This document shows positions 1 through 64,000 of a stretch of DNA of 64,000 bases, one piece after another (position 1 is the first letter of the stretch; every line of letters starts with the position of its first letter). Where the stretch lies: assembly GCA_009602725.1 (NCBI GenBank), contig WELB01000038.1, positions 60,489 through 124,488 on the forward strand, given 5' to 3'. A model generated the notes under the pieces. That model worked only from the letters and a program-made list of their open reading frames with translations, was not told the origin of the DNA and did not search any database. The DNA is from Spirogloea muscicola. Lineage: Eukaryota > Streptophyta > Zygnematophyceae > Spirogloeales > Spirogloeaceae. Made by a program: the position numbers and the translations under genes.

Positions 1-415
1 GCCATCCCTCCTGCTACTGCTGCTGCCCAACTTCTCCTCTAGCAGCCCCAGCAGGACAAGTCGACAAGGCCCCAGTCGGCACTTCCGGCCCTCTTTCGCC
101 CCCCCTCCATTCCTCCTGCCACTGCTGGTGCCTCACTCTTCTAGCAGCCGGCCCACCCTTTCCCCTCCGCCATCCCTCCTCCTGCCACTGCTGCCAGGCC
201 AGGTCGACAAGGCCCCCCTCATCGGCACTTCCGGCCATCCTTCCCCACCCCCCCCATCCCTCCTGCTATGGATGATGCCTCACTCCTCCTCTTGCAGCTC
301 CAGCAGGACAGGATGTCAAGGCCCCAATCGTGGCACTTCCAGCCCTCTTCCCCCTCCATTCCTCCTGGCACTGCTGCTGCCTCACTCCACTAGCAGCTCC
401 AGTAGCTGCTAGATG
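1..415. repeat. C-rich imperfect tandem repeat
   Basis: At least three diverged copies of a unit of about 110-145 bp follow one another. Each holds a core like gtcgacaaggccc followed by gcacttcc and a C-rich stretch ending in actgctgctgcctcact. The cores begin near 60, 203 and 314. Open frames through it are low-complexity Ser/Pro/Leu strings, so I see no gene here. Confidence 0.6.
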
Positions 416-419
416 CTAG

Positions 420-492
420 TTGCTACGTCATAAGATGTGCTTACCTTTGTACTTGGCCATACTGGCCTTCGATTGTTTCAAATACACGAAAT
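420..492 (+). mobile_element. LINE 3' tail fragment
   Basis: This short piece matches the tail found at 21388-21446 almost base for base: a 'gcttacctttgtacttggcc' block, then 'ccttcgattgtttcaaatac' and acgaaa. It is the extreme 3' end of the LINE family that litters the window and is sharply 5'-truncated. It ends beside a small hairpin (cccgccgg/ccggcggg, 494-519). Confidence 0.55.
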
Positions 493-659
493 CCCGCCGG
501 GGACCATTTCACCGGCGGGTGCTGGCTCTGCTGAGCCCTTTCCCCCCGTTCCGTGGGCCTTCCCCCGTCCCCGAGCGGGCCCGCCCTGCCAGTACAGCGC
601 GCCTTTTCCTTCTTGCGCGATGTATCGCCTGGACGACGTATTATCGGCTTCCACTTGGC

Positions 660-960
660 CTCCATTCCATTGCATGCGCGCCTCCCCCTCCTCTCATCTG
701 GCCCGCCATCAAGCCGCGCCGTCTCCCCCGCTCGCTCCGCGTGCCGGGCGCCCACGCGGCGCGCCCGGTCGCGCCCACTGGTCCCGCCCGATCGCGGGCA
801 CCCGCCAATCGGCCACGCGGCGGCGTGGCCGCCGCTGCGACACGCCGCGTGGCGAGCCGGCCCGCGCCCACCCTTCCCGTTTCCGACCGTCTGGCAAGCG
901 GGCAACGGAAAGAAAGTCGGGAGAGGGCCAACGGACCCGGAACCGCCCGGCGAGCACTTT
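660..960. other. CpG-rich stretch with no recognised gene
   Basis: Very GC- and CpG-rich sequence with CCAAT-like and GGGCGG-like words, similar in character to the promoter region of the CLC gene near 11.9-12.1 kb. Long overlapping frames exist on both strands, but they are Arg/Pro/Ala-rich and show no domain. It may be a displaced CpG-rich 5' region carried with a repeat. I see no supported coding sequence. Confidence 0.3.
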
Positions 961-1320
961 CTTCTCCGCCTCGGTCGCGCCGCGGCGTTGCTCCGCTCTT
1001 CTGCCTCTGGCTCTGGCCAGGGGGGACATACTTCCAGGAGCATAGCCTCTCCGACCTGCGCCTGCTTAGCAGGGGTTACTGAGTGGTTAGTAGCTGCTTT
1101 GTTTTTTCTTGTGTGCTTGTCATTTCTGCTGCTTCGCCTTAGGGCTTCGCCTGGCTTCCCCCCCCCTCTTCTTGTACTCTGTTCATTCTTTTTTGGGCTG
1201 GCTGTTCCAGCCCATATTCTTCTCAATGGGCGAGCCCCTTCTTCTTCTGGTGGCCTCGGCCGCAAAGGCGGGACACGCAGTCGACACTGCCGCCTGAGGC
1301 AAGAAAGCCAAGTACACCTC
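960..1320 (+). mobile_element. 5'-truncated LINE copy (ORF2 end and 3' UTR)
   Basis: The frame ends with a Ser-Asp-Leu-Arg-Leu-Leu-Ser-Arg-Gly-Tyr-stop signature at about 1046-1082, the family's usual ORF2 C-terminus (SDLxxLTRGY). It is followed by the 3' UTR with the palindromic GGGCTGGCTGTTCCAGCCC word near 1195-1215 and 'gggcgagcccc'. Only the end of the element is present. It faces the antisense copy next to it. Confidence 0.6.
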
Positions 1321-1447
1321 ATTCGCCCTCAACCCTGAACCCTAAACCGGGGGGTGAAGCAGCTCTTTCACGGACAGAAAGGCGCGCGGTGCGCATGAAA
1401 TGAAAGGGTAGCCTATTCAAGCCTGCATTGTTGAGGCAAAAATGACC

Positions 1448-2170
1448 TTTTCGTGTGTTTGAAACAAACGAAGGCTAAATGGCCGAGTATAAAGGCAAGC
1501 ACATCTAAAGACCTACATACTCTACAGCAAATTGACCGCTCAGTAACCACGGGTCAAAACATAAAGGTCGCTAATCGATGCCTGAATACTAGATGTCAGA
1601 TACGAAGCCCTTCTGCCACCAACTAGAGCTCGGCCAGCTTTCTGGTGCAAGGCATTAATTAGCCTGAGCACGCTGCAAACAGGCCGAAACACGTCGTCGC
1701 AAGAAAGACAGATATGCAGCTGGCAAGCCCAACTCAGCCGGAAGCACATCTGCACGACGTGTGTAGCCTAGATTGGCAATGTTTTGGAGGAGGGTGTGGA
1801 AACGAGAACCCAGACAACCAAAGACGTCGATTGCCGCTGGCAGGAGCTGATCGCATTGAGGGTAGTCGGAGTAGTGCTGCAGCTTTCTTGTTCTGCAACG
1901 CCCACTGCGTGACCAGCGATGTGTGTTGATGCTGGTCCCTTGTACGCCTCCGTTACAACAACGTCGACCAGGGCCCGTGGTCCTCCACCAGGTTGCACGC
2001 CCACAATGTCTAGTGTGCGGCGATGATGACGTCCCACTTCTGGTCCAGTGGGGGCTACAAATCTCAAGCCCCATGCTAAGGTCGCTAAGTAACAGTGTGA
2101 CATTAGTAGAAAGGGGGCGATGGCTCTTGAAAAGTCAGCCCACAACAAAATTGGACGTTTTCAACGAGCT
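1448..2170 (-). mobile_element. 5'-truncated LINE copy, antisense
   Basis: Read on the minus strand this gives the C-terminal part of a non-LTR retrotransposon ORF2. Recognisable blocks are DIVGVQPGGGPRALVDVVVT, a TFGCLG-like block (here DVFGCLGSRFHTLL), LGLPAAYLSFLRRRV, and the terminal SDLYVLTRGY-stop at about 1540. The reading frame shifts at least once, so the copy is dead. The 3' tail (ttcgtgtgtttgaaac on the plus strand) lies at about 1452. The layout (conserved Pro-Phe-Ala/Thr-Phe-Gly-type block close to the C-terminus) is typical of plant and algal LINE ORF2 ends. Confidence 0.7.
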
Positions 2171-2239
2171 GGGAATACGGTGAAGAAGATAAGAGGAGGG
2201 GAAAAAGGAGGAGTCGGTCCCCCTCGCCATCATCGTTGG

Positions 2240-2385
2240 CTGTTCAGGTATGGGCGAGCCCTTTCTTCTTTGTACTTGGCCTTTGGCCTTCGTTTGGTCC
2301 TCAGTTCCACCCTCTCCTTCAGAATATGCCAATCTAGGCTATGCACGTCGTGCAGATATGCTTCCGGCTGAGATGGGTGTCGTGC
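2240..2385 (+). mobile_element. Composite LINE scraps
   Basis: Small sense pieces of the same LINE family: a 'gggcgagccctttcttct' UTR word, then a coding scrap translating as NLGYARRADMLPAEMG, which matches the block just upstream of LPAAYLSFLRRRV in better copies at 8.1-8.4 kb. No intact frame. Confidence 0.5.
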
Positions 2386-2643
2386 CATATAGTGTCGATT
2401 GCCAGGGAATGTCGATAGGGCAGAGTTGTAAAGAATACAGGTGACATTTCCAAGTCCGCGTGGTTGGCAACGTCCGCATTATGAGAGAAAACGAAAAAGC
2501 TACGGAAAAGCGAGAAACGAAAGTATCTGGCTAAATAGATGTCAGCGCGATAGAATCATCCTGAAAACTGGAGCTTGTGATGGATGAGTGGCTAATTACC
2601 CCCCCCCAACTATGAGTCCTGACCAGGTTGAAGAGTTGGGTCA

Positions 2644-3171
2644 TCAGCCATACAGGCATCGATCGCAGAACCAATCATCGGAAGGTATGCTTGTGAGTGG
2701 TGGCGTAAGACAATGTAAATGCCATCCTTTGTTACAAGTGGAACACAACAGCATTGTTGCTGATTGGTCTTCGCGATGACAAATTTCACATGATAAGTGT
2801 GCGGAGACCCACTGTTGAGTAGGATCTATTGTGGGATCAATATTAGTAAGGTGACAGGGTGTAATATTCTGAATATGGTCTGAAATCTCCCTGCCACACG
2901 AGCCTTGCAAACGAACAACGCCTGAGTTGTTCTTGCCAACAACCTTGTATATAAACGGACCTGTAGAAGCATCCAGTGCATCTTGAGGTTTCACCCGAAG
3001 ATAGACATAGTCGTTGACAGATACTGTTGGATGTTTGGCTTGATATCGACCACTTCGAATGGTAGCATAGCGCTGCGTGTCGCGATGCTGAGCAATGCGT
3101 AAATTGTCCAACGCAAGGGGCATATGACGTTTGAATAAGTTGCCACGTTCGGTACAAACTTTGAGCCACAT
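2644..3171 (-). mobile_element. Integrase C-terminal region with PHD finger (part of the relic)
   Basis: The end of the element's coding region. A gypsy integrase C-terminal beta domain (KHPTVSVNDYVYLRVKP, then GPFIYKVVGKN) is followed, about 50 residues on, by a C4HC3 PHD finger. The finger has CEIC, LLCSTC, the GWHLHC step, then DWFCDRC and the end of the frame. The PHD finger takes the place where chromoviruses carry a chromodomain. PHD fingers commonly read histone H3 tails, so a targeting role is a natural inference. No function is claimed for this copy. Confidence 0.8.
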
Positions 3172-6100
3172 GTCTGGATCATCGAGATTGACTATCTCTG
3201 TGGAAACAGGACCAAGACTAATGGGAATTACGGGATGACGTCCATAAAGTAGAAACTACGGACTATAAGCCGATAGAGAAGCCTGTTTGGACATCCTGTA
3301 ACCCATTATAAGCCATGGCAAAAATCTGTCCCATCTCTCCGAACCCTTGCGAAGGGCATATTTTGTGAGGCCACGTTTGATAGTTTGAACCATGCGTTCG
3401 GCCAAAACATCAGCTTGGGGATGGTCTCTTGATGTAAGCCGATGATCAATAAAAGACTGATCCAAGAGGCGCTGGAAGTCACCTTGAAATTCAGTGCCCT
3501 GGTCAGTGAGCACTTCAGCACAAGCCCCAAACCGTGACAACACCTGGTCCATAAAAGCTTCTTTGACATGTATGCTGGATTTGTTGGGAATGATGACCAC
3601 TTCCACCCATTTGGTGAAGTGCTCAATCATAATGAGGACGTAAGGTCTGGCATTTCCCTGTTTGAGAGGACCAGCCAAGTCTAAACTCCACCGATAGAAC
3701 AGTCCTTGTATAGGCAAAGGGTGAAGTTGAGGTGATTTCAACGAAAAAGTGTTGCGAATTCTATCACATTCTTCACATTGAGATAAAACGTGTTTCACCA
3801 TATCTGTAAGACCAGACCACCAGTATTTCGTGACTAGTAAACTGATGGTTTTCTTAATGCCGTAGTGTCCAAGTGATGTATGAACATCGTGCACTAATTT
3901 GTGTCGCACCGCTGGAGGTGGAACCATTGGATTGCCGTATTCTACATCAGGTTTGAACAACTGTGATTCCTTCCACACATAACGACGGGCTCGGTGTTTG
4001 ATTCGATCCTTCTGCATGGTAGTGGAGCCAACAGGATATATGCCAGTTTGCAGGTATTGCAGACCTGGTGCATCCAACCAGACGTCTTTGGAAAACAAAT
4101 CATCATTACACACTTCAAGAGCGCCTACTGAATGATCATCATGTGTAGATGTCGTAAGAGTATGAGCCAATCGATAGCGAAACATGGGTTTATCACAGAT
4201 GAACATGTGAGCAATTTGTTCGGGAATAGCATCAGAAGTTGGGTTTCGACTGAGAGCATCTGCATCCATATTCTGAAGACCAGGACGGTGAACAATCTTG
4301 AAATCATACTCTTGCAGTTGAAGAGCCCAGCGTGCTATATTTCCTGTAAGTTTATCAGTTGTCAACAGCCATTGTAAAGGCTGATGATCGGTAACCAATT
4401 GAAACGAGCGTCCATGTAGGTACGGTCGGAAAAGTGTGATGGCCCACATGGCAGCCAAACATTCTCCATGATATGCAGAATAGTTTTGCTGTGCAGAATT
4501 GTTACTGCAACTCGCATAAGCGATAACATATTGGTGGTTATCCTCATCACGCTGAGTCAAGACAGCACCCATCCCAACTTTGCTCCAATCGGTATGTAGA
4601 TAAAATAGTTTGTCATAATCAGGATGTCTCAGGACCGGAGCTTGAGTGAGAGCCTGTTTAAGCTGATTGAATGCGTCGTGACGAGAAGTGGTCCACTGCC
4701 ATGGTGCATCCCTTTGAGCAGATCATTCAGAGGCCTAGCTATGGAACTGAAATTCTGGATGAATCTGCGATAATAGCTGGCCAAACCAAGGAAGGATCGC
4801 AACGATTTAAGATTAGTTGGCGAAGGAATGTCAAGAACGGCTTACACATTGGCAGCTTGTGGAGACAAACCCTTGTCTGAAATTTGGTGCCCCAAATAGG
4901 TAGCTTCAGACAAACCAAAACGGCATTTGCCTGGGTGACATCTGAGTCCAGCCTCCTGTACTGTATCAAGCACAACTGCGACATGGTTCAGATGTTCTGC
5001 AAAGCTCTTACTGAACACTAGAATATCGTCGATGTAACAACGTGCAAATGGAACGTGTCTCAATACTATGTCCATAACGCGCTGATATATAATGGGGGCA
5101 TTTTTAAGACCGAAAGGCATTTTGATCCATTCATAGAGAACTCCAACACCTTCACGAACACCCCAGAAAGCAGTCTTATGCCTGTCTCAGGCTCAATATC
5201 TATCTGGTTGAATCCCTGCCTAAGATCTAACACTGAAAAGATCTTACTGTCCCCCACACAAGCAAAAATCTGTTCGGGAGTAGGCATAGGATATCGATCA
5301 AGAGGTGTGGACATGTTGAGTTGGCGGTAATCACCACACATTCTCTTATCTGTGTAATTGCCAAACTCATCTTTCTTGGCTGGGAGAACGGTTGGTGCAG
5401 CATAGGCACTGTGAGAAATTTGTATCAACCCAATGGCTAACAATTCCTGGCATTTGTTATCTATGAAGTCATTATCCGCTTTAGATAATGGATACCGTTG
5501 TCGGAATATAGGATGTTCATGTATAAGCTGAATTTGGAATTTGGAACCAACATAGGTTCCCATATCAGCCGATGAAAAAGCAAAAGAGGTCAATTTAGCA
5601 TTCAACAATTTGACCATACAAGCATTGTCTTCTTCAGTCAAATCAGAACCAAGCTGCCACTGGTACCCTGTCAAAGAATGGCAAACTTGTATGACTGGCT
5701 GTGATTGTCAGAAGTCTGAGGCATTTCGAACACAGTATAACCGGAAAGGTCCCGGGATGGTTCGAGTGAAGGGGACAACAATTTTCCAGGAACCCAACTC
5801 CCGAGAGAGGGAAAGGGCCATGGGTTATGAACCTGGAGAGATAACCTTACTTCATCACTCGTTCAAGACGCATGTCAAACTTACCGGACAGGCGTTTGAC
5901 GCCAATTCCATGTCTTGGATGTTCGGTGTAACTAATGCCATTCAGATTAAGAAGAGGGTCAAGCAGCAGCAGTTCCACAATGACCCTCACAGCATCTCTG
6001 AATTGGACATTAGCCTCTTGCACTTATTTGACCCTGTTGATGACGACAGGGCAGACTTCTGACAATCACAGCCAGTCATACAAGTTTGCCATTCTTTGAC

Positions 6101-6329
6101 AGGGTACCAGTGGCAGCTTGGTTCTGATTTGACTGAAGAAGACAATGCTTGTATGGTCAAATTGTTGAATGCTAAATTGACCTCTTTTGCTTTTTCATCG
6201 GCTGATTTGGAACCTATGTTGGTTCCAAATTCCAAATTCAGCTTATACATGAACGTCCTATATTCCGACAACGGTATCCATATCCATTATCTAAAGTGGA
6301 GAATGACTTCATAGATAACAAATGCCAGG

Positions 6330-7370
6330 ACTCCACTGTTGCCATTAAGGTCGGGAAGGTGACGCGTTCCATACCTTGCTCATTGAAAGAGTGATCATAC
6401 TTGGATCCGTACACTGCCATAGGCTCTCTGCCAGCATCTAGTGCCATGTAGGCAAAGAGTCCAGGAGGCCGCTTTTGGATGTCAATACAACGCTGCAACA
6501 TCTTGGCCGGGGCCAAATTTGTCCAATGAACTCTCCTGCGATCTGCAAGGGAGCCAACGAAGGCTGCATCGATGATTGTAGGAGGCCCGAGGATGTCGCA
6601 TACTGTGGTGAAAGCAGACCGCGCTGCAGCTTTATTTTCGCGTGGTTCGACGCTTTCAATAATATAACCAATTGGTTGGGGCTGCCTTGCTTGTAGTGCG
6701 TGCATCGATTTGACCATTGGTATGAAGAGTGCTGTGTCCTTCTGAGCAAAGCCCAGGCCTCTGGTCATGCCACTGAAACCCTGGCAAGGAAAACCTGCCA
6801 CGATCAAATCAATTGGAGGAAGACGGCGCAGTACCCCTGGCTGGACTGCCTGGTTGATATCTGGTGGCAACATTGTATCCCATTTCTCAAAAGTAGCAGC
6901 ATTGATCAAGGTTGGATATTGTTGAAGCAGGAAGTTGATGTGGTGCTGTGCGGTCTCATGGGCTTCCTTGTCAACGTCACAGTAGAAGTATTTTGCCACT
7001 TTGATATGGTTCTGGCACACCGCCTTCAATCCATTTGCAGTAACCACCGAATAGCTCCACCAACACTATGCCTTCCTCAGGTAGATTCCAGTCAATTACC
7101 CCGTGGTAGAATACTCCCATCTGATCCACGAGTTTGGTACCAGCATTTGAGTGTACAACTGGAGGCTTCGCCTGCAAGGTTTCTTCATCCCACGCTTGGT
7201 CCGCTCTCATGTGGGCCACCAAAGGAAAACATAGACGTGCAGCGCGGATCATATTGTGATTTTTGGTGGCCTGCAGCTCCTCCCAATATGTCCGAGGCAT
7301 GCCCATATTCCGTATTGGACGAATGAGCCCTGCTGGCTGATTGGCTTGGTCTGGATCGAAGACAACCATG
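6330..7370 (-). mobile_element. C5 cytosine-methyltransferase domain of the gypsy relic
   Basis: Minus-strand translation shows the classical C5-MTase motif order. Motif I is IVLVELFGG (S-adenosylmethionine binding). It is followed by a CDVDKEA acidic motif, motif IV LIVAGFPCQGFSG (catalytic Cys of PCQ), a motif VI region (IIESVEPREN) and motif VIII-like ADRRRVHW. A stretch resembling the family's C-terminal motifs occurs in the rearranged middle of the element. The motif VI sequence is unusual (ESVEP rather than the common ENV). The methyltransferase sits 5' of the RT in the same orientation, which argues that it is part of the element and not a host gene interrupted by it. It is a relic and not expected to make protein. 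Confidence 0.8.
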
Positions 7371-7483
7371 TCCCAGGTTCTCTTCGGACGATCTGAAGGT
7401 GAATTCTACTCGGTCCTGTAAACGAGTGGGTGGTAAGACACCAAGCAATTAACAGTAATATATGAAACGGAATTGGTATCAAT

Positions 7484-7860
7484 TAGAGACTGCGAAGAGT
7501 CTTGTTCACAGTAGCCGATGGTCTCGGTGCCAAGTGCCGGTAACTGGTAACCGAAAGTATCCAGTGCCGGTAACCCGGTAACAGAGTACGCCCGATTAGG
7601 GACTTAGTGCTCTATTTGTACACGCCCTATTCGGGACTTTCGTTAGTACGTGCAAGAATGCCCACAATGCAACCAATGCATATGGTGCTGATGTAAGCAC
7701 CACAATACGAACGTCTTCCGAGACAACGCTCGGAGTGCCTGATAGAGCAGGAACAAACGCGCCGGTTTACGTACCGGTGGACGGAGTTCTCCGGTAGATG
7801 GCTCCTCAAGGGCAGATCCGGTCCTTCACGCCTACCCGTGCCTTTTGGCACGGCCAACGC
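7484..7860. repeat. Spacer with imperfect short tandem repeats
   Basis: Two pairs of imperfect direct repeats are visible: cagtgccggtaac words at about 36-bp spacing near 7523-7585, and 'cgccc(g/t)att(a/c)gggact' words about 40 bp apart near 7588-7640. No gene or recognised element was seen. It lies between the gypsy relic and the next LINE copy. Confidence 0.4.
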
Positions 7861-8020
7861 GCGCTCGATGCCCGCTGATGTATCAGCGGGAACGGCGGCA
7901 GCGGCAGCGGCAGCGGCAGCGACGACGGCAGGAGCGACGACGACAGCGGTGGCGGTGGTGGCGGAGAAATCGGCTCAGGGAAGGAGACAGGACCGAGTAG
8001 AACTACTCGGTCCTAGCCCT
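7860..8020 (+). other. GCA/GCG-rich stretch and 26-bp palindrome
   Basis: An Ala-rich (gcggca)n segment, then a perfect inverted repeat at 7989-8014 (AGGACCGAGTAG, 2-nt spacer, CTACTCGGTCCT). The right arm word also occurs at 7406-7417. The segment between could be a small inverted-repeat element, but no target duplication was found. Confidence 0.35.
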
Positions 8021-8535
8021 CCGCTCTTTCCGCTCTTTCCGCTTCCACACACATTGCTGGCCACGCAGTGGGAGGTGCTGAGCAGAAAAAGCTCCGACAC
8101 TACTCAGACTACCCCCGCAGTGACCACCTCCCGGCCGCAATCGACACTTTCGGCTGCTTGGGTCCTCGCTTCCATACCCTACTCGAGGACATAGCGAGTC
8201 TGGGATATGCACGACGCGAGGATATGCTCCCAGCCCAGATGGGTATGCCGGCAGCCTATCTGTCATTTCTGCGACGTCGAGTGTCAACCTGTCTGCAACG
8301 AGCTCAGGCGTATGCTCTGCATCAGAAAGCTGGTCGAGCCTTAGCTGCTGGCACAAGAGCTAGTCAATTGCCGTCCGGTATTCGAGCGTCAGCTAGCGAC
8401 CTCTATGTGCTGACTCGTGGTTACTGAGCGGGTCAGCTTAGCAGCAGGTGACGTACATTTGTCCAATATGCTTGCCTTTGTACTTGGCCACACATGGCCT
8501 CCCCATCTCTTAATATACACGCATTTCCCGCTCGC
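8020..8535 (+). mobile_element. 5'-truncated LINE copy, best-preserved ORF2 end
   Basis: The frame 8068-8427 encodes the cleanest ORF2 C-terminus in the window: HYSDYPRSDHLPAAIDTFG, GPRFHTLLEDIASLGYARR, AAYLSFLRRRVSTCLQRAQ, ALHQKAGRALAAGTRA and the terminal SDLYVLTRGY stop. The 3' UTR continues with 'gagcgggtcagcttagcagc', the 'gcctttgtacttggcc' word and 'cctccccatctcttaatata'. It is sheared at the 5' side, so only about the last 120 codons remain. This copy is a good query for collecting the family. Confidence 0.7.
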
Positions 8536-8850
8536 TTATGCCGGTCAGAAAGAATGGCATTGTTTTGAGAGCAGCCGCTTTGGCCTATTTGGCTTTACCC
8601 TCCATCCTCAATCTCAAGGCCAGTGTAGCCCTGAGACCGCTATTGCTGCTCTGCCCCTCCACCCTTAATCCCCAAGGCCAGTGTAGCCTGGGATTGCTAT
8701 TCCCTCACCCTTTCACCTTTACCCGCCGCTGGCCTGGCCGGTACCCGCCTTCGCCCATCAGGGGGGTCATCCCCTTCAGAGGCGGGCCTTAGGGCTTTTC
8801 GGCTTCGCTTTGAGGCCTTTTGAGCGGTACGAGCGGCAAAGGATGGGGAC
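8536..8850. other. Unassigned repeat-rich DNA
   Basis: Contains two near copies of a 'caaggccagtgtagccc/ctg' word (near 8610-8690) embedded in C/T-rich DNA. No frame with a recognisable product. Confidence 0.3.
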
Positions 8851-8851
8851 T

Positions 8852-9045
8852 GCTCACTGATGCCATATCGACGGCGCAGCGGCAGGTCCGCGTTGTGGTT
8901 GAGCGGTTGGGATGGTAGTTGGGGTTGGCTCGCTGATGCCATATCGACGGCTCAGCGGCAGGTTGGCGCTGTGGTTGAGCGGTTGGGATGGTAGGATGAA
9001 GTCCACTTGCCGATGTCGATCGACGGCGCGGCGGCACCTGCTCAC
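8852..9045. repeat. 76-bp tandem repeat
   Basis: Two near-identical 76-bp units start at 8852 and 8928 (gctcactgatgccatatcg versus gctcgctgatgccatatcg, each running through gagcggttgggatggtag). A partial third unit follows at about 9003-9040. Translations are artefacts of the repeat. Confidence 0.7.
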
Positions 9046-9194
9046 CTACCTGACCGGAGCCGAGTTGGAGGTGCCGAGATTGCGAATCCTGCGAATCCTG
9101 GTCCACATTAATGGATAGGTGACGTGCCTTTAATGTCCACGGGTGCAGCCACCTCACTTGCCTTGTCAGACCGACACGAATAAGCCACCGACGG

Positions 9195-9350
9195 GATATC
9201 TCATGACTGGGCTTGCCAGCTGCATATCGGTCATTCTTGCGACAACGAGTGTCGGCCTGTTTGCAACGTGCTCAGGCTCACGCTTTAAACCAGAAAGCTG
9301 GGCGAGCTTTAGTTGGTGGCAGAAGGGCTTCGACTTGATACTGTAGCCGC
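9195..9350 (+). mobile_element. LINE coding scrap
   Basis: Translates in one frame to LGLPAAYRSFLRQRVSAC, LQRAQAHALNQKAGRAL and VGGRRAST, matching the LINE ORF2 C-terminus seen at 1.6-2.1 and 8.2-8.4 kb. No terminal TRGY was found. Confidence 0.6.
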
Positions 9351-9359
9351 TATAGATTG

Positions 9360-9890
9360 TTCATAGGGCACGGATGAATGCGTTTTCCGTAGGGCTGTTC
9401 CTGTTAGTGTCGCTCCTTTCTCGTAAATATTTTATCTTTCAGGATGCCTTGTCGCCCGGCCAGGCACAGTCGGCATAAGTGCCCCCCGTAGGAGATCGTC
9501 GGTTACTAAACCGTCGAGGAGGTGAGGCCCACCGCTTCGAAGGGTGGCGACAACATCCAGACGCCTCAAGTACAGCTTGCCGCATTTCTGAATGATGGGC
9601 ATGATACCCGACATCTCCATCGCCAGATGGTATTCGCCTCACGAACAATAGCAAACACTGCATCCTTTAGTAGGTTGAGTAAGGTATTGCGCTCACCTCC
9701 CTCAACACATCTAAGCTTGTGGGCAGCAGATGAAATCTCATCAGCAGGCTGACTTTATATGCCGCGGGCATCCTGGCCCTGGCATATCGGACACGCGTGT
9801 CCAGAACACCGCAGATCAAGCAGCTTGTCAAGCTTGGAGAATACAAGCCACCGCTATCGAGGTGCCCCATGGACGTCAGTGGCCAGCCGG
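9360..9890. other. Unassigned repeat-like DNA
   Basis: Sits between two LINE pieces. A long minus-strand open frame runs through it into LINE 3' UTR sequence, but no domain is recognisable. Probably decayed transposon. Confidence 0.25.
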
Positions 9891-10640
9891 CTCTTTTTCT
9901 GAATTCAAATAGAGAGGATGAGAGGAACTTCGTCCTAGCAAGGGGCCGGCGATTGCTGCCAAAGAAAAAGCTCAAGGCAGTGGCTGTGAGAGGCCAGCCC
10001 AAAGGAATGTACAAGTCCATGCTGTCAAAGGCCAGCCCCGAATGTGGAAGGACAAGGTCTGAGGGGCCGGGAAGTCCCTCTTGCAAAAGGGGGCGATGGC
10101 TGTGATAAAAGGAGAACTGATAGAAGAAGATGATGAAGAGGAGAACAAGATGACAAAAGAAGAGGAGGCCAGCCTTGGAAAACAATGGATGAGGACCAAA
10201 GGTCCAATAGCCTGGCGGTAAACTCGCGTAGGATGGAGTATGGAAAAAAGGCTCGCGGAGCGCATGGAATGAAATATCCGGGTCAACAGGTCTAACTGAG
10301 ACCTGACAGCCCCGTGCAGAGGGCAAGAAGAGCATGCCGCACACGGAGCTGGCAAGTTTGATGTGTCTACATGTAGCTGCCATTTTGCACTGCTGGAGGA
10401 TTGCATTACACAGGACCTATCGATGGCCAGTGGAACGAACACGTCCGAGCCCCGAATTGAAGCGATCAGCCACATATGATTTGACCACGTCGGCAATGAT
10501 GCGCAGGCCACCGCCCGGCGTGGTGGCCACCAGGTCGACCCACGTATGGAGTCTATCAGCCCTCTGCAGGGGCTGGAAAAGCCAGCCCAAAACAGAATGA
10601 ACAGAGTACGAGAATGCGGCCAGGGGAAGCGCTAAAAAAT
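9890..10640 (-). mobile_element. Antisense LINE 3' pieces
   Basis: Several antisense copies of the LINE 3' UTR words (gccagcccaaa, gggggcgatggctgtga, and ggggctggaaaagccagccc at about 10568) are interleaved with a coding scrap. On the minus strand this scrap gives HTWVDLVATTPGGGL and IADVV, the counterpart of the DIVGVQPGGG..DVVV block of the copy at 2 kb. At least two insertions are overlaid. Confidence 0.55.
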
Positions 10641-10789
10641 AAAGCTGCAGGATGGGAATGATGGACGTGTGTTCAATGGCCATTGTTACCCTGCCTCCAA
10701 GAAAACGCCGAACATTGCATCACTGAGTAGTAGAAGGCTTGCCGTGCCCAGAATAAATAGTAGGGAGGCCAATCCGAGCCTTACAAAAG

Positions 10790-11140
10790 TCCTGCTAACG
10801 AGGCAATGAAGAAAGTGCCTCTTCCAAAGGGGGCAAGGGCTGTGAACAGCCAGCCCGAAAAGAAAGACCAGGTCCGAAGGGGCCGAACAGCGCTTTCCCA
10901 AAGCTTTTCCGGTAGGATAATCACTTAGTAATCTCTACTTAGGAGCCATAAGTGAGAAAGCCTGGCTGCCGGCAATAAGCTGGCAAGGGGGTCTCTAGTG
11001 TGAGCACATACATATCCGACAAGCTAAGCTGAGGAGCCAGAGCACCACCACGCAAGCCATTAGCCTGGCCTACTGCGCGCCCATCACGCTGGTGTGTCGC
11101 ACGTGCCTGGGAGCACTGCAGACCTAATGAAAGCCGCATT
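10790..11140 (-). mobile_element. Antisense LINE ORF2 end and 3' UTR
   Basis: Minus strand: a coding end QARATHQRDGRAV, GGALAPQLSLSDMYVLT near 10990-11110. It is followed downstream (leftwards) by the UTR palindrome (ggctgtgaacagccagcccg at about 10848-10868) and 'aggtccgaaggggcc'. It belongs to a sister subfamily, with GG(A)PAPQ before SDxYVLT. Confidence 0.6.
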
Positions 11141-11194
11141 CCATAGCAAGCATATCACTGCTTGCGGGACCTGAGGAGGTCATAAGCAGCCTTT

Positions 11195-11450
11195 CGCTCG
11201 CGCGTTGCATCTGCGTGCTGGTCGTGCCTTGGCTGCAGCCTCTGGCCCTGGCCAGGGGACCCGCTACCAATTTCTCTGACCTGCGGCTGCTAAGCAGAGG
11301 TTACTGAGTGCTTCGTAGCTGCTTGATGCCATGTGTGCTAGCTTTAGCGCTTTCCCTGGCACCTTCGAATTTGTTCATTCAATTTTTCTGGGCTGGCCTC
11401 TCCCAGCCACCGCCCTCTCCTGAAAGGGTCTCTCTTTCGCTCGCCTCCGT
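11195..11450 (+). mobile_element. Sense LINE ORF2 end and 3' UTR
   Basis: Ends in ISDLRLLSRGY-stop (about 11270-11304). The 3' UTR has 'ttgttcattcaatttttctg', ggctggcctctcccagcc and 'cctctcctgaaaggg'. 5'-truncated. It is head to tail with another copy in the opposite orientation. Confidence 0.6.
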
Positions 11451-11564
11451 GTGCACAGCTGAGGACGTGCGCCACCAGTTCCGATGGATCACCCGCTCGC
11501 CCGCCTCTCTCGATAGAAGCCAGCCAGCCAGCCAGGAAGTACAAGTGTGTATTAAGAGATGGAG

Positions 11565-11790
11565 GGCCTGTGTGGCTAAGTACATAGGCAAGCACATTGG
11601 CAAATGTACGTCACCTGCGGCTAAGGGCCCATATACACAAGACCGGTCGGTCACTCATTGGCCTCGCCTTGGCCACGAATTGGCAAAGTCTTGACTTCGA
11701 GCGTCCATACAACGTGCGACACGTACCCTACCGCCGTGACCGACCGGTCGGTGTAAATTGGCCCTAAGCCGACCCGCTCAGTAGCCACGA
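11565..11790 (-). mobile_element. Antisense LINE tail interrupted by a MITE
   Basis: The minus-strand LINE tail (ggctaagtacataggcaagc ... ctcagtagccacgaag) is identical in layout to the uninterrupted tail at 20862-20950. Here it is split exactly at 'ctaa|gc' by the 140-bp element at 11625-11764. Confidence 0.65.
11625..11764. mobile_element. PIF/Harbinger-type MITE
   Basis: A 140-bp element with terminal inverted repeats of about 30 bp: the left end starts GGGCCCATATACAC and contains GACCGGTCGGTCAC; the right end, reversed, starts GGGCCAATTTACAC and contains GACCGGTCGGTCAC. It is flanked by a TAA duplication (11622-11624 and 11765-11767). The 3-bp T(A/T)A target and GGGC-type ends fit Harbinger-class non-autonomous elements. 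The empty site can be read from the LINE tail at 20.9 kb. Confidence 0.75.
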
Positions 11791-12085
11791 AGACAGGGCG
11801 GGAGCAACGAGCGGGAGCTACTTAGCAACGAGCAAGAATGGAGAAGGAGAACAAGAAAAGAAGCAACGGGGCCCTCCCTTTCTGTCCCTTGCCACTCAGT
11901 GACGCCCCCGCGAATGGGCAAGCGGGCCGGCAGCCGACTGGCCTGAACGGCGCGTCCCAATGAGAGGGGCCCTTGCGCGATCACGTGGCCCGCGGGGCCG
12001 CGCCAATGAGCGGGCCCCGGCCGGTGCGCTGCACCTCGGCCAAGAAAGCGCCCCCCACGCCCCCATGGACATGAGACGCTCTGAC

Positions 12086-12098
12086 GTTATATAATCCG
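12086..12098 (+). promoter_or_regulatory. Candidate TATA box of the CLC gene
   Basis: An AT-rich ttatataatc word sits in otherwise CpG-rich DNA about 70 bp before the ATG at 12158. Its spacing suits a TATA box with a short 5' UTR. CCAAT words lie upstream (near 11955 and 12004). Confidence 0.45.
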
Positions 12099-12157
12099 GC
12101 ACACGATCACTCAATGATCAATGACCGTTGCTCCCACTCCGAGTCGACGGCGCCGCC

Positions 12158-15100
12158 ATGGGAGCCCGGGCGTCGCGGCCGGCGGCGGCGGCGCGGGAGC
12201 CGCTGCTGCCGCAGNCGGGGCCTCGGCCGGCGCCGGGGATGGCGGCCGCGGCGGCCGCAGCGCCGGTGGCGACGACGACGACGAGGACGTGGACCTCGAG
12301 AGGTATCCCGGCAAAGCCGCTTCCTCTTGGCGCTGTGGCTTTCCGCGCGGCGAGCCCGGCGCGGAGAGCTCCCCCATTACACAGTGGCTGTCGCTGCGGC
12401 GGCCTGCATCTAACAGGCCGTGTAATTTTTATCCGTCTGGCCCCTCAGCCTGGACTTCGCGCCCATTCACAACCGCGTCTTTGCAATGGAGGCCAAGCTC
12501 CACGGCCGGAACCGCCACCTCCAAGGGTGCAGTCTCGACACATGCGCTCCGTCCCTCGGCTATCCAGCATTACCTCTACGTTAGATTAGCACCTTTGGCC
12601 ATCCGGCAGAGAGATGGCACTCCACGCTGGCGCCCAAGCAGTATGGCACCCTGTGCATACGTCTCCACTTCAGACGCGAGCAAGAAGCAAGCAGTCCTCA
12701 GCCTGCTGACCACGTTGTTTGGGCCCTGCAGGTACACTAGCGCCACCGTAGCCAAGTGGACCTGCACGCTGTGCATTGGCCTTCTCACAGGTGACCACTG
12801 TCTGCTGCCACTGGCAGGCACACTGCCACGCCTTAGCTGATTGGTGTGCACTGCACAGCACAAGTCCTGAGTCATTCCAGCTGCATGAGCCTTCAACACA
12901 AGCTAGTTCTTGTGCCCAGCCCCACTCGAAGTCTATTTGCTCATTTAGATGCCTTGCACTGACTGCTCGCTACATTCCAATCCAGGCCTTGTCTCCTTTG
13001 CAATTGAAGTGTTCGCTGAGGAAGTCCGCAAACAGAAGGTTTATACCATTACCCCCCTTACTTGATAATCAGCCTTTGGGCCGTTCTTTATAAACCTGAG
13101 CTCAGTCACAGAAGCAGACTTTGACTGCAAAAGCACCAGTTGAAGCCGGAAACACCTTTTTAGAGCGTTGCTCATTGGGAAGACTGATCAGCTCTGAGAT
13201 TGCTCGTTGAGGTTCTCATCAGCTCTAAGGCTGCTCATATTGGTCAAGTAACTCAAGAAGCAGGGAGGCCTTCAGCACTGACGCCTGGCTATGTAGAACA
13301 ACACAGATGCGATTTGCTCTTTCCCATATCCATCTTGGAGCACCGCTCGTCGCCTTCCTGGGGTACGCCGTTTACGGGCTCGTCGTTGTGGGCATCATCA
13401 GCGCAGCGGTGAGGGGCTGACACACCTTTGAGGGACTTTCAAGACCACAACAACTCTCAGCACAGACTTTTACGCTGCATGTTGAGCCACGAGACATAAG
13501 CAAGACGAGGTAGATTGCTCATTCCTGAAGTATCCATAAGCCTGCATCATCGAGACGAAAGCACTGCAGAGCAGCAATTGGAGTCTTGACTAAGTATCTT
13601 GGTTGACAGCAGCCTCGGTCAATCAGTCATAGTATGACTAGTTACTACATGATAATCAACTGCGAGTGGCCTCGTAGGTCCTGTATTTTGCACCAGCAGC
13701 TGCAGGCGGAGGCGTGACGCTTGTGATGGCCAACCTGAATGGCATCCACGTTCCTTATTTGCTTAGCATAGACACCCTTATTACCAAGGTGAGGTTGCGC
13801 TGCAGGAGCCATGCCATGCACTCTGCTCTAGTGCAATCACAGAAATGTTCTGAAGTGCTGGCTGGTATCGTGTTGCATCCAGACGTTGGGTGTGATGTTT
13901 GCCGTCACCACCGGCTTGGCTGTTGGTCCAGAGGGGCCCTTAGTCCATATCGGCGCCGCAATTGCCAACACGTTCACAGCCCTCTCTGCGCAACCGCTCG
14001 CCCTTCCTTCAAGTGACCAGCTGCTTACGGCCTCCAGCTCTTCAACTATCCATTCTGAGAACAGCATTGACAGCAGTAGCAACAGCAGCGGCGCATGTGG
14101 ACAGGACACTGGTAGGCTCTTGGGATTGCCCTCCGAGCTGTTGATAAGTGAGCAGGCTTTGGAGGCTGGAGATGATCACAAGGGTCCATTGGGTAGGCAG
14201 GACAAAGAGTTACCGAGAGACGTGGTCAAGTCAGAGCAGGCTGTTCAGAGAGGCTTCAAGGACACAGCACCTCGTCCGTCCCTGGCTATGTACTCCCTGG
14301 ACACGAACGAGGAGGACGAGGACAGTCTTCAAGATAACTACTTCGGCCGATTTGGCAAGTGGTTACAGGCAGCTCGGATACCAATTGTAAGACATGAAAC
14401 TAGGAACCCGTGACAGGTGTTCACTGGTAGTTCATCATTGAAGCTGATCATGTAGACTGCCCTGTCAAGGTCTCTTTAGCACCCATGCAGGTGACACCAG
14501 AAGCATTCTGAATCTGACTGCTGAGTCCAATCTGCAGGAGTTTCACAATGACCTGGATCGGCGAGAGTTCATTTCAGCTGGAGCTGCAGCAGGGTTCGGC
14601 CCATCACCTGCTACTGCACTTGCTTTGACGCTATCTCGTTCTTCAATGAAGTGCTACATGCATGGCAGTTCCACTCTGGCAAAAGGCCCGTTGTCATGTG
14701 ACAGTCTCTTACCAGGCATTGAAGCACGGGCCGTGTAAGTGGAGACATGTCGCGAGGCACAAAGTCAACGTGTTAGTGGGTTCGCAGGGTGTCGGCAGCA
14801 TTTGGATCACCCGTTGGAGGCGTTCTCTTTTCCATGGAGGAAGCTTCATCATTCTGGTCAAGAAAGGTCTGTTGAGCTATTCATAAATTGCAGGCCACGC
14901 TCCAAATTTTTCATGTGGAGGTAACCTTGTGTATTTTTCAGTGAGATATTACGACATACTCAGTGAACATCATGATAACATGACATCATGATAACAGTCA
15001 CCTCACCTGGTCATGGCTGACATGCCCCACGTTGCAGGTCATGTGGCGATCTTTATTGTGTGCATCAGTTGCAACAGTCACGCTATCTCTTGTAAGGAGC

Positions 15101-18100
15101 AGGTGTGCCCCGTCGCTGTGCAATCTGCACCCACATTTAGTATTGCCTTGCAAGACTACGTCTCTGTGTGCACGCAACACTAATACCACCGTGTACTGCA
15201 TCGTGCCATGTTTGACTGCTGCCTGCTGTGCCTAATGATTCCATAGCATGCACATTGCAGAAATTGGTCGCTGTCACAAACTGGCCTTCTGTCCTTTCAT
15301 AGCCTGAGGGTAATCTCCAACATAACAGAAATTGATTATCAAGCCCTCCCTTTCGGCTCATTCTTTGAGGAAATGCTGTGTTGCACTTGTCTTAGAAAGC
15401 GTCCAACTGCTCTTGGCAAGGCATTAAGCTGCAGTGCTCTGAAGGTTGATCAACTATTGCTTTCTGCTTAGCATCTGCTTAGTATCTGCTAAAATTTGCC
15501 TCTTGTAGATTGTCACAAGGCACAAGGCACTTGCAAGCTGCTGCAGTGCCAGCTGGCGATTTTAGCGTTGACAGTTATCCTAACGCAGCAGCCTCTGATC
15601 ATCTATGAGCGACAGCCAACGCTTGCAGTCTCGGATATGCCCTTCTTCATGTTGACGGCAGCTGTGGTGGGCATTCTGGGGGCGCTCTTCAACATCGTTC
15701 ATGGGCACCTTTCCAAGTTGCGCGTGCCTTCGACAAAAAGGCTTCTCAGGTCTTGATGCTGACCACCAAGACTGAAGATTGCTATATGCGAAGGAGATCA
15801 AGTGTGGAAGTTAAAAAGGTTGCTTGTGGCAGTACTAACAACCTCAGGACTAATGTGCACTCTGCCATCAAGCCAACCTCAAGTCCATGCAGACCACAAG
15901 TGCATGCGGTTACTCATCTCCTCTCGTCCTCTTCCTCTTGTGGCAGAGTGGCAGAATCATGTGTAATTGTGGTGATATCAGTCACTTTCATCTTTGCTCT
16001 GCCTGCCCTCTTTGGCCGCTGCCTTCCTCAGCCCGAGGAATGGTAAGGTAAATTCTAGGCCCTTCTGCTGAAGTAGCTGTCTACTGAGAGGGAAGCTAGC
16101 TGATCTGCATGACCCACACATCTGGGACATTTGAGTAGTCAGGAAAGGGAGTGGCACGAATTAGCTTACTTGTCTCTGAGGTGCTTCAAGTTTCCACACT
16201 ATTGGTCAATCCACACTGTCGAAGAAAGAGAGTACACTATTGGTCAATGCACACTGTCAAAGAAAGAGAATATATGTCCAGAACAACCAACCGCTATAGA
16301 AGAGTGGTTGTGCAAGGAATTGTCACACTACCACTTCCCAACATTAGCACGGCCTTTGTTCAGGCGTAAAGATGGAGACTATGGGTTCCAGTATCTTTGT
16401 GCACAGCCAGGAAATGATGTCAAGCAATATAACGATTTGGCATCTCTGTTCTTCTCTGTACCTGACCAGGTGATCTGTTCAAGCTGGTCTTGGTGCAAAC
16501 TTCTGCATGCTTATGACATCTTAAGGGACACTATGCATTTCTTGTTTTCCAGACCATGTGATATTATCCTAATCAATGAACGCATAGTATAGTATGCAAT
16601 GCACAGCTTCAGTAGATGACTGCATTTACTTTCTTAACTTGGGGGTGGCTTGTGCTGTGGCTTGCATCACTGATGATTGTATACGACTGAAATGTCTTTT
16701 GTGCTGCAGTCCATCCGGAAACTTTTCAGGATAGAGAGTGGCAAATCTCTTCCATTTACACGGAAGAGCTTGACCGTCTTCACATGCGGCTACCTCGTGC
16801 TCTTCCAGATGGCTTACGGAGCAGCCATGCCCGGAGGCCTCTTTATGCCGTCTATGATGGTTAGTGGGTTACATGGATAATCCTGATTGTCAAACTGTTC
16901 ATGATGCACACCCGCATTGCCACGTCATCATGTGTGGGCAGCTGTTGGCGGAAGACGATTACTTGATTGACATGCTGAATGGCTACTGCAAAGCTTGTGT
17001 GCCTATGGTACAGGTGGGAGCAACATTCGGTGGTCTCATTGGTGTCCTATTGGATGAGCTTTTCCCCAGGTGGACCCATACTCCAACAGCCTGCCTTGCA
17101 CGTTTCTTTACTGCCTCTCTCAGTCTATCCGCACTTATTGCTCTGAGTCCTCACTCAGAAGCACAGGACCCAGTACTTGAGTCGGAATGCAAATGTGACT
17201 GACCCAAATGATATTGCGCAGCTGGAAAATTGAGCCTGGCCATCATGCGCTGGTGGGAGCCACAGCCATGCTCGGTGGCGTGTTCCGCGGTTCCATCTCC
17301 CTGGTTGAAATCTGCCTTTTCCTGTTCAAGACAGCATGTCATAGTGATGGTAATCGTGCATGCGAGTGCTTGCTGGACGTTCTTACTTGCGCCCATCTGG
17401 GTCCGGCAAAGATGTCCTCAAAACTCAGAAGTGCAACATCTGGAGCTGAGCTGCCTGACCTGACCGTGCTGACTGCACCTTTGGCGCACAGGTGGTGATC
17501 ATGGTGGAGGGGACTGGTGGTATCGACTTCATTCTCCCCATCATTGTTGCCGTCGTCATGTCCAATTATGCTGCGCACCACTTCACGTCAGCCGGAGCGT
17601 ATGAGGATGACCTTGAGAGGCTAGGTCAGCACCCATTGTTTGTTAGTAGCCATACGAGGTGCCAAAAAGTACTCAACGATCGTCCAAGACGCGCTTGCTG
17701 TATCTTGTGTAGCCTATCTAGTCCAGTATATACATCAGTGGTATTTGCAACTTGGTGAGTTGTGCCTGCTGTTGTAATGATATTCATGCAGGCCATGTCA
17801 ACTTTCTTCACAGTGAGCCGCCGCATGCAATGGCCTATCGCACAGCCGAAGATGTCATGTCCCGTAACCCCGTTGGCTTTGGGAAGGTAGGCATGAGCTG
17901 ACTGCTGGCCACATGTCTCTGATGCTTCGCCATTTCACTGCACAAGGAGTAAGTAGAAATATACTTCCTACATCATAGTCTGTCAAGGGGACAGCGACTG
18001 CCACTATCCTCTGTCTCGTAATGTGATCTTTCTCCTAGGGATCCTGATAACTCGCATTTCATTATTGTGTGTAGTCTTAGCATTTACCTGGCTGTTGGTC

Positions 18101-19677
18101 AATCAGGTAGTCAAGGTTAAGGAGGTCCTGCAAGTGCTGAAGCGTACGAGGCACAATGGATTCCCTATCTATGCCGGAATTGATCCCAGCAAGCGTATGT
18201 CCCCTTCATGACACCTCCAAGTGTCATTGGCTTCCCCAGTATAGAAACCTTGCAGCTGTCAATTGAGTAGGTGCTTATAGCTCATGGGCTGAGGCAGTCA
18301 TTGAAAGTCTCTCGTATGTTGTCATGATCTCATCAAGTGCCACAATGGGCACCACCATCGCCTCATCTACTGCAGCTAGGGAGAATCGCAACCTCATCGG
18401 CCTCATGCTGCGGTCGCAGCTGCTCCTGCTCCTGGAGCAGCACTCCTTTGTCTCCTTCCACGACGCCTTTCGACCTGTTTCACTCAGCCGCCACCACAAA
18501 TCACAGCCAAGCCTGCGTGTGCCCGTCACAAGGAGGCAGGTCCTGCTGGAGAGAGCCATGCGTGTCTATCACCTCTTCCACAACCCTTACTCACGCCACT
18601 TGTCCTCTCAGGTCAGTTGGAGTTGTACAAGTTCCAGAAGTTGCTTGGAGACCTGAAGAAGCTGTGGCTGACAATTGAATTGTAACTAGTGTTGCACTGC
18701 TTCAACTGTGTGAGTGAGGCAGAATATATGCGGGCATCATCATTGGTGGAGATGGGCTGCCAGACTACTGGCTGGGAGTTTCTGCTGATCAGTAGTCCAG
18801 CTGCTGCTGTCTGAATGCAGCCCTCATCTGTTGATAAGTTGGGACTTCAGTGGATAGAAGAAGGCCATGGTGGAGGCCAAGACATTAGTATTGCTCACAA
18901 TGGGGGTGAGGTTGAGAGCAGCAATGTGCAACATGACCAGCTTCCAGGCAGCCAACAGTACACAGATATTGACGACACCGCACTCGACCTACGGCCGTAC
19001 ATGAATCACGCTCCACTTGCTGTCAGTCGTAGACCCAAACAAACCCCAATTCTGCACTGACTCTGACTTGAGCATGGGGTGACATCAGTCAATATGTGGA
19101 CATGTGTCCTACGTCAACAGCTGTATTTCAAGCTAGTTGCGCTCCATCTACGGCTGCATGACTAAGTGCCACGGAGAGCCCTAGTTGCGTCTTGTTTGGG
19201 AGTTGCTAAGGAGCAGGTCTTGCCTGCTCACATCACAGAGTTCTTCACAGACTTCTTCTAACAGCAGCTTTGTTGGCAGGTGAGGAAGGAGTGCTCTGCA
19301 CAGAGAGCCTATGTCATCTTCAGGAACCTTGGGTTGCGGCATCTGCCCGTTGTCGATTCAGAGGGAAGGTGTGTATGATGCTTCAAGGCTACATATTAAT
19401 GACTGGCATGGCATCCTGGTTCGCAGCCCAGCTCTGGAAGTCACAACTGCATGCGTATGCTGCTCAAGCTGAGACCGTGGCTGCAAATGTTTGGTTGCTC
19501 ATGGCTTTGTATTATGACAGGGTTGTGGGCATAATAACAAGGAAGGACCTGGCTGTGGCCGCCAAGAAGGCACATGGCCCCCCGCAAATGGAGCCGCCCA
19601 GCATGGCCACATTCGGGAGCAATATTCGGGACCTTGGCTACGGCAGCTTCAAGGATGTGCTTTTCTCGTTGCCATAG
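12158..19677 (+). CDS. CLC: CLC-family chloride channel / anion-proton exchanger
   Basis: A gene of at least 16 exons for a voltage-gated CLC protein with two C-terminal CBS domains, acting in an endomembrane or the plasma membrane. Exon pieces in order: [20 protein letters not shown] (12449), [15 protein letters not shown] (about 12740), [39 protein letters not shown] (13690), [15 protein letters not shown] with the gating Glu (13930), [16 protein letters not shown] (14800), [18 protein letters not shown] (15645), [10 protein letters not shown] (16830), [15 protein letters not shown] (17497), and CBS pieces ending [13 protein letters not shown] at 19520-19560. The usual GSGIP filter motif reads GGGVT here. 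After GPEGPLVH there is a roughly 120-residue Ser/Asp/Glu-rich insert not typical of the family. The first exon contains an ambiguous base (12215), where the frame from the ATG must shift to reach [10 protein letters not shown]. Exon limits are partly uncertain. Confidence 0.85.
16196..16271. repeat. 38-bp tandem duplication in a CLC intron
   Basis: Two copies of an acactattggtcaat...aaagaaagaga unit start at 16196 and 16234 with few differences. Intronic, and no function is apparent. Confidence 0.6.
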
Positions 19678-19992
19678 GTGCTCCAAGCATCATGATCTTT
19701 GAGCCACCTGGTACGGGCCTTGGAGACGGCCCAGTGGTCCCACTGGAGCAAGCCAGCCCTCCTGCTGCCTTGCATACAAAGCCCGTCCCAGGCGCACAAG
19801 TGACCTTGCAGCAAGCAAGTCTTATGGTGCTCGCCAGTAGACTATCCTGTGTCCGCAAGTACGCAACTCCTACTACTCAAATTGCCTTACCTGGCCCAAA
19901 ATGCCAGTTGTATTTGGGACTTGACAACCAATATGTACAGCAATCATGACGGTGACCTCGGCAGTCGTGCAGGCACGCAGGTACTTGGTCCG

Positions 19993-20745
19993 TCAGGTGT
20001 CTAAGTAGTTGGCGGCCATGAGCAACTCCAAGGCAATCTCAGGGTCGATCTTGAACTCTGGGATGTTCTTCTGGCTGCGCAGTAAACCCAAACTGTCGTC
20101 ATGCACCAGACATGAAGAAGCTGTGCAGATGCAAATGTCAACACGTGATCAAAGTGAAAGCAAGAGCAGGCTATGATGAGCCTGACACCCACTGCATTGG
20201 CAGAAACACAGACGTCCTCCCCGACCAACCAGGCATCCTGGGGATCCCCAATAGTGCACCCCAAGAGGACCATATGCAGGTGAAATTAGACTGGAAAGAG
20301 TGCCCGGCATGGGACAGCCTCTGTCGGGGCGCCAAGGTGGTGCTGGGCCTGCCAATGGCACTCACTTGGCTGGGTCGCTGTACCGCAGCTTGTAGTAGAA
20401 GTACTGGCAGAGCTTCTCCAGGATGGGCGTGCTGATGTCGGGGAACCGCACCTCCCCGCTGCTCGTCTCCTGGAACCCGCCTGCGGAAGCCCGAAGAGGC
20501 CGCCGTCAGCTGGCAGCGCTCAGGTCCGCGGCGGCCGCGAGGCGGCGGCCAGGGAGGAGCGAGGCAGGAGGGGAGGCCGAGGGGGTACCCGAGGAGCTGA
20601 GCATGTTGTGGAGCGTGTTGGAGACCATGGCGGCGCGGCGCGAGACCACGAACTCGAACCCCTCCGCGCTGATCAGCTTCACCCACTCCTCCTTCCCGCC
20701 GCCGCCGCCGTCGCCGCCGCGCTCGCCGTCCTCCTCCGCGGCCAT
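19993..20745 (-). CDS. ELOC: Elongin C (transcription elongation factor B subunit, SKP1-like fold)
   Basis: Three exons (20745-20589, 20480-20366, 20074-19993) join with closing splice phases into 117 residues. Visible landmarks are MAAEEDGE at the start, then KLISAEGFEFVVSRRAAM, SNTLHNMLSSSGG, FQETSSGEVRFPDIST, ILEKLCQYFYYKLRYSDPA and the terminal IDPEIALELLMAANYLDT. Elongin C is a BTB/POZ-fold adaptor that links cullin E3 ligases to BC-box proteins and occurs in the nucleus. The N-terminus carries a Gly-rich linker longer than usual. A more upstream in-frame Met exists, but the chosen Met leads directly into the conserved domain. The gene is convergent with CLC, with 315 bp between stop codons. 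Confidence 0.93.
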
Positions 20746-20859
20746 GGCGCTCCGCCTCCGTGGGCACGGCGGCTGCTGCGGCTGCACGCCCACCAACTAG
20801 ACGTCTCCCGCTCGTGGGCTCCTGGAAGAATGGCGTGCGTGTTGCGTGAGTACTGAAGG

Positions 20860-20975
20860 GGCCTGAGTGGCCAAGTACGAAGGCAAGCACATCGACAGAT
20901 GTGCATCACCTGCTGCTAAGCTGACCCGCTCAGTGACTACGAGTCAGCACGTACAGCACGTCGCTAAGTGGAAGC
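20860..20975 (-). mobile_element. Antisense LINE 3' tail
   Basis: The 'ggccaagtacgaaggcaagc' tail block, then the tgctgctaagctgacccgctcag block: the uninterrupted counterpart of the tail at 11.57-11.79 kb. It lies about 115 bp upstream of the Elongin C start codon, so it may sit in the promoter. Confidence 0.6.
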
Positions 20976-21380
20976 CTAGGGAGCCAGACGAGGACTCGAC
21001 GGCACAGGCGCCCGCGCCCTCGCCGCGCGCAGGCGAAGTCGCGCCCTCACCGCGCACCGCCTGCGCCGTCGCCTGGCGCGGCGGTGCGAGGGCGGGAGTT
21101 TGTGGGAGCTGACCAGCTGTATGCACCTGGCTGGCTTTTGATTTCTAGAAGCATTTGTTCGTCTTCTCTGACCAGCTGGCTTTTCTTACGTGCCGGTCGA
21201 GCCTGATAGATAAGAAGAAGACTTTCCTCAGGTCCGCCTCACGCGTGACGATGGGATACTGAGCACCCAGTGGCCACATGAGTCGCTGCGTGCTTCAGCG
21301 ATTTCCTGGCCCCATGAAATATGTGTCTTTTCCTGGGCTGGCCATTCCACAGCTGGTTCATCGCCCTCTACTGGAACGCT
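20976..21380. other. Intergenic DNA with a short GC repeat
   Basis: Holds a 'gcgccctcgccgcgc/gcgccctcaccgcgc' repeat near 21017-21060 and otherwise no recognised feature. Part of the space between the divergent Elongin C and ALMT genes. Confidence 0.3.
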
Positions 21381-21384
21381 GCTA

Positions 21385-21854
21385 CGACATAGATGTGCTT
21401 GCCTTTGTACTTGGCCATATTGGCCTTCGATTGTTTCCAAATACAAGTAAAACCTGTCTAAGCTTATGCGGTCGGTTGGGGAGATTTGCATAACGATACA
21501 CAGGTTACAGCGATAAACAGGGTACTGCTTAACCCCTGACCCCTAGGGTTAGGGGTTAGGGGTAGGGTTAAGGGTTAGGGGGTTTAGTGTTTAGCGTGAC
21601 GTCACGTGACACAGGTCGCACGGTTGGTCGCACGGCCGTCGCACGACCGTTGCACGGTCGCACGCCGTCGCACGGTATAGGTCTAAGCATATATTTGAGA
21701 AAAACATATAAAGTATGGAAGTAGAGAGGATATAAGCTTACGCCACTAGACCGACTCGGTTGGCCAGAATTTGATAACCTTAGACAGGATATAAGCTTAT
21801 GGAGGATAAGCTTAGACAGGTTTTACTGTACACGAAATGTTTCCACTGGAAGAG
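21385..21854 (+). mobile_element. LINE 3' tail split by a MITE
   Basis: Sense LINE tail (gatgtgcttgcctttgtact ... tgtttccaaata) resumes after a MITE as 'cacgaaatgtttccactgg'. Restoring the junction gives the tail seen at 420-490, so the MITE inserted at a TA inside the LINE tail. Confidence 0.65.
21446..21829. mobile_element. pogo/Tc1-mariner-type MITE
   Basis: About 380 bp, bounded by TA and inverted ends. The left end reads CAAGTAAAACCTGTCTAAGC and the right end, reversed, reads CAGTAAAACCTGTCTAAGC; the left end has one extra A. The CAGTAAAACCT start and TA target are typical of pogo-related elements. Inside lie a telomere-like stretch (ccctagggttaggggttagg, about 21540-21590) and a run of GTCGCACGG-like words (about 21615-21675). 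No transposase is present. Confidence 0.7.
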
Positions 21855-21933
21855 GAAAATTTCGTGTATTTGAATCAAACATAGGCCAAGTACAAAGGCA
21901 AGCAATGTACACGAAATGTTTCCACTGGAAGAG
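21827..21933 (-). mobile_element. 51-bp LINE-tail insertion with 28-bp target duplication
   Basis: An antisense LINE 3' end of only 51 bp (21855-21905) is flanked by perfect 28-bp direct repeats, 21827-21854 and 21906-21933, beginning tgtacacgaaatg and ending ctggaagag. The duplicated target includes the last bases of the MITE, so this insertion is younger than the MITE. This is what target-primed reverse transcription with extreme 5' truncation leaves. Confidence 0.8.
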
Positions 21934-21980
21934 TGTCTTCCTCGTCAGCCGCTCTCAAAACCTTCCACCTGCGCTGGCTC

Positions 21981-21990
21981 TCTATAAACC
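21981..21990 (+). promoter_or_regulatory. TATA box of the ALMT gene
   Basis: tctataaacc lies about 75 bp upstream of the ATG at 22060 in C-rich DNA and supports that start. It is only about 50 bp downstream of the LINE-tail insertion. Confidence 0.55.
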
Positions 21991-22059
21991 TTCCCTCCCC
22001 TCGGACCATCCACGCCGCCGTCGCCGCCGCCGCCGCCGCCGTCGCCGCCGCCGCCGTCG

Positions 22060-25000
22060 ATGGCGCCTTCGGCGGCGCAGTGGAGCTGGCGGCGGCCTGG
22101 CGGCGCCGCCGCCGCGGCGGCGCCGCCGGCCGACTCGCTCGCGCAGCCGCTGCTCAAAGCCGACGATGCGGCCGGCGGGGGTCCCCAAGTCGGCTGCGAC
22201 GCGGAGATCCAGGCGGCTGCGCCCGTCGAGCCGCCCGAAGCCAGCGGCGGCGGCGGCGGCGGCGGCGGCGGAGACGCGAAGTGGCGTTCCAGTCTGCCGA
22301 GGCTACGCGTGGACACGGGCCACGCCGAGCCCGGAGGCGCTGGCGCCGGAGGCTTCGGGCCGACGGCGTGGCCTCCCACACCACTGTCGGCGCGGCAGCG
22401 CCGCCTGAGCCTGAGGTAAAAGACGGTCTTCACTCTACACACATCGTCGGGATCAGGGCTTAGGGCTTACAGCCAGCCGTGACGGCAGCCTGCACTTATG
22501 GGGCGGGCCGAGCGAGTCCCGGCTTGGCCACAGTGTTGGCGCTCCACAACTGAAGCTGCCTCCCGCCGCATTGCGCAGCAAGGCGGCGTCGACCAGCCGC
22601 GCGCGAAAGCGCCCGCCGGCGGCCGCCGCCGCGGCCGTCGCCGCCGCCGCCAGGGGCCTGCCGGCGGTGCTTTCCAAGCTCGCCGGCGCGCTGGCAATGC
22701 TCCGGTCCCAGATCACGACCAACCGCAACCTCGCCACCCTTTCCGCCAAGCAAGGTACCCTGCCGCGTCCCGTTTACAACGGTAGCCTCTGCTTTTGGGT
22801 CAGTCGCTTGGCATGCTCCGCAAGTGCTGCAATTGGCAGTCAGCAGCTTGGCAAAGGCAAGCAGCACTTGGACAATTGGTGGGAGAGCTGAGCACTCTAG
22901 TGGCTGGTCAGTCGCGGAGCTGACGGGACGAGCTCGGTCGTCGTCGCTCCTTCGTGTTGTCGCCGCCAGGCATCGCCGGCGGGCTTGCTGCCACGCTGTG
23001 CATCACGACGCTGCCGCATCCCTACGACGTCTTCTCCAAGGTGGGGCTTTGGATGCTCATCACCATCGACATTCTGTACGAGGCAAATATCGGCCTCTCC
23101 CTCTCCAAGGGCTTCAACCGCATCGTTGGGACGTTCTCTGCAGGGTCGCTGGCCCTTGCCATCGATCAGGTTGGCCCCATGCTGGGCTGGTACTATGCGC
23201 CCTTCGTGGTAAGTGCTGCTGAGCTGGTGGTGGCACCTCACAACAACTCTTCTTGTTGCACGCAATTTGGTCGACCTGCTGGTCCATAAGCCTGCCAAAG
23301 CTGCAGGAGCTGTTCTGCGGTCATAATCAGAGTCAGGTAGTTACACTTGCTATTCTTGTCGCTGTCGTTGACTTTGTCGCGTGGAGCTGTTCATTTTGTC
23401 GGTGTCTATGAAGTTTGGAAGCTGAAATTATTCATCATGGACTTGCTTGCTTCCTCGATTTGTCCAGGGTCTGTCTCAGTCAGGCATATCTTCACCAATG
23501 CCTGGTTCGCTACATGAGCTGCCGTGCTCTGTGCGTCCAGGTGCTGTGCGTAGTTGTTGGCGGCGCAGGCTTCCGCTTTATCAAGGGCCTCCCTGGAATT
23601 AAGGAGCAGTGGGGCTACTCGCTCACCGTCGCCACTATCTGCTTCCACATCCTGATTGTCACAGGCTACCGAACATCCGAGCGCCTGGTCCTCCCGCTTC
23701 TCCGCTTCTCCATGATTGTCCTCGGCGCATGCCTGGCTGTTCTCATCAACCTGAGCATCCGCCCCGCATTCGCTGGCGACTCACTCCACAAGCTCGTCTC
23801 AAAGAACTTTGAGACAGCCGCTGTTGTCCTCCAGAGGTCCTTGTCTTCCCCTTGCATGAATATCACTTAGCTTGACACAGCAAGTGTGAGGTCGGTGTCA
23901 AGGCTTTCCTTTGCTTGTAATGTGTAGTGAAGTTTCTTTCAACCAGGCAAAATGTTGTATCCTACTGGGCAGTGGAGCTCTAGCTACCTGTGCCTGACAG
24001 TGACAAGCATGGCGAAGCGCAGGTGTGTGGACGAGTATGTTGCTGGTCACGAGCTCGACCATGTGCCTGACATCAAGAGCGGGAGATCTGAGGATGACAA
24101 GATTCACCAGAGCTACAATGAAGTTCTCATGTCGGACTCTGAGGTTGACAAGCTGGTAAATCAAAATGCTCTTCTCCTTCTATTGGAGTACATAATTGGA
24201 GTATGATGCCATGTGGCCTGAGCTGACACTCTCAGATATTTGAGTATATTGAGGATTACATGGCCTTGATATAACGTCTTATTGTTTAGTTTATATGCAC
24301 CTTGATCAAAATCGTCGGCATTCTTGCACTTACTGTCTATGCAGCTGGCAGCTGTGCGGTGGGAGCCCTGTCACGGCAAGTTCTTCCCGGGGTACCCTTG
24401 GCACCTCTATGACGACGTGCATGACAACCTGCGCTACGTTCTCTATGATGTCATCGCCCTCGATGGCTGCCTGAGGGCGGAGATTCAGGCTCCTAAATTT
24501 CTGAGAGATCTCTTTGCGCAGGTTGTTTGCTACCCCGTCACGCGTCACCGCTCACTCGAGCAAGCTGGTCTGGGTGTGTGCACTGCAGAAGATGTTGGAA
24601 GGACCTGAAGTGTTGCGTGCATAGGTTACTTTGAGATGCTGAGATTGTTGTGCTACCTGAGTTGTCCTTGTCCTTATGCCTTTCACGCTTGCAGGATATG
24701 ATGACGATCAGCAACGAGTGCGCCAAGGTGCTGCGAATACTCGGGGACAGCATTTGCAAGATGCAGCAATTTGTGGCGAGAGACAGCGTGCAACGGATGG
24801 AGGAGGCGTCTCTGTTGTTGCAGCACAAGGTGTACATTCATACGCACCGCCTCTTGGGCAAGGGGGCGCAGAAGTCGCCCCGCTACTCGCTGTATGCGTC
24901 GCTGTCGAACATTCCTGATGGCCGCCTGAGGCAAGCGGAGGACACGGACTGCAGCGACAGCAGCGGCGCAGCGGCGGACGGCGAGGTGGCACAGCTGAGC

Positions 25001-26272
25001 AGCAGTGTGAAGAGCGAGGAGGACGTGTGGTCGGTGGATGCCGAGCACTGCATGGACCCAAGGAGGGGGGAGCTGCGAGCAGCTGAGCAGGTTGCAGAGA
25101 GCACCAGTGCTGTGCGCCGCAGCAGTGACGCTCGGGATGGTGAACGTCGGCCGGACCTGGATGGCGAGCTGGTTCCGTCAGAGCCGCCACGGCAGTCCAT
25201 GGCTGCTGTGGTAAGCCCGCATTCACTTGCAGGGGGAGAGGATGAGCCGAGTGTACAAACGGATGCCCAGAGTCCACCTAGTGAGGCGCCATTGTCTGAG
25301 GCACGGCGCAAGTCAGCGCTGAAGAAGCCTGGTCAGCTGCAGGCCGGCCCCAGGAAGCACGTGACCACCCCGACAGAGGAGCCAAAAAGTATGGCAGAGG
25401 TTTGGGACTCTTTGGCGCAGCGCACGGCTTCAAAGTCGAGCATGTCCGCGCCTCCAACGCTGGCCAGCGCTGCTGGTGTGCCTAAGTACGTAGGCAACGT
25501 CATGGGCACGCTGGTGGAGGGTCCAGAGTCGCCGGGCTCTCTGGAGGGACCTCTGCACTGCACCACGGGCGTGGAGGATGATAGGGCAAGAGGTGCAAGT
25601 AATGGCCAGCTCAGCCGGCTTGGCGCCGTCAGCTGCAGTGCACAACCGCAGGACGCGCTCAGACGGGAAGCAAGCGGTAGAGCCTCGCAGCAGGAGGAGA
25701 GTGGGAGGACGCTGTTGGAAGTTGCAGAGGATGTTGTAGTTGACGTGAGCTCTGGCACGAAGCCCGAAGCAGTGCAGGAGTGGGAGGCGTACCTTGCTCA
25801 ACATCCGAAGCCATACCGCACAATGCAGCCGACCCAATGGCAGGCCAGCTTCTTGCAGGTATGGTGCAGTCGGTCACACCTTTAAAGTTTGGTTCTTGCT
25901 GACTGTTGGCTCATGCAACCTCTATCTCAGAGCCTAAAAGTCAGATGTTTCTGGATGTTTCTGGATCTGATTGAGAACTTGGCGATGCTGGCACTCCACG
26001 TTGTTGTTGCCTCCTTCTCATCCCGGCAGTGCCTGCAACTTGGGAACATGTAAATGACCAGTGTGCCTGTTGGCTGCAACAAACAGAGGCGAAATAGCTT
26101 GGGAAGGAATTGGGAGGGCAGCATCGAGCGCATCTCGGCACTCTCGCTCGTGAAATTCGCGTCCCTGCTTATTGAGCTTGTGGCCAAGATGAAATTTGTG
26201 GTGGCCTGCGTTGAGGACCTCAGCTGGCATGCCAGCTTCTCTGTCAAGGCCGCAACGACAGTGGAAGTATGA
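22060..26272 (+). CDS. ALMT: Aluminium-activated malate transporter (ALMT) family anion channel
   Basis: Eight exons (22060-22415, 22579-22754, 22970-23208, 23541-23836, 24023-24155, 24345-24521, 24695-25858, 26087-26272) join with all phases closing into 908 residues. Family landmarks are hydrophobic segments such as DVFSKVGLWMLITIDILYE, NIGLSLSKGFNRIVGT, then EQWGYSLTVATICFHILIV and AGDSLHKLVSKNFETAAVVL. A helical domain follows with the conserved Trp-Glu-Pro motif (VRWEPCHGKF) and APKFLRDLF, and the C-terminal LVKFASLLIELVAKMKFVV. ALMTs pass malate and other anions across the plasma membrane or tonoplast. Typical plant ALMTs have 450-600 residues. This one is longer because exon 1 encodes an Ala/Gly-rich head and exon 7 about 350 extra Ser/Glu-rich residues before the final conserved helix. 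Confidence 0.92.
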
Positions 26273-26900
26273 CTGAACCCCCTTAGTCTCTGGCTGATTG
26301 TGTCTAGAGGGCACATGCAGCGCTCCTTTTGATACTCAGATCTATATTACATACAATACTGAACCTGCTGCGGACCTCCCGCTTCAGGTGCACGCAGTGG
26401 ACAACTCACATTCTTTTTAGGCAGGTTCCACGTAATTGACTTACATCCTGAAAGCCTGAACAGGTCATTCCAGCATCATTAACGATATTGAGCAGCAGTT
26501 CTTAGTCGCTCTTGAGGTCACTACTTTTCTCCGCATCCTTGAATACTGAGGGTGCTGCAGCCCTCTGAGGCGGCTTATTGGGCAAAGGTTTTGTGAGAGA
26601 GAGCACAACGCACCTGGATGTAGCAGGCTGTATCTTGCAAATTTTTGGTGGTCGAGTTGGCCAAAGCAAACCCGCTGCCTGACGGGCAGTAGCTTTCTAT
26701 CACCTTGCAGTGGAGCGCCGGAGTGGGGGGTATCGAGCATGCCCTTGATAACTGACGCGCTAAACCTGACTTGAAGGTACTCACGCTCAACTGCCGCAAA
26801 TCTGGCTGCCTACCCCTCAAGCCCCACGTAACAGCTTACCTCAATCTCCATAAGTCACCTTGGCTCCATTCTTGTCCAATTACACCTTGCTGGCTCCTCC
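26273..26900. other. ALMT 3' flank, nothing recognised
   Basis: Moderate-GC DNA after the ALMT stop codon. Short minus-strand frames give no domain. Probably the 3' UTR plus intergenic sequence. Confidence 0.3.
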
Positions 26901-27145
26901 CCACCCCCCTCTGTACTGGGCGACGTCTTTCCGCCGGCTAGCTACTCAGACTTGCATCTCCTGACTAGAGGTTACCGAGCGTCCCCTGGATGATGTCTTC
27001 GTCCTAGTCCTTCGCACTCCGGCTCCTTCAGACCTTGTCCATTCCTTTGGGCTGGACTTTCCCAGCCACCAGTCAATCTGGCCGCGCTTTCTTCTGTACT
27101 GGGAGCCCAGTCTCACACGGGGAGAGGCGACCCTTCCAACTCCCA
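26900..27145 (+). mobile_element. LINE ORF2 end and 3' UTR (SDLHLLTRGY subfamily)
   Basis: Reads SDLHLLTRGY near 26949-26978, then a 3' UTR with ccttgtccattcctttgggc and tttcccagccaccagtc (about 27035-27075). The same stretch recurs at 44657-44822 with few differences, so the two copies belong to one subfamily. Confidence 0.6.
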
Positions 27146-28000
27146 ACGCACAGGAAGCCTTGCCCTGACTCGACTGATCCCGACGGTGCGGTCACGCTCA
27201 AACGCTGTGAAGAAGTGGGCTCTAACGCAAACCCTGAGAGCCTTGGAGCCCCCGTCAGCTCGGTTAGGCGGAAGGTGCGGCGCAATGGGGTGGGGGGCGG
27301 GCCCCGCTGACGAGCGCGTCCTCAGCGGGGCCCGGCGGAGTCTTGGCCCGCACGCAAGCCCCCCGCCGCACCTCGGCCCGGGGCGGCGCGGGCCACGCCC
27401 GTGGCCCCCCCTCCCGCAGAGGCCCGCAGAGGACCCGCAGGCGCACCCCGGCCTCTGCGGGTACGGGCCGCGAGCATCGCGGCGAGCCCCGGCGGCGGGG
27501 CCCCGCTCGGGCCGGCCGCTCACCCGGGTGCTGTAGAGGACTCCGGCGGGCGCGCCCGGGGGCGGGCGTGCCCNTTTTTTTTTTTTTTTTTTTTTCCCCC
27601 CCCCCCCCCCCCTGGCGCCTTTGCCTCTCCGCTCTGCAGTGGGAGCCGTCCGTCTCACTGCGGCGCTTCCGGCGGCCGGCCCTGTGGCCGAGGCGCGGGC
27701 GCAGGCCACATTGGTCGCCTGCTCGCTCCTCCTTCCGACGAAGCTCCGGAGGGACATACTCCGGGCTGACCGCTCGCAGCACCTCGCCCCAGTGGCGGGA
27801 ACTGTGACTGAAGGGCGTGCGCGGACTGCATTTGCCTGCTCCCGCTACCTCCGACAAGCCTCTGAAGTCGCAGCGTCCAGGCGTACATTGCCAGAATCTG
27901 CAGGAGCTTTATCCTGGTGATTATGCGCGCACCTCTTGCTCACTCTTATGCCATGATATTGTGAGGTGAGTAAATCGTGGAGGTGCACTGATGCCTTGCG
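27146..28000. other. GC-rich island with a homopolymer junction
   Basis: CpG-rich DNA with long but featureless Arg/Pro frames on both strands. At 27574 a single ambiguous base is followed by a run of about 20 T and then about 18 C, which looks like a contig join or sequencing collapse. I see no supported coding sequence. It could be the promoter island of the NAC gene. Confidence 0.4.
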
Positions 28001-28297
28001 GGTCGGGCACGGTCAATTCTGCTTCAGATGTGGAGACTGCTGCACAGGATCACAGCTAAACGTCTGGACATTGTCAATACGCAGTGTGTGGAGAGGGAAG
28101 GGGGAAGGGGGGAGGGGACACGGCTCCGCCATTGCAACATATAGTTCCTCATTTGCGCGGGCCTGACGTCACCGACCCCTTCCCTGTACTACGTGACTCT
28201 GTACACGCCGGTTCTTGGAGGATTGTCATAGTCTACTTAAAGCAACAGCTCACGTTCAGCCACATCTGGGCTTCGCCAACGTCTGAGCGACCACATC

Positions 28298-31200
28298 ATG
28301 GCTCGCTTCCCAGTCCAGCGCCAATTGCCACCCGGGTTTCGCTTCAGTCCCACGGATGAGGAGCTCGTTGCCTACTATCTCACGAGGAAGATCAGCCACA
28401 AACACATTGACATGAATGTCATCACAGAGGTTGACCTGTACAAATGCGAACCATGGGATCTGCCAGGTGAAATATCTCATGCATCACTATCATGCTTTTG
28501 CAGATGAGGTGCATTGCCTAGCATATGAATGATCATGCAGGTGCTTTGGCTTCGTGCTGTTATAATTTAACTGCGTATCACTGCAGTGTCTGCTTTCAAA
28601 GTATTGCCTCATGAGTGACCTGCGACAGAAAATCAGGTTTCTGACAGAAGAAAGTTTGGGATTGCCGAAGTGTTCTCGTATGCCTCGGGTGCGTGGACTA
28701 GTAAGCCAACACACAAACACAAAAGCAGAGCCCAACCTCTTAATCTGGGGCTGATGTTTGCCTGTTGTTCAGGCAAGTCCTGTTTGGAAGGCCATGACTG
28801 GTACTTCTTCAGCCCACGCGACCGCAAGTATCCCAATGGTGCAAGGACTAACCGGGCAACAGAGGCGGGATACTGGAAGGCCACGGGCAAGGATCGCCAA
28901 GTATTGTCGAGCAAGAAGCTTATTGGGATGAAGAAAACGCTTGTGTTCTACCTTGGCCGCGCTCCTAGTGGAGAACGCACTGACTGGGTGATGCACGAGT
29001 ACCGACTTGAAAGCGATGATGTCAAAGCGACAGCCGCTCAAGTAAGAACTGCCAATAGATGTCCCTAGTGTACCTGTGACATGTTGTTCCACCATCCTTG
29101 TTTTCCAGTTCAACCTTTATCATACTCAGATACCAAACTTGTAGTATATACTGCTACTTTACTATGTTGCAGGATGCATTTGTCCTTTGCCGCGTTTTCA
29201 AGAAGAATGGCAATGGGAAGGATGTTGGAGGCCCAAGTCCGCAAGCGGAGAACATCTACAGCAATCTGCCAGACCTTGAAGTGGAGTCTCCGGACAGCCC
29301 AATGCAGCAGGTCTGGGGTGCATTTTCTGATGGCATTGTGGAGGCCAAGGCGGAGTCCCACACCAGCGAGGAAGTGGAGCACCTGGAGCAGCGAAGTCTC
29401 CAGAGGGACCTGAAGCTCACAGCCATGATGTTCGAGCCTTCCCCCTGCGCGAGCACCGATGCAGGTCTTGCCTTTTGTCACAGTGGTGAATTGGCGGGCC
29501 TCGCTCGAGCAGCCGACTCAGCCTTCAGTGAGGGCGCCGAAGTGTCCAGCCGAGATCTGGAGGTCAGTTGTTGGACTTTTGCTTTTTGATGTCTGTGTGA
29601 CATGGTCAAAGTGTGTTACAGCTGTACTTGCTTCTATGCCTGGATGCTCGACATGCCTTCAAGGTTCCTATTGCCCCCTCAATTTGTAGGCATACCTGTG
29701 CGCATGCCTGCTTAACAGGAATTTACTTGGTTATTCTTGGTTAGTTATTCTTGGTTGTATGCCGCTCTGCCGTTTGCACAGGATGTTGACAGCATGCTCC
29801 AGAGCGCCCCTGCACTTGAGGATCTGGTGGACTTCCCTGTCATTCCCGGCGAACTCTCCTTTGATGAGTCAATATTTTCCATGGGCCTGCTCCAGGCAGT
29901 GGGAGGTGCTCCTGTTGCAGATGAAAGCTTGGAGGTAGCTGCACCTTCTCAAGCTTGCTCCACACTGTCCTGCATCTGCTGGAGTCTGGCCTGATGATGA
30001 CCTTGTAGGATCTCTTGACTGGCTGACTCTCTGTAGAACGCCATTGTTAAACAAGCAGTCAGGCCTTTGGTGCCCAGGTGGACCACTTCCTCGATGTGGA
30101 TGAAGGCAGTGCCTTCCAAGTCCGCAGCGATGTCACTCCTGCGGATCTATGGGCCGACTTCGAAGCACTGGCGAATAGTTTCAACGGACCCAGGCAACAA
30201 CACCTGCCAGCCGCGCCTGTCATGCTTGCTGCAAATGCAGCTTCAGCTGCAAACCCTGCGCGTGCCAGCCCATCGGCAACCTCATCACATGCCATGCGTG
30301 CCACACGTAACGTGCCAGCTGGGTTGGCTGCTGCCCTGCCCCTTGTACCTGGCGCGCCTGCTCCATTGGCAGCTCTAGCTATGCCAGCACTGGCTGCTCC
30401 GCCCCTACCGCCAGGGGCGCGCATAGCGCCCGTCAGTGGCCCAGTGCTAATGAGTGCCCAAAGAGTACCAATAAGAGTCACTACTGAGCCTGGAGCAAGA
30501 GCCCAGCTCCTGGACAATCACCAACAGGCGACCACTTCGCAGGAGTCTGGAGGGCCTCGACCAGTCCATCTCCGGACTCGGACAGATGATGCCGAAAGTG
30601 TACATAATGCCAGCATAGCAGCAAGACACATTAGACTAGGACCCTATCGTCCCGCTAATGCTTTGGCGGTACCAAAGGTGGAGCATGAAGAAGACAGTGT
30701 GCAAAGAAGGGAGGTGACTACTGTGGCAATGGAGGTGAAGCAAGAGGTGAGGATGGAGGCCCCTTTACGAGGATAGGTGTACAATCATGCAAACAATACC
30801 TGCCCTCTTCATGTGCTGTGTCCCCGTGCTCACCTTGTCGGTCTTATGCTTTTGATACCCGTCAGTAGTACAAGCACTGAGCACTCTCATGGCTGTCCTT
30901 GCGCACAGGTTGAAAGTGCCACATATTCGATGACCACAGAGTCAGAGGATATTCAACTACAGCAAGCTCTTCTGGCGGATGCCAAAGAAAGTGCAGAGGC
31001 GAATCCTCTTTCACGAGATGATACCTCTTATGTTGTCCAGCCCTCTTCCAACCTCGATAGTGAAGGTGAGCAACTCTATCTTCCTGATGCAGAAGAGGTC
31101 CTGATGTTGGATCAACTTGCTGTTCCTGTCACCTGCTGAGCTCACTCATCAAGCCTGACACAGCCATTCCATGAGCATACATTGTGATTGCAGAGTAGAG

Positions 31201-32126
31201 TGAATTTGTAGTCATTGTTGTTAATCTAGGCTGGGTTATACTGACACGGCTCTTAGCTTTTCGCAATATATGGCCCAGGTGGAGTGGGGGCTTCTGGGTC
31301 GACGCCGGCTACTTCCCTGAGTCTAACAGACGAATCCCCTTACTTGGAACAAAGGTCACCAGGAGCTAGTCCTCTCAACCCCGCAGACCGACCAGCGTCC
31401 CAAGTAGACCAAGAACAAGCTCCTCCTTATGCGTCGACTCTTCAAGGTATGGGGCAGAGTGCAGCCACAAGGAACGGGAGTAGCGATGATACTGGCTCAT
31501 CTTCTGCAAGGACTCATCCGCCAGCAGCATTGTGCCAGCGCCGACTCCAGGCTTCACCAACATCTGCCTTGCCCTCTCAACAACCCTCTGTGTCTTCATC
31601 AGCAGCAGGTCAAGTGGTCACATCTTCATCAAGCATTCTACGTCAGCAGCCCCTCCTTGCGGGTTTGATGCGGGTGCTGGCTAGCATTCCAACCCTTCCG
31701 GCGAGCGCTGCCGAGCTTCCTCATACAAGTTCCTTGCGAAGCTCCACATCTGCGCCAGCAGGATTGTCATTGTGCGGTTCGCCAATGTCACTGGAGAAGG
31801 GTGATCTGTCGAGGGTTTCTTCCACTGCTGCCACTCACGTCACTACTACCACCTGCCTTCCCTCACCAACAGCCCAATTGGTGGCCAGTACAATGCAGAT
31901 TGTAGCTGACATTGACATGTCTAGCCATGATAGCCAATCTCTACGCAAGAGAAAGGTAGTGGGAGTTACAAGCCATCTTGCAATTAACAATGCATTGACT
32001 TATTCTTCGACCACGTCGCCATCTCACAGCCGCAATATGGCTCGGAGATGGTGCCTGGGTTTCTGTGTCGTGACGTTGCTGTTGCTGGGGACTAAATATG
32101 TCCTCTCTAGGTGTGTCTTAGGGTAA
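28298..32126 (+). CDS. NAC-domain transcription factor with C-terminal membrane anchor
   Basis: Seven exons (28298-28466, 28773-29041, 29173-29562, 29782-29934, 30078-30746, 30909-31065, 31279-32126) join in phase into 884 residues. The N-terminal 160 residues form a full NAC domain: [33 protein letters not shown], then [56 protein letters not shown] and [12 protein letters not shown] long Ala/Pro/Ser-rich region follows. The last 25 residues hold a hydrophobic segment, [19 protein letters not shown], four residues before a short tail. Plant NACs with this layout are kept on membranes and released by proteolysis to act in the nucleus. Membrane tethering is inferred here from sequence alone. 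The length is above the usual 300-650. Confidence 0.93.
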
Positions 32127-33470
32127 GAGTGCGTCAAAGACGTTGTCGAGTGCCACAGTCATGACCCGATGCTTCGGGAGATACACTGATCTGCATACTT
32201 GAAAGTGAGGCTTGCTGAGCAAACTTGTCTGCTTACTTATTCTCTAATTGCTGACCATCAGACAACCTTTGACTTCTGCTGCATTTGTTGCAGATAAGCA
32301 CCAAAAGCAGGGGCAAGGACATGTGGCGGCAATAAAAGTCTGTATAGATTTGGCAAGGCTAGCGGCAGATGTCGAGAAATACCTGAAGTTTGTAAGATAA
32401 ACTGGTACAGTTACAATTTGGCACGGTGTATGGCGTCCAAGACAGCATCGTACCAATTATGCTGCACCATGTACACAGCCCTTTTGTCACTGTCCGAGTA
32501 AATGCCAACAGCCAGTGCGGTCTAAAGATGTATCACGCCGGATGTACTGCTGAGGTTGTATCACGCCACTGCAAATTTCAACCTCAGCAGTACATCCGGT
32601 AAAAACAGACTCAGAATTGAATTGATCAGACTGCATGGGCGCTTGACCAATGTGGACAATTGGATAAATTCACTTTTCTGTGACATTGCTTGTGTAGCAC
32701 AGTGCTGAGCTTATGTGTTTCGTGCCTTTTCACACAGATATCAAGATTGCCATACTCCAATGGATGTTTATGAATAGGCAAGTCAAATTGTGGTGGTAGA
32801 TATGAGACCTCTTTGCTTCTTAGGCTCAAGAAAAAGGTGCGTGATGCAAAACAGACCCGTACTATTTGGTCAAACGGCATGAGAAGCGGAGGAGAATGGT
32901 CATACTTACTTGGGCAACAGAGGTTTCTGAGGATGAGATTCATTATGACACATACCCGGCGTTATCATGGAGGCAGAAGCTCACTCACTCCTGGGTGTTG
33001 AGTGTCAGGCTGGCCAGAAGCCAGAGGTTACAGGGCATATGGCACTTCAGCAAGCCCTCCAATAATTCCACACAATTGCGCTGAAGTCGGTTTGGCTGCA
33101 GGGCTGGCATCTCACAAGATGGTGTCTCTGAGCTTGATTTACTTTCTCATTTTGGGGGGATGTACATCTTTACAAGTACTTGGCAGGAGAGAGCTGCTAC
33201 ATCCCGCAGAGTACTCTTCCATGGGCCATTGGCATAGGCTTTGCGTTGTAGAACATGGATTTGACTGCTAGTAAGAGCTCTTGGGTGGGAGGAGGAGGTA
33301 GCGCAACTACTGCATGCCAGAAGGAAGACGATGGAGTGTGCATGACTGGCACATTGGTTGGCATGGGTCACGAAAGTGAATCACAGTTAGGTTCGGGCAG
33401 ACCGGCCAGTTCAGGGCCTCCGTGCGCAGGTAGGTCAGGCTGTCTCAGCCTCCCAAAGCAGGTCCCTGCA
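32127..33470. other. NAC 3' flank and unassigned DNA
   Basis: Besides the hairpin, plus-strand frames at 32813-33084 give basic peptides (KKKVRDAKQTRTIW; MVKRHEKRRRMVILTWATE) that I cannot place. They could be exons of an unknown gene or chance frames. Confidence 0.3.
32538..32599. repeat. Perfect 21-bp inverted repeat (hairpin)
   Basis: CCGGATGTACTGCTGAGGTT plus G (32538-32558) is exactly reversed at 32579-32599, with a 20-nt loop. The left arm is preceded, and the loop begins, with the same word tgtatcacgcc. It lies about 410 bp after the NAC stop codon, in its 3' flank or UTR. Confidence 0.8.
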
Positions 33471-33479
33471 CAGTCGCGA

Positions 33480-34160
33480 GTAGTCAGCTCGCATGGCGCC
33501 AAGCCGACTGCTATGGGTTACTGAGCGGGCATCGTTAGTGGTCTCTATATTATCTAGCTCCTTTGGACCTTGTGAATTCTTTTGTGTACATTTCACAGCC
33601 CCCGCCCCCCTTTTGAAAGATTTGCTTTTACAATGGATGGTCCGCGAGACAACGAGGGCCATCGTAGTGGGCAGTGGCTGTGAGTGGCCGGCACCTGTTG
33701 AGTGTCGCGAGGGCTATGGGATCTGGGGGCGGGCTCGGACCACGACGGTGATCTGTGGGCCACCACGTCCAATATAAGACAGTGGCGCGCTGCGCATGAG
33801 ATGGGAGGCCAAGCAAGCCAGTACCTTGTGTAAGAAGAACAAGGACAGCTCCAACAGGGACTACAGGCCAGAAAACGAGAAACATAACTGAAGGGGGCAA
33901 GCTAATAACCACAAGAGAGCACGAATATAATTTGCCACGCTTATCTGGGGCGCCGGAGCACCACCCCACAAGCCAGTGGCCTGGCTTGGTGCGCGCCCAG
34001 CACGCAGATGCATGGCTAGAGCTTGAAACGCCAAATTGAACGAGAGCCGCACACGAGAAGCAAGCTCTTTACGACCCTTGCCCCCTTCGGGAGGTTTCCT
34101 GCCATAGGAGGCGAGGCCTGTGAAGAAGAAGAAGGTACTGAAAAGCCAGCCCATACCGAA
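33480..34160. mobile_element. Overlaid LINE 3' pieces in both orientations
   Basis: A sense 3' end (ctatgggttactgagcgggc at about 33510; ccttgtgaattcttttgtgt and 'ttcacagcccccgcccccct' near 33565-33610) is followed by an antisense copy. The antisense copy has a GLWGGAPAPQISVANYIRA coding end near 33900-33980 and the UTR word aaaagccagccca at about 34140. Confidence 0.5.
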
Positions 34161-34299
34161 TCAAGGAACGAAGGGGCCAGCTAACGATGGGCTGCTAGAC
34201 GCCGAGATTGTGGGTGGTGCAGAGAGAGAAGGCGCGCAGTGCACATGAACTGAAAGGGAGGCCAATTCAAGCCAATACATTGTTCAGGCAGAGACTAGT

Positions 34300-35010
34300 G
34301 CACAATATGCACAACAAAGCCTATGCCGAGGTTGCTAAGATAACAGTGTGACGGTAGTACCCACGGGTGAGCACATAAAATTCCGACAAGCTAACTTGGG
34401 GAGCCGGAGCGCCGCCACGGAAGCCGGTGGCCTGACTTGGAGTGCAGGAAGAGGAGACGCTTCCTGCACCGACTAGGTGGTGCAAAGAAGGGACGCTCTC
34501 GCAGTCCACTTGGTGGTCTGAAGGCAGCACACGTGCCGACTCGTCAAGTGTTCCCCACTTCTCAACTTCCTTACAGGCCGCCATCGCTGTAGCCACTTGC
34601 ATGGCTGTGGTTTTAGCGCCTGACCGGCCCTCTGACCCCTGTCCACAGTTTCTGGGCTGGCATTTCACGGCCCTCGAGCCGCTTGTCTGCAGCGAGCTCA
34701 GGCTCATGCGTTGCACCAGAAAGCTGGTCGAGCCTTAGCTGGTAGTTCAAGAGCTTGTCGATTGCCGTCCGGTATTCGAGCATCAGCTAGCGACCTCTTG
34801 GGCTTCTTGTACTCTGCTCATTTTTTTTTGGGCTGGCTGTTCCAGCCCCTATCCTCAATGGGCGAGCTCTTTCTTCTATGTGCTGACTCGTGGTTACTGA
34901 GCGGGTCAGCTTAGCAGCAGGGGACGTACATTTGTCAATGTGCTTACCTTTGTTCTCTTTGTACTCACATGGCCTCCCCATCTCTTAACACACACGCATT
35001 CCTCAGGCCC
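34300..35010. mobile_element. LINE pieces flanking the oxidoreductase gene
   Basis: An antisense end (GGAPAPQVSLSEFYVLTRGY near 34360-34440) is followed by a sense ORF2 end. The sense end reads LQRAQAHALHQKAGRALAGS near 34690-34750, then SASDL, and is itself broken by a second UTR fragment (ttttttgggctggctgttcc at 34825). The tail block 'gtgcttacctttg' to 'cctccccatctcttaac' ends near 34995, about 150 bp before the next gene's probable ATG. Confidence 0.55.
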
Positions 35011-35141
35011 TTCATCACTCAATACACTCCAGAATGGACACTCCATTTCCCTCAATACAGCCCCCCCTGACGTTCACTATCAGCAGCCGCATCCTCTTCA
35101 TACTGCGCCCGCTCTCCTACTCGACTCTCCGCCGTGCCTCC

Positions 35142-38100
35142 ATGGCGCTCACGGCCGCCGCGGCGTCCACGGCGCCCGCCGCTGCGGCGGCGCCGGCGGC
35201 TGCGGCGGCGACGGCCGCCGCGCGCACTCGTGGATGCGGCTCCCTAGCTGCCAGTCGTCGGGGCAGCGGCGTCAGGCCTTGCCTGCAACATAGGGGCTTG
35301 CTGCCGAGGAGCACGCCTAGCGCGGGCAGGCGGGCGGCCGCCGGGCAGACGCCGGAGGGGCTCCGGCTGGCCAGGGCGTCGTCAGCCGAGCGCGCCGAGG
35401 AGGCAGCGGTCGCGGAGCCTCCGGCGGCGGCGGTGGCGTCGGCAGCGGCGACGTCCTTGACGCAGGCAAGCTCCTGCCTGGCACTCACAGCAGTCGGAGC
35501 CACTCAGCAAAGACAGCTGAGACGCCGTATCTGCAGGCATCGGCGTGGTTGTTTTCGACAGCCCGTGGCGTGGCTGGAGTCTTAGTTACATATTCAGCCT
35601 TCGCGTTTAAGACTGGCTGTAATCAGCTGGAGCTGGATCTGGGGCTGCGATTCTTGCAGCGTATCATGGAGAGCCTGCCCAACGAGGAGGGCGCTAGCGG
35701 CGCCGGGAGCAGCACTACCTTCCAGGGGCTTCAAGCTGCAGACGCCAGCTGGCTGAAGCTCCGCACCATGAAGACAGGTCGGTATCTGTCCACCTGTAGG
35801 AAGGCGCCGTGTCTAGCATTCTGACGCTTTGGTATTGTTGGAAGACGTCTAAGAGCTTCTAGTGTAAACGAGAAGTTGTTGAGCTTGTTTGCTACCACTC
35901 TTTGACCAGATCACAAAGTTGATTGATCGTAGGAGGTAAGCTGCAATTGAGTTATTGACTTGCCAAACGACATAAAAAGGATGTGACGGAGTAGTCAGAT
36001 TGGTCACAAGCTCACTACTGTCAATTCTGTCAGGCAGGGACGCAGGTCCAGCACCACAGGTCGTGACCCGGCTGCCTGGGAGCTGGAAAGACGTGCCCAG
36101 TCTCCTCAAGGGTACAACGACAGTGTTCGATGTTGTGGTGTGCGGTGGCACGCTTGGCGTGTTTGCTGCAGTAGCCTTAGCAATGAAGGGCCACAAGGTG
36201 GCTATTGTTGAGAGGGGCAAGCTTCAAGGGGTAAGCACAATTACAACTGACCCGCATGGATACCTTGTGCCATTCTACCATCCCGGCTTTCATGCATATA
36301 TACCTGAGGGCGAGATATCCTCCAGCCATATACAAGTTTCTTGATAAGAACATTCGAAGTAGCCTTCTGAAGGTATCCTTTTCAAGTACTTGCATCAACT
36401 TGACTATATAAACAGCTCATTTCAAGTATTTGTCCAAGCAACTTGCATTGTACACTATTGGGTGAGGTGATTGATGAGTCGAGCTGTTGTTGATGTTATT
36501 CTGAGATTCTGGTCCTCAAGCTGCCAAGGAACAACAAGAATGCTGTGAAAGCAACCTGTCAGCATCTCGAATTCAATTCACTGTATTTGCTATCCCTGTT
36601 TAACAGCGAAAGCAGGACTGGAACATCTCAAGGAAGGAGCTACAAGAGCTTGCTGACATGGGAGTTCTAACTGCTGCAGAAATTCAGGCGGCGATCTCAA
36701 TCGAATTCAATCCTGTAAGCTCACATCCCACCGTGGTTGATGTGGAATACTATTTTATCATGCTGGGTATCAATACGGCATTCAATGGTATCAAGGCTGT
36801 CAAGCGTCAAAATAAGACATAAGAGAGAGACGCATTGAAAAGTCTGAAAGCTTGAGGTAGATTTGCTCCGTCATATAGATGGAAGTACCAGCAGGCTTCC
36901 TTATGCATGCTTATTGTGTCTTTTACAAAAAAAATTACTGATTCGGGGCCACGCTTGCATGCTTCTTTTGCTCGTTTGTCCAGAGCCGATGTGGTTTTCA
37001 TGAAGGTGGAGAAATTTGGGTGAAGGACATCCTCAACCTTGGCGTCTCGTGAGCTTCGCTGCTATGGCAAGCTCATGTTGTTGCGGAACAGAGCGTCAAC
37101 TTTGGCTTCACAGGCACTTGTTAGCACGCTCTTGTAAGCTCTGTATAGCAGCATGTCTGATGTCCAGAATGATATGCAGACCTGCCAAGGTCGTGGAGAG
37201 TGCCAAGCAGCGGTTCCTTGCTGCAGGCGGTGTTCTATATGAACTCACCAGTCTCAAGAGCATCACAGTTCACGATGATGGTGCTGTAAGAATCGACAAG
37301 GGTTCTGCTGGTTGCAAGAATACTCTTCAATATTGCTGGCTGCTGAACCTACAGCAGATGGACATGCACAGTCCAAAATGACACATTTGATGTGATAGTT
37401 TTCATAGCTGTGATGGAGGTGCTTGTGCTTCAAGAGCTTGAAAGTCTTTGTCGACAAAGGATAATCAACTCTTTGATAAGGTCTTGCGTTTTCCGTGCTT
37501 CCAGATTTTGTCAATCGAAGGCAGGCCACCACTGGTGGCAAGGCTCGTCATTGATGCCATGGGAAACTTTTCGCCAATAGTACGCCAGGTATATACACTG
37601 GAATTGTGAGTAATATTGTTTCGATGTTACCATTCTGATAATGTAACTGTTGAAAAAAGGCAATACTGCTGGCTTACAGGCACTGCTATAGAGCTCCAGC
37701 TTGGCAGAGAGTGGTCAATACAATTTGACTTGTGTGCCTTCAGAGCCTTTTATTAAAAAAGCGCGCTGAGCACCTGCTAGGTCATCCTGCATGCTTGTCA
37801 GAGCAGGTGAGGTGGGGTCGTAAACCAGACGGCGTCTGCTTAGTGGTTGGTGCGTGTGCAAGAGGCTTCGAAAACAACTCAGCAAGTGACATCATCTACA
37901 CTGCCACACCCATGAGGAGGGTAAATGGGGAGCTTGCCCAATATTTCTGGGAGGTACTGACTATTTACTCCACCGCACATGTAGCTGAGAAAGGCAGGGT
38001 GGTCAATCAAGGAATGGCAGCTATTAGGATAGTCCTTCAACTTACAACACATTGACAAAGCTCAGGAAGCTCTTCACATGAGCTGTTCTTGTCAATATGC

Positions 38101-40114
38101 TTGGATATCTCCAACCACGACATTAGCTACCAGCTGTGCTGCTGATGACATGGACATCAGACATTTTCCACTAAGCCCCCCTTCGGTGCTGAGAGTCCAA
38201 AATTTCTGAGCGTCCAGGCTTTTCCAGCTGGATCAGGTCCAACAGACCGAACCACTTACCTCTTCACGTATACAGATGCCCATCCTAAAAGGCCTTCTCT
38301 ACAGCAGCTCCTTGAGGAGTACTGGCTTCTTATGCCCCAATATCAGGTGCTCAATAGGTGACTTGAATGTCTGAGCAGGTCCCAGTAGCCGTGTCCAATC
38401 TTAGGTGTACGCTGAGCTTTCTTTTATGTCGAGTATATGCATGGAAAGCCCAGGTCAATGGCATGTGCTTGTGAAACCTTATCAGTGAAGTAAAGAACTG
38501 TTGCCCTTCATTCTTTAGGGTGTCGATTTGGAGCAATTGCAGTTTCTCCGAGTCCTATTTGGTTTCTTCCCGACTTACCGAGATAGGTGGGTCACACATG
38601 GCCTGCTTATCAGTGCCTAGACTGCAATACCTCATTCTGTGAGGTACTGCAGTATATGTACGGAATTGTATACTGAAAAGACAGCCTACTTTGGTGGACT
38701 TTGAGTTGGAAAAAGAGAATTGAAAGTCGAGCAAGTGTTTCGTGATTATGCTATCAAGGAAGATAATATTGGTTACAGCAATCTACTAAACGACTGTTTT
38801 GCTTATGACAGCCCTTTGCCGGCCCCGTTTGATAGGGTCATGCAGGTGAGTCTACGCTAATCAGCTGGCACTTGAAGCGTTGCTGTCACTTGGGATACTG
38901 ATGCGGCCTGTGCTGGTGTATCCTGAGTTAGTACGTAGCGCTGGGGTTGGGATTGTGTAGTCAACGTAAGCTCCTCTACATCCTGCTTGACCTGGACCAA
39001 GTTACAGGGTCCTTGGAGGTGTCTTGCTACAATGTCTTGATTCTGTGCAGGTAGGAGATGCTAGTGGGATCCAGTCTCCCCTCTCATTTGGGGGTTTTGG
39101 GAGCATCACTCGCCATCTCCACCGTATAACTACTGGTTAGCGACTATTGATAGCTCACACATGCTGTCTATCTGTGGGACCAGATCATATGTGCTACAAG
39201 CACGCTGTACAAACCAAGATTCCCCCACTTATCTCATGGAGGGTCCTGTTTGATATTAACAGGTGTCAGTGAGGCGCTTGAAGCTGATACTCTGACAAAG
39301 GGCAAGTTGGCCTTAATTAACGCTTATCAGGTATTGACAGCACACTTACCATCGGACTAATATCAGACCAAGTTGACTACGAAGATATTGCCAGATTATT
39401 ACTTTCGAAATGTGCAAGTCAGCATGCAAGCCAAGGCTGCTAACTTGCTGTCAATTCTTGCTTTGTGCCAGCCTAACTTGAGGGGTGCCTGGCTTCTTCA
39501 ACGAGCTATGTCTGCAAGAATTGGATCAAATGTTTCACCTGATTTTATCAATCGCCTCCTTTCCACAAACTTCAAGGCCATGCAGGTATGTTATGCAGTG
39601 CAATCAGTCAGATTTCATGATGACGAGTAGTTAGATTAGGCAGTTGGACCAGCAAGCTCAAGCATGTGTATAACAGCAGATGAGGCTGTTTGGAGGCTGA
39701 AGGAGGACTATCAACCTTCTTTTGGCAGATGTTGGGAGACTCCGTGCTCCGACCATTCCTTCAAGATGTGACTAAGTTTGGTCCACTTGCTCTGACAATG
39801 GCTACAATGACAGTCACCAAGCCCACCCTGCTTCCAACAATATTTTCCCAAGCAAGCTTCCTCTTTCCTTTGGGTTTGAAGTACTTGCAACGCTGCCGCT
39901 TGCACATGCATATTGCGCACTTGCTAGCTTGCTCCAGCCTTACGTGACGCATTGCCTCAGCCAGAGGAAGTATCAACACTGTTTTCAGGTCACACATTGA
40001 GTCTGTGCTATGCGTTGAGCAGGTTGGGTTGGTCGCCCTTATCGACTGGCTTGTGCATTTTGTTGCTCTGGCCTTCTACACGCTCCTATCAATACTCGTC
40101 ACACCTTTGCTCAG
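35142..40114 (+). CDS. FAD-dependent oxidoreductase, probably plastid-targeted
   Basis: A gene of about 16 exons. The first exon encodes an Ala/Arg/Ser-rich leader beginning MALTAAAAST (an in-frame ATG also lies at 35034), typical of a plastid transit peptide. The exon at about 36030-36230 has the dinucleotide-binding motif DVVVCGGTLGVFAAVALAMK. Further exons give WNISRKELQELADMGVLT, EIWVKDILNLGVS, VIDAMGNFSPIVRQ (37530), RKPDGVCLVVGACARGF (37820), AFPAGSGPTDRTTYLFTYTD (38217), LFGFFPTYRD, GDASGIQSPLSFGGFGSITR (39055), NFKAMQ, SVLRPFLQDV and WLVHFVALAFYTLL. These match, from memory, a conserved plant FAD/NAD(P)-binding protein distantly related to lycopene cyclases; the substrate is unknown to me. 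One intron near 39852 seems to use a GC donor. The exon after 40114 was not identified, so the C-terminus is open. Confidence 0.85.
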
Positions 40115-42640
40115 GTATTGATCTGGTACAACTCGTCCTGCTCGATAGGTCATCAGTTCCGGCTCACATGCTCAGTGCTGCTTATGTTTGCTTGCGAGCA
40201 AGTGCAGGCCCGTAGTGGAGAGGAGTCCACCAAGTCTACGATATACTGGAAGGCGGATACTGGAATCATGGCAATACGGAGCAGGCTTAGATTATAAAGC
40301 ATGAGAATAGTTATGCAACCACTTTGCACGCAATCCCATAAGGGCACCACTGGCAGCACTACAACGTGCTTCGATGATATAATCTGTAAGCCCATTGATG
40401 ACAAGAACAGGTGCCAGAAGGCAAGGAAGAAACTCAATGTACGCTGTAGTAGCAGCTATGTTTCATATCCTAGGTCCCTGCACGTGGCTATGCCCTGCAC
40501 CTGTCATTACTTGGTGGAAGCAGTGCATGCATATTTTGCTTCCAATCTTCTGTAGCATTGAAACATGTGGGAAAACTTAAAGTGCAAAGTGCTACAATGG
40601 GGACTGAAAGTGGCAGCAGTTTATCGCAGAAACATATTAGAATTTTAGCTCTTCCAAATAAGCGCAACGGTTGTATCGTGATCTGTGTGGCTGTGACTGC
40701 ATTGCTAGGGTCCCTTGAAGGGCTCTCCAAATCGTTTTGTTGCCTCCTGCCAGGCATGCCACAAGTATGCAGAAGCGGTGTCTACAACCTCCTGTTGGCG
40801 GGAAGCGCTTCCTTGCCTGTGGAGGAGTCACCGTTGCTTGTCAGCAGCTTGCCAAGCTATGAAGCTGTGCGCGTGCCAATGATGCTCGACCCTGACTATA
40901 TTTAGGCCCTCCTTAGGCTTGGGCGCCCCAGTTTGCCAATATGGGCAAGGGTCAGTGGCACAGAATGTTGTAGCAGTGCTATGTACGTTGTGACTATGAT
41001 TGCAGTTCTTTGGGGAATTTGCAAGGAGTGCCTGCCATCAACTTAGCCCAAGAGCTCATTATTGCTATTCAGCGTGCTAGTAGAGACAATCAGTACTGAA
41101 CTATGTAGAGTAAAACAGTTGCCCGAAATGCGCCATTGCATATATGAAGCATCTAATGTGGCATTGTTGAGTGCCACATTGAGAGGCATCCATAAGCAGG
41201 CAATGTGCCAGCACCCACGGTTACTTGATCAAGTTGTTGGCTGGGCTGGGCTGGGCTGGGCTGGTCCGGGCTCGGCTGGCTGGGCTGGGCTTGGCTGGCC
41301 TTAACCATGAGAATCAGGAGTCTGCAGCTCCATCCTGATGTGCACATGCCAGTGGTGTTCACAATCAATGGCCGCCTTGTCCTAGCTGCCCAAGGAGCAC
41401 GCGCCTTACCTAGCAGAAGATGGAGATGCTGCAGATAAGCATGTATGCTCAACTTGCTTGAGAACAATAGCTCTTGTATTGGGATACACATTCTGCAGAG
41501 TCAAGTTTGAGTATGCATGACGTAGTCATCAAGAGGGAGTTAAATGATTGCATGATAACACTCACCCAGGTGCACTACTCCGAAGCTGTCAGCAAAACCC
41601 TGCTGATGCCTTCTCTTGTTGCTACCTGTTGTTAGTCAAAAGGTTGGTAAGTCTAAGACTGTTAAGCAACTTTCATTGCAAAGCACACTGAATGGTTCCT
41701 TACAGACCTAGTCACAACGTGCACCTAGAGCAACTTGGATGAGAATCTCGAGAATTTTCGACCCAGCAGAAGTTCCTGGTAGCTCAAGACTCGTTCTACG
41801 CCCCAAGAAGACTACTGGACCAAGGTGCTGCATGTCTGGTGCTAAAGAAGAGCAAGAGAGGCTCACAAACCATCATGTGACGGACGTTCTTGGAAGATGC
41901 TGAGTAGATCAGAATCCTCCTGTCAGAGATCCACTCCCGATCTGGGTTCGAAAAAGGACAGTAGCGCTCACTTGCTTAAGTTGATCCAAGAATGGCCCCA
42001 TGACAGTGTAAGAAGTCGAGGCACTTGAATGCTGCAGTCTGCACCAGAATCCGGTATAAGAAAAGTTCAGTCTGCTCGAATTGACTGCCTTCCTGACTAC
42101 TGATATGCTCCTAATATGGAGATGTTGATACCACACAGCACTTTGCACGAACATTGTGAAAGTAGGATGTAGTGTAGAACAAGAACCTGCAATCCGAAAC
42201 TGGACCATGCTATCTCGACCTGGCGCCTGCTCATGAGCAATTTGTGATGCTATAAAATTCACTGTGACAGGTTCAACGCTGATGGGAAAAACCTTTCGCG
42301 AATGACCTCCTGATGTCCTCGCAGCATTTGTGCTGTTTACTGTGCAAAATCAGCCCAATGGAGGCGAAGGATTCCTGGTGGTCGCCTGCTGCTCTAGTGA
42401 CGGTTGTGCAATGTTGTAGTCGGTGTGTAACATTGCCATTTGGGCCAGCAACAAATGAAGCCCTCGCTAGGCTTCCTGCAACTCGTGCTGCAGCCATCAC
42501 GGCAAGCAAATTACTCAGCTATCTGCCGCAGAATGTGTGATCAGCAATCTGACTACGTAGAGCTCTAGCAGCACGCACACATGCTGCCAAAGCAATTAAA
42601 ACATTTGTCAAGAGGTCCATAAGATGCCCTCCTGTACAGC
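40115..42640. other. Intergenic DNA, 3' ends of two convergent genes
   Basis: Should contain the last exon of the oxidoreductase (+) and possibly downstream exons of the LOB-domain gene (-). One candidate is a plus-strand frame ending LDPDYI-stop at about 40905. Another is a minus-strand piece reading HSSASTSYTVMGPFLDQLKQ, followed by a GTGAGC donor, near 41970-42030. Neither can be assigned with confidence. Confidence 0.35.
41236..41302. repeat. GGGCT microsatellite-like repeat
   Basis: Run of gggctgggctgggctggtcc-type pentamers with interruptions. On the minus strand it reads as a Gln/Pro/Ser repeat (AQPSQPSPDQPSPAQ). No gene is supported. Confidence 0.7.
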
Positions 42641-42648
42641 ATTCTCAC

Positions 42649-43832
42649 CTCCAGCCGCTGCACCTGGTCCTGAAGCAAGGTAATGGTGCCCACACAGCCA
42701 TAGATGGGTTCGTTCACCCTTGCTTGAGCCTCGTATATCAGGCTGTAAGCCAACAACAGGCTATTGGGTGAGAGCATTGCAGGCGGTTACGTGTCCATTG
42801 CAGGCGGTTACGTGTCCAGAGCCTGCTCTTAGGTCTTGATGGAGCCGCAGGAGCTGCACGCCCTCATAATCATCGCCCTACCAGCCCTAGAGATTGATGT
42901 AGCATACAGTGTCCAAAGGAAGTGGGGGGAAGAGCTAGCCAGGATTGTGGAGTATTTAACGAAGCTGCATCCATAAAATGACAGACAACTGCGCACATCG
43001 CGAACGAGTTGGAAGAGCAGTAGGTCCAGCCACTCCTGCGTGGGCCTCTGGTTTCTGACTTGTTCAGCTAGCCGCCAGAGTGTCTCAAAATCTTCTGCAG
43101 GCATTGCCCTAGTACTTCGGCAGCCGACATACTGGAAGACCAGCTTATAGCGGGTGAGACTTGGAATGCTGCCAATAGAAGCGGCGCTCTCACTTACGTT
43201 CGTGACTGATGTTCAGGCTGCATGTGGCAGATGACAGTACACACGGTTGGCTGACGGAAAGCACGCTGCTCTCATTGTCGAATTCTACAGGCTGCAGAAT
43301 GCAGCACTAATGCCCTGTATGCGAAGACCTGGTAGCTCCCCGACTTAAGCCAGCCTCGCTCCGATGCAAGGTGCTTTCCCGTCAGAAGCTGCAGTGTATG
43401 CACTGAGCTATTGCCAATACTCCACATATCAGGCCAATCAGCTCCAGCATTACCTGCTGATTCTGCAACGTACTCTGGGACAGGTGACTGCTAAGCTCTA
43501 GACTAGCGACGACGGGACACTGTGTTGCTCGACACCACGTCGATGTTGCCCCTAATGGGTCATCACTGGCTAACAGCGAGCTCCAGGCGTTAGCTGGTGA
43601 GCGATACTCGGAGGGCCACCGAGTGACCAGAGCTGCCATGCCAGGGAGCGCCGCCCAGGGAGCTCCCGTCAGGGCTGCACTCTCTCATAGCTCACCTGTT
43701 GGCGGTGTCTTCGCGCTGCTCAAGCGGCACGTCCAGGAGCAGCCTGGTGGTGTTGGCGACGCCGAACACCCGGCGGACGTGGGAGAACCGCTGCGGCTGG
43801 TCCGCCGGGAAGAAGGGCGCGAAGGCGCAGTC
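42649..43832 (-). CDS. LOB-domain (LBD/AS2-like) transcription factor, partial
   Basis: Two exons join in phase. The first, 43832-43696, gives DCAFAPFFPADQPQRFSHVR, RVFGVANTTRLLLDVP and LEQREDTAN. The second, 42742-42649, gives SLIYEAQARVNEPIYGCVG, TITLLQDQVQRLE. This is the GAS block and the leucine-zipper-like coiled coil of a class I LOB domain. The split lies at the NSLxYEA position, where I recall plant LBD genes having an intron. The preceding zinc-type C block (CX2CX6CX3C) should lie on an upstream exon; only its last Cys (DCAFAPFF) is visible. An acceptor (CCCGCAG) sits just before this exon, so the C-block exon is probably between 43.9 and 46 kb but was not recognised. Downstream exons are also unassigned. 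The family is specific to streptophytes. Confidence 0.8.
42776..42817. repeat. 21-bp direct duplication
   Basis: attgcaggcggttacgtgtc plus c occurs twice head to tail (42776-42796, 42797-42817) in the LOB gene intron, about 35 bp before the splice acceptor of the 42742-42649 exon. Confidence 0.75.
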
Positions 43833-43979
43833 CTGCGGGAGCGGGACGAGCGCGCCCGGCCGTCTGAGGGTGGCTTTCAAGGCCGTTGTCACGGGGAGCT
43901 CCCGCGCCAGGAAGGCGAATGCGGCTGACGGCCCGAAACGAGCGGCCGTGAAAGCCAGCCAGGTGCATGCATCCATGAC

Positions 43980-44350
43980 CACGCTAACGGCGCCACAGGC
44001 CAGGCAGACGGGGCGCGCCGGAGGCTTTCGTCGAGCGGAGCGCCTGGCTAACGTCCACTGTGCATGGCTTCGCTACTGATCCAACGACAGGTGTTCCCCC
44101 CCGGGCTGCGGCGGCGTGGGGGATCGGGAGACGGTGGGGGTAAGTTTAGATGGGAAGCGGGGGNGAGCCGCGGTTGCGGGTGACGTCAACCGCCGCCGCG
44201 GATCACGGGCGCGTGCACGGCCGGCCGGGGAGCTCGTGCCCGGCCGCCCGCCACGTGGCTCGCGTCCCGCGGCCGCAGCCTCGGCCGGGCGCCGACCTGG
44301 AGGCCTGACGTCCAGCTTGCCATCATTAGCTGTGGACCGGGAAACTTTGG
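43980..44350. other. GC-rich stretch upstream of the LOB exons, with an ambiguous base
   Basis: CpG-rich DNA with a single N at 44164. It may hold the LOB gene's first exon or promoter. Minus-strand frames show a CxxC (VCLACG) near 44010 but not a full C block. Confidence 0.3.
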
Positions 44351-44389
44351 TTGCTCCGAGTCACCTCGCCGTTGGACTCTTTGCAACAA

Positions 44390-44860
44390 CAACAGGGTGA
44401 GCAGCCTGGCTTTGACGTGGCCGGGTCCCTCGCTCAGGCCTACCGGCTGCGCTTGGCCATCTCTTTGCAGCGGTCCCTTGCCTTCGCGGTTCACCTGCGC
44501 GCCGGCCGCGCTTTGGCTGCGGCCTCCGGCTACCGTCAGGGCGACGTCAGGCATGGACTGTAGTGTAGTTCTTTTCCGGCTCCTCTTTTCTTTGGCTTGG
44601 GATACTGTCCATTCTTCTTGGGCTGGCTTTGCCAACCACTCTTCTCTATGGGCGAGCACATTCTTTCCGCCGTCTAGCTATTCAGACTTGCATCTTCTGA
44701 CTAGAGGTTACTTAAGAGTTCCCTTGCTGCTGTCTTAGTACTTAGCACCCAGAATTCTTCTGTCCTTGTCCATTCCTTTTGGGCTGGCCTCTCCCAGCCA
44801 CCAGTCAATCTGGCCGCGCTTGCTCTTTGCAAGACGAGGCCTGTGCTTTTGAGAGAAAGG
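44390..44860 (+). mobile_element. LINE ORF2 end and 3' UTR pieces (SDLHLLTRGY subfamily)
   Basis: A sense coding end (SLAQAYRLRLAISLQRSLAF, AGRALAAASGYRQGDVRHG) runs into a UTR with cattcttcttgggctggctt. SDLHLLTRGY follows near 44680-44710, and a second UTR copy with ccttgtccattccttttggg near 44770. Two insertions are stacked. Confidence 0.6.
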
Positions 44861-44984
44861 CGCATGCATTGAAGCGTGGCCAATTCAAGCAAGTACACTG
44901 TTCAGACCAAAAACCAGTGGATATGTGTAGGAAGACTGGACAAGGTCCAAAAGGGCCGAAAGGCGCCAAAATCAAGGGGTTATG

Positions 44985-45200
44985 CAACAGAGTGGAACAG
45001 AGAGAACGACAGCTGCAGCCTCTGGCCAGGGGAGGAGGAGGAGGAGCTCTCTCCATCTTGAATCTGAAAAGACAGCTTGGCCCCCAAACTCATGAACCCC
45101 CAGGAAGAAGTGGCACTCCAAATGGAGGCAAGGGCTGTGATAAGCCAGCCCAAAAAGAATTGACAAGGGTTCGGAGGGGCCGACAGCGTTTAGCATCTAC
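44985..45200 (-). mobile_element. Antisense LINE 3' UTR
   Basis: Plus strand reads 'ggaggcaagggctgtgataa', gccagcccaaaaagaattga, caagggttcggaggggcc: the reverse complement of the family's 3' UTR. Confidence 0.55.
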
Positions 45201-45252
45201 ACAGGGGCCTGAAGATGTCATGTCAGCACAGGGGGAGGATGGATCACTCAGT

Positions 45253-45320
45253 AGTGGGTGCAGGGTGCAGGGGACAGGGTGACAGGGTGACAGGGTGGGT
45301 GCAGGGTGACAGGGGGTGCG
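45253..45320. repeat. GGGTGCA/GGGTGACA minisatellite
   Basis: Repeated gtgcaggg and gtgacagg words between about 45255 and 45315. Confidence 0.55.
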
Positions 45321-45339
45321 CCGCTACGCCCGGGCGCCC

Positions 45340-45640
45340 TATCCTCGCGGCCCTTGCCCCCATTGGGAGTACCACTTCTTCTTCTTCTTATCCTGGCCTC
45401 GCCCGCGTGCCGCTGCGCTAGACCGTGGTTTGCACTTCCCGGCCCCTCCGGTTGTTGTCCAGATATTCAAATTTGGGCTGGCCTTTCACAGCCATCGCCC
45501 ATTTCGAAATAGCTCCTCCGTTCTCAGCCCTCTTAGACAAGGGCCAAAGCTTCGTAGTGTATAACCCAATTTTAAATTTGGGTTTTTTGCCAAAACCTTT
45601 TCTGAACAGTGTAGTGGCTCTGCTTGGCCTCCCTTTCACA
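45340..45640 (+). mobile_element. Sense LINE 3' UTR pieces
   Basis: Contains 'cccttgcccccattgggag', then a variant of the UTR palindrome (gggctggcctttcacagcca at 45475) and a related second piece. Highly decayed. Confidence 0.45.
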
Positions 45641-46118
45641 TCATGTGCACTGCGCGCCTTCTCTCTTTTGTTGCTGGTGGCCAGACGGCCGGCCCGAGGT
45701 GGGTTCAGGCCAAAGGCTCGACGAAGCCACATCATCGTGCACTTGCAGGAAGCGCACCAGATGGCTAAGAGTGAGCTGCTCGCAGCAGCAACCCTCGGCT
45801 AACAGACCATCATTTCCTTTTCTGCTCAATGACGCCATCCCTTGGGCACAATCAGGCAGCAAAAGGAATACAAATGCAATAATCCAGGGCGCAGCAGACA
45901 GTGCCGGGCTGGCCGACTGCACGGGTTGCGATCAAGTTGCATCCAGTCTATGTATCAATCAAACAAGCTTGCGGATCCAAAAAAAGGTCCACAAGATGAA
46001 TGACGAGCAATAGATGCCAATGGTGTCTGATGCTCGGCGAATGACTGGGTATGTCTCTGCCAGAGAATCACCAGCTACTTGTACAGTGTGTGGACCCCAA
46101 AGCGTTGTGAACGATACT

Positions 46119-49100
46119 TCAGGCAAGAACCGGCTCGGCTACAGGCTGTAGCTTTGCCACTGAGCGTGGCTTTGTCTGAGCGGCCTCCTTGAAGCTGATG
46201 ACACAATCGTATAGGCGACCTTCAAGAAATGTGGCAACCTCTTGGTGCTTGATCTGAACAGCATGATACAGATATCAAATGGAGTGGAAGTGAGGCAGGC
46301 AACTCGGTGATATAGCAGCATGCCCTTCCAATGCTGTCCACGTGGGCAAGGTATTGGAGCTGAGTGGAGCTAAGGCTGAGCTAAGGTTATGGACTTCGCA
46401 GCTTGAGGGGCTAATTCAACTAAACAGCTAAAGAACTTATTATCAGGATGGCAACATGCCAAAGCTGGTAGTAAAGATTGAGAAGCATCATGTGGTGCAC
46501 CCTACGCTGACTCGTTCATGTACATACCATGCCAATGTTTAAAGAGTCACACTTGAAGGACGCATACAAGTTGGTCTCAATGGATCGCCCCTGATCAAGT
46601 CAACAGATACTCAAGTTAGCAAGACAAGCAGAGTCAGCATCACGAAACAACAGGAACTTAAGCAGTCACAGTTGCACGAAATCAGAAGCAAATGTTGCAT
46701 AAAAGCAGCACAATTGTCTTCACATGAAGGTCATTGAATGTTACCATGCCCTCCAGCACAATGAGGTCGGCATCGTCTGCTACATATGCTAACTCAGGTG
46801 AGATCAACGAGAGATCTATGACCTGCAATTGGACGAGTCCAAAGACAGTCAATTTGCATAACTTTGACACACCAGAGTTTGCCCTGTGTAAGAGCTCGTC
46901 TGCTGAAGCAATGGTGATTAAGGGTGTCTTAAAGGCACCAAAGATTACAACGAGGATGGATGAGAAGGTCCTTGACAGCTTACAGGAAGATCATTGCCTG
47001 AGCTCACAACAAGGAGTCTTCCTGCATCTAATGCTTCAGACACATCGATGTCCACCTTCGACTCATCCACCTGCCACAACCACACAGATCTTCCTCTGAA
47101 AGGCTGCAATTGCGGGAGTCTAATCATGGCACCACCACTAAGGGAATATCCAGGGGACCGAAGAGAGGAATGATGATGGTGTTTCAGGGCTTCGGCTATC
47201 ACACCTTTGACAAGACATCAAGAAGCTCGCTGTAGGTAATGTCGTTGAGGGCTGGCACCTCATTGGCAGCAAGTGCAACCTGGGAGTCCAGCTTGTCAAT
47301 GTAAGCAGAGCCCATTACCACCTCAACAGAACAATCTGTAGCTACCCCTCAATTGCAATGTCTTGGCAGGATAGTGGCTCTGAACAGGCATGATGGCGCA
47401 TCACCAAGTGAACATTGTCAAAGATAAGGAGCAGGTGCCATGACGATATGTGTTTGCTGAAATTGATCCATCTGCCATCAACACACCTGTGTACCTCGTC
47501 GCAGAAGCTCCCTTGCAAGGGGTAGGATGCCAAGAATCACATCAGCTCCAGCATTGTCAACAAAGATAATGGCCTGCAAACACAACAGCAATTCCTAAGT
47601 TGCAGGCTTGGGTGTATCGCTGGATACTGTACAGGTCAGCTCAACAGACAGCAAGAGCATGCAGTCAGCTGTGCCGAGTCTACCTTTTTCCATCTCTTTG
47701 TCACCCAAATCTCTTTGAGTCTGTCAAGATGATCTATGACCCATGGCCGATCCAGCATCGCATCCAAGGTCGTCAAAAATGACATGCCATCTTTGTCAAA
47801 TAGCTCTGTGGACTGGATATGTCAATGAGTACCACTATGAGATGAATTTAGATTGCTACATGGGTGCTGGACTACTACTACGGCACTTATGCATTGAGCA
47901 GTATGTGTTATCATGGTTAACACTGCCAGCAGCACATAATACTCTAAGTACGACTATGTGATTACAATTCTGATGATAAGCTGCATGCTAGAGTACCACC
48001 TTAAGCATCTCAGTCCCTTGGATTGTGTGCACGAGGCTTCTGCATGGCACGGCTTATACACCACAAGGCTTTGACGACTCAGATTTGGAGCAATACGCAC
48101 TGCTGGAGCTCCAAGGTCAAAGATGTTGCCCGCAAAGACGCCCCGAATGAGATGTTCTAAGCGCTCGGCAGGGTCTTCAACGGCATCGACAAGCTTCAGG
48201 ATGTCTGGCAACAAGGCAAGGGCCTTGGCATTCTCTGTTACCTGCACACCTACAAAAGTATCAAGTCCAGCTGAAGTGCAAGCACAACAAAGGACCCAGC
48301 ATCGGAAACCTCTCGAAGCAGTAAGGTAGTGAAACAGGAGGCTCCACAGCAGAGTCAGGACAAACGTACTTTAACCTTCCGGAAGATATCTTCAAAGCCA
48401 ACTTCTCTGAGAACAAGCTCTCGCAACCTGCACAGGACCTGAATAAACACCAACCGGTCGCAAGTCTCGTTTGGTTAATGAGAGAAGTGGCAGCACCAGG
48501 ACTGAGGCGTCAATTAATCTAACAGCTGGCCACCCTAGAGTTCCAAATGAGCACAAATTGTGTGCAAGCAACATGGCATGACTATTGAGGACTCGCTCCT
48601 ATATTGTAAGTTCCGCATATGAGTGACAAGTGTGGGGAGCAACAACACGTCAACGCAGTGCAATGGCATACCACGATGTCTGGGGGGCCACCATTGCTCT
48701 CTGGATTGCTCTCGAGCTCGTCGAGTATTGCAGCATATCTGCAGTACGCACTTGCCTTGACAACCAAATAAATACACCCCTCTGCGGCCAAACCTCTCCA
48801 CAGGAAGTAGCATCTGTATGAAGCAGCAAGCTGCACGACGGCTGCTGACACACTCTAAATCTCAACAGTGTTCACTGCAGTATTGATGCTAGGAGCAAGC
48901 GACTTAGCAGCTAAATGTGAGTTGTCACATTGTCCATGACGTCGGAGACATGGTCTCGAGTGAGATGCTCAAAGGCTCCTCAACAGTCGACCAGCTCTCA
49001 CAGGGCGAACGGAAGGGGAGCTGGAGCTTAAGGGCGCCGACTGTCACCTCTCAGCGAACCTGGCTGCGCGGCTCTCGGCGTCCGTCACGCTGTCGTCCGC

Positions 49101-49605
49101 CGCGGCGCGTTTTCTGCAGGCCGCACTCGCATGGCAGCATGAGGGCGAGAGAAACATAACATCACTTGATCCTCAAATGCATATTGTGAGCTACTCCGCC
49201 TGGACATAGGTAAGGAGCATGCATCCTTGCTCCTGAGAGTCGCTCATAGATTGCCAAGAGCTCCTCTCGTTCTTCTAAAGCCCCGGCGTCTTCGCCGACG
49301 AGTGCTGTGATGCGTGGCAGCAATGCACTGAACGAGCCGCCGCCAGCATTCTCCACGACTGAGCCATCAAATACGACATGGCAGCGGTGCGCCAGAGGCC
49401 GTCCGTAAGTATCCGAGGCGGATCGGAGCGGCGGCGCTCACTGGAAGCTGGGAATGCTGCGGCGGAAGACGTCCACCCAGGTGCGCTCGGCGGGCGTGAG
49501 CTCGCCGGGCGCGTCGCCGGGCCCCCGGAACGGCACCGTGCACGGCCGGTAGCTCGCCGCGTCCGCCAGCAGCGGCAGCGCCACCGGCTGCGACGACGCC
49601 TCCAT
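46119..49605 (-). CDS. DUF89/ARMT1-family metal-dependent phosphatase
   Basis: About 12 exons read leftwards: [19 protein letters not shown] and [13 protein letters not shown] (49605-49442), then [78 protein letters not shown] with [23 protein letters not shown] and [10 protein letters not shown], and [20 protein letters not shown] with the metal-site Asp/Asn. The last exons give [50 protein letters not shown], and [17 protein letters not shown] to the stop at 46121-46119. The order and spacing match the stand-alone plant DUF89 protein of about 370 residues almost throughout. These Co/Ni/Mn-dependent enzymes hydrolyse phosphorylated metabolites, often damaged or surplus ones ('damage-control' phosphatases). 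The exact substrate cannot be told. The gene is head to head with the M23 peptidase gene. Confidence 0.92.
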
Positions 49606-49607
49606 GG
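49602..49607. promoter_or_regulatory. CCATGG palindrome at the divergent gene boundary
   Basis: The DUF89 ATG (minus, 49605-49603) lies inside a CCATGG that also offers an ATG on the plus strand (49604-49606). From that plus ATG a 16-codon frame runs to a consensus donor (CTCAG|GTGCGC at about 49650). An ambiguous base at 49614 blocks certainty. Whether the peptidase gene starts here or nearer 49.8 kb is open. Confidence 0.35.
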
Positions 49608-49886
49608 CCGCCGNGCGCGGGCCCCTCGACCACCTCCGCCTCGCCCTCAGGTGCGCGCGGCCCCCGCTCCCCGCCCTCTCTCCTCGGCGGCTTCGACCGC
49701 ACCAGAGTTCGAATCCCCGCCTCGCTCTTGTTCATCTTTTGTGGGCTTGAGGGTGGACGCCGCTGCTGCCACTAGAGGAAGCTCAAGTAACATCCATGGC
49801 CGTCGTCGTGACGTCCCGCGCCGCTTGCCTGAGGCGGGCGCGCGCTGTGGCGGGGCGGGGGGCTGCACGAAGGGCCCAGGCGGCAG

Positions 49887-51451
49887 CTCGGGCAACCCCT
49901 CGTGCGCGTGACCTGCGGCGGCGCCGACGTGCCCGCGCACCCCACCAAAGGAAACCCCCACCTCTGGCGTGCCCTCGTTCCCACGACGCCGTTGGACAAG
50001 CGCGGTGTGCGCAAGCTCGTCGTAAGCAACCACCGCCTTTCGCCGCCGGTGCAGTTGCTTGGCATCCTCGTGTTAGTATGCCAGCTTAACACGTCCCTCG
50101 TAAGCCGCAATAATACTCTTGGTGTGCCTGAGAAGCTTTCCATGTCCGTGGTGACAGGTTCGAGTCTCCGATGGTAGGCACCGGGAGTACAGAGGCTCAG
50201 TCGATGTCAAGCATCGCAGCTACCCAGTGGAGTCCATCTGGCTCAGCGCGGCGAAGTCCGACAGAAAGGGTGGGCCGGCCTCCCCCCTCAACCCCGCTGA
50301 ACTGCCATCACGAGCGTATGGAGGTCGACCGGGACGTAGGAGAGCGCGATGAACCAGGACAGTGTTGCCTCTTTCCAAATTATCTCGAGCCTGGTTGACT
50401 ATTGATGCTCCTACTTCCCTTTCAGGGACTCCCAAGGAGTGGGAGGCCAAAGATCGGCTGATTGCCACCAGGAGTTCACAGCAACTGTGGTCCTTACCGA
50501 TGGAGGTTCCCTGCAAGGAGGAGGTGACAACAGGTTACGGCCTGCAGCGATATTACAACGGCGTCTTTGCTGAGGGGCAAGTTGTGTAGAAGCCATCCTC
50601 CAACAACCCTGCTCGACAGTCGTTCTGCTACATTGTCCACGTTCTTGCCCAGCACAACAGCCTGAGCCTCTGAGCATGATGGCATGATCTCCACGCTCGT
50701 TTCTACAAGCATAATATAGACGGGCGGAAAAGCAATGCAGAAATGCTGATGCACAGCACTTGCATGGGCTCCATTACAGGTACTATCATAGGGGAGTTGA
50801 TTATGGTGCATACACTGGCGAACCAGTGGTAGCACCTGCAGATGGTATTGTTGAGATGGTTGGCAAAGAGTCAGATGGGTTCTTGGCGCACGGGAATTGC
50901 ATTGGGCTTGATCACGGGCACGGCGTGGTCAGCTTACTCATGCACTTGGATACTGTGCAGTCTAGGTACACATCTCTGGCCCACATGGGGGGGTTTGGAG
51001 GCTGATTTCTCTTGTAGGAGAGACTTGACAAGATATATTGCAAACCCAAGCAGCTATGCGCTTTTTAAGGAGATCGGCTGAGGCATATTTCCATGTTCCG
51101 TGGTCCTCTATGTGCCTCAAAGTGCTTTTCCTTTGACCGCACAGGCTTGGAGAAGTGGTGCGAGCAGGGCAGATGGTAGCGACGGTCGGGGACACTGGGG
51201 TGGCCACTGGGCCACATTTGCACTGGTGAGCCATTTAATGACCATGTCCAGCAACGACTATTGCCTCTGTCTTGAGCACCATTTCAATGAGCTTTTGAAA
51301 TGAGATACGCTGCAGGCAGATGCTTTGTGAAGCTGCTGTGTCGTGGTTGGTGCATCTCTGATATCCAATATGCTTGTGCAACAGGGGCTTTTATGTAAAT
51401 GGGGAGTGTGTCGACCCTGCTCAATGGATGAAAAGTCAACCTTGGGGTTAG
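49887..51451 (+). CDS. M23 (LytM-type) metallopeptidase, nuclear gene
   Basis: At least six exons. An N-terminal beta-rich part reads LGQPLVRVTCGGADVPAHPT, then WRALVPTTPLDKRG, REYRGSVDVKHRSYPVESIW and TGYGLQRYYNGVFAEGQV. The M23 domain has HRGVD (first zinc ligands), APADGIVEMVG, GNCIGLDHGHGVVSLLMHLD, VVRAGQMVATVGDTGVATG, PHLHW (51205-51230, the HxH ligands) and GFYVNGECVDPAQWM before the stop at 51449-51451. All zinc-site residues are present. Members of this family cleave peptide cross-links of bacterial peptidoglycan. In a streptophyte a role in the plastid (peptidoglycan of some algae and mosses) or against bacteria is possible, but that is inference. The leader exon and any targeting peptide were not resolved. 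The gene pairs head to head with DUF89. Confidence 0.88.
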
Positions 51452-52430
51452 AGTTAGCTCCTTTGTATACATCAGTATTTTCTGTACACTACGTCAATCA
51501 ATATTGAACGAAGGAAGTTTGTGCAAATGTTGAGTTGATGTTGAGGGGGAAGAGTCGAATGTCGTGATATTGTGGCCTTATTGTGATTGATATGATTGAT
51601 GACCTGGGTGGTTATAATGCTTTGTACTTGCACGGAACTTCTCATGCATGGCACGCGGCTTTCTTTTACCCTCTTGGCACAGGCTGATGCAGCTACGTAC
51701 AAGTATGTCGCCGTGTGTTGCTTGACACAGCTGGTAGCACATCTGTCGAGCTGTGAAGTCCTTTGTCGTGGCGGCTGACAGTCATAAGTGTTTGTCTTCT
51801 TCCGCAATCAAGTATATGTCAAAATAGCAGGCCCGCGCTACCATTAGCAGGTGCTAAGGAGCAGGCAGTGGAGTGATACTTAGGGACTTGTTGACAGCGA
51901 TTGCACTAAGTAGGCGTCAGGAGCCAGGGAAAGACTGGCTGTGAAGCTCGTGGAGCAGCTTGGTGCCAGCGCAGCTGCAGGCTCGGGAGAAGAGTCGGTC
52001 TGTCTTCTCTTCAGTAAAGCTCCCCGAGTCCATTTGTATTTTGATGTAAGGGTTGGGGCTTAGAGTTGGGGCTCAAGATATGGGCACTGACAAGGCTTGG
52101 TTTGGAACAGAATGTTGGCAAATGCCTAAGACCTGCAATCTGTAGCTGGAAGTGCTGATCACTCGCGGACTTTGTCACTTAAAGGGCAGCGCCACGCTGC
52201 CACACCTTCTATTGTTTGGTGAGGGTCCACAAGGCCCATTCGGAGCACTATCTTCCAACCCACAGGCAATTTGCAGCTCGCCACAGTACAAAGTGCCCTT
52301 GCGACCATTCGTGGTGTCTGTAACAAGCGGCTGCTAAATGGGTGGCAAGGTCCTGGCTACATGCCAGCGCAAGTCTCCGGCATAAAATTATTGTCGCTTT
52401 GGCTGCACCCAAGCGGGAAAGAAAGTGTCT
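51452..52430. other. M23 3' flank, nothing recognised
   Basis: AT-richer DNA after the M23 stop. Short frames only. A degraded piece near 52150-52400 leads into the antisense LINE copies. Confidence 0.3.
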
Positions 52431-53080
52431 CCCATAAGGTGGCGATGGCAGTGAAGAGTGAGTAAGCTCTCCCAAAGGGGGGCTGTGAATGAAAGCTCAT
52501 TGAAAGGGGCCAAGAGCTGTGAGAAGCCAGCCCAAAAAGGATTGGAAACAGCTCTTCCGATTTTTGGCAGTGGCTGGGAAAGAAAGAAAGTGCGCGCCCA
52601 TAGAGAAAGGGGGCCAGCAAAGCCAGCCCAGAAAGAATGGACAATGTCAAAAGCCGATAAAAAACAAACAACACACAGCGAGGCAGCTAGAGAATAAGAC
52701 ACGACGACATCACAGGAAGCTCAATACCCCCGGGTGAGCAACATAAGGTCGGAGTAGCTCGACGCAGGAAAAGAAGCATCCAGACGCGATCCAGAAGCAG
52801 CCGCGATAGCGCGGCCCGCACGCGGGAAAGGCCAGCCCAGACTCTGACATAGTCCGAAGGGGCCGAAATGTGCTGAAAGACGCAAGTAAGTGAGTTCCAT
52901 GGAAAATAGTCACTCAGTAACCTCTAGTTAGCAGCCGCAAGTCAGGGCTATGAAAGGAGTTGAGCTCTTCCAAAGGAGGCGAGGGCTGTGAGAAGCCAGC
53001 CAGAACAGATTGACAAGGTCAGAAGGGGCTGGATGGCTAGCCCGATCGAGTGGACAAGGTCCGAGGGGGCCGGAAAGCGG
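52430..53080 (-). mobile_element. Stack of antisense LINE 3' UTR pieces
   Basis: The UTR palindrome appears at least four times in reverse complement: ctgtgagaagccagcccaaa (52519), ggccagcaaagccagcccag (52612), aaaggccagcccagac (52827) and ggctgtgagaagccagccag (52984). A coding-end scrap sits between them (cagtaacctctagttagcag at about 52915). Repeated insertion into the same kind of sequence is evident. Confidence 0.6.
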
Positions 53081-53316
53081 GGCAGCTCCGGCTCCCGTGG
53101 AAGGTTGCGGAATGGAGACAACGGCTAGTAAGCAGCACGTGACCTGCCAACGTGGCAACTCCAGCCCCGCCGTCTACGTGAGCGCCGTCCGATCCGCCAC
53201 GGCGGAAGGATCCAGCCGCCCTCACTGGTCGGGGCGCCCGCAAGCGGACAAAGGGCCTCGGTCGCCCGCCCCGCGCCCCCCCCCTCCTCCCCCCCCGCGA
53301 GTGGCGGTGGCCGTTT

Positions 53317-53442
<126 letters not shown>

Positions 53443-53628
53443 NNNNNNNNNNNNNNNNNNNNNNNNNNNNNNNNNNNNNNNNNNNNNNNNNNNNNNNNNN
53501 NNNNNNNNNNNNNNNNNNNNNNNNNNNNNNNNNNNNNNNNNNNNNNNNNNNNNNNNNNNNNNNNNNNNNNNNNNNNNNNNNNNNNNNNNNNNNNNNNNNN
53601 NNNNNNNNNNNNNNNNNNNNNNNNNNNN
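53443..53628. other. Assembly gap (186 N)
   Basis: Run of N between the poly-T tract and a TC microsatellite. Sequence is unknown. Confidence 0.99.

Positions 53629-53720
<92 letters not shown>
53629..53720. repeat. (TC)n microsatellite
   Basis: About 46 perfect TC units directly after the gap, trailing into a C/T-rich stretch to about 53790. Confidence 0.95.
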
Positions 53721-53724
<4 letters not shown>

Positions 53725-54075
53725 CCTCTCTCTCCCGCCCCCACCCCCCTCTCCCTCTCTTCGCCTGTCCTGCCTCCCTCCTTCCCTTCCCCCTCCCTTT
53801 CTCACCTCCGGCACGGCCTTCCGCCAGCTCCGGCGCCACTCGAGTGGTCGCCTTGCCTCCACTCGCCCGCTGGTCCCGTCCTCCACTGCTCTCCCCCCTT
53901 GTCCAACGGCCTTGGCCACCACCTCCATAGTCGAGGAGGGTGCGCTGCCCTGGCATGGCGGCAGGCCGCCGCGCCGCGCTCTGGGCGGCGGGGCAGCCGC
54001 CATTACGATGAGGCGCTCCGCCTGCTCAGCTCCTCCTCGGGTCCTCTGGCCCGCAGCCTCAACCCGGCAAGCGCC

Positions 54076-56897
54076 ATGGCGGGCCGTGCCTGGCGGCTCC
54101 TGGCCGCGCTCGTCGTCGTCGCTGCAGTCCTCGCCTCCACGATCGCGACTGCCGCCGCCGCCGAAGCCGCAGGTGGCCTTGAGGAGGGGCCCCTGTCGCT
54201 GGTGGAGGATGCCGTCGGCCAACCTGAGGGCTCGCAGCTGTCCACCCGCGAGTGGGCTTCCCAGGTGAGGCAGAGCCACTCCATTGTTGGCTCGCCATAG
54301 GCGTCGGGCACGACCTTCCAATGGCTCGGAACACCACCGATGGTGTCCACTTTGCGGCTTTCACAGTGTCCGAGCTGGGCCAGCGCTAGCTGTGGCTGAC
54401 GCAGTCCTTCCTGCTGCCCGAGCGCATCCCCAGGTGGTGACGTTCGCACGACGGATGCAGCGCACGCTCTTGCAATATGCGCCGGTGGACGTCCCCAACA
54501 ACCTCGACGAGGTGGACGTTGATGGAGCAGGCAGGGGGGCCGGTGGCGTCCTGCCATCCCGCAGCAGCTACGCCGCGACGCTCTTCGAGCAGGCGCTAGC
54601 CGCCGGTAGCGCAGCGGCGGCGCCATCGCCGCCGCCGCCGGAGAAGATCGACTATCACCACAACCCGGCGGAGAAAGAGGCCATCCGGCGAGCCGCCAAG
54701 CTCGCGCGGTGGCGGCGACACCACGCTTCGTCAGGGGAGCATATCCCTGCACCACACAAGATGGCCATCGACCTGCGTGCAGTGATCGATGACGGCGACG
54801 CGGGGTACAGCGAGCTTGCAAAGGACGCGCACTTCATCCATGTGGCCCAGGATGGTAGTGGTGACGTGATGACCGTCCAGGGTGCCATTGACATGGTCCC
54901 CAAGGGCAACCTGCGGCGGCACATCATCAAGGTCAAGGACGGCGTCTACATTGAGGAGATCCTTGTGCCAAAGTCGAAGCGCTTTGTCACGCTCAAGTAA
55001 GTTTGCTGGATGCTTTGTGACTGTTCCCATGCCAATCCTCTATGGTGCCCCCGTGACAATGGTTGTTGAGGTTGAGACTTTGCTTGGCGCAGGGGCCAGT
55101 CCACGGCGGGCACAATCGTGCTGATGATGCACAACGCAGGGCAGTGGCTCGATTCGTTGAATAGAACCCGCGGAACGTACCGCTCAGCCAGCGTTACCAT
55201 CCTTGGTGCTGGCTTCCTTGCATACAACATCACCTTCATGAACAATGCCACGCGGTCAGCTCTCACCTCCTTCTATGACCTCAACATGGGCAGCTTGTGG
55301 CCGTGGCCCACGCTACACCCGAGAACGATTGCTGTGACGGTGAAGCAGGCATCTCACAAAGCAACCGCACAAATTATGGAGGATATAATTGCTAGTGGAC
55401 GATGTCAGTGTGCTAACAGTCTCTTGTCTATTCTTGGCTCGCGAAGATGGTAGCCAGCCTGCCTGGTGATTGCTTTGCAGGGGTCGAAGAGGTCAACTAC
55501 AATGCTCCCGCTTCTTAGCTGCTCATGTCGACTCATTGGTACTCGCTGTTGCAGACCGCCACCCACTTACTATTTTGGGCAGGCGCCAGCAGTGCGAGTT
55601 TCAGCGACCAGTGTAGCGTTCTTCGGCGTACGCTTTGTGAGCTGGCAGGACACGCTGTACGCTCACAAAGGCAAGCAGTATTATCGGTGGGCCCATCTCC
55701 TTTCTCCCCCATATCACTGTGCTGCCTGGCGTTTGGACTCAACGTGCGTGCGCGCTCCTTGTTCGCTCAAGGCGACTGAGCAAGGCTGCGGGTGCGGCGC
55801 CTCACGTACAGGGACTGCGAAGTGGTGGGCTCCGTTGACTTCATCTTTGGCAACGCGACGGCGCTGTTCGAGCGCTGCGTGCTGCACGCTAAAGGCATGG
55901 GCAACATTGTGGCACAGAAGCGCGGGTGGTACAGTGACCCGACGGGCTTCGTCTTCCTCAACTGCGCGATAGTCGGCGAGGGCCCAACATACCTCGGCCG
56001 CCCTTGGGGCAACTTCTCACGCGTCGTCTACATCAACACACGGATTGCTGGCATCCTCGGCCCTGGGGTGAGGCACTCTGAAACCACCAGAGTGATCAGC
56101 TATCGAAATACAGGTAGCAATTTGGCTAAGCTATAATGATGTGAAAATTGCTCAATTACCTTCATTATGCTGCACAGGCGTGGCTGGACTGGGGCAACGA
56201 TACATCACGGCGGCCGACCGCCTACTTCGCGGAGTACGAATCGACTGGTCCTGGTGCAAATCACGTGCTATTCCCACGAGCCGCCTGGACGCACACGCTG
56301 GACGCCCATGGCTTATCGCCCTACAACAATCGCGACTACATCCTGGACGCCAATCAGAGCCTGCCGCTGCCACCACTGCCTGCGGGCTTCCGGCTCTCGC
56401 CGCCGCCGCCGCCGTCGCCACCGCTGGCCCCCCCAGCACCGTCACCACCACCGCCCTCCCCTCCTCCGCCACCTGCCATTCCTCCCCCGCTCTCAGATCC
56501 TCCTCCACCACCTCTGCCCCCTCCACCACCTCCTTCACCGCCGCCGCCGTCACCACCGCCACCATCGCCACCGCCGCCGTCACTGGATGTTACACTACTC
56601 TTGCAACCTCCTCCGCCATCGCCACCTCCACCTTCACCCCCTCCGCTTCTCCCACCTTCGCCAGACCCAGCGCTGCTTGCAGCCGCTGGCCTGCCGCCGC
56701 CTCCTCCTTCGCCACCACCTCCCTCACCCCCTCCGCTTCTCCCACCTTCGCCAGACCCGGCGCTGCTTGCAGCCGCTGGCCTGCCGCCGCCTCCTCCTTC
56801 GCCACCACCTCCCTCACCGCCCCTCACTGCACTGCCCCCCGACCTCCTGCTCGCTCAACCACCCCCGCCTCCGCCGCCGCCGCCGCCAGTTATGTGA
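54076..56897 (+). CDS. PME: Pectin methylesterase with a proline-rich (extensin-like) tail
   Basis: The start MAGRAWRLLAALVVVAAVLA is a signal peptide, so the protein is secreted to the wall. The exons at 54076-54264, 54434-54996 and 55093-55254 join in phase. Landmarks are FIHVAQDGSGDVMTVQGAID, NITFMNNATR, VRFVSWQDTLYAHKGKQYYR (signature 1), GSVDFIFGNATALFERC (signature 2 with the catalytic Asp), IVAQKRGWYSDPTGFVFLNC, TYLGRPWGNFSRVVYINT and the C-terminal YFAEYESTGPGA. The enzyme demethylesterifies homogalacturonan. After it, about 170 residues of PPSPPPP repeats run to the stop at 56895-56897, a pattern that is hydroxylated and glycosylated in wall proteins. The exon between 55254 and about 55591 was not resolved, because the phases do not join directly. 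No PMEI inhibitor domain is evident. Confidence 0.9.
56638..56817 (+). repeat. 90-bp tandem duplication within the PME tail
   Basis: Two copies of a 30-residue unit (PPLLPPSPDPALLAAAGLPP plus PPPSPPPPS) lie back to back with one base change visible (acccagcg versus acccggcg). In frame, so the duplication lengthens the tail. Confidence 0.85.
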
Positions 56898-57634
56898 GGC
56901 AGCATCTTCACTCGTGGAGCGCATGGGCCTCATTCACCACAGTGAGTTCATCCTGCTATCAAGCCTTTCTACTTGCCGTCAGCCTTACCACAGCATTGGT
57001 GTGCATTCGGCAGCCTTTCAAGCTTGACAAGACCCTCATAGAATTCTGCTGCACGTAGAACGGGCATGCTGCGGGCGTCACGGATCGGCGCTACCTGCTG
57101 TTGCCGCTGGAATCTCTGCTAGCGGGTGGCTACACCATGGAGGCCCTCCCTACCTTGGCTCTCAAGCACTGCAGCGCTGGGCGTCACGTCAAAAAAGCTC
57201 GTACGGATGCTAGTAGTGCTTGCTTCCTCAGTAGCCATCTCGTCTGGAGTGCACCCCTGAGATTTAGTTTCTTAGTTACGAGCGCAAGCGCTGCGGCGCT
57301 CGCGCTCCGCATTCTTTCTATCCAACATACCTTTATTTCTCTTCACAGTCACCAGGCTGATCTCTGGCACAATAACAGCAATGCCCGTACCAAGGTCACG
57401 ACAGAGCAAGGTCACGACAGAGCGTCCTATAAGCAGTGATGTGTGGACGACAGGGAGCGTCCAGCACCGAGGCCGGGGTTGACCAGGCGCAGCTCAGGCA
57501 GCGGATCGGCAAGCTTCGCCGCCCTTTGTGATGGAACGTTGTTCTCCGTGCATCTTGTTGGCACGAGCGACGTCTTGATCTGGTTGGGTTCACCTCGGCG
57601 GCGTCCCCGGCGGCGTCCTCAGCGCCAGCCGAGT

Positions 57635-57680
<46 letters not shown>

Positions 57681-57780
57681 GGGAAACACAAAACTGTTAG
57701 TAGGCAGTAATGGAAGGCAGGCGGTCCATTAGTACTTCTGGTTCAGTTAAGAGCTGCCAGGGCAAGCGTGGGGCTGACAC
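56898..57780. other. PME 3' flank and CGG-rich DNA
   Basis: No coding signal apart from CGG/GGC runs at about 57590-57690, which may belong to the 5' part of the bL12 gene (transit-peptide exon). An 'aaggtcacgacagagc' word is duplicated at about 57390-57420. Confidence 0.3.
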
Positions 57781-57802
57781 GTGGGTGCCTCCCCGGCAAC
57801 CA

Positions 57803-57836
<34 letters not shown>

Positions 57837-58693
57837 NGTGGTGGTGGAGCCGCACCCGGAGGCCGGCGCGGAGGCGCCGAGCGCGCCGTCGGACAAGGTG
57901 CGGCGGCTGGCGGACGAGATCTCCTCGCTCACACTGCTCGAGGTCTCCGGCCTCACCTCGCTGCTGCGCCACCGCCTGGGTGCGCCCCCCCCCCCCCTTC
58001 CTCCCTCCCTCCTGCTTCTGCTAAACCCGCGGGCAGGGGTTTAAGGCAGCTCTGGCGACTGGCGCTGCGTGGCGGCGACGGCGCTGAGACGCCGCTTGCA
58101 ACGTGGGCGTCTGCGGGCGGGCAGGCATGGGGGACGTGCCGATGAGCATGGGCATGGGCATGGGCATGGGCGGCGGCGGCGGCGGCGGTGCCGGCGCGGC
58201 GGCTGTGGCCCCCTCTGCGGCCGCCGAGAAGACCTCCTTTGACGTCAAGCTGGAGAAGTTCGACGCCGCGCAGAAGATCAAGATCATCAAGGTTTGTGGC
58301 GCTGCCAAGTGGCCGAGGTCGCTGACGGCAGCCCTTGGATTCAAGTGTTGCCTCGTCCAGAACAACCACAACTCACTCCACTTCCAGTAGAAAGACAATT
58401 TCTCATCGTCTATGCTGCTGTGAAAGGTTATTTAGACAAGATCATCGTTAGCTTCGCTTGTTGGCCACCACTTTGGTGGCCACCCCTAATGGCAGGCACT
58501 ACCTGCGCGCTTCTCTTGCTTTGCCGCATGCGCGCCGCAGGAGGTGCGCGCGATGACGGCGCTGGGGCTCAAGGAGGCCAAGGATCTGGTGGAGTCAGCG
58601 CCCGCAATCATCAAGAAGGGCGTGACCAAGGACGAGGCCGATGCCATGCTGGAGAAGCTCAAGGCCGTCGGCGCTACGTGCGGTATCGAGTGA
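57781..58693 (+). CDS. Ribosomal protein bL12 (L7/L12), organellar
   Basis: Three exons. The first ends at 57979 ([30 protein letters not shown]), the second is 58125-58291 ([11 protein letters not shown] linker, then [20 protein letters not shown]), and the third is 58541-58693 ([45 protein letters not shown]-stop). This is the N-terminal dimerisation helix, hinge and C-terminal factor-binding domain of the ribosomal stalk protein. The Met/Gly hinge and the LTLLEVSGL helix suggest the mitochondrial form, but the leader is not resolved. An ambiguous base at 57837 in a CCG run obscures the true start. The hinge has a (ggcatg)n repeat. Confidence 0.85.
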
Positions 58694-59872
58694 CGGCCAT
58701 CACACGGGCCACGGAGCACCTCCTTCTCCATTCACCCCACCTCTCAGAGGGCGTCCTCTTGGTGGCCGTCCTGCAGCCGGGCACCTCGTATGGAGGCCTC
58801 CATGAAAGCCTCCAACTCGGCAACATTGCAGGAGCAAGCCCTTGGGCTCCCCCAGGTGCGCAAGGTAAAGTTGTCATCTTGGCCACCTGTGACAGTTGCA
58901 CACAGCGTAATGCGCCGTTGCCGCCTGAACAAGGCCTGGCAGTCTGCCACTGCTGGAGAGACTAGCCGGGCTGCTTGCCGGCATCCGGTAGTGTGAGCAT
59001 CAAGTCCGGCGCTTAGAGAGCACCTGGACTGTGCAACATCAACTGCTGCTTGGTCCATACTGCAACTGGCAGGCGAATGCAAAGAAAGTCGACCGGTCTG
59101 CATACAGACATACAGCTGAACAGTCCACCGCCAACGCTCTGTCCGGCCATAATGGGCTGTGCTTTGGGAGGGGGTCATGCATGGCAGTGGTGGAGTGGCT
59201 ACAAGCTTTGGCCATGTGAGCGCGCATTGAAGGCTTGGTGGCATTTCTACTATGGCCACGCAAGTTCATCAAGCGCGCTAAAGAAGTGCACCAGCCATGT
59301 GATGTAGACTGTGCGCCCAGCTGGCGTAAGCCAGGGTGGCCGCCTAAACAGCGGCTTCTCCCACTATGGCATGTCTCCCGCTTGGTACATGTCAGCTTGC
59401 TTGCAAGTGAGGTGCCTTTCAGAACATATATGCAGCAAGTGCCAGTGTATTTGGAAGCGGGCCATGACCTCTGACAGGACTTGATTGCTTCAGATGTATA
59501 TGCCGGCTTCCTATGTCCATAGCTTCAACAACATAGGAGAACCGGCGTTTCTAGACTGCTTCCTGCAGAGACTGGACAATGGGTAAAGTAAAGCCTCTGC
59601 TTGAGCTTGACAGTTGAGCTCTGATCAAGCTTGTGCTTCAGGGAGCTTGGTGAGGGGGTCAAGGGGTGCCACTGTGACCAAAAGGAAACTACGTGAGCGT
59701 GGGGGAGGAGGGGTGGGGGGTAGAGGGGTGTGGGACTGCTCCATTGGGTGGCCGTTGTGGAAGCCTTGAAGGCCGGGGGTCTTGCACATTCAAGTGCCGT
59801 CAGCTTGCTAGCCGCATTGCGGAGGAGCAGACCATAGGTATAGACAGCGCCAGGGGCGACTGAGCAGCACCT
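58694..59872. other. Convergent intergenic region
   Basis: Between the 3' ends of bL12 (+) and SmF (-). It holds a G-rich run (gggggaggaggggtgggggg, about 59700-59730) that could form a quadruplex. No gene was recognised. Confidence 0.35.
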
Positions 59873-60997
59873 TCACCCCTGCTCGCCAGCCTCAGCCTCA
59901 GCGATCTCCTCATCCTCTGGCACGCCTCTCAAGTAAAGGACATTGTTACACCTGCATGTTCCACAGAAGGAATGCAAAGGTATGGCAGAGGATTAGCAGC
60001 TGTACTCTCACTACCAATTGCAGAGGGCCTGTCAAAGGTGGTGATTGCGCAAGTGCATTGCTGCTCATAGAGGTGCCTGAGCTGCCTCCCGCAACTATGC
60101 CGGCTACAATTCCTCAAATGAAACATGGCTTGGCGTCTGTCATTTGCGAGCTGAGCACCCACTTAGACTAGCTGCTGCAAAATGCAGAGCCCATACGCAA
60201 GGTACTTTAGCCATACGTCTAGGTCTGTTGGCACAGCCTCCTAGAATGCAGATGGAATTTATCAGGGAGACAACATGGACGGCGGAGAGGGACAAGGTAC
60301 TGGTCCTGCCGCAGCCACCTGATCAGGACCTCGCCGAGGTTGCCCGTGAACTCGCCGTCGATGAACTCCTCCGTGCTTGCCAGCTGCAAAAAGGCGGCGG
60401 CCACGGTTTGTCAAAACCCCTCAGCCCATACGGCTGCTGTGTCCTGCAAGGCCAACTGCGGTAGCTGCTCGGAGACAAGGTGCGGAGGAGTGCAGGCAGG
60501 GCCACGGACCTGGAGGTTCATGTACGAGTCGACGGAGACGAGGTAGCCTGCGAGGACCGTGCCGCAGGAGGCTGGTGAGCGGTGGCAGTGCCTCTAGCAC
60601 CAAGCACCGAACCCTTTTCACGTGCAACGGCAAGGCCAGCGCCAAGCTCTGGCGCGACGCCGCCGCCGCTGCTGCAAGCGACGCGGCTACGGCCGGCCTG
60701 CTCGTGACGAGCCGTGAACGCGACGAGGAGAAGGGGGGAGGGGGTGCTCGCCTTTGTACTCCATGCCCCACTTGAGCTTCACTATCACCGGCTTGCCCGT
60801 CAGGTCGTTGAGGAACGGCTTGGGGTTCACCGGCACCGTCTGCGGCGGCGGCAACGGCGGCGGCCGCGGCGGCGGCGGCAGGTCAGCGCGTCTGGGAGCG
60901 GCGCGGCGAGGCCGTCTTCTGTGGCGGAGCTCGCCCCGGGCGGCGCAGCCAGCGGCGCAGGCAGCCCGGCGTCGCCGGTCGGCTGTCTCACCGCCAT
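59873..60997 (-). CDS. SmF: Sm protein F (spliceosomal snRNP core)
   Basis: Five exons (60997-60992, 60839-60752, 60547-60510, 60383-60319, 59951-59873) join in phase into 91 residues. They read [78 protein letters not shown], then an acidic end. Both Sm motifs are complete (Sm1 with the [14 protein letters not shown] pattern; Sm2 with [11 protein letters not shown]). SmF is one of the seven proteins that ring the Sm site of U1, U2, U4 and U5 snRNAs. The first coding exon is only six bases (Met-Ala). The second exon ends at a GC donor (AAAG|GCGAGC) instead of GT. Both were chosen because they alone give the universal [11 protein letters not shown] start and the KGYLVS join. Confidence 0.92.
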
Positions 60998-61039
60998 GGC
61001 CCGGTCGCGGAGGCGGCAAAGCGCGCTGCCGCGACCACA

Positions 61040-61044
<5 letters not shown>

Positions 61045-61076
<32 letters not shown>

Positions 61077-61077
61077 A
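61045..61077. repeat. CGG trinucleotide run
   Basis: About 11 CGG units upstream of the SmF gene, probably in its promoter or 5' UTR. Similar runs lie at 22015-22060, 57640-57680 and 61450-61480. Confidence 0.8.
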
Positions 61078-61194
61078 GGGGATGGCGCAAGGGTTTAAGG
61101 AAGGGCTTTAAACCTTCAGCCTCCCCGAAGTATGGAAGCCTGGATCTCGAGAACGGAGAAAGTGGCACATCCCGAAGGAATGGAGTTTGCATTG

Positions 61195-61330
61195 AGTGAC
61201 GGGGCGCCCTGAATGAGTGGACAAAAGGCCAGCACATTGACAAGGTGCCCCAGAAGGGGGCCAGGGCTGTGGACAGCCAGCCCGAAAACAATTGACAAGG
61301 TCCGAAACGGGTCAGGCGCTTTTCCAGCTT
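61195..61330 (-). mobile_element. Antisense LINE 3' UTR
   Basis: Plus strand reads gggggccagggctgtggaca, gccagcccgaaaacaattga, caaggtccgaaac: the reverse complement of the LINE UTR with its palindrome (ggctgtggacagcc). Inserted about 200 bp upstream of the SmF start. Confidence 0.6.
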
Positions 61331-61386
61331 TTACTGCTCTTCAGATATTAGCAGCCGTTCAATGACGAAATCGAAAAAAAGATTGA

Positions 61387-61446
61387 ATGGAGTATGCGGC
61401 TACTGAGAAGGAGATGATCTCGCTGGCCCATGCGTTGCCGCCGCAC

Positions 61447-61483
<37 letters not shown>

Positions 61484-61686
61484 CGGGGTGCCATGTCCTG
61501 GCGCCAGGCCAGGCAGCTCGCCACTGCGAGGCCGGGCTCAGGTTTCAGGCCAGGCCCCACAGTCGGCGGCGGCGGCGGCAGAGCGCGAAGGCGCTGGCCG
61601 GCGCCGCCCTGCCGTGCGCCAGGCAGCCCAGAGTCGAGAGCGCGGCAGCTCCGCCGAGATCAGGAATGCGGCTGCCGGTGATATAA
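61387..61686 (+). other. Unrecognised GC-rich open frame
   Basis: An ATG-started frame (MEYAATEKEMISLAHALPPH, then an Ala run from a GCG repeat) of about 99 codons. The opening looks protein-like but the rest is Arg/Ala-rich. It could be a first exon of an unknown gene; no splice partner was identified. Confidence 0.25.
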
Positions 61687-61699
61687 TTAAGTTGGAACC

Positions 61700-62150
61700 A
61701 TAAGCGCTTTGCGGCAGGCGGTCCAGCGCACCTGGGCACCGATTACTGCCGGCCGTGGTCCTGCCATCAAAGGGCCGCCGGCACACAGCACGACACGCCA
61801 CAGCGGCGTTAAGGCAGCCCGTCCCGGGCCCCGGCCTTTATGGGCTTGGTGCCCTCAGCCGCTCGTCGCCGCCGCCGCCTCCTCCTCCGCCGGGCTCCGC
61901 ACGCGCACGCACGACACGCCCATGATTGTACGCGCACCCAGAATCTGACTTCGCCACCGCATGGTAGGATCCTGCTTGACCCTGCCTAACCCAAAACCCG
62001 AAACCCTAGACCGGTCATATGCACTGCTCGACTTACTGCCGGTGCAGCTCGGTGAAGGCAAGGCGGCCCACTATGCCTGACTGTCCTACAATAGCAATGA
62101 CACATAGCACATTGAGCATCCAGGAGTTCTGCCATAATGTCATGGCTTTC
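61700..62150. other. Flank of the Sel1 gene with a telomere-like patch
   Basis: Contains a degenerate telomere-like stretch (cctaacccaaaacccgaaac then cctagacc) at about 61983-62012. No gene was recognised. Confidence 0.35.
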
Positions 62151-62153
62151 TCA

Positions 62154-63647
62154 TCAGATTGCATACGCATTCTGGCTAGAGGATGCACTTTTTAGCGCGG
62201 CAGCCATCATCTGCTCCAGCGCAGCCTCGTGGCCTTGATCTGCAGCAGCCTGGTACCACCGCATCGCCTCCCTCATCTCGTGCTGCATTGCCACCACGCC
62301 GCGCTTGGCCAGGCCCAGGCCCTGCTCATGACACAGCCCGAGGCAGTACTGCGCCTCCGCGTCGCCCTGTTCCGCCGCAGCGCGATACCATGACATTGCC
62401 GCGCCCCAGTCCTGCGCCACGCCCTTGCCCGTTGCGTGGCACATGCCCAGGTTGAGCTGAGCAGCAGCCAGACCCTGCTCTGCAGCACGTTGGTACCAGC
62501 TTGCTGCTGCAACCATGTCCACCTCGCACCCCTTGCCCTCGTCGTAGCATGCGCCCAGCTTGTTCTGCGCCACTGCGACGCCCTGCTCCGCTGCCGCCCG
62601 ATACCACTCCACTGCCTCAACCTCATCGCGCTCGCACCCGCGGCCCGACGCCAAGCACGCTCCCAGGTTGCACTGCGCCATAGCACAGCCCTGTGCTGCT
62701 GACAGCCGGTACCACTGCACCGCTGTTACAGCATCCTTGGGCACGCCGCGGCCTCGCTCGAAGCTCGCGCCTAGATTGAATTGCGCATACATGTGGCCAG
62801 CCTCGGCTGCGCAGCGGTACCACTCTGCAGCCTGCTCCGGGCTCGCCTCCACGCCGCGCCCGTGCTTGTAGCACACCCCCAGATTGTAAGCCGCGCCGCT
62901 CTGGCCCTGCTCGGCAGCCTTGCGGTAAAGCTCCGTGGCACGCACGAGGTCCTTCTGGACGCCCTTGCCCTCATAATAGCAGTCCCCGAGGCGGTACTGT
63001 GACTCTGCGTGGCCGCGCGCTGTGCTCGCCTGCAACAGCCGTATGCCCTCGGCGTGGTCTTCAGGCACGCCCTCGCCCAGGAAGAACTTCAGCGCCAGCT
63101 GGCACTCTGCGTCCAGGTTCCCAAGGGCCGCGGCGGCACGCAGCCACCTCACGGACTCGGCACAGTCGCAGCAGAGCAGGGCGAGGCAGACCATGGCCGG
63201 GGCGTTGCCTTGCTCGGCGGCGGCACGGTACCACCGCAAGGCCTCGGTGGCGTCCTGCGCCACACCGCGGCCGTGCTCCAGCGATGCGCCAAGGTTGAAC
63301 TGTGCCTGCGCGATGCCCTGCTCCGCAGCTCTCTGGTGCCATGCCGCAGCTTCGCCTGCATCTGGCACTACACCCTCACCAAGCTCATAGAGCACGCCTA
63401 GATTGCACTGCGCCTTGGCATGGCCACCCTCGGCCGCTCGGCGGTACCACGCTGCCGCCTTGCAAGGGTCTGCAGCGACTCCGCGACCCCGCTCGTAGCA
63501 GAGCCCGAGGTCATATTGGTCCTGAGCCACGCCACGCTCTGCGCCCTCCCTGTACTCCTGCAGCGGGTCCGTCGTCTCAATGTATACGGCCGAGTTGCCG
63601 GTGTTGCTGGGCAGGCTGTTGGGTCGGTCCTTTGGGCTCAGCGGCAT
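62154..63647 (-). CDS. Sel1-like repeat protein
   Basis: One long exon of 498 codons from MPLSPKDRPNSLPSNTGNSA to the stop at 62154. It encodes about twelve Sel1-type repeats of about 36 residues. Each has the pattern AQ-x-NLG-x-CYE-x-GRGV-x-D-x-x-EA-x-WYRAAAEQG; the fourth repeat is shortened (APAMVCLALLCCDCAESVRW). Sel1 repeats form TPR-like helical hairpins that hold partner proteins, for example in ER-associated degradation or signalling scaffolds. No catalytic domain, signal peptide or membrane segment is evident. The frame stays open further upstream to about 63905, but an acceptor-like site (ttggcag) lies just before this Met, so an upstream exon may exist. Confidence 0.88.
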   Translation of the reverse strand: MPLSPKDRPNSLPSNTGNSAVYIETTDPLQEYREGAERGVAQDQYDLGLCYERGRGVAADPCKAAAWYRRAAEGGHAKAQCNLGVLYELGEGVVPDAGEAAAWHQRAAEQGIAQAQFNLGASLEHGRGVAQDATEALRWYRAAAEQGNAPAMVCLALLCCDCAESVRWLRAAAALGNLDAECQLALKFFLGEGVPEDHAEGIRLLQASTARGHAESQYRLGDCYYEGKGVQKDLVRATELYRKAAEQGQSGAAYNLGVCYKHGRGVEASPEQAAEWYRCAAEAGHMYAQFNLGASFERGRGVPKDAVTAVQWYRLSAAQGCAMAQCNLGACLASGRGCERDEVEAVEWYRAAAEQGVAVAQNKLGACYDEGKGCEVDMVAAASWYQRAAEQGLAAAQLNLGMCHATGKGVAQDWGAAMSWYRAAAEQGDAEAQYCLGLCHEQGLGLAKRGVVAMQHEMREAMRWYQAAADQGHEAALEQMMAAALKSASSSQNAYAI

Positions 63648-64000
63648 GCCAGGAAGATGGCCCTGCCAACCAAGAAGAAGCACGCTGGTCCTCTCAGTCA
63701 AATAGCACAGACTCGCAGTCAATGACTTGGCTGCACTATGGCATGCTTGACAGTATACACGACTGTAGACAAGTCTTCGGGCAGTCAGCCAGCAGCCATG
63801 ACAAGCATCAGTAGCAGTGGATGGCAGACGAGCAACGGCCACAGGTTGGCAACCGCTTGGATGCATGGCCACAAGTCCAATCTGGCCACTTAGCGACTTG
63901 AGCAAGAGAATGTGACACTTGGGTGGTGGGCAAGCACCACTTCATCTAGACGCCCGGAATTCTGGTACTCGCTGGACCGGCTTCTGAGCACAGCCTCCAG
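63648..64000. other. Upstream flank of the Sel1 gene
   Basis: An in-frame extension of the Sel1 frame reaches an ATG near 63866 (MHPSGCQPVAVARLPSTATD) without recognisable domain. Probably intron or 5' UTR. The window ends here. Confidence 0.35.

Follow-up and report, generated by a model that had tools for sequence, protein, structure and literature searches.

To our knowledge, it is still an open question what leads a selfish element to encode an enzyme for laying down a silencing mark, and one locus in the window, that is, the whole stretch of 64,000 nucleotides analyzed here, raises this question. Positions 2378–9207 on the minus strand were found to be one broken Ty3/Gypsy-type element, in which the reverse transcriptase (RT) is preceded by a Dnmt3-type cytosine methyltransferase (MTase) and the integrase is followed by a PHD finger (Table 1). 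The original prediction had placed a gypsy element at 2500..7480; the element was confirmed but its extent was not, since the true ends at 2378 and 9207 are both flanked by the 4-bp target site duplication (TSD) CCCA. The domain search located RT, RNase H, H2C2, and the rve integrase downstream of the MTase and on the same strand, in the predicted order. However, the MTase is not immediately 5′ of RT, as had been supposed, because an inverted duplication separates the two: 5445–5718 and 6052–6330 are inverted copies with 96% identity, and the MTase C-terminus sits on the plus strand in the 333-bp loop that they enclose. The sister copy C59, to which the window element showed 88–97% homology block by block, has the MTase N part, the C part, and RT all in one orientation.

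Table 1. Features of the element copy in the window
Feature	Position	Strand	Basis
Whole element copy, A end (9207) to B end (2378)	2378..9207	-	Terminal sequences GTCATGAG... and ...GCACGACA
TSD, 3′ side of element, CCCA (minus-strand reading)	2374..2377		Flank comparison
3′ terminal region B	2378..2604	-	C59 match to its end 267770; C341 B match 2571–2604; end ...GCACGACA
PHD finger, integrase C-terminus	2644..2811	-	Domain matches
Integrase, H2C2 and rve core; two open pieces, split at 3255/3256	2881..3960	-	ORFs, domain matches
RNase H	4195..4710	-	Domain matches
RT, frameshifted	4713..5707	-	Domain matches
RT N-terminal arm, normal orientation	5445..5718	-	Repeat comparison
MTase C part (motifs IX–X), orientation inverted; loop of inverted duplication	5719..6051	+	Repeat comparison, C59 alignment
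Inverted copy of MTase/RT junction and RT N-terminus	6052..6330	+	In-frame TGA CAA TCA at 6060–6068
MTase N part, motifs I–VIII; one frameshift around 6977–7065	6331..7403	-	ORFs, profile matches, C59 alignment
Deletion junction, gag and protease gone (2.7 kb)	7401..7403		C59 261845–264550 absent here
Nested dispersed repeat, about 500 bp, without counterpart in C59	8027..8527		C59 alignment breaks at 8026/8528
5′ terminal region A	8981..9207	-	C59 match throughout; C341 match 9127–9207
TSD, 5′ side of element, CCCA (minus-strand reading)	9208..9211		Flank comparison

In the MTase N part of the window copy, we found PCQGFS, ESV, and RRRVHWTNL, which we take to be motifs IV, VI, and VIII; the motif names in this part were assigned from general knowledge. 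The profile search matched PF00145 to 6238–7065 on the minus strand (E=8.7e-7), and motif I (ELFGG) lies in an overlapping frame, 6977–7405, other than that of the PF00145 match, and the MTase is therefore frameshifted. Motif VI reads ENV in C59. With gag and protease deleted, several frames broken, motif VI changed to ESV, and the MTase C-terminus inverted, the window copy is dead, in agreement with its earlier description as a broken fossil. That description mentioned neither the inverted duplication nor the leaky stop (see below), and the PHD finger and the true ends were likewise missing from it. The nested repeat at 8027–8527 is also the target sequence of the C341 element.

The class of the element was examined by domains, ends, and repeats. 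RT, RNase H, and an integrase with H2C2 and the rve core follow one another as in Ty3/Gypsy elements, and a gag zinc knuckle and an aspartyl protease were found upstream in relatives, both being deleted in the window copy; the protease scored below the Pfam cut-off throughout, and the zinc knuckle exceeded it in C134 only. The ends are of the TG..CA type (TGTC..GACA, less the initial T in the window copy), and the TSDs are 4 bp long: ACGT (with an empty site), CCCA, GAAG, GAGT, and GCGC, with an ambiguous CTGC/CCGC in C95. No pair of identical LTRs enclosing the coding region was found in the copies compared (C59, the window copy, C341, and C2). C59 and the window copy have the structure A-coding-B without terminal repeats, and C341 and C2 have A-coding-B-A-B; among the 43 matches listed, with 40 of 200 candidates scored, C341 alone spanned the B-A junction. 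Because an identical LTR pair is lacking, the element is filed as Gypsy-type by its enzymes and not as a canonical LTR element. DIRS elements, defined by a tyrosine recombinase and no target duplication, were ruled out by the rve integrase and the TSDs. The domain search of the C2 copy yielded no chromodomain match and a PHD finger instead. We regard this anatomy, and the assignment to a Gypsy-type family with the MTase in its polyprotein, as almost certain.

To place the window copy in its family, the 153-Mb host assembly was searched. Plastid psaB and the pyruvate dehydrogenase E1-beta gene were the two markers by which the host was assigned to the streptophyte green algae. About 102 MTase loci were obtained, an approximate number derived from 150 of 153 matches with matches up to 3 kb apart joined. 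Of 64 RNase H-integrase loci, 25 were preceded by an MTase match on their own strand at a distance of no more than 7 kb, against a random expectation of about 0.15 of 64, ruling out adjacency by chance. The remaining 39 loci, many of them fragments, had no such match, and MTase-free relatives may exist. Among 30 loci cut out around the MTase, 12 showed protease, MTase, and RT in a row on one strand; 15, the window aside, had neither this row nor MTase-RT, being fragments, palindromes, or, in C157, a copy that had lost RT. Many dispersed copies adjoining a gypsy RT had been named beforehand as the supporting sign, and this is what the search returned. The fuller copies are collinear in the order gag-protease-MTase-RT-RNase H-integrase-PHD; C2 and C341 run from gag through PHD, and the frames of C2 are open on either side of the stop between MTase and RT. 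In C17, whose RT is close to that of C2, gag-PR-RT is present and the MTase is not; the MTase can thus be lost, at least from single copies. The MTase and RT trees agreed where resolved: both contain a C341/C48/C59/window group, a C134-C351 pair, and a C59-window pair, and both set apart C326 and P0001–P0004. That a host DNMT gene came to lie by chance beside a retrotransposon had in its favor the single window alone, and it is refuted by the dispersal over about 102 loci, the recurrence of the MTase between protease and RT at 12 of the 30 loci cut out, and the trees, concordant where resolved, so that its probability is virtually nil. We conclude that a streptophyte green alga harbors a multi-copy Ty3/Gypsy-type family of which a Dnmt3-type C5 MTase is a regular polyprotein part. 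Palindromes were seen at 18 of 102 MTase loci and 2 of 64 RNase H-integrase loci (Fisher P=0.006), a comparison that is not clean because the control search scored 88 of 812 candidates, as opposed to 150 of 228 in the MTase search, and under-samples short rearranged pieces.

The best PDB profile match of the MTase was DNMT3A (4.5e-21), ahead of HhaI (2.4e-10), DRM2 (1.9e-8), and DNMT2 (1.2e-4), and all 50 matches listed in a fold search with the predicted model of the relative P0006 (pLDDT 80) were DNMT3. By sequence profile and by this predicted fold, the MTase is of the Dnmt3 type. With the single C2 sequence, M.HhaI scored above DNMT3A. Across 12 aligned MTases, including four relatives, neither the catalytic Cys nor EN in motif VI varied, and dN/dS was 0.158–0.282 in five close pairs, values being reported for 11 of 66 pairs (pS under 0.72) and measured partly along dead lineages. 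The MTase is predicted to be active in working copies with good probability.

The MTase and RT are parted by an in-frame stop in a TMV-type leaky context, TAG/TGA-CAA-YYA. The exact signal [TAG|TGA]CAAYYA was present in 15 of 19 genome copies from divergent groups; the stop was TAG in nine copies, TGA in eight, and TAA in none. The codon after CAA varies in its amino acid (L, S, or P; R in C341) and keeps A as its last base. As background, the window contains 3305 TAG/TGA sites, of which 16 are followed by CARYYA. L062, an element from another assembly, has TAG CAA TCA at the MTase/RT junction with frames open on both sides; it is one of 44 matches in prokaryote genomes, the remaining 43 being weaker and mostly partial. 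Ordinary decay of old copies would fit the other stops present in many copies and the four of 19 copies that depart from the signal (C134, which has the sense codon TAC in place of the stop, C1, C341, and C269). Decay is nevertheless very improbable given the constant position, the restriction to TAG and TGA, the conservation of CAAYYA across divergent groups, its recurrence in L062, and the open frames flanking the stop in C2 and L062. Functional readthrough is thus predicted, from these sequence patterns, to be very likely. The hexanucleotide is identical to that of TMV-type UAG-CARYYA readthrough; the difference from TMV is that the stop sits in a retrotransposon and parts Gag-PR-MTase from RT. 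CARYYA is reported to be about as effective after UGA as after UAG, and far more effective after either than after UAA (PMC4132726), a preference matched by the TAG/TGA-only stops of the element; in plants, UGA and UAA placed in the TMV context are both described as weaker than UAG (PMC2754532). No earlier account of a leaky stop between MTase and RT was found in the accessible text of the literature covered, including PMC5890265 (main text), PMC6338049, PMC12344493, PMC11244446, PMC4877394, and PMC1781420, and the feature is new as far as searched.

The family order is therefore gag - protease - MTase - [leaky stop] - RT - RNase H - integrase - PHD. Since the MTase precedes the leaky stop, it would be made on the Gag side and in excess over RT, which suggests that the enzyme is produced in larger amounts than the copying machinery of the element. 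Most ribosomes would stop after the MTase to give Gag-PR-MTase, and a minority would read through UAG/UGA-CAAYYA and add RT-RH-IN-PHD. The MTase, at Gag-like levels, would probably be packaged in the particle and could methylate freshly made double-stranded cDNA ahead of integration or during it; the PHD finger, which resembles readers of H3K4me0, may steer integration to silent chromatin, so that the element would arrive already marked silent. We give this explanation as a whole, comprising the family anatomy, readthrough, and a packaged self-methylating MTase, a probability of about 80%. The role of the MTase in methylating its own cDNA is by itself put forward tentatively, at somewhat short of even odds. 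A fuller version seems doubtful: a particle-borne MTase in Gag stoichiometry, with the leaky stop conserved between organisms, every cDNA methylated in the particle, the PHD finger directing integration to H3K4-unmethylated chromatin, self-silencing as a persistence strategy, and the MTase inherited vertically with the element through its change of place. Alternatively, the MTase might target host DNA or rival elements in trans and not the element's own cDNA, for instance by silencing competitors or blunting host defense. Purifying selection points to a useful enzyme and not to its substrate, and a product made at Gag levels could also occur outside the particles; the position next to Gag favors packaging, and we consider action in trans unlikely. 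For the preferred explanation, the conserved leaky stop provides a measurable handle, as it predicts the MTase:RT ratio and the MTase as a particle protein. The changed MTase position in sister elements and the TG..CA-type ends without an ordinary LTR pair raise testable evolutionary questions.

That a Gypsy element of a streptophyte can capture an MTase has already been published for KnitGypsy-Dnmt3 of Klebsormidium nitens (de Mendoza et al. 2018, PMC5890265), and the present family is a new variant of this phenomenon, not the first discovery of capture. The Dnmt3-type enzyme inside a Gypsy polyprotein bears out the expectation of a further case. By the main text of that paper, the two share the Gypsy domain set, the Dnmt3-type MTase, a streptophyte algal host, purifying selection on the MTase (Ka/Ks < 0.2 in KnitGypsy-Dnmt3), and DIRS-like repeats, here the A-coding-B-A-B arrangement of C341 and C2 and not the simpler one of C59 and the window copy. 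Given this likeness, there is nearly an even chance that the window holds another copy of the published family, from Klebsormidium or a near relative, with only the copy being new. In the same main text, however, the MTase is part of the Pol ORF, whereas here it adjoins pol on the Gag-protease side and precedes a conserved in-frame stop; no mention of readthrough, frameshift, target site, or PHD was found in that text. The PHD finger after the integrase, the TG..CA-type ends, and the 4-bp TSD are shown here, in comparison with the published description only. SymbioDIRS-Dnmt3 of Symbiodinium likewise has a Dnmt3-type MTase in a retrotransposon but, as far as described in the main text, uses a tyrosine recombinase (PMC5890265), in contrast to the DDE (rve) integrase and target duplications of the present element.

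In viral contigs scanned with single MTases, no relative was found; 42 viral-contig matches to profile A1 were set aside as MTase pieces only, with no gag, PR, RT, RH, INT, or PHD at E≤1e-4. P0005 and P0008, from ENA/JGI contigs, are partial relatives, and P0001 carries an extra weak C-terminal stretch resembling an N6-adenine MTase. P0001–P0004, a sister lineage also from ENA/JGI contigs, share RT, RNase H, integrase, PHD, and a related Dnmt3-type MTase (29–32% identity to C2), but their MTase lies between RNase H and integrase in one pol frame, whereas that of the host family lies before RT. Chromoviruses are chromodomain Gypsy elements with a histone-reader domain at the integrase C-terminus; the present family shares a reader domain at this place, which is a PHD finger and not a chromodomain.

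A single retroelement copy spans much of one end of the window on the minus strand, and its Pfam domains, namely DNA_methylase (E = 8.7e-7), RVT_1, both RNase H models, Integrase_H2C2, rve, and a PHD finger, lie in this order on one strand. This collinearity of methyltransferase (MTase), RT, RNase H, and integrase bore out the original prediction of a Gypsy relic with its own C5 MTase. The copy has GTCATGAG at one end and GCACGACA at the other, with CCCA flanking both. In an alignment with the copy on host contig C59 (copies are named after their contigs), the matching blocks were 88–97% alike. Relative to C59, 2.7 kb is missing with the loss of gag and protease, a repeat is nested inside the copy, and the MTase C part is inverted between two 96% inverted arms. 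The frames of MTase, RT, and integrase are broken, and motif VI reads ESV, versus ENV in C59. The copy is a fossil, as had also been predicted.

Coordinates of the element, its repeats, and selected MTase loci
Feature	Contig	Positions	Remark
Element copy	window	2378–9207	minus strand
Nested repeat, ~500 bp	window	8027–8527	inside element copy; comparison with C59
Dispersed repeat, ~500 bp	window	1480–2035	
Dispersed repeat, ~500 bp	window	8041–8529	empty copy of C341 target repeat, 81% identical
Dispersed repeat, ~500 bp	window	2296–2377 with 9208–9330	
Both-strand MTase	window	5445–6330	additional to the 18 loci
Both-strand MTase	C183	198853–200362	
Both-strand MTase	C91	239481–242215	
Both-strand MTase	C66	32387–33395	
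Both-strand MTase	C27	335451–336389	
Locus L059	C17	274001–281000	gag, protease, RT
Locus L061	C18	915501–922500	rearranged MTase pieces

A single-sequence search with the C2 MTase placed M.HhaI (1.3e-6) above DNMT3A (6e-5), and a 12-row MTase profile gave DNMT3A 4.5e-21, HhaI 2.4e-10, DRM2 1.9e-8, and DNMT2 1.2e-4. For the predicted structure of P0006, a related MTase (pLDDT 80, pTM 0.84), DNMT3 chains made up all 50 fold-search matches listed. Across the 12 aligned rows, the cysteine of motif IV (PC[QEG] or EC) and the EN of motif VI are invariant. The dN/dS values of 0.168 (C134–C351), 0.158 (C361–C102), 0.231 (C361–C326), 0.246 (C102–C326), and 0.282 (C59–window) show selection on the MTase; those of six more distant pairs (0.31–0.45) carry little weight because they are near synonymous saturation.

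The window MTase peptide gave 153 matches in the assembly (153.1 Mb, 471 contigs), and the 150 matches listed fell into about 102 loci on 75 contigs. Among 30 loci excised around MTase matches, some overlapping one another, protease, MTase, and RT were consecutive on one strand in 12, two further loci had MTase and RT, the window copy showed the set with an inversion, and the remaining 15 were fragments, palindromes, or copies with RT lost. In 25 of 64 RNaseH–integrase loci, an MTase match lay in the same orientation no more than 7 kb upstream (chance expectation, about 0.15 of 64). These counts establish the architecture and multiplicity of the MTase-Gypsy element. The other 39 loci had no such upstream MTase match, and three of them were inspected in detail. 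The C17 locus lacks the MTase, with merely ~450 bp separating protease from RT; its RT is 88–97% identical to that of C2, and its N run (1–1765) lies outside the gag-protease-RT stretch. At least one MTase-free derivative therefore exists. The C18 locus retains MTase pieces, and at C2:712 kb RT and RNaseH were the only parts seen.

In the C18 locus, the gag-protease block runs opposite to RT and the MTase C part, and small inverted repeats of MTase sequence mark each border of the inversion. N runs occur in or beside the copies at L040 (505 bases), L044 (5998), L045 (681), L048 (3161), and L059 (1765). The psaB of the plastid contig scored 1623–1627 bits against its four best PDB chains, all or some of which are moss photosystems; the chains ranked after them reached at most 1594 bits, and chlorophyte chains at most 1524. 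On the plastid contig, a pyruvate dehydrogenase E1-beta gene (odpB), truncated by the locus end, adjoins psaA (best model 312.6 bits, cut-off 321); a passage of PMC1781420 lists odpB among streptophyte plastid genes absent from Chlorophyta. The host is thus most likely a green alga of the streptophyte lineage.

In 18 of the 102 loci, the MTase matched both strands over a distance of 3 kb or less. Eight of these were examined: six held palindromes of 0.9–2.2 kb with arms 88–95% alike, and two held spaced inverted repeats; between loci, the same stretches were mostly 65–86% alike, with different centres. Divergence between the arms is too great for an assembly artefact. The palindromes may have arisen by repeated fold-back duplication, or they may be hairpin loci feeding small-RNA silencing.

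The C341 element starts with TGTCATGAG, ends with GGCACGACA, and has ACGT at each side. Its layout is A-coding-B-GC-A-m-B, where A and B are the 5′ and 3′ terminal regions; the C2 layout likewise includes A-coding-B-A-B, its A copies being 80% alike. C59 and the window copy are A-coding-B, with target site duplications (TSDs) GAAG and CCCA, respectively. Short A-m-B units also carry TSDs (GAGT and GCGC), as solo LTRs would; the C95 flanks differ (CTGC/CCGC). A-m-B may be an LTR equivalent, and A-coding-B may arise via B × B recombination or via cutting of a circle at the B-A joint. The window and C341 elements are inserted in copies of the ~500-bp repeat at sites ~34 bp apart, and an insertion preference for this repeat is possible.

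Four relatives, P0001–P0004 (ENA/JGI), carry RT-RNaseH-MTase-H2C2-integrase-PHD in a single frame, placing the MTase between RNaseH and H2C2/integrase, whereas in C2 it lies upstream of a stop and RT. Unrooted MTase (20 rows) and RT trees (13 rows, five less than half filled, two long branches) concur in a C341/C48/C59/window group and in the pairs C134–C351 and C59–window, and both separate C326 and P0001–P0004 from the remaining genome copies; neither tree resolves where C2 and its kin fall. Two separate captures from similar donors may have occurred; a single capture followed by a shift of place within the polyprotein would be the simplest account. P0001 also contains a weak MethyltransfD12 match below cut-off (residues 2046–2084, E = 0.003) that includes DPFAGSG and SPPF, so its polyprotein may hold a second MTase, of N6-adenine type.

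In C2, the gag-PR-MTase frame (1411 codons) closes with TAG and is followed in the same phase by the RT-PHD frame (1037 codons). Among all 19 retrieved genome copies with a placeable RT start (16 plus three added later), 15 had exactly TAG/TGA-CAA-YYA, and the departures were C341 (TAG CAA CGA), C1 (TGA CGA TCA), C134 (TAC CAA TTA), and C269 (disrupted). The stop was TAG in nine, TGA in eight, and TAA in none; C326 has the signal, though shifted by one base from the RT frame. By comparison, the window contains 3305 TAG/TGA sites, of which only 16 precede CARYYA. The amino acid of the second codon after the stop changes while its final A is kept, so the constraint on this conserved, putatively leaky context looks nucleotide-level.

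An element on contig CADCWO010000201.1 consists of a weak gag, protease, MTase, TAG CAA TCA, and then RT-RNaseH, with identities to C2 of 34–36% (MTase), 50% (RT), and 66% (RNaseH). The contig is binned as an uncultured Synechococcales cyanobacterium (MAG); we take the element to be eukaryotic by its kind, and the bin is therefore probably contaminated.

The MTase would be produced in excess, be packaged, and methylate the cDNA, and the PHD finger would direct chromatin targeting. The best PDB matches of this finger were MLL3, Lid/KDM5, KMT2D, BAZ2B, and CHD4, several of which read H3 unmodified at K4. Dnmt3 capture by a streptophyte Gypsy element is already known, and the abstract of PMC5890265 states that retrotransposon MTases methylate CG sites de novo. 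The part of interest to specialists is the leaky stop, present too in the element of another assembly. CARYYA is essential for tobacco mosaic virus (TMV) readthrough according to PMC2754532; according to PMC4132726, its effect is similar after UGA and UAG and far weaker after UAA. The stop-CARYYA context is common to TMV and the MTase/RT junction, where TMV-type readthrough is predicted from sequence.
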